DNA of 21,169 bases from a virus. The position numbers were made by a program, and so were the translations under genes. The notes below the pieces were generated by a model. The model was not told where the DNA came from. It made no database searches and saw nothing but the letters and a program-made list of their open reading frames with translations. The stretch lies in the IMG/VR virus record IMGVR_UViG_3300031841_001673, positions 1 to 21,169 of that record; one strand, given 5' to 3'. This document shows positions 1-21,169 of the stretch, in pieces; position 1 is the stretch's first letter; each line of letters opens with the position of its first letter.

Positions 1-15
1 GATAGCTACTGATAT

Positions 16-405
16 ATGAAGAGTATGTCCGTTGCAATCAAAGAAAGCAATAAGATTACACCAAGAGCAAAGAAACTTGTGGATACACTCGTATCAACTG
101 GATGCACAATCACCGAAGCCTCCAAAGTAGCAGGATACAAAGGAAATTCATCCAGAGTAAGTGCAAGCCGTATGCTACGTAATCCAGAAGTACAGAAGTA
201 TATGTTTGAACAAATCACCCACAACTTAGGAATGAGTGCTGTCAAGGCTCAATCAAGGTTGCTTGATCTATGTACATCAGCTAAGAGTGAGTATGTACAA
301 CTAGAAGCTAGTAAGGATATACTTGACAGAGCAGGATTTAAAGCACCAGACAAACATCAGCATTTGGTCAAGGGTGATTTCAGTATTAATATAGACTTGA
401 AGTGA
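16..405 (+). CDS. Probable terminase small subunit-like DNA-binding protein
   Basis: This 129-residue protein resembles phage small terminase subunits, which recognise phage DNA and hand it to the large subunit. Residues 16-50 look like the usual N-terminal helix-turn-helix region: TPRAKKLVDTL, then the EASKVAGYKG turn and the RMLRNPEVQKYM helix. Such proteins typically carry an AA-x-x-AGYS signature followed by an L-x-NPKVQ helix. The C-terminal half has the EASKDILDRAGFKAPDK segment that often precedes the short tail in this family. The length fits the family. Two in-frame ATGs (16 and 25) are possible and neither has a clear Shine-Dalgarno; the window edge limits what can be seen upstream. 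It is separated from the large terminase by about 2.6 kb of small genes, which is unusual. It could instead be another HTH regulator. The call rests on motif resemblance only. Confidence 0.66.
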   Translation: MKSMSVAIKESNKITPRAKKLVDTLVSTGCTITEASKVAGYKGNSSRVSASRMLRNPEVQKYMFEQITHNLGMSAVKAQSRLLDLCTSAKSEYVQLEASKDILDRAGFKAPDKHQHLVKGDFSINIDLK

Positions 406-412
406 GATCACC

Positions 413-436
413 TGAATCATTGCTTTAGCTGATTCA
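413..436 (+). other. Hairpin 1 of non-coding region
   Basis: A perfect 7-bp stem joins TGAATCA (413-419) to TGATTCA (430-436). After a two-base bulge, a GC/GC pair (422-423 with 428-429) closes a TTTA loop. It begins 8 bases after the stop codon of the preceding gene. It has no following T-run, so it is not a standard intrinsic terminator. Confidence 0.55.
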
Positions 437-450
437 TATAAAGGGGATTT

Positions 451-470
451 TTTGGTATCGCTATACCAAA
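451..470 (+). other. Hairpin 2 of non-coding region
   Basis: A perfect 8-bp stem joins TTTGGTAT (451-458) to ATACCAAA (463-470) with a 4-base CGCT loop. It is preceded by a GGGGATTTT stretch and followed by C-rich sequence, not by T residues. As double-stranded DNA it is also a near-palindromic protein-binding candidate. Function is unknown. Confidence 0.6.
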
Positions 471-483
471 CCTGTAGCCGAAC

Positions 484-523
484 TTTTTCGGACACAGTCT
501 ATTAACAATAGGCGTCCGAAAAA
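484..523 (+). other. Long two-part hairpin 3 of non-coding region, with alternative pairing
   Basis: The outer stem is a perfect 10 bp, TTTTTCGGAC (484-493) with GTCCGAAAAA (514-523). After a 3-base bulge (494-496), an inner 7-bp helix (497-503 with 507-513, one G-T wobble) closes an AAC loop. It is the longest inverted repeat I find in the non-coding part of the window. The left arm can alternatively pair with CCGAA at 478-482 to make a smaller hairpin with a CTTT loop, so two mutually exclusive folds are possible. A second GTTCGG at 612-617 could also pair with CCGAAC at 478-483. The A-run on the right arm is not a terminator T-run. It could be an RNA control element or a DNA site for packaging or termination proteins. 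Confidence 0.6.
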
Positions 524-571
524 ACTGAGGCTGACATATACAGTAAGGGTTACTCAAACATTATAGTCGTT

Positions 572-603
572 CAAGGTTCGTTGCTTGTAATTTTTTTTTT
601 TTT
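572..603 (+). terminator. Weak candidate terminator: short stem plus 13-T run
   Basis: A run of 13 T residues (591-603) follows a short CAAG/CTTG stem (572-575 with 584-587) and three bases, GTAA minus its G. The T-run suits an intrinsic terminator for the 16-405 gene, but a 4-bp stem is weak. The homopolymer length may also be affected by sequencing or assembly error. Confidence 0.3.
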
Positions 604-666
604 CTGCTAAGGTTCGGTTATGACTACATACATAATTATTAATGTTTTGATCTGGATAATATTCTA

Positions 667-981
667 ATGCCTTCACCCGCTTGGACACGGAAAGCAGGAA
701 AGAATCCTAAAGGAGGATTGAATGCAAAGGGTCGTGCTTCTTATAAAGCACAAACGGGTGGTACATTAAAAGCACCTGTTAAGTCTGGAGATAATCCACG
801 AAGGGCATCTTTCTTAGCACGGATGGGTAATATGCCCGGACCTGAGAGAGATAGTAAAGGTAGACCTACTCGTTTACTTTTGTCATTAAAAGCGTGGGGT
901 GCCTCGAGCAAAGCAGATGCTCGTAAGAAAGCTAAAGCAATGTCAATCAGATTAAAGAATAAAAAAAAGAAAGGAAAATAA
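667..981 (+). CDS. DUF6321-like small basic phage protein
   Basis: The 104-residue product matches my memory of the DUF6321 family of phage-encoded proteins of unknown function. It has an N-terminal block SPAWTRKAGKNPKGGLNAKG (residues 3-22), then SYKAQTGGTLKAPV, an ARMGNMPGPE segment, and a basic C-terminus ending in a lysine run. Family members usually share the W-TRK-GKNP-GGLN-KGR and Q-GG-LK-PV signatures seen here. There is no signal peptide or membrane segment. The high charge suggests nucleic-acid contact or a DNA/virion role, but no function is established to my knowledge. It starts directly after the non-coding region with no strong Shine-Dalgarno. It is the first gene of a tightly packed run of basic small genes leading to the large terminase. 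Confidence 0.72.
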   Translation: MPSPAWTRKAGKNPKGGLNAKGRASYKAQTGGTLKAPVKSGDNPRRASFLARMGNMPGPERDSKGRPTRLLLSLKAWGASSKADARKKAKAMSIRLKNKKKKGK

Positions 982-982
982 A

Positions 983-1036
983 ATGCCCGGATATAAAATG
1001 CCTAAACCAATGAAAAAGAAAAAGAAGAAGAAGTAA
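983..1036 (+). CDS. 17-residue lysine-tailed microprotein
   Basis: This tiny ORF encodes MPGYKMPKPMKKKKKKK. An AAGGA ribosome-binding sequence lies at 971-975, 7 bases before the ATG, inside the end of the preceding gene. Its TAA stop overlaps the ATG of the next gene as TAATG, as several other gene pairs here do. Short MPGYK/MPKYK-type peptides with lysine tails are, from memory, recurrent in marine phage genomes beside the same neighbours. No function is known. The alternative is that it serves only as a translated leader coupling ribosomes to the gene at 1036. Position and ribosome-binding site support real translation; the tiny size keeps confidence moderate. Confidence 0.55.
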   Translation: MPGYKMPKPMKKKKKKK

Positions 1037-1227
1037 TGAAAGGCGTACCTCATTACACTAAAGATGGTAAAGAACACAAAGGAGGCACTCATAAAATGCC
1101 TGATGGTTCTTTACATTCTGGAAAAACACACTCTTCTTCTAGTAAAAAATTATTTCATTTAAAAGAATTGCCTGCAAAAGTAAAAAGAAAAGTCTTAATA
1201 TTGACAAAAAAGAAAAAGAAAGGATAA
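1036..1227 (+). CDS. Small His/Lys-rich phage protein of unknown function
   Basis: The 63-residue protein has a Gly/His/Thr-rich front half, with HYTKDGKEHKGGTHK followed by MPDGSLHSGKTH (residues 6-32). This suggests two similar units of the form G-x-x-H-K/S-GG/GK-TH. A KKLFHLKELP segment and a terminal lysine run follow. I recognise the pattern as a recurring small protein in marine phages, usually annotated hypothetical. The paired His/Thr motifs could bind metal or a polyanion, but this is inference. The start overlaps the stop of the 17-residue ORF (TAATG), so translation is probably coupled. No membrane segment is visible. Confidence 0.68.
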   Translation: MKGVPHYTKDGKEHKGGTHKMPDGSLHSGKTHSSSSKKLFHLKELPAKVKRKVLILTKKKKKG

Positions 1228-1234
1228 TAACTTT

Positions 1235-2080
1235 ATGGCTAGTTATTCACAAATGTCGTATTCAGAAGCACTTCGTAAAGAACCTACGAACTATAAACTG
1301 CGTGCTATGGGTAAAAAAAGGTATGACCTTAAATATAAAAAAGATAAAAGTGGTAAAACTACAGTTAAGATTAGTACTAAAAATGATCCAAAAATTTATC
1401 CATCTTATTCAGAACAAGTTGAAGAAAAAGGGAAGTCTTCTTCCAAATCATTACTTAATCGCAAAGGTTCGGGAACACAGCAAACTAATTATGATGATAT
1501 AAGAAAACCCGGACAAGTAGGCACACCTTCAGGAGAAAAAGCACGAGAAAGTCAATCAGCAGGAAAAGATAATAAACCACAAACAGGTAAACAACTTGCG
1601 GCAATGTATGGTGCAGGAGCTACGCTCGCAGGAACTTCATTATTAACACGGAACAAACAAAAACAAATTGAAAACAAACAAAAAAGAATTACTGATCAAA
1701 GAAAGCCAAAAAAAGTTACGGATAATAAAGTAAATCGTGAAACAAAAATTGAAGTAAATAAAAAAGGTGAAGCTAAAGAAGTAAATGCAAAAGATACCAA
1801 AGTACAAAAAGCTAGAAGGTTAGCTGTAAAGGCAAAAGAAAAAGCTAAAGAAACAGGTAAAAAAGTTTTATCAAAAGCTAAAGATATTGGAAAAAAAGCA
1901 GGAACAAAAGCAAAAAGTTTATTAAAATTCAGAAAATTTTTTAATCCCGGAACTGCCGCAGGTTCAATAGCATTTGGTGCAAGTGTGCCAAAAGCATCAG
2001 CATTAGAAGATTTATCAGTAGCACAGCTTAAAAAAATGGGAATGTCAGATGCCCAAATTAAAAAGTTAAAAGGTAAATAA
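1235..2080 (+). CDS. Lysine-rich 281-residue protein with histone-tail-like segment, unknown function
   Basis: I do not recognise the family. The N-terminus (1-60) is mixed and Tyr/Lys-rich, and residues 60-120 are polar and probably disordered. Residues 121-138 (LAAMYGAGATLAGTSLLT) form the only hydrophobic segment before a very basic region. Residues 190-231 are a Lys/Ala-rich stretch such as RRLAVKAKEKAKETGKK that resembles a histone H1-type tail. A Gly/Ala patch (AAGSIAFGASV) follows, then a C-terminal helix LSVAQLKKMGMSDAQIKKL. An AAAGGA lies about 10 bases upstream of the ATG. The composition suggests DNA binding or condensation, or a virion protein that contacts packaged DNA. The hydrophobic segment could instead be a membrane anchor. 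It lies in the basic block between the two terminase genes. Confidence 0.7.
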   Translation: MASYSQMSYSEALRKEPTNYKLRAMGKKRYDLKYKKDKSGKTTVKISTKNDPKIYPSYSEQVEEKGKSSSKSLLNRKGSGTQQTNYDDIRKPGQVGTPSGEKARESQSAGKDNKPQTGKQLAAMYGAGATLAGTSLLTRNKQKQIENKQKRITDQRKPKKVTDNKVNRETKIEVNKKGEAKEVNAKDTKVQKARRLAVKAKEKAKETGKKVLSKAKDIGKKAGTKAKSLLKFRKFFNPGTAAGSIAFGASVPKASALEDLSVAQLKKMGMSDAQIKKLKGK

Positions 2081-2087
2081 CCTAACA

Positions 2088-2282
2088 ATGCCAAAAGAAA
2101 ACAAAGTTCTTGCACGTAATAAAAAACTTGCCGAAACTATGGTGCGTTCTGAAAAAGCAGACCTTGAATTACATAGACTAAAACAAATTAAAGAGTATGC
2201 AGAATACAAAGTAATGAAAGGTCATTCAAAAGAAGCTGCAATGAAAATGGCAAAAGCACATATTCTAAATAACAATGACTAG
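2088..2282 (+). CDS. Small helical basic protein, unknown function
   Basis: This 64-residue product is predicted by eye to be almost entirely helical and rich in Lys and Glu: LARNKKLAETMVRSEKADLE, then LKQIKEYAEYKVMKGHS, then AAMKMAKAHIL. I do not recognise the family. It starts 7 bases after the previous stop and its end overlaps the next gene by 8 bases (ATGACTAG), consistent with translational coupling. A small coiled or helical-hairpin adaptor is a reasonable structural guess; no function can be assigned. Confidence 0.6.
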   Translation: MPKENKVLARNKKLAETMVRSEKADLELHRLKQIKEYAEYKVMKGHSKEAAMKMAKAHILNNND

Positions 2283-2496
2283 AGATTATAAGAAGGAGTA
2301 TGAAAAATTTCAATCTTCTACTTCGTCAAAAAAAGATCGAGCAAAAAGAAATAAACTACGGAGACTTTATCTTAAACTAAAAAGAGTACAAAAAGGTGAT
2401 AAAAAAGATATAGATCATAAAGATGGCAATCCTCAAAATAACTCGCAAAAAAATATACAAGTAGTAAGTCAATCAAAAAATAGGGCAAAAAAATGA
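2275..2496 (+). CDS. Small HNH-type endonuclease-like protein
   Basis: The 73-residue protein ends with a recognisable HNH-like element: DIDHKDGNPQNNSQKNIQVV (residues 45-64), then SQSKNRAKK. In HNH enzymes the DH-x-DG-x-x-x-NN-x-x-x-NL-x-V pattern supplies the first metal/base histidine and the central Asn, with a final His or Asn on the closing helix. Here H48, the NN pair and N70 are the candidates. The first half is very basic (KKDRAKRNKLRRLYLKLKR), which suits DNA binding. Small HNH proteins beside phage terminases can assist DNA packaging or end formation, as shown for HK97 gp74. The last position being Asn rather than His is common in the family, but activity is unproven. The stop overlaps the next start (ATGA). 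Confidence 0.7.
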   Translation: MTRDYKKEYEKFQSSTSSKKDRAKRNKLRRLYLKLKRVQKGDKKDIDHKDGNPQNNSQKNIQVVSQSKNRAKK

Positions 2497-2891
2497 GTTC
2501 AGCCAAAAAAAAGAATCCCTCTCTATGGAAAAGAATTGTTGCTCGTGTAAAAGCACAAGCATCACACGGAACTGCCGCAGGTCAATGGTCAGGTAGAAAA
2601 GCACAAGCGGCCGTCAAAGCATACAAAAAAGCAGGAGGAGGGTACGTTGGCTCCAAAAACTCCAAAAACTCTTTATCTAAATGGTCAAAACAAAAATGGC
2701 GTACAAAGTCAGGAAAAAAATCATCAGAAACAGGAGAGCGTTATTTACCATCTAAAGCTATTAAAAAATTATCAGCAAAAGAATATGCACAAACGTCAGC
2801 TAAAAAGCGTAAAGATAAAGCTAGTGGAAAACAATTTAGTAAACAACCAAAGTCTATTGCAAGAAAAGTAAGAAGATTTAGAACAGTATGA
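2493..2891 (+). CDS. DUF5872-like basic phage protein
   Basis: The 132-residue protein matches the DUF5872 family pattern as I remember it. It has an N-terminal helix LWKRIVARVKAQ, then GQWSGRKAQAAVKAYKKAGG (residues 30-49) and a GY-x-G-x-K turn. A SLSKWSKQKWRTKSGKKS segment follows, then RYLPSKAIKKLSAKE. The conserved W-S-x-RKAQ, GGGY, W-x-Q-x-W-x-T and RYLP elements are all present. The family occurs in phages and large DNA viruses; its function is not established. The C-terminus is basic, with no membrane segments. ATGA overlaps join it to genes on both sides. A DNA-associated or virion role would fit the neighbours, but that is inference. Confidence 0.75.
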   Translation: MSSAKKKNPSLWKRIVARVKAQASHGTAAGQWSGRKAQAAVKAYKKAGGGYVGSKNSKNSLSKWSKQKWRTKSGKKSSETGERYLPSKAIKKLSAKEYAQTSAKKRKDKASGKQFSKQPKSIARKVRRFRTV

Positions 2892-3082
2892 CAATATTTA
2901 CCAAATATAGTATTAGAGAAATAGACACACTACGAACTGTAGTTAAATCACAACATATGAAACATTATCCAAAAGAGATGGTAACTAACTATGAAGCTGA
3001 TAGAATAATAGAATCTCTATCAGAACAAGCTAGAGAAAAATTATATGAACTAGCAGTTAATTATGGCATCACTAAATTATAA
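2888..3082 (+). CDS. Small conserved protein immediately upstream of large terminase
   Basis: This 64-residue protein is less basic than its upstream neighbours and looks wholly alpha-helical. Its most distinctive part is LRTVVKSQHMKHYPKEMVTN followed by YEADRIIESL. I recall comparable short ORFs carrying a K-HYP-x-x-x-x-T-YEAD-x-I-x-S-L pattern just ahead of the terminase in other marine phages, always as hypotheticals. It overlaps the terminase ORF by 20 bases, so its translation should couple to TerL. This intimate position makes it a possible TerL partner or an alternative small terminase candidate. No enzymatic motif is visible. Confidence 0.65.
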   Translation: MTIFTKYSIREIDTLRTVVKSQHMKHYPKEMVTNYEADRIIESLSEQAREKLYELAVNYGITKL

Positions 3083-4568
3083 ACCTGATGGACAGGTATT
3101 AAAAAATTTTTTAAAAGATGATACTTTTTTTAGAGGAGTACGAGGACCAGTAGGTTCTGGTAAATCAGTAGCGTGTTGTATTGAAATAATAAAACGAGCT
3201 ATATCTCAAAAACCAAATGACGAGGGCATACGAAAAACACGTTGGGCAGTTATTCGTAATACTAATCCACAGCTTAAAACAACAACAATTAAGACGTGGT
3301 TGGATTGGTTTCCAGAGGAAGATTGGGGAAACTTTACGTGGAGTGTTCCTTACACACATAAATTAAAAAAAGGAGATATAGATTGTGAGGTAATCTTTTT
3401 GGCTCTTGATAGACCAGAAGATGTAAAAAAATTGCTATCTCTTGAATTGACGGGAGTGTGGATTAATGAGGCACGAGAAATTCCTAAAAGTATTGTTGAT
3501 GCTTGTTCTATGCGTGTGGGTCGTTTTCCTTCTATGCGTGATGGTGGTCCGACATGGTATGGTGTTGTTTGCGATACCAACCCACCAGATACAGATCATT
3601 GGTGGGCAATTATGGCAGGTGAAACTGTTATACCTGATTACATAAGTAAACAAGAAGCAAAGATGCTTATCAAACCAGATAATTGGAAATTTTTTAATCA
3701 ACCACCTGCTATGGAAGAAATTAAAGACAAGAACAATCAGGTGGTTGAATATAAAAAGTATAATCTATCTGAGAATAAAAACAATCTTACGGAAAACTAT
3801 TATAGTAATATTATAAGAGGTAAAACTAAATCGTGGATAGATGTATATGTTTTAAACAAACTAGGACAGGTAGAGGATGGTAAGCCTGTATATGAAGCAT
3901 TTAGACAGGATGTACACGTTGCAAAAGGTGAATTAGCAATAGCAGAAACATTACCAATCTATATGGGCATTGATTTTGGTTTAACACCTGCTTGTGTATT
4001 TGCACAAAAAATAAGAACAAGATGGATAATATTAGAAGAACTAGTTGCAGAAGATATGGGTATTGTAAAATTTTCTGATCTTATGAAACAATCTATGGCA
4101 AAATATTTACCAAGACCATTTCATATATTTGGAGATCCTGCAGGCGATCATAGAGTGCAAACAGATGAGAATACACCATTTCAAATACTTAGAGGCAAAG
4201 GTATAACTGCACGCCCTGCTCCAAGTAATGATGTGCTTATACGATTAGAAAGTGTAAATGCTACATTGACACGAATGGTAGATGGAGAATCAGGCATTTT
4301 AATAGATAAGAGTTGTATTAATTTAATACGAGGTTTTGCAGGTGGTTATCATTACAGAAGACTCCAAGTATCAGGGGAACGCTATGATGAGCGTCCAAAT
4401 AAGAATAGATTTTCACATATACATGATGCACTTCAATATTTATTATTAGGTGCAGGAGAAGGCAGATCGTTGACGATTGGAGGAAAATATAGTAAACCTA
4501 TAATAGCTAAACGTAATTTTGATGTTTTTAATGTTAAACCTAAAAACATCTATGAAAGAAGGAGGTAA
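3063..4568 (+). CDS. terL: Terminase large subunit (packaging ATPase and nuclease)
   Basis: The 501-residue protein is the DNA-packaging motor, which hydrolyses ATP at the portal and cuts the concatemer. The N-terminal ATPase domain has a Walker A at residues 28-35 (GPVGSGKS). A WAVIRNTNPQ strand follows at 61-70. The Walker B-like LTGVWINEAREI (129-140) has the catalytic Glu preceded by Asn rather than Asp. The CDTNPPDTDHWW segment (170-181) is typical of the coupling region. The C-terminal RNase H-like nuclease domain shows its three acidic positions: D303 in YMGIDFG, D358 in IFGDPAGDHR and D455 in HIHDALQYLL. Length is normal. There is no clear Shine-Dalgarno and the start overlaps the preceding ORF, so coupled translation is likely. 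In T7 the terminase lies at the end of the late genes; here it precedes the portal. Confidence 0.96.
   Translation: MASLNYKPDGQVLKNFLKDDTFFRGVRGPVGSGKSVACCIEIIKRAISQKPNDEGIRKTRWAVIRNTNPQLKTTTIKTWLDWFPEEDWGNFTWSVPYTHKLKKGDIDCEVIFLALDRPEDVKKLLSLELTGVWINEAREIPKSIVDACSMRVGRFPSMRDGGPTWYGVVCDTNPPDTDHWWAIMAGETVIPDYISKQEAKMLIKPDNWKFFNQPPAMEEIKDKNNQVVEYKKYNLSENKNNLTENYYSNIIRGKTKSWIDVYVLNKLGQVEDGKPVYEAFRQDVHVAKGELAIAETLPIYMGIDFGLTPACVFAQKIRTRWIILEELVAEDMGIVKFSDLMKQSMAKYLPRPFHIFGDPAGDHRVQTDENTPFQILRGKGITARPAPSNDVLIRLESVNATLTRMVDGESGILIDKSCINLIRGFAGGYHYRRLQVSGERYDERPNKNRFSHIHDALQYLLLGAGEGRSLTIGGKYSKPIIAKRNFDVFNVKPKNIYERRR
4559..4566 (+). promoter_or_regulatory. Near-consensus ribosome binding site overlapping terL end
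   Basis: AAGGAGGT lies 4 bases before the ATG at 4571, embedded in the last codons and stop of terL. It is the strongest Shine-Dalgarno I see in the window and suggests the small Gly/Pro-rich protein is made in quantity, independently of terL translation. Confidence 0.7.
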
Positions 4569-4570
4569 CT

Positions 4571-4831
4571 ATGTGCGGAGGAGGCGGAGGATACAAACCA
4601 CCACCACCACCACCACCTAGTCCTTATGAAAAAACTTTAAGGCAACAAAGAAGAGAAGCTCGAGCTGAGTCACTAGCAGAAAAAGCTAAGTTAAAAGATG
4701 AGCAATATCAAGACTCTGTTGCTACTCTTTCAGGTAAAAGAGGCAGACGTTCTTTGTTATCTGGTAGAAAAGGTGGACAAGGATTTATGGTGCAAGGTGA
4801 TATTCAAACTAGAAATACTCTTGGAGTATAA
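4571..4831 (+). CDS. Gly/Pro-rich small protein between terminase and portal
   Basis: The 86-residue protein opens with MCGGGGGYKPPPPPPP, a five-glycine run followed by seven prolines. A charged probable helix (KTLRQQRREARAESLAEKAK, residues 22-41) and a basic tail GKRGRRSLLSGRKGGQGF come next. Small proteins with a Cys/Gly-rich start and a GRRSLL-x-G-x-x-GG-x-G tail are familiar next to podovirus portals, normally without a function. It has a near-perfect ribosome-binding site and is directly abutted by the portal start. The Cys at position 2 is not preceded by a signal peptide, so classical lipidation is unlikely. A head-completion or portal-associated structural role is inferred from position. 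Confidence 0.72.
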   Translation: MCGGGGGYKPPPPPPPSPYEKTLRQQRREARAESLAEKAKLKDEQYQDSVATLSGKRGRRSLLSGRKGGQGFMVQGDIQTRNTLGV

Positions 4832-6436
4832 ATGGTTGTAGATGTTAAGCCACAGGTAACTATAGATTATAGTGAATCTAAAGTTAAACAGCTATTAGCA
4901 CGTTATAGAAAAGCTAAAGCTGTAAGAGATCAATGGACTCCTATTTTTGAAGATTGTTACGAATATGCTATGCCACAAAGAGAATCTTTTTATTCTGAAA
5001 GTATTGCAAAAAGAAGAAGTGAATCTATATTTGATGAAACAGCTGTTGTTGGCGTGCAAGAATTTGCATCTCGTTTACAAGCAGGCATTGTACCCAACTA
5101 TGCAAGATGGGCAGATTTAACTTCCGGAACAGAAATACCTAAAGAACAACAAAAAGAAGTTAATGAAAACTTAGATCAAGTAACTGAATATATATTTGAA
5201 ATATTACAGAACTCTAATTTTTCACAAGAAGTACATGAAACATTTTTAGATTGTGCAGTTGGCACAGGTGTATTACTTGTTGAAGAAGGTGATGCTGTAC
5301 AACCTATTAGATTTAGATCAATTCCGTTACCACAAGTATTATTAGATTCTGGTTATGATGATAAGATAGATCATATATTTAGAGAGCGATATATAAAGTT
5401 TAAACAAATAATGATTGCATATCCTAATGCTAAACTACCTGAACAAATGGTGCAGGAGATGAGCAAAAATCCAGATCAGGATTGTAAAATAATTGAAGTT
5501 GTATATAGAAACTATGAGAACAAAAAAGAAGAAGAATACACATATTGTGTAATATCTGAAATGTATAATGCAGAATTATTTTCTAATACATTTAAAGGTA
5601 TTGGTTCTAATCCATTTATTGTATACAGATGGAGTAAATGTGCAGGAGAAGTATATGGTCGTGGACCACTTCAATTAGCTTTACCTGCAATAAAGACAGC
5701 TAATTTAGTTATAGAACTAATACTTGAAAATGCACAAATGGCAATCTCTGGAATGTATCAAGTTGAAGATGATGGTGTCATTAATGTTGATAATATACAA
5801 TTAATACCCGGAACAATTATTCCTAAAGCTGTAGGAAGTAGTGGTTTAACACCTGTCGCACCTGCAGGAAACTTTCAAGTATCTGATTTAGTGATAAGAG
5901 ATATGCGAACTAATATTAAAAAAGCCTTATATAATGATATGTTAGGTAATCCTAATGAGAAAACACCTATGTCTGCAACAGAGGTAGCAGAACGTATGGC
6001 TGACCTTTCTCGTCAAATAGGTGCGGCATTTGGTAGATTGCAAGCAGAACTTGTAAATCCTGTATTACAACGAGTTATTTACATTTTAAAAAAACAAGGA
6101 CGAATCAATATACCTACTGTTAATGGTAGAGAAATAAAAATACGTTCATCTTCTCCACTAGCACAAGCACAACAACAACAAGATGTAGCAACTATAGATA
6201 GATTTGTTGCAATGTTACAAGGTAGAGTTGGTCCACAGATTACAAACTTATTAATTAAGCAACAAGATATGGCAAAGTTTATTGCTAAAAAATTAGGTGT
6301 TCCAGAAGAATTAATTAGATCAGATGAGGAAATGATTGAAGCAGGACAGCAGTTACAGCAGATGGGTGCTAATATGCAACAAGGTGGAGTTGATCCAAAA
6401 CAAGCATCAGATATTGCAAAATCATTTACAGGGTGA
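4832..6436 (+). CDS. Portal protein (T7 gp8-type head-tail connector)
   Basis: This 534-residue protein, close to the 536 residues of T7 gp8, is the dodecameric portal through which DNA enters and leaves the capsid. Recognisable family features are the early DCYEYAMPQR motif (41-50), ASRLQAGIVPNYARWADL (79-96), GEVYGRGP (272-279) and MSATEVAERM (380-389). The last leads into the helical crown region. The C-terminus is Gln-rich (AGQQLQQMGANMQQG), common in podovirus portals. The start directly follows the previous stop, with GGAG about 7 bases upstream. Its neighbours (terminase upstream, scaffold and capsid downstream) fit exactly. Confidence 0.95.
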   Translation: MVVDVKPQVTIDYSESKVKQLLARYRKAKAVRDQWTPIFEDCYEYAMPQRESFYSESIAKRRSESIFDETAVVGVQEFASRLQAGIVPNYARWADLTSGTEIPKEQQKEVNENLDQVTEYIFEILQNSNFSQEVHETFLDCAVGTGVLLVEEGDAVQPIRFRSIPLPQVLLDSGYDDKIDHIFRERYIKFKQIMIAYPNAKLPEQMVQEMSKNPDQDCKIIEVVYRNYENKKEEEYTYCVISEMYNAELFSNTFKGIGSNPFIVYRWSKCAGEVYGRGPLQLALPAIKTANLVIELILENAQMAISGMYQVEDDGVINVDNIQLIPGTIIPKAVGSSGLTPVAPAGNFQVSDLVIRDMRTNIKKALYNDMLGNPNEKTPMSATEVAERMADLSRQIGAAFGRLQAELVNPVLQRVIYILKKQGRINIPTVNGREIKIRSSSPLAQAQQQQDVATIDRFVAMLQGRVGPQITNLLIKQQDMAKFIAKKLGVPEELIRSDEEMIEAGQQLQQMGANMQQGGVDPKQASDIAKSFTG

Positions 6437-6448
6437 TATAAAAGTAGA

Positions 6449-6736
6449 ATGAAAACAAAACCTAATCGTATAGTAGGATTAGATAATTTTGAACGAAGTC
6501 CTGACGAAGAAACCCGTCTTAATTTTATCTTTGAAAGTGTATTTAAAACTGATGCAGGAGCAGAAGTTCTTAAATATCTTCGCCAAATAACTATAGAAGC
6601 AGTAGCAGGTTCAGAAATATCTGATAATCAGTTACGTCATATAGAAGGTCAACGCTATATTGTAGGTTTAATACAAAGAAGACTTAATAAAGGTAGAAGT
6701 CAAAACATTATAAAGGAGAAACAAAATGTCAGATAA
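6449..6736 (+). CDS. Bbp19-like small structural-region protein
   Basis: The 95-residue protein resembles the Bbp19 family, named from a Bordetella podophage. Its core is FIFESVFKTDAGAEVLKYLR (residues 27-46), followed after a spacer by IEGQRYIVGLIQRRLNKG. Members share an F-x-x-VF-x-T-x-x-G-x-x-VL-x-x-L block and a G-R/Q-R-x-V-x-x-I-x-x-x-L helix, and usually lie near the portal and scaffold genes. The function is not firmly known; a head-assembly or virion role is inferred from position. It overlaps the scaffold gene by 11 bases, and the scaffold's ribosome-binding site lies inside its last codons. Its own start lacks a strong Shine-Dalgarno. Confidence 0.72.
   Translation: MKTKPNRIVGLDNFERSPDEETRLNFIFESVFKTDAGAEVLKYLRQITIEAVAGSEISDNQLRHIEGQRYIVGLIQRRLNKGRSQNIIKEKQNVR
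6713..6719 (+). promoter_or_regulatory. Ribosome binding site of scaffold gene
   Basis: AAGGAGA stands 6 bases before the ATG at 6726, inside the coding end of the Bbp19-like gene. It fixes the scaffold start and fits a protein needed in many copies. Confidence 0.6.
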
Positions 6737-7511
6737 TGCTGAAGAAGTACAAGAACCCATACCTGAAAACATAACACAAGACCCACAACCAAATCCAGAA
6801 CCTGTTGAAGGTAATGTTCCACGTGAAACATTTATACAAGAAAGACCAGAAAATATACCTGAAAAGTTTTGGAATGCAGAAACAGGAGAAATACGAACAG
6901 ACGAATTATTAAAATCTAATGCTCATCTTGAACAATTTGTTGGTGGTAAAAAAGAAGAACTAAGAGATGAGATTATAAACGAACTATCTGCAGAAGCAGA
7001 ATCTGATATGCCAGAAGAATATACTTTACCTGCGTTACCAGAAACTGTTACAGAAGAAGATGTAGCAGAAAATCCATTATTTGATTGGTGGGTTGACCAT
7101 TGCAAAGCAAATGCCTATGACCAAGAAATGTTTGAAGATGGTATTAACTCATTTGTTACTGCGCAAGGACAGTATGCACCAAATCTTGATGCAGAGGCAG
7201 AAAAATTGGGAGAGAATGCACAGGCACGATTAGATGCTGTTGACTCATTTACACAAAATTATTTTGCTCCTGATGATTATGAGTACATACAAACGACACT
7301 CGGTCAATCAGCTCAAGGTATTGAAATACTTGAGCGTGTTATGGAATTGCAAAATCAAAATATATCAAGAGCACCTACTGAACCTGCCAATAGAATGACA
7401 ATAGAAGATGTTCGTTCTATGATGAAAGACCCAAGATACTTTGATCCGAAAGAACGTGATGAATCTTTTGTCAGGCGTGTAGATGATGCATTTCAAAGAT
7501 TGTATAGATAA
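6726..7511 (+). CDS. Capsid assembly scaffolding protein (T7 gp9-type)
   Basis: The 261-residue, markedly acidic protein is a scaffold around which the procapsid assembles and which leaves before or during packaging. The N-terminal 40 residues are Pro/Glu-rich and probably disordered. They are followed by the characteristic EKFWNAETGEIRTDELLKS segment (46-64), found in many T7-like scaffolds as a PEKFWD-x-x-x-G-x-I-x-x-x-x-LLKSY-like motif. The middle is acidic, and the end (from about residue 220) is a basic helical tail, the usual capsid-binding part: TIEDVRSMMKDPRYF, then ESFVRRVDDAFQRLYR. Length is a little below T7 gp9 (about 300). The strong ribosome-binding site and the place before the capsid gene agree. 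Confidence 0.9.
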   Translation: MSDNAEEVQEPIPENITQDPQPNPEPVEGNVPRETFIQERPENIPEKFWNAETGEIRTDELLKSNAHLEQFVGGKKEELRDEIINELSAEAESDMPEEYTLPALPETVTEEDVAENPLFDWWVDHCKANAYDQEMFEDGINSFVTAQGQYAPNLDAEAEKLGENAQARLDAVDSFTQNYFAPDDYEYIQTTLGQSAQGIEILERVMELQNQNISRAPTEPANRMTIEDVRSMMKDPRYFDPKERDESFVRRVDDAFQRLYR

Positions 7512-8047
7512 TGTATATGGACATAGCAGTTCCTGATGATTGTTTTGAACTTGCTCCAAAAATAAAACAAACAGACAAATATGAACTTGCTGTAATGGGC
7601 AAAGATCCTCTTTGGGTTTTATTGTATCCATTCAGAATTAATAGAGAAAATGTACATACCTTTGGCGTTTACAAAGATGATGGCACAATAGTAGCTATGT
7701 TTGGTGGATGTGGCTCACACGCTAATCCAAAAAAAGGAACAGCTTGGTGGTTAAGCACACACGAACCTTTTGAAAGTTTTCACTATATGCGACACCAGAA
7801 ACGTGTGTTTCAATGGCTTGCTAGTCATTATTCATTTATGTGGAATGTGGCTACTGAAGAGCAAAAAACAACTCTTAGATGGGTTGAATATATGGGATTT
7901 ACAATTTCTAAACGTCCGATACTTGTCAAGAACGTAAAAATGAAGTATTTTAGTATTGAACCGAAAGGTTTTAAAGGTGAACCCATAGATAATGTGTGTG
8001 GCCCTCGTTGGATAACCCGATATCAGAAATCTGCGGACAATTCATAA
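7511..8047 (+). CDS. T7 gp13-like protein with GNAT-type fold (DUF2833-like)
   Basis: The 178-residue protein resembles T7 gp13 and its DUF2833 relatives, which are needed for correct virion assembly and look related to GNAT acetyltransferases. Visible elements are a beta-rich start, the FGVYKDDGTIVAMFGGCG strand pair (51-68), WLSTHEPFESF, the helix FQWLASHYSFMWNVA (100-114), and the GNAT-like final element TLRWVEYMGF (121-130). The last is the usual aromatic helix ending in GF. No convincing acetyl-CoA R/Q-x-x-G-x-G/A loop is seen, so catalysis is doubtful. T7 gp13 is shorter (138 residues). Here it precedes the capsid gene, whereas in T7 it lies after the tail nozzle. The ATG overlaps the scaffold stop (TAATG); a second in-frame ATG is at 7517. 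Confidence 0.78.
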   Translation: MYMDIAVPDDCFELAPKIKQTDKYELAVMGKDPLWVLLYPFRINRENVHTFGVYKDDGTIVAMFGGCGSHANPKKGTAWWLSTHEPFESFHYMRHQKRVFQWLASHYSFMWNVATEEQKTTLRWVEYMGFTISKRPILVKNVKMKYFSIEPKGFKGEPIDNVCGPRWITRYQKSADNS

Positions 8048-8066
8048 ACTGTAATATTAACTTTAT

Positions 8067-8072
8067 AGGAGA
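8067..8072 (+). promoter_or_regulatory. Ribosome binding site of major capsid gene
   Basis: AGGAGA lies 5 bases before the capsid ATG at 8078, in a 30-base gap after the previous stop. This is one of the few start sites in the window not overlapped by an upstream gene. Confidence 0.65.
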
Positions 8073-8077
8073 TAGTT

Positions 8078-8902
8078 ATGGCAACTTCCATTACTACTGC
8101 CTTTATTAAGCAGTTTGAATCAGAAGTCCATATGGCATACCAACGTATGGGTTCTAAACTGAGAAATACAGTAAGACAGCTTAATAATGTAAAAGGCAAT
8201 CAAGCGAGATTCCAGAAGGTGGGCAAAGGGTCTGCGACTGAAAAGTCAAGACACGCTAATGTTCCAACTATGGAAGTAACGCACAATACAGTTGATGTAA
8301 CTCTATCTGATTTCTATGCGGCAGATTATGTCGATAGACTAGATGAGTTGAAAACTAACATTGATGAAAGACAAGTTCTTTCTCAATCAGCCGCCGCCGC
8401 TCTAGGTAGAAAAACAGATCAATTAATTATTGATGTGTTAGATGCGGGGTCTAATAGTAACAATGTCGTACATGGTTCAGCAGGTTTAACTCTTGCTAAA
8501 TCATTAACAGTTTACGAAGCATTTGGTGAAGCAGATGTACCTGATGATGGACAAAGATATTTTGTTGTATCACCTGCAGGTTGGGCTGACCTATTACAAA
8601 TAGATCAGTTTTCAAGAGCAGAGTATATTGGTGAATCAGAATTACCATATGCAGGTGGCCTGACAGCAAAAAGATGGCTAGGGTTTATGTGGTTTACATT
8701 CTCTGGTTTGTCTATTTCTAGTACAACTAGAGATTGTCACGCTTGGCACAGATCATCAGTTGGTCTTGCTATGGGTTCTGATATCAGAACTGAAGTAAAC
8801 TATATCCCTGAAAAGGTCAGTAATCTTATCACTTCATATATGTCTATGGGTGCTGTGATGATTGACAATGATGGTGCGATAGAATGTCAAATAACAGAAT
8901 AG
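8078..8902 (+). CDS. Major capsid protein
   Basis: The 274-residue protein is the main shell subunit. It resembles the podovirus capsid family with HK97 fold that is common in marine phages: an N-arm MATSITTAFIKQFESEVHMA, a QKVGKGSATEK loop, then VDVTLSDFYAADYVDRLDEL (72-91). The helix SAAAALGRKTDQLIIDVLD (104-122) follows. The later YFVVSPAGWADLLQIDQFS strand-helix is typical of the peripheral domain. It is shorter than T7 gp10A (345). No slippery site appears near the end, so a T7-like frameshifted minor capsid form is not expected. Position after the scaffold and a good ribosome-binding site support the call. Confidence 0.93.
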   Translation: MATSITTAFIKQFESEVHMAYQRMGSKLRNTVRQLNNVKGNQARFQKVGKGSATEKSRHANVPTMEVTHNTVDVTLSDFYAADYVDRLDELKTNIDERQVLSQSAAAALGRKTDQLIIDVLDAGSNSNNVVHGSAGLTLAKSLTVYEAFGEADVPDDGQRYFVVSPAGWADLLQIDQFSRAEYIGESELPYAGGLTAKRWLGFMWFTFSGLSISSTTRDCHAWHRSSVGLAMGSDIRTEVNYIPEKVSNLITSYMSMGAVMIDNDGAIECQITE

Positions 8903-8912
8903 GAGAAACATT

Positions 8913-9161
8913 ATGGCTTTTACTCAAGCAAACTTAAAAAAGATTGCAGGTGGTGGAGATCAAAATGTTTATCTCTACAACTCTACAGATGCTATAAGTA
9001 CTATTATAGGATCTGGATATTTTAATAATGCTACCAATCAGCTTAAACAGAATGATGTAATCATAGCTGTTGGGTCAACTGGTGGCACAAGAACAGTAGA
9101 TGTCATTGTTGTATCAAGTGCAACAGCGGCGGCTACTGTAACAACTATTAATGGTACATAG
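8913..9161 (+). CDS. Small capsid-associated protein, possible decoration/cement
   Basis: The 82-residue product starts MAFTQANLKKIAGGG, then NVYLYNSTDAISTIIGSGYF and a beta-rich half (DVIIAVGST, TVDVIVVSSATAAATVTT). I have seen similar short beta proteins directly after podovirus capsid genes in marine phages, annotated hypothetical. AGGAGA at 8901-8906, overlapping the capsid stop, gives a 6-base spacer and implies high expression. Size, strand content and position suggest a head decoration or cement protein, but this is inference. It ends just before a strong hairpin. Confidence 0.75.
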   Translation: MAFTQANLKKIAGGGDQNVYLYNSTDAISTIIGSGYFNNATNQLKQNDVIIAVGSTGGTRTVDVIVVSSATAAATVTTINGT

Positions 9162-9162
9162 G

Positions 9163-9190
9163 ATATTGGGGGAGGCAACTCCCCCGATAT
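9163..9190 (+). terminator. Strong GNRA-loop hairpin after capsid genes, probable terminator
   Basis: A continuous 12-bp stem (ATATTGGGGGAG at 9163-9174 with CTCCCCCGATAT at 9179-9190, one G-T pair) is capped by the stable GCAA tetraloop. It is followed only by TTTAAATT, so the T-tract is short and termination may be partial. It lies 1 base after the 82-residue ORF stop and 7 bases before the tail-adaptor ATG. The position matches the T7 late terminator, which sits between the capsid and gp11 genes and lowers expression of the tail genes. It might instead be a processing or mRNA-stabilising hairpin. Confidence 0.75.
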
Positions 9191-9197
9191 TTAAATT

Positions 9198-9815
9198 ATG
9201 GTAAGTAAAATAGATATATGTAATCAAGGTTTAGTTTTAATAGGTGCAAATACTATTGCATCATTTACTGATAATACAGTTGAAAGTAAGGTGGCAAATC
9301 AATTATATGAAACAACACTAAGAGCATTACTTACAAAAGCAAGATGGCGATTTGCATCAAAACAACAACAACTTTCAAAACTTTCTACAGACCCTTTAGA
9401 TAAATGGGATTCAGCATATCAAATTCCTAATGATGCTATACTAATACATACAGTTACAGTATCAGATAATGTAATAGTTTTTGATAGATATGGAGAAGAA
9501 TTGTTTACAAACACAAGTTCAAGTGATGTAGTTATATGTCATTATACATATCAGCCACACGAAACAGAGTTTCCAGATTATTTTACACAATCGGTTGTGT
9601 TTGAACTTGCTAGTTTATTTGCAGGAGCAATAGCAAGGAACGATCAATTATCACTTCTATACGAAAAAAGAGCAAGACAACAATTAGTAGTTGCTCGAAG
9701 TATGGAATCACAAACACAAACAACTAGAAAACTAAATACAAGTTTATTAATAGAAGTTAGAAACAGAGGTACTGCAGATGGTATTAGAGCAGTTTTACCA
9801 AGTAGCAGTAGTTAA
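9198..9815 (+). CDS. Tail adaptor / tail tubular protein A (T7 gp11-type)
   Basis: The 205-residue protein (T7 gp11 is 196) forms the ring joining portal and nozzle. The opening SKIDICNQGLVLIGANTIAS (3-22) is the family hallmark, followed by a helix around LYETTLRALLTKARWRFA (37-54) and the WDSAYQIPNDAI segment (70-81). The end is helical (LYEKRARQQLVVARSM). The start follows a hairpin at 9163-9190 and has no free Shine-Dalgarno; the only GGAGG nearby is locked in the hairpin's left arm, too far away. Expression may therefore be lower than the capsid genes. The nozzle gene follows after 3 bases. Confidence 0.93.
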   Translation: MVSKIDICNQGLVLIGANTIASFTDNTVESKVANQLYETTLRALLTKARWRFASKQQQLSKLSTDPLDKWDSAYQIPNDAILIHTVTVSDNVIVFDRYGEELFTNTSSSDVVICHYTYQPHETEFPDYFTQSVVFELASLFAGAIARNDQLSLLYEKRARQQLVVARSMESQTQTTRKLNTSLLIEVRNRGTADGIRAVLPSSSS

Positions 9816-9818
9816 TGA

Positions 9819-12440
9819 ATGGCAACACAAAGAGTACACCAAAATAGTTTTACTCGTGGTGAAGTTGACGAAACGCTTATTGCCAGAACAGATTTAGGTG
9901 CTTTTCAACAAGCACTTAAAAAAGCAAGAAATGTTTTTGTTTTAAATCAAGGTCCGGTAGAAAGAAGGCAAGGTACATTATTTAGATATGATTTAGGAGA
10001 ACAGACTAGAATAGAACCATTTATATTTAATGAAAATCAGGAATATATATTAGGATTCCAAAATACAAAACTATTAATATTTAGTACAGCAGGCGTATTA
10101 CTACAAACTATAACAGGTTGTTCTTGGGTAACAGCAGAGTTATTTGAATTTACATATACACAGCAAGCTGACACAATGGTTGTTACACATAAAAATTTTG
10201 CACCAACAATTATTAAAAGAACAGGAGCTACTACTTTCACTAAAGAAGACTTTGCTTTTAAAACGTCAACAAATGGTGAGCAAATATTTCAACCATATTT
10301 TAAGTTTGCAGATGATAATATTACTATTGATATAGATTCTACTGCAAAAAGTGCAGATGATATTACTGCAGAAAATATATTAACAGGAACTACATATGTA
10401 ATTAAAACTGTTGGAACTACTGATTTTACAGCATTAGGTGCTTCCGCAAATACTGTAGGTGTTCAGTTTACAGCAACTGGAGATGGTACATCAACAAGTG
10501 GTACAGGCACAGTTGATTCATATGTTATAGTTACAGCAAGTAGTTCGTATTGGACGTCAAACTATGTAAATAAAACTATACGATATCACGGTATTGAAAT
10601 ACTATTAGATACATATACTTCTGCTACAGTTATGCGAGGAAGATTACAAGCAGATGTAAAAATTGAACTTGATGACGACCCATTTAAAGCAGAAGAAGGA
10701 GATAGCACAGTAACTGTTTTGCATCCACAACACGGATTTACAAGTAGTGCTACAATAGAAGTTGAAGGTGCTGAAGCTATTTTAAATGAAGATGGTGTTG
10801 GCATAACTGCGGCAAATCTTAATGGTAGTAAAACTATAACAGTATTAGATGACGATAGATATACATTCGAGGCTGACGCAAGTGATACAGGAGGAGATTC
10901 TGGAGATGGTGGTGGAACCAATGTTAAAATTATTGCACATCCTCCAACACGAGCGTGGGATGAACAAGTCTATAGTAATGTAAATGGTTTCCCTACAACG
11001 TGTAAGTTTCATCAACAAAGATTATTTTTTGCAGGTGGAGCAATAAGTGATTTTATAGCAAGTAGTAAAACAGCAGACTTTTTTAATTTTAGTGTAGGTG
11101 AAGGTGAAGATACTGACTCTATACAAATATCGATTGCATCAGATCAAATTAATGAAATACGACATATTATAGCAGGTAAACATTTAGAAATATTTACAAG
11201 CACGGGTGAGTTTTATTTAAAACCACAGACAGGTAGACCACTTACGCCTTCAGATATACGAATAGAAAGACAAAGTAGTTTAGGTTGTACACAAACGTGT
11301 ATGCCACGATTGTTTGATGGTGCGGCAATTTTTATACAACCAAACGGAAAAACAGTAAGAGAGTTTTTTTATAATACAGCAACAGAAGATTATGTTCCTA
11401 CTGTTATTACATTTCTTTCACCACAAGCTGTGTCTAATCCTACAGACACAGGTATTATAAAATCAACAGGTAAGAAAACAGAACAAATGATTATCTTTGC
11501 TAATGATAATGGAACACTTGGCGTATTTTCTGCACAACGTCAGGAAAAACTAGCAGGATGGGTAGTTTGGGAAACTGATGGAAATTTTGAGTCAACAGCC
11601 GGAACAACATCATTTTTATATGTTGTTGTAAAAAGAACGATTGATGGTGCAACAAAATATTATTTAGAGCAAATAGCTAATTCACAATATGCTTTGCCTA
11701 CAGATTGTTCTGTAAGTAAAACTATAAGTACTTCTTATCAACCACACGGGACAGTATTGGTTAATGGTGCTTTTACATCATCTAAACAACTTACACTAGA
11801 TGGATTTAGTAATGCACCAACATCAGGAGAAAAATTTAAAATAGCATCAGGATCAACAGAATACACTATACAAAGTGTTAATGCTACAGGTGTGTCAGGG
11901 GAATATATAGTTATTATTGATCAAGCTGTATCAGCATCTAATAATGCAACAATAGAATTTACAACAAGTAGAGTATTTACAGGATTAGATACAAATCCAG
12001 ATTTAACAGGAAAAACAGTTCACGCTACATCAGGTTCTAATGAAGATGATGATATACGATACTATGGCTCATCAATAGTAAGTGCAGGAGGTGTGGCAAA
12101 CTTTGACTTACCTGCAACTGCCTGTGATATAGGATTAACATATACAGTAGAAATAGAAACATTACCAATGGATTCAGTACAACCTGTAAGAGGATTAGGA
12201 TCTACATATGGATTGCCTAGGAAAATAGGAAAAACTATATTAGAATTATCTAAAACGTATAATTTACAAGTAAATGGAAATGATGTATTGCTTAATGATA
12301 ATGGATTACAAATGGTAGGATTTACAGGGAAAAAAGATATACATACACTTGGTTATTCACAAACACCTAATGTAACAATTTCACAAACTGTTCCTGTACC
12401 TATGCGAATAGTAGCAATAACTTCGGAGGTATATTACTAA
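9819..12440 (+). CDS. Tail nozzle / tail tubular protein B (T7 gp12-type) with extra domains
   Basis: The 873-residue protein builds the distal tail tube. The N-terminus is typical: QNSFTRGEVDETLIARTDLG (8-27), then KARNVFVLNQGPVERRQGT (35-53). The core propeller motifs include QRLFFAGG (400-407), TSTGEFYLKP (460-469) and SSLGCTQTCMPRLFDGAAIF (486-505). Compared with T7 gp12 (794 residues) it carries likely insertions. Residues 181-232 hold the YVIKTVGTTDFTALGASANT motif known from many phage tail proteins. Residues 298-367 (VTVLHPQHGFTSSATIEVEG) look like the E1-FCCH-like beta domain often found in viral tail proteins. A further beta segment is at 645-715. No ribosome-binding site is obvious; coupling with the preceding gene is likely. 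Confidence 0.92.
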   Translation: MATQRVHQNSFTRGEVDETLIARTDLGAFQQALKKARNVFVLNQGPVERRQGTLFRYDLGEQTRIEPFIFNENQEYILGFQNTKLLIFSTAGVLLQTITGCSWVTAELFEFTYTQQADTMVVTHKNFAPTIIKRTGATTFTKEDFAFKTSTNGEQIFQPYFKFADDNITIDIDSTAKSADDITAENILTGTTYVIKTVGTTDFTALGASANTVGVQFTATGDGTSTSGTGTVDSYVIVTASSSYWTSNYVNKTIRYHGIEILLDTYTSATVMRGRLQADVKIELDDDPFKAEEGDSTVTVLHPQHGFTSSATIEVEGAEAILNEDGVGITAANLNGSKTITVLDDDRYTFEADASDTGGDSGDGGGTNVKIIAHPPTRAWDEQVYSNVNGFPTTCKFHQQRLFFAGGAISDFIASSKTADFFNFSVGEGEDTDSIQISIASDQINEIRHIIAGKHLEIFTSTGEFYLKPQTGRPLTPSDIRIERQSSLGCTQTCMPRLFDGAAIFIQPNGKTVREFFYNTATEDYVPTVITFLSPQAVSNPTDTGIIKSTGKKTEQMIIFANDNGTLGVFSAQRQEKLAGWVVWETDGNFESTAGTTSFLYVVVKRTIDGATKYYLEQIANSQYALPTDCSVSKTISTSYQPHGTVLVNGAFTSSKQLTLDGFSNAPTSGEKFKIASGSTEYTIQSVNATGVSGEYIVIIDQAVSASNNATIEFTTSRVFTGLDTNPDLTGKTVHATSGSNEDDDIRYYGSSIVSAGGVANFDLPATACDIGLTYTVEIETLPMDSVQPVRGLGSTYGLPRKIGKTILELSKTYNLQVNGNDVLLNDNGLQMVGFTGKKDIHTLGYSQTPNVTISQTVPVPMRIVAITSEVYY

Positions 12441-12946
12441 TGTGTGGTGCAATATTAGGTTTTTTTGGTAACTTATTTAGTGATGAATCTAAGTATATAA
12501 AAGCTCAAATGGAAATGGAGCAACGTATGGCTATGGAAAAGAAAAAGCAATACGAAGAACAAGCAAAAGCAGAAATGCTAGCGGCACAACAAAGAGCAAA
12601 TGATATAAAAGAGCAAGCACAAAAACTTAAAAAAAGAAACTTAGCGGCATTTGGTGCTAGTGGTGTAGAAATTAATGCACCAAGTTATGGTGCTTTTTTA
12701 CAAGCAAATAAAAAGGCAACAAGTAAAGATGTTAATAATGCTAGACTAATGGGAATGGAACGAGCTAATAATGCTATGCTTGGAGCAAGACAAGCTGTTA
12801 TGGAAGGTCAAGCGGCAGGTATAAGAGGACAAGCACAGCTATCTGCTAGACGAACAAGACTTTGGGCATCAGCAGGAGATGCTGTAGGAGAAGCAATAGG
12901 ATTTGGAATGAATGCTTATAATTTTAGTAAAACAGGCACATTTTAA
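12440..12946 (+). CDS. Internal virion protein, T7 gp14-type ejection protein
   Basis: The 168-residue protein (T7 gp14 is 196) sits exactly where the first ejection protein lies in T7-like phages. It begins MCGAILGFFGNLF, a short amphipathic/hydrophobic start. A long charged helix follows (roughly 20-65, EMEQRMAMEKKKQYEEQAKA). Then comes AAFGASGVEINAPSYGAFL (69-87), which is close to the phage gp14-type pattern R-A-x-x-GASG-V-x-G-S. The C-terminus has Gly/Ala-rich segments (SAGDAVGEAIGFGMNAY) that could insert in a membrane. In T7, gp14 forms an outer-membrane channel at infection; that role is inferred here. The start overlaps the nozzle stop (TAATG). Confidence 0.85.
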   Translation: MCGAILGFFGNLFSDESKYIKAQMEMEQRMAMEKKKQYEEQAKAEMLAAQQRANDIKEQAQKLKKRNLAAFGASGVEINAPSYGAFLQANKKATSKDVNNARLMGMERANNAMLGARQAVMEGQAAGIRGQAQLSARRTRLWASAGDAVGEAIGFGMNAYNFSKTGTF

Positions 12947-12948
12947 AA

Positions 12949-15360
12949 ATGGCTGAAGAATACAAAAGACAGACACAATATGCACCACAGATTAGAGTTG
13001 TTGACCAATCTGGTGGTAGAGCGATATCAAGAGCACTTGGGGAAGCGGCCGCTCTTGAAAGAGATTCAGAAGCTAAACTTGTACAAAGTATTGCAGGTGT
13101 TGGTAAAGAAGTTGATAAAGCAAGAGCAAAGTCTGCTGTAGATGATTTTGCTGTTGAATTTGAAGAAGTAGAAATACAAGATGATGATGGCAAAATTCAA
13201 AATATTAAAAGACCTAAACCTATAAATAGACCATTGTTCTTTACAGACGAAGCAGTTAAATTATTTGATCGTTTTGCTATATCAAAAGCAAAAGCACAAA
13301 TTGGTTTAGAATTAGATAAAGAAGCAATGAATATTGCTAATAAAATAAAATACGACATAGGCGGTACATCTGATGACTTTAATGGATTAATGACACCAAT
13401 CGTTGAAGCATATGCAGAACAACTGCCAAGTACATATAAGCCAATACTTGATATTACTATGCAGGAAATACAAGCACAACACTCTAATAGTATTGATGCT
13501 TACCATCAAAAATTACAAGTAGAAAAGAATAGTGCTGAAGCTGAAGAAATGGACAATATGTTTGCACAAAAGATTGGTCTAGCACTTCAATCTAATTCGT
13601 ATAATAAAGCTAAACAATATATTTTAGAGCAAACTAACAATTTAGAAACAATGGAAAAAACTTCTCCTTATGGAGCAAAGTTTGCAAAAAGAAATCTTGA
13701 AGCAAATAAATCATTATTAACTTTTTATGAGAAGTATGGAAACTTAATAAATCCTATGGATTTAAATGGACAAACAGTTAAAGGACAAAAAGCATATTTG
13801 CATAATATGATAGCAATGCAATCTTTGTTAAAAGGACAACCTGTAAAGTTTTATTCTAACGCAGATGCTAAAGAACCTGATATGACTATAACTTTAGAAC
13901 AATTTAATAATGATCTTGGTGAACTACGACCAAGTACAATTAAAGCCTTTAACAAACATATTACAGGACGAGTTGCGGCACTAAATGCATTAATAGAAGA
14001 TGATGAGTCTAGTTTATTTGCATCACAATTATCAGCACTTACACCAAACCAAGTTCAGGAAAGCACATACAACTCTTCTGCATTAGAAAGTTTATTTAAT
14101 GGAAAACCTTCAAATCAAATTAAAGGTCTTAAGACAATAGAAAAAATAATACAAAATAATGATCCAAGTTTTACTTTGAATGGTAATTACGATTTTGATC
14201 CAACAAATGTAATGCACTTGCGAATGTTTGAAAAAGTTGGATTTTTTCCAAATGTTTACAAAAAAAGAATTGATAAAGAAATATTTCAAAATAGAAATTT
14301 ACAAGTCCTTGAAACAATTATAAATAGAGATGTTTCAATGGGTGTTGAAGATAATACATTTCGTAGACTTGATCTTAGTGAAAACGCTTTAAAATTTATA
14401 GACAAAGTAGATGCACTTACAAACATAGGTATACCACTTGATGCAACAGTATTTGATTTACCTACAGTAGAAGAAAGATTAAAACAGTTATCAACGGCTA
14501 CAGGAGAGAAACTACCACTTATTAAACAACGGGCAAAAGAAGCGGCAGAAAAAGCAATATTTGATGTAGATGGAATTACAAATAGATTTGGACTTGGAAT
14601 TGCAGAAGGTAGGTTTGGTGGTAACTTAATAGAAGATGATGCCTTCTCACAATCAATTATTAATGATATTAAAACAGCTACATTTGTATCAGCTAAAATA
14701 CGACCAGATGCTTCATTAAGTGATTTAAAAGAAATAGCAAAAGATACACTAATTAGATTTGCAGGTACAGGGCAAATAGGTGTAAGCAAATATACAAAAC
14801 CATTATTTGGACCCAATAGTGGAGATACAACTAAATCTCAATTAGTTAAATATCCAATAGAAAATCATAAATTAATTGATCCAAATACAGGAGAAACAAC
14901 AACAAAACATATAGACGCTCTAATGTATAGAGCATACTTAGATACAGTACCAAAAGGCGAAAAACCAAGAAAATGGAAAGATATTAAGGATGTTATATAT
15001 GTTATACCATTATCTGAACAAGGAAGATTTACATCACCTGAATCACCACTTCTTGAAAGATATACTGTACATATGATAGATGACACAGGTATTAATGGTG
15101 GCTTATCTTTAACAGGAATAGGGCAAGATGGTCCACTTATAATTAATCCTTTTAATGTATTTAGAAAACTAAAAGATAATGAAGTTGCTAGTGATGATGC
15201 AAATAATGCAATAATGGGAACAAGTACAAGAAATAAATATGAATACAGTGATCTTTCTATAGAACAAAAAGTAGAAGTTGCAGAAAGAATAAATATGGGT
15301 GGTGCATTGCGTGAACAAATAGAAACATTTAATGATTTTGTGAGTGTATTAAATGAGTAA
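12949..15360 (+). CDS. Internal virion protein, T7 gp15-type ejection protein
   Basis: The 803-residue protein is in the position of T7 gp15 (747 residues), between the gp14-type and gp16-type genes. It is mostly alpha-helical by eye, with no signal peptide or long membrane helix. The start ATQ/AEEYKRQTQYAPQIRVVDQ-like opening and the early SIAGVGKEVDKARAKSAVDD stretch (43-62) resemble long internal proteins. Sequence identity to T7 gp15 is not evident by eye; the assignment rests on order, size and helical character. In T7 this protein spans the periplasm with gp16. It follows the gp14-type stop by 2 bases with no Shine-Dalgarno and overlaps the next gene by 8 bases. Confidence 0.75.
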   Translation: MAEEYKRQTQYAPQIRVVDQSGGRAISRALGEAAALERDSEAKLVQSIAGVGKEVDKARAKSAVDDFAVEFEEVEIQDDDGKIQNIKRPKPINRPLFFTDEAVKLFDRFAISKAKAQIGLELDKEAMNIANKIKYDIGGTSDDFNGLMTPIVEAYAEQLPSTYKPILDITMQEIQAQHSNSIDAYHQKLQVEKNSAEAEEMDNMFAQKIGLALQSNSYNKAKQYILEQTNNLETMEKTSPYGAKFAKRNLEANKSLLTFYEKYGNLINPMDLNGQTVKGQKAYLHNMIAMQSLLKGQPVKFYSNADAKEPDMTITLEQFNNDLGELRPSTIKAFNKHITGRVAALNALIEDDESSLFASQLSALTPNQVQESTYNSSALESLFNGKPSNQIKGLKTIEKIIQNNDPSFTLNGNYDFDPTNVMHLRMFEKVGFFPNVYKKRIDKEIFQNRNLQVLETIINRDVSMGVEDNTFRRLDLSENALKFIDKVDALTNIGIPLDATVFDLPTVEERLKQLSTATGEKLPLIKQRAKEAAEKAIFDVDGITNRFGLGIAEGRFGGNLIEDDAFSQSIINDIKTATFVSAKIRPDASLSDLKEIAKDTLIRFAGTGQIGVSKYTKPLFGPNSGDTTKSQLVKYPIENHKLIDPNTGETTTKHIDALMYRAYLDTVPKGEKPRKWKDIKDVIYVIPLSEQGRFTSPESPLLERYTVHMIDDTGINGGLSLTGIGQDGPLIINPFNVFRKLKDNEVASDDANNAIMGTSTRNKYEYSDLSIEQKVEVAERINMGGALREQIETFNDFVSVLNE

Positions 15361-18300
15361 AGATGTATATGAAAGTGCCGAACAATTACCAAATCCAGAA
15401 CAAAAAAGTTATTTAGGTTCACAAACTGCTGAATCTATAATACTAGATGATGTTGCTCAACCTAAGACTCTTATACATAGACCACAAGATGATCAATCAT
15501 TTAGAGGTGATTTTGTAGATTTGTTTATGTTAAATACAGTTGGTCAACTTGTAGATAAATATAAGTTTGGTAGAGAAACAGGAGATTTTGATCCTAACTA
15601 TGAACCAATGATGGACATAGAAGGTTATGAGCCAAATTACAAACAATTTATAGAATCTAAAAATTCAATACATACACAAATAATAAAAGATCAAATTGAT
15701 AGAAATACTGCACGTAGAGAAAGAACAGCAGATGCAGGTTTTTTTACTCATTTAGGTGCAGGTATTATTGATCCTGTAGTTTTAATACCTATATTCGGCG
15801 TTAAGGGCGTTGGTCTTGTAAAAAATTTTATGAGAACAGCAGGACAGATAGGAGCGGCAGAAGTGCCTAACCAATACCTTAGATATAATCTTGATCCTAC
15901 AATGACTAAAAGTGAAGGTGTAGCTACTGTTGGATATAGTATGTTGTTTGGTGGTGCTTTAGGTAGTGCTGTCGGTGCATTAAAGAAAACTATGCCTGAA
16001 GATGCATATGCTAAATCTTTTAATGGCAAATCGCTGACAGAGCACTTAGAAAAATATAATGAAAAATATAATCAAGCTACTGTAAAATTTAATGTTGGAG
16101 AAACAACTTTTGATCTTGACCCAACAAATGCTGTATCAGGTATTGTTTTTAAAAAAATGGAAGGCAAAAAAGGTTTTAATAATCCCGGTAAAAATTTAAC
16201 AAAAAAAGGTAAACGCCGTGCTAAAATAAATGTTCGTAGTAATTTAGATTTAGATAGTAATAATACAATATATACTAAAGAGCAAATAAAAGGTTTACTT
16301 AATCAAACAGATGATCTTGTTAAATACGAAAAAGATATAGCAACATTTTCTAAAGTTGCAGACTATGATGTAAAAGCAAACATTCTTAATTTTGATGAAA
16401 GAGTAGCCAAAGGACAATGGATAAACAAATTATATTTAGATCAATTTAGAAAACTTAAAGTAAAATTACCTGAAGGTATGTTAAAAACAGAAGAAGATTG
16501 GTTTCATTTTAATGCTGTTAGAGCAATAGGCGAAAAAGTATATAGACCAAAAACCAAACAATTTAAATCAGATATTGCATATCAAAAAGCATTAACAGAG
16601 TGGACAATAGATTATGTGCAAAAACCTGTAAATGCAAATTATAAAACAGATGTTGGTGTCTTATTAGGCACATTAGAAAAAGCAAGTCCATTAAGAAGAG
16701 GATTAGAAAATATATATAATAATAAAAAAATTAATGATGATGACAAAAGTTATTATGCAAGAAAATTATATGAAATAACAGGCAATCACGGGACTATATT
16801 AGAAGCTAATAGATTAGGAGTACATAGTCCAAGTTCTATTGCTATGGATTTATCTGTAAAACATTTTGCAAGATATTTACAACATATTGCTAAAATAGAA
16901 GATGAGTTTCATAGACTATATGGTTTTGATGAGTCTATGTCTAATATGCAAAGAAGAGGTAAAGGTTTTGTTATTGCTACAAAAAATACCGTAAAAAAAG
17001 TAGGTAATTTTTTTGCAAGAAATAAAACTGCAACACCTCGTAATTTAAGTAAAGTAGAATTTTTTGAGTTAGTAGGTGAAGCCAGATTAGATAAATCTAT
17101 TTTAACAAGACTAACAGGTGAAGAAAAAAAAGCTGTAGTTAATTCGTTAAAAGAAGTAGACCAATTTTTTAAATTTTATAATAAAGAAGCAAGTAGACTT
17201 GGTATGTTTGCTACACAAGGTGCACAAACACAATTATTAAGAAAGTTTGAGTTTGCTAGAAGTGAAATAGATAAAGATTTAGGGCAAACATTAAAAAAAG
17301 AAATAGATGATTTTCTTGCAGAAAAAAGGCAAGAATATTTTACAGCAGGTGTAAGATCAGATCCTATGGCATTTATGACAGAAAAATCAGAAATTATAAA
17401 TTCATTGTCTGCAACACAAAAAGCACAAGTAAAAAAAAAATTAGAATTAGAACGAGATATTAATTTTGCACAAAGAGATATTCCTAATTTACCAAACAAA
17501 GAATCTACAATAGAAGATTATATGCCATTAGTATTTAATCACGAAAAAGTAAAAAAAAATGAAACTGCATTAAAAGATATGTTGCAAAGAAATGTAGAAG
17601 AAATGATAGAACAAGCACCTTTTCCAGGAAGCAAGTATATAACTACAAGAGCAAGACTAAGAGAAGAAGGATATCCTGATAAAGGGTTTAACATAAGTAA
17701 ATTTGAAGGTGATGATGTACCTGCTAATGAACGTCAAGAAATTATTAGAGCAGAAGTAGAAAGACGGCATACATATATTTTAGAAACACAATCGAAGTTT
17801 CAAGATATAGAAGGTATTAACAATATAGATAGAACATATACAGGTGCAGGCAAAATAGGTTCTAAAAATTTATTAGCACGAGAAACAGATATACCACCTT
17901 CCGAGTTTGCACCATTTGTAGAAACTGATATTAACTTTGTAATGAGAAGTTATTCGCAAAGAATGGGAGGTGCAATAGAATTTACTAGAAAATATGGTGA
18001 TACACATATGAAAGATTTTCTTAATCATTTAGAAATAAAAATGTTAAGAGCAGGTATGGATAAAACAGAAATAAACAAAGTAATGAATTCGTTTCAAGAT
18101 GAAAAAGATAAGTTATTAGGTACATTTTATAGTGCCGACCCTACTGCTCTTACTGCTCGTGGAGTTGTAGCACTACGAAATATGATTAGTCTTGCATATA
18201 TGGGTAAAGTTGCCTTATCGGCTTTACCTGAAGCAGGTCGCCCTGTTATGGTTAATGGTTTTCAAAAAACATTTAGAATGGGTTTGAATAACTTATTTGA

Positions 18301-19510
18301 CGCACAAAATGGATTTGCCAAGTCTAATTTAAAAGACATAAGATATTTTGCTCCATTTCAAGAATTAGCTGTAGCTATGACTAATAGATATGTTTATGAA
18401 GGTGGCATTACTCTTGATGCTACAAGGTCTGGTAGAATTTTTGATAAATATTTTGGACAATATGCAGAGAGAGCACAGGAGTATTTCTTTACATTTAATG
18501 GTTTGCAACCTATGACATATTACTACAAAACATTTAATAGTATGATTTCTATACATAGATTTTTAGAAGATAGTATAAAATGGAGTAAAGGTAAATTATC
18601 TAAAGCAGAACAAGATCGTCTTTTGTCATATGGTATAAATAAAGATATGGCTAAAGTAATTGCTCGTATGCCTATAGAAAAAATAAAAACTGATGACCCT
18701 AACTTACCCGGGTTGCTTGCAAATATGACAGAGTGGCATAAATATGATGGTGGTATTGTAGCAAGAGATGTATTATCTAAAGCCATAAAAACAGATGTAG
18801 ATAGAGCGATAGTAACACCTACTGCAGGTGATGCTCCAAATATGATGAGTGGTGTTATTAGAATAAATGATGAAGGTATTACACAATTATTTGAAAATAA
18901 ATTGTTTAGAAAATTTATAGAAATAATTTCTGTAGGTAAAGTAGATCGAACAGAGTTTGGAGTAAAAATAAATTCTGCACCATTACAGTTATTAACACAA
19001 TTTTATTCTTGGGCGTTTGGTGCAAATGGTAAAGTTTTAATATCTGCAACACAAGGTAGAGAGGCAGGAGCAAATATGTGGGCAGGAATGAGTACAATGA
19101 TTGGTTTAGGTATGTTTGCAGATTGGGCAAAAAATCCACAATATTGGGAAAACAAAGAAACAACTGAAAAAATTATTAGAGGTGTAGAACTGTCAGGTAC
19201 TATGGCATTACTTGGTGATCTTAATTTTACAATGGAAACAATGAGTGGTGGTATTACAGGACAATCTGTAGGACTAAGACCTATGTTAGGGGTAGAGCCA
19301 CGATTTGGTGATGCTGACGAACACGACGCTTTTACAAGTATTATAGGAGCAGGTCCTGCCGCAATTTATGAGTTATCAAGAGCATTAGGTGGTAGTGATT
19401 TTACTAATGAAGAAAAACACGACACAATAAAAAGACTACTACCATTGTCAAATACTTACATTATAGGTAATATGATTGAAAACATATATGATGGAATAAG
19501 AGGTATATAA
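15353..19510 (+). CDS. Internal virion protein, T7 gp16-type ejection protein without visible transglycosylase domain
   Basis: The 1385-residue protein is the largest in the window and has the size and position of T7 gp16 (1318). T7 gp16 begins with a lytic transglycosylase domain; here the first 120 residues are polar (YESAEQLPNPEQKSYLGSQT and onward), with no E-S-x-x-N-P or G-x-M-Q catalytic pattern. Hydrophobic segments occur at 130-160 (FTHLGAGIIDPVVLIPIFGV) and 189-210 (VATVGYSMLFGGALGSAVGA). These are the kind of element expected in a channel-forming ejection protein. The rest is largely helical, including a Lys-rich stretch near 275-300. Its start lies in the last codons of the gp15-type gene (ATGAGTAA overlap), so the three ejection genes are probably translated in series. 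Confidence 0.83.
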   Translation: MSKDVYESAEQLPNPEQKSYLGSQTAESIILDDVAQPKTLIHRPQDDQSFRGDFVDLFMLNTVGQLVDKYKFGRETGDFDPNYEPMMDIEGYEPNYKQFIESKNSIHTQIIKDQIDRNTARRERTADAGFFTHLGAGIIDPVVLIPIFGVKGVGLVKNFMRTAGQIGAAEVPNQYLRYNLDPTMTKSEGVATVGYSMLFGGALGSAVGALKKTMPEDAYAKSFNGKSLTEHLEKYNEKYNQATVKFNVGETTFDLDPTNAVSGIVFKKMEGKKGFNNPGKNLTKKGKRRAKINVRSNLDLDSNNTIYTKEQIKGLLNQTDDLVKYEKDIATFSKVADYDVKANILNFDERVAKGQWINKLYLDQFRKLKVKLPEGMLKTEEDWFHFNAVRAIGEKVYRPKTKQFKSDIAYQKALTEWTIDYVQKPVNANYKTDVGVLLGTLEKASPLRRGLENIYNNKKINDDDKSYYARKLYEITGNHGTILEANRLGVHSPSSIAMDLSVKHFARYLQHIAKIEDEFHRLYGFDESMSNMQRRGKGFVIATKNTVKKVGNFFARNKTATPRNLSKVEFFELVGEARLDKSILTRLTGEEKKAVVNSLKEVDQFFKFYNKEASRLGMFATQGAQTQLLRKFEFARSEIDKDLGQTLKKEIDDFLAEKRQEYFTAGVRSDPMAFMTEKSEIINSLSATQKAQVKKKLELERDINFAQRDIPNLPNKESTIEDYMPLVFNHEKVKKNETALKDMLQRNVEEMIEQAPFPGSKYITTRARLREEGYPDKGFNISKFEGDDVPANERQEIIRAEVERRHTYILETQSKFQDIEGINNIDRTYTGAGKIGSKNLLARETDIPPSEFAPFVETDINFVMRSYSQRMGGAIEFTRKYGDTHMKDFLNHLEIKMLRAGMDKTEINKVMNSFQDEKDKLLGTFYSADPTALTARGVVALRNMISLAYMGKVALSALPEAGRPVMVNGFQKTFRMGLNNLFDAQNGFAKSNLKDIRYFAPFQELAVAMTNRYVYEGGITLDATRSGRIFDKYFGQYAERAQEYFFTFNGLQPMTYYYKTFNSMISIHRFLEDSIKWSKGKLSKAEQDRLLSYGINKDMAKVIARMPIEKIKTDDPNLPGLLANMTEWHKYDGGIVARDVLSKAIKTDVDRAIVTPTAGDAPNMMSGVIRINDEGITQLFENKLFRKFIEIISVGKVDRTEFGVKINSAPLQLLTQFYSWAFGANGKVLISATQGREAGANMWAGMSTMIGLGMFADWAKNPQYWENKETTEKIIRGVELSGTMALLGDLNFTMETMSGGITGQSVGLRPMLGVEPRFGDADEHDAFTSIIGAGPAAIYELSRALGGSDFTNEEKHDTIKRLLPLSNTYIIGNMIENIYDGIRGI

Positions 19511-20343
19511 TGACATTAGTGTCAGCACAAAATACACCTAGACATAGTTTTACTGCAACAGCAAGTCAAACAACATATACTATTACGTTTGAATTTTTTG
19601 CTATTGCTGATTTAAAAGTATATGTAGATGGTTCTTTAGCTACATACAATGCTAATCCTACTACTACAACAACATATAAAGTAACAGCAACTAATTCGTC
19701 TAGCGATAGTGCGTATGAGTTTGGTACGGGTGCAACTATTACATTTGGTAGTGGTCATACTGCAGGACAAAAAATTGTTATTATACGAAAAATAGATATA
19801 GAAAGAACAACTGATTTTCCTGTAAACGGAGCATTTGATGTTACTGCATTAAATACAGAATTAGATAAAAATATAGCAATATTTGCCGAGCACAATGATA
19901 AATTAGATAGAACAATTAGACTAGATGATCATAGTGCTAGTGGTACATTAACAATACCAACAACAAGAGCAGATAAAATATTATCTTTTGATAGTTCAGG
20001 TAATGTTTCTGTAAGTTCACAACCTATTTCAGGTGGTGTAACAGTAAGCACATTATCAGCCGGAGCATCAGCTACAGGTTCTTATAATTCTACAACAGGC
20101 GTGTTATCACTTGGAATACCACAAGGTGCAACAGGTGCAACAGGTGCGGCAGGAGCAGATGGAACAGGTAATTTTAACAGTTTTACAATCACAGATGGCT
20201 CCACATCACAAACAATAGAAGATGGAAATACACTTACACTAACAGCAGGTACTAATATGCAAGTATCAGTAAGTGCAACAGATACAGTAACAATAACTAA
20301 CACAGCACCTGACCCTGTTGCATTAGCTATAGCTTTAGGTTAA
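19510..20343 (+). CDS. Short T7-type tail fibre anchor with collagen-like segment
   Basis: The 277-residue protein has the N-terminal tail-attachment domain of the T7 gp17 type. The beta-rich opening TITFEFFAIADLKVYVDGS (24-42) leads to IVIIRKIDIERTTDFPVNGA (89-108). Then comes LNTELDKNIAIFAEHNDKLD (114-133), the helix that follows the attachment domain. Residues 181-201 and 202-220 hold a phage fibre module ending in a short collagen-like run, GIPQGATGATGAAGADGTG. The remainder is beta-rich (FTITDGSTSQTIEDGNTLTL). It is about half the 553 residues of T7 gp17 and lacks an obvious receptor-binding tip, so the following genes may supply it. TAATG joins it to the gp16-type gene; AGAGG upstream is a fair ribosome-binding site. 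Confidence 0.87.
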   Translation: MTLVSAQNTPRHSFTATASQTTYTITFEFFAIADLKVYVDGSLATYNANPTTTTTYKVTATNSSSDSAYEFGTGATITFGSGHTAGQKIVIIRKIDIERTTDFPVNGAFDVTALNTELDKNIAIFAEHNDKLDRTIRLDDHSASGTLTIPTTRADKILSFDSSGNVSVSSQPISGGVTVSTLSAGASATGSYNSTTGVLSLGIPQGATGATGAAGADGTGNFNSFTITDGSTSQTIEDGNTLTLTAGTNMQVSVSATDTVTITNTAPDPVALAIALG

Positions 20344-20356
20344 TATAGGAAACAAT

Positions 20357-20701
20357 ATGGCAAATACATTTAAAGTAAAAACAAAAGCAAGTGTAAGCAA
20401 TAGTTCTTTAGATACAATATATACTGTGCCTTCGAGCACAAGTACAGTTGTATTAGGTATGGCATTAAGCAATAAAACAACTAATGCAATAACTGCAGAT
20501 GTACAATTAGTAAGTAATACTTCTGATACAGAAACAAATGCAGATGTCTTTTTGCTAAAAGGAGTAGATATACCTGCTAATACTACACTTGAGGTGTTTG
20601 GAGGACAAAAAGTTGTCGTGCAAACAACTGATGTTATTAAAGCACAAGCAAGTGCCGCAACGGCATTAGATGTTGCATTGTCAATTATGGAGATAACCTA
20701 A
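20357..20701 (+). CDS. Small beta-rich tail-region protein
   Basis: The 114-residue product is almost entirely beta-strand by eye: DTIYTVPSSTSTVVLGMALS (19-38), then ITADVQLV, VFLLKGVDIPANTTLEVFGG (64-83), QKVVVQTTDVIKAQ and LDVALSIMEIT. This layout (YTVP-S-T-VV-G, IPA-x-T-LEV-x-GG, I-x-x-x-ME-T) is familiar from short proteins beside marine phage fibre genes. It also occurs in tail or baseplate-type jelly-roll/Ig-like proteins. The function is unassigned; a fibre-associated or receptor-contact role is inferred from position. AGGAAA lies 6-7 bases before the start, and its stop overlaps the next start (TAATG). Confidence 0.78.
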   Translation: MANTFKVKTKASVSNSSLDTIYTVPSSTSTVVLGMALSNKTTNAITADVQLVSNTSDTETNADVFLLKGVDIPANTTLEVFGGQKVVVQTTDVIKAQASAATALDVALSIMEIT

Positions 20702-21169
20702 TGCCTTATCTCGGATCTTCACCTACTACATCATCAGTAGCACTTGCAAAACAAGATTTTACAACAAGTGCAACAACTTCTTATACTCTAGCTAATTCAG
20801 TAACAAGTGCAAATGATATAGCTTTATTTATTAACAATGTAAGACAAGAGCCAACGTATGCATATAGTGCATCTGGTACTGCATTAACACTTACAGCCGC
20901 AACTACAAGCTCAGATGATATGTACTGTGTATATTTAGGTAGAGCAGTAGGTACAATAAATCCTGCTAGTGGTAGTGTAGGTGTAGGGGAATTATCAGCC
21001 ACAGGTACAAAAAACAGTACAACATTTTTACGAGGTGATAATACTTTTGCAACTCCAAGTGGTGGTGCATATGAAACAGCATTGTTACATGTAAGGCAAG
21101 AAGAAAGCAGTGGTGGTGGAAGTGGTAGTATGTCTACAAGTGCTTGGAATACAAGAACTCTTAATACAG
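20701..21169 (+). CDS. Fibre/receptor-binding-like protein, 3' end beyond window
   Basis: An open frame runs from the ATG overlapping the previous stop to the window edge (at least 156 residues, no stop). The start MPYLGSSPTTSSVALAKQDF is followed by IALFINNVRQEPTYAYSASG (44-63), a common fibre N-terminal pattern (V-x-x-N-G/N-V-x-Q-x-P-x-x-x-Y). LYLGRAV-like and TFLRGDNTFATPSGG segments follow; these often link fibre domains. The last visible part, LLHVRQEESSGGGSGSMSTS and onward, looks like the beginning of a C-terminal jelly-roll domain seen in phage tip proteins. GGAGA sits about 9 bases upstream. It is probably the next component of the host-attachment apparatus; the receptor domain cannot be judged because the gene is cut. 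Confidence 0.8.
   Translation, partial: MPYLGSSPTTSSVALAKQDFTTSATTSYTLANSVTSANDIALFINNVRQEPTYAYSASGTALTLTAATTSSDDMYCVYLGRAVGTINPASGSVGVGELSATGTKNSTTFLRGDNTFATPSGGAYETALLHVRQEESSGGGSGSMSTSAWNTRTLNT

Follow-up and report, generated by a model that had tools for sequence, protein, structure and literature searches.

A bipartite DNA motif downstream of terS as a probable packaging-initiation site in a marine phage terminase lineage

Introduction

What is the role of a long, bulged hairpin that lies just behind the small terminase subunit gene (terS) in the genome of a marine phage? The hairpin occupies positions 484-523 of the window analysed here, which is one viral contig of 21,169 bases taken over its full length. 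From the letters of this contig the hairpin had been proposed either to belong to an RNA switch with competing folds or to mark a DNA site for a packaging protein. We weighed these readings by comparing the region among relatives of the window, by scoring the conserved sequence around the hairpin, and by following its association with the genes on either side.

Gene context of the intergenic region

The order of genes in the window is terS, an intergenic region, a gene for a DUF6321 protein, a series of small genes that includes one for an HNH protein, and terL (Table 1). Among named phages, Pelagibacter phage EXVC031P Hodr (OQ414635.1) is the nearest to the window, with a 74% match covering 75% of the window's first 7.5 kb, and Hodr was also the only close relative of the window TerS among 50,697 phage records, two other matches being partial and weak. 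The best relative of this TerS with a solved structure is the TerS of PaP3 (7joq, E 4e-4), while SF6/SPP1-type TerS matches weakly; relatives of the TerL include those of BcepC6B, Ss1, and Mx8. The gene for the small HNH protein was found in 11 of 44 relatives, all in the window's own subgroup, and is absent from Hodr; given this limited occurrence, we rejected the HNH neighbor as proof of cos packaging.

Table 1. Features of the terminase region of the window and of the intergenic region downstream of terS.
Feature	Position	Strand	Notes
TerS, small terminase subunit	16..405	+	PF03592 Terminase_2, E 1.3e-8
Intergenic, terS to DUF6321 gene	406-666		
Bulged hairpin / inverted repeat	484..523	.	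arms 484-493 and 514-523; inner helix 497-503/507-513; outer stem 476-479/529-532
Block A	511..524	+	GGCGTCCGAAAAAA; family consensus GGGGGYYNAAAAA; overlaps hairpin 3' arm; proposed cut region
Spacer	525..540	.	non-conserved, fixed length
Block B	541..580 (about)	+	CTCACNCATTATAG...TTCAAGGTTCG; core 553-580 CTCAAACATTATAGTCGTTCAAGGTTCG; proposed TerS-binding site
DUF6321 protein, next ordinary-size gene downstream of terS	667..981	+	differs among relatives
HNH protein, small (PF13392), between terS and terL	2275-2496		
TerL, large terminase subunit	3063..4568	+	

Two further features were observed within the intergenic region. An ORF at 620-667 encodes a hydrophobic peptide of 15 residues (MTTYIIINVLIWIIF), and its stop codon and the start codon of the DUF6321 gene overlap (TAATG). 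It is kept with amino-acid changes in L085, L006, L090, L091, L094, and L114, is longer in L084, and is possibly a coupled micropeptide. A T13 tract at 591-603, on the 3' side of block B, is retained in the window's subgroup and absent in Hodr-type relatives.

Structure and strength of the hairpin

The fold described in the original prediction is present: perfect 10-bp arms (TTTTTCGGAC with GTCCGAAAAA) are joined to an inner helix with a 3-nt bulge, and an outer 4-bp stem lengthens the structure (Table 1). Folded alone, the hairpin reaches -16.2 kcal/mol as RNA (z -7.5) and -10.4 as DNA (z -7.0). A perfect 10-bp inverted repeat by itself is expected about once by chance in such a window (shuffle mean 0.93), and the notable part of the hairpin is the combination of this repeat with the inner helix, not the repeat alone. 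An intrinsic terminator was rejected because no T-run follows the stem; an A-run follows it, on both strands.

The hairpin had also been put forward as the most structured non-coding element of the window, a rank that belongs instead to a hairpin at 9155-9194 (GGATATTGGGGGAGGCAACTCCCCCGATATTTAAA), which is the stronger of the two (-23.1 vs -16.0 per 40 nt, and -24.2 in a 61-nt fold). The hairpin downstream of terS thus ranks second among the window's local structures. The one at 9155-9194 lies between an 82-aa ORF ending at 9161 and an ORF starting at 9198, and is likewise without a T-run.

A conserved bipartite motif includes the 3' arm of the hairpin

The 3' arm of the hairpin is part of a conserved bipartite DNA motif, within which it falls in block A. 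Unlike the hairpin, this motif is common to all 50 sequence groups that we compared, which were drawn from two protein scans. In every group block A has the same architecture, namely a G/C-run, 0-7 nt, and an A-run. From the last base of the A-run to the last base of block B there are 56 nt in the window and 55-59 nt (mode 57) in 50 of 50 clades, as located with block regexes drawn up by eye; L149 and L151 were outliers to the regexes, and their spacing of 57 was likewise read by eye. Information content is concentrated in the two blocks (0.67 bits in A and 0.60 in B, the spacer having 0.16 and the upstream sequence 0.06), and the spacer is variable and unstructured (mean z -0.04) despite its constant length.

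Scanning for the motif with a short pattern gave mostly chance matches. A weight-matrix composite score over both blocks isolated a single site in the window (41, next best 7.6) and a single site in Hodr (46, next best 6.6), and each of nine genome-length contigs carries one clear site. The second match in G010, scoring 20, lies within coding sequence and is unlike the motif.

The hairpin is recurrent and dispensable

The hairpin itself is recurrent among relatives but not universal, since only 12 of the 50 groups have a z below -2 over their central 80-100 nt, the median is about 0, and block A is complementary to its upstream side in 3 of 50 groups compared with 4 of 50 for the downstream control. 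About half of the groups have no hairpin, and on this count we rejected it as a universal element. The compensatory changes that had been suggested as a check are found in part. In L090, the nearest variant, two double compensations preserve the lower stem (CGGAC/GTCCG in the window, AGAAC/GTTCT in L090), but this count was reached in 134 of 500 shuffles, and, as only two alignable variants contribute to it, it shows that pairing is kept between those two and nothing further. In L084, L091, L094, L097, and L114 and, more distantly, in L130 and L149, similar hairpins that end in the same A-run arise from unrelated sequences. We regard the hairpin as an optional addition around the presumed cut region and not as the core signal; its role is perhaps that of a dyad for a nuclease, or of an mRNA-end hairpin overlying the site.

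The stretch upstream of block A is subject to another kind of change. Five relatives (L117, L119, L126, L130, and L135) carry hypervariable, hairpin-rich insertions of up to several hundred bases between the terS stop codon and block A, and blocks A and B are still recognizable in all five.

Could the hairpin act in the messenger, as an RNase III processing site or as a stabilizing hairpin at the 3' end of the terS transcript? Hairpins of the T7 type that are processed by RNase III are long, bulged, and found in podovirus intergenic regions, and the window hairpin resembles them in each of these respects. Its stability as RNA, the compensatory changes in near relatives, and fold z values below -3 in several clades all fit such a role. 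However, the window hairpin differs from the T7-type hairpins in not being conserved, with about half of the clades having none, and the opposite strand and the DNA form are equally stable. We consider an mRNA feature of this kind unlikely, and it would be compatible with a packaging-site explanation of the DNA blocks.

The motif is tied to TerS

The motif lies directly downstream of one TerS family, and every TerS locus examined scores above threshold. A scan of all loci blindly hit 12 held-out contigs, which had been fetched by similarity to DUF6321, and in all 12 the match lies no more than about 100 nt after the stop codon of a TerS homolog, with genes downstream of the motif that differ among them. 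The held-out scan fixed the A-to-B spacing in advance, so that these 12 matches test presence and position and not spacing.

Sequence divergence points the same way. In the 43 distinct loci having both neighbors, the more TerS differs, the more block B does too (r 0.67 between the two distances; partial 0.63 with the adjacent downstream protein removed, permutation p < 0.0005), whereas block B and the adjacent downstream protein show a partial r of -0.11 once TerS is removed (95% interval of the difference 0.46-0.95). When TerS is split in two, the C-terminal half, which adjoins the motif, tracks block B at least as closely as the N-terminal half that carries the DNA-binding domain; with no concentration of the correlation in the latter, part of it could be due to linkage alone. 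Block A tracks TerS weakly (r about 0.18).

These patterns bear on the possibility that the site is a promoter or operator of the operon downstream of terS, with the start region in block B and an activator on block A about 60 nt upstream. The constant spacing of about 60 nt does recall activator-to-start distances, there is a single site per genome, and block B holds a TTATA-like core. On the other hand, positions 540-580 give no -10/-35 match and the spacer no recognizable -35, and the element stays with TerS where the downstream gene changes, block B tracking the former and not the latter. Judged by gene size, Hodr lacks, outside its structural block, any gene long enough for a T7-type RNA polymerase; this, together with the occurrence of block B once per genome, led us to reject a T7-like promoter reading of ACTCAC..TATAG. 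A promoter or operator in general appears quite doubtful.

A replication origin, or another initiator site adjoining terS by chance, would suit an element that is unique per genome and has A-rich and T-rich tracts, but the element strictly accompanies one TerS family through differing gene neighborhoods, and this makes such a role very improbable.

As to the competing folds, the complementary segments named in the original prediction, CCGAA (478-482) with TTCGG and CCGAAC with GTTCGG (478-483/612-617), exist in the window as written, but neither pairing is kept in the closest relatives. L083 has an identical hairpin with GTTCGG changed, L090 compensates the stem and has lost CCGAA..TTCGG, and CCGAAC is missing from every other hairpin type. 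Loss of pairing in relatives, which the original prediction had itself named as evidence against its proposal, is thus what we found for both alternative folds. GTTCGG serves the ATG at 620 as its ribosome-binding stretch, and relatives without CCGAAC have it too. With these losses, the lack of a hairpin in about half of the clades, the unstructured spacer, and no family match in an Rfam search, an attenuator or RNA switch is scarcely credible. A tRNA search found none.

A probable packaging-initiation site

Because the motif is asymmetric, unique, bipartite, fixed in spacing, and attached to TerS, we interpret the region just downstream of terS as the pac or cos site at which marine phages of an abundant terminase lineage begin to package their DNA, with a probability of roughly 0.6. 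The earlier suggestion of a DNA site for a packaging protein survives here in modified form: the 3' arm of the hairpin lies within the TerS-tied motif, and the hairpin itself is not the core. We hypothesize that a TerS ring would recognize block B via its helix-turn-helix domains and, once bound, would position TerL about 5.4 helical turns upstream. TerL might then cut for the first time at block A or close to it, after which packaging would proceed toward the structural genes.

The ends of assembled contigs offer a suggestive observation. Contig starts fall within 100 nt upstream of block B in 4 of 69 cases, compared with about 1.8 per 100 nt nearby, and are not at one base; L281, L303, L319, and L320 begin no farther than 60 nt from block B on its upstream side, and two of these contigs start at the A-run of block A or immediately after it. 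As proof of a cos cut these ends were rejected, the excess being not significant when all 69 distances are counted. Of the nine genome-length contigs, eight were assembled as circles whose opening lies away from the motif.

More generally, we would give about even odds to the proposal that an undescribed bipartite signal (G/C-run plus A-run, 57 nt, CTCACNCATTATTTTCTTCAAGGTTCG) defines the packaging start in a terminase lineage of marine phages that is widespread and almost uncultured, with a rapidly changing inverted repeat often around the cut block. To our knowledge, packaging sites are known for few phages. The signature of this motif would allow packaging starts and likely genome ends to be predicted in many uncultured marine phages, and the motif would provide a defined DNA target for how Terminase_2 TerS rings read sequence.

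Comparison with known packaging sites

A literature search on pelagiphage cos and pac sites found nothing relevant and no description of the bipartite motif, nor did it turn up a packaging site for this TerS family; Rfam gave no description of the motif either, and the intergenic region gave only chance-level DNA matches to named phages. Phage cos sites have separate cut (cosN) and terminase-binding (cosB) parts, as in lambda. The window site resembles the cos sites of lambda and PaP3 in adjoining the terminase genes, in occurring once per genome, and in being bipartite; it differs from them in the circular assemblies of its lineage. In PaP3, a cos phage, the cos DNA is bound specifically by the phage's own TerS (PMC7672466). 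The window TerS is a distant sequence relative of that protein, whereas the window site lies downstream of terS and differs in sequence from the PaP3 20-mer.

Among pac sites, that of P22 comprises 22 bp inside terS, and that of SPP1 has multiple contact points flanking the cut (PMC9611059). The window site is similarly close to terS and asymmetric, and its TerS matches the SF6/SPP1 type weakly; unlike these pac sites, it follows the terS stop codon and consists of two short blocks at a fixed spacing. The bipartite motif would, in these terms, be a new example of an already known kind of site, that of packaging initiation.
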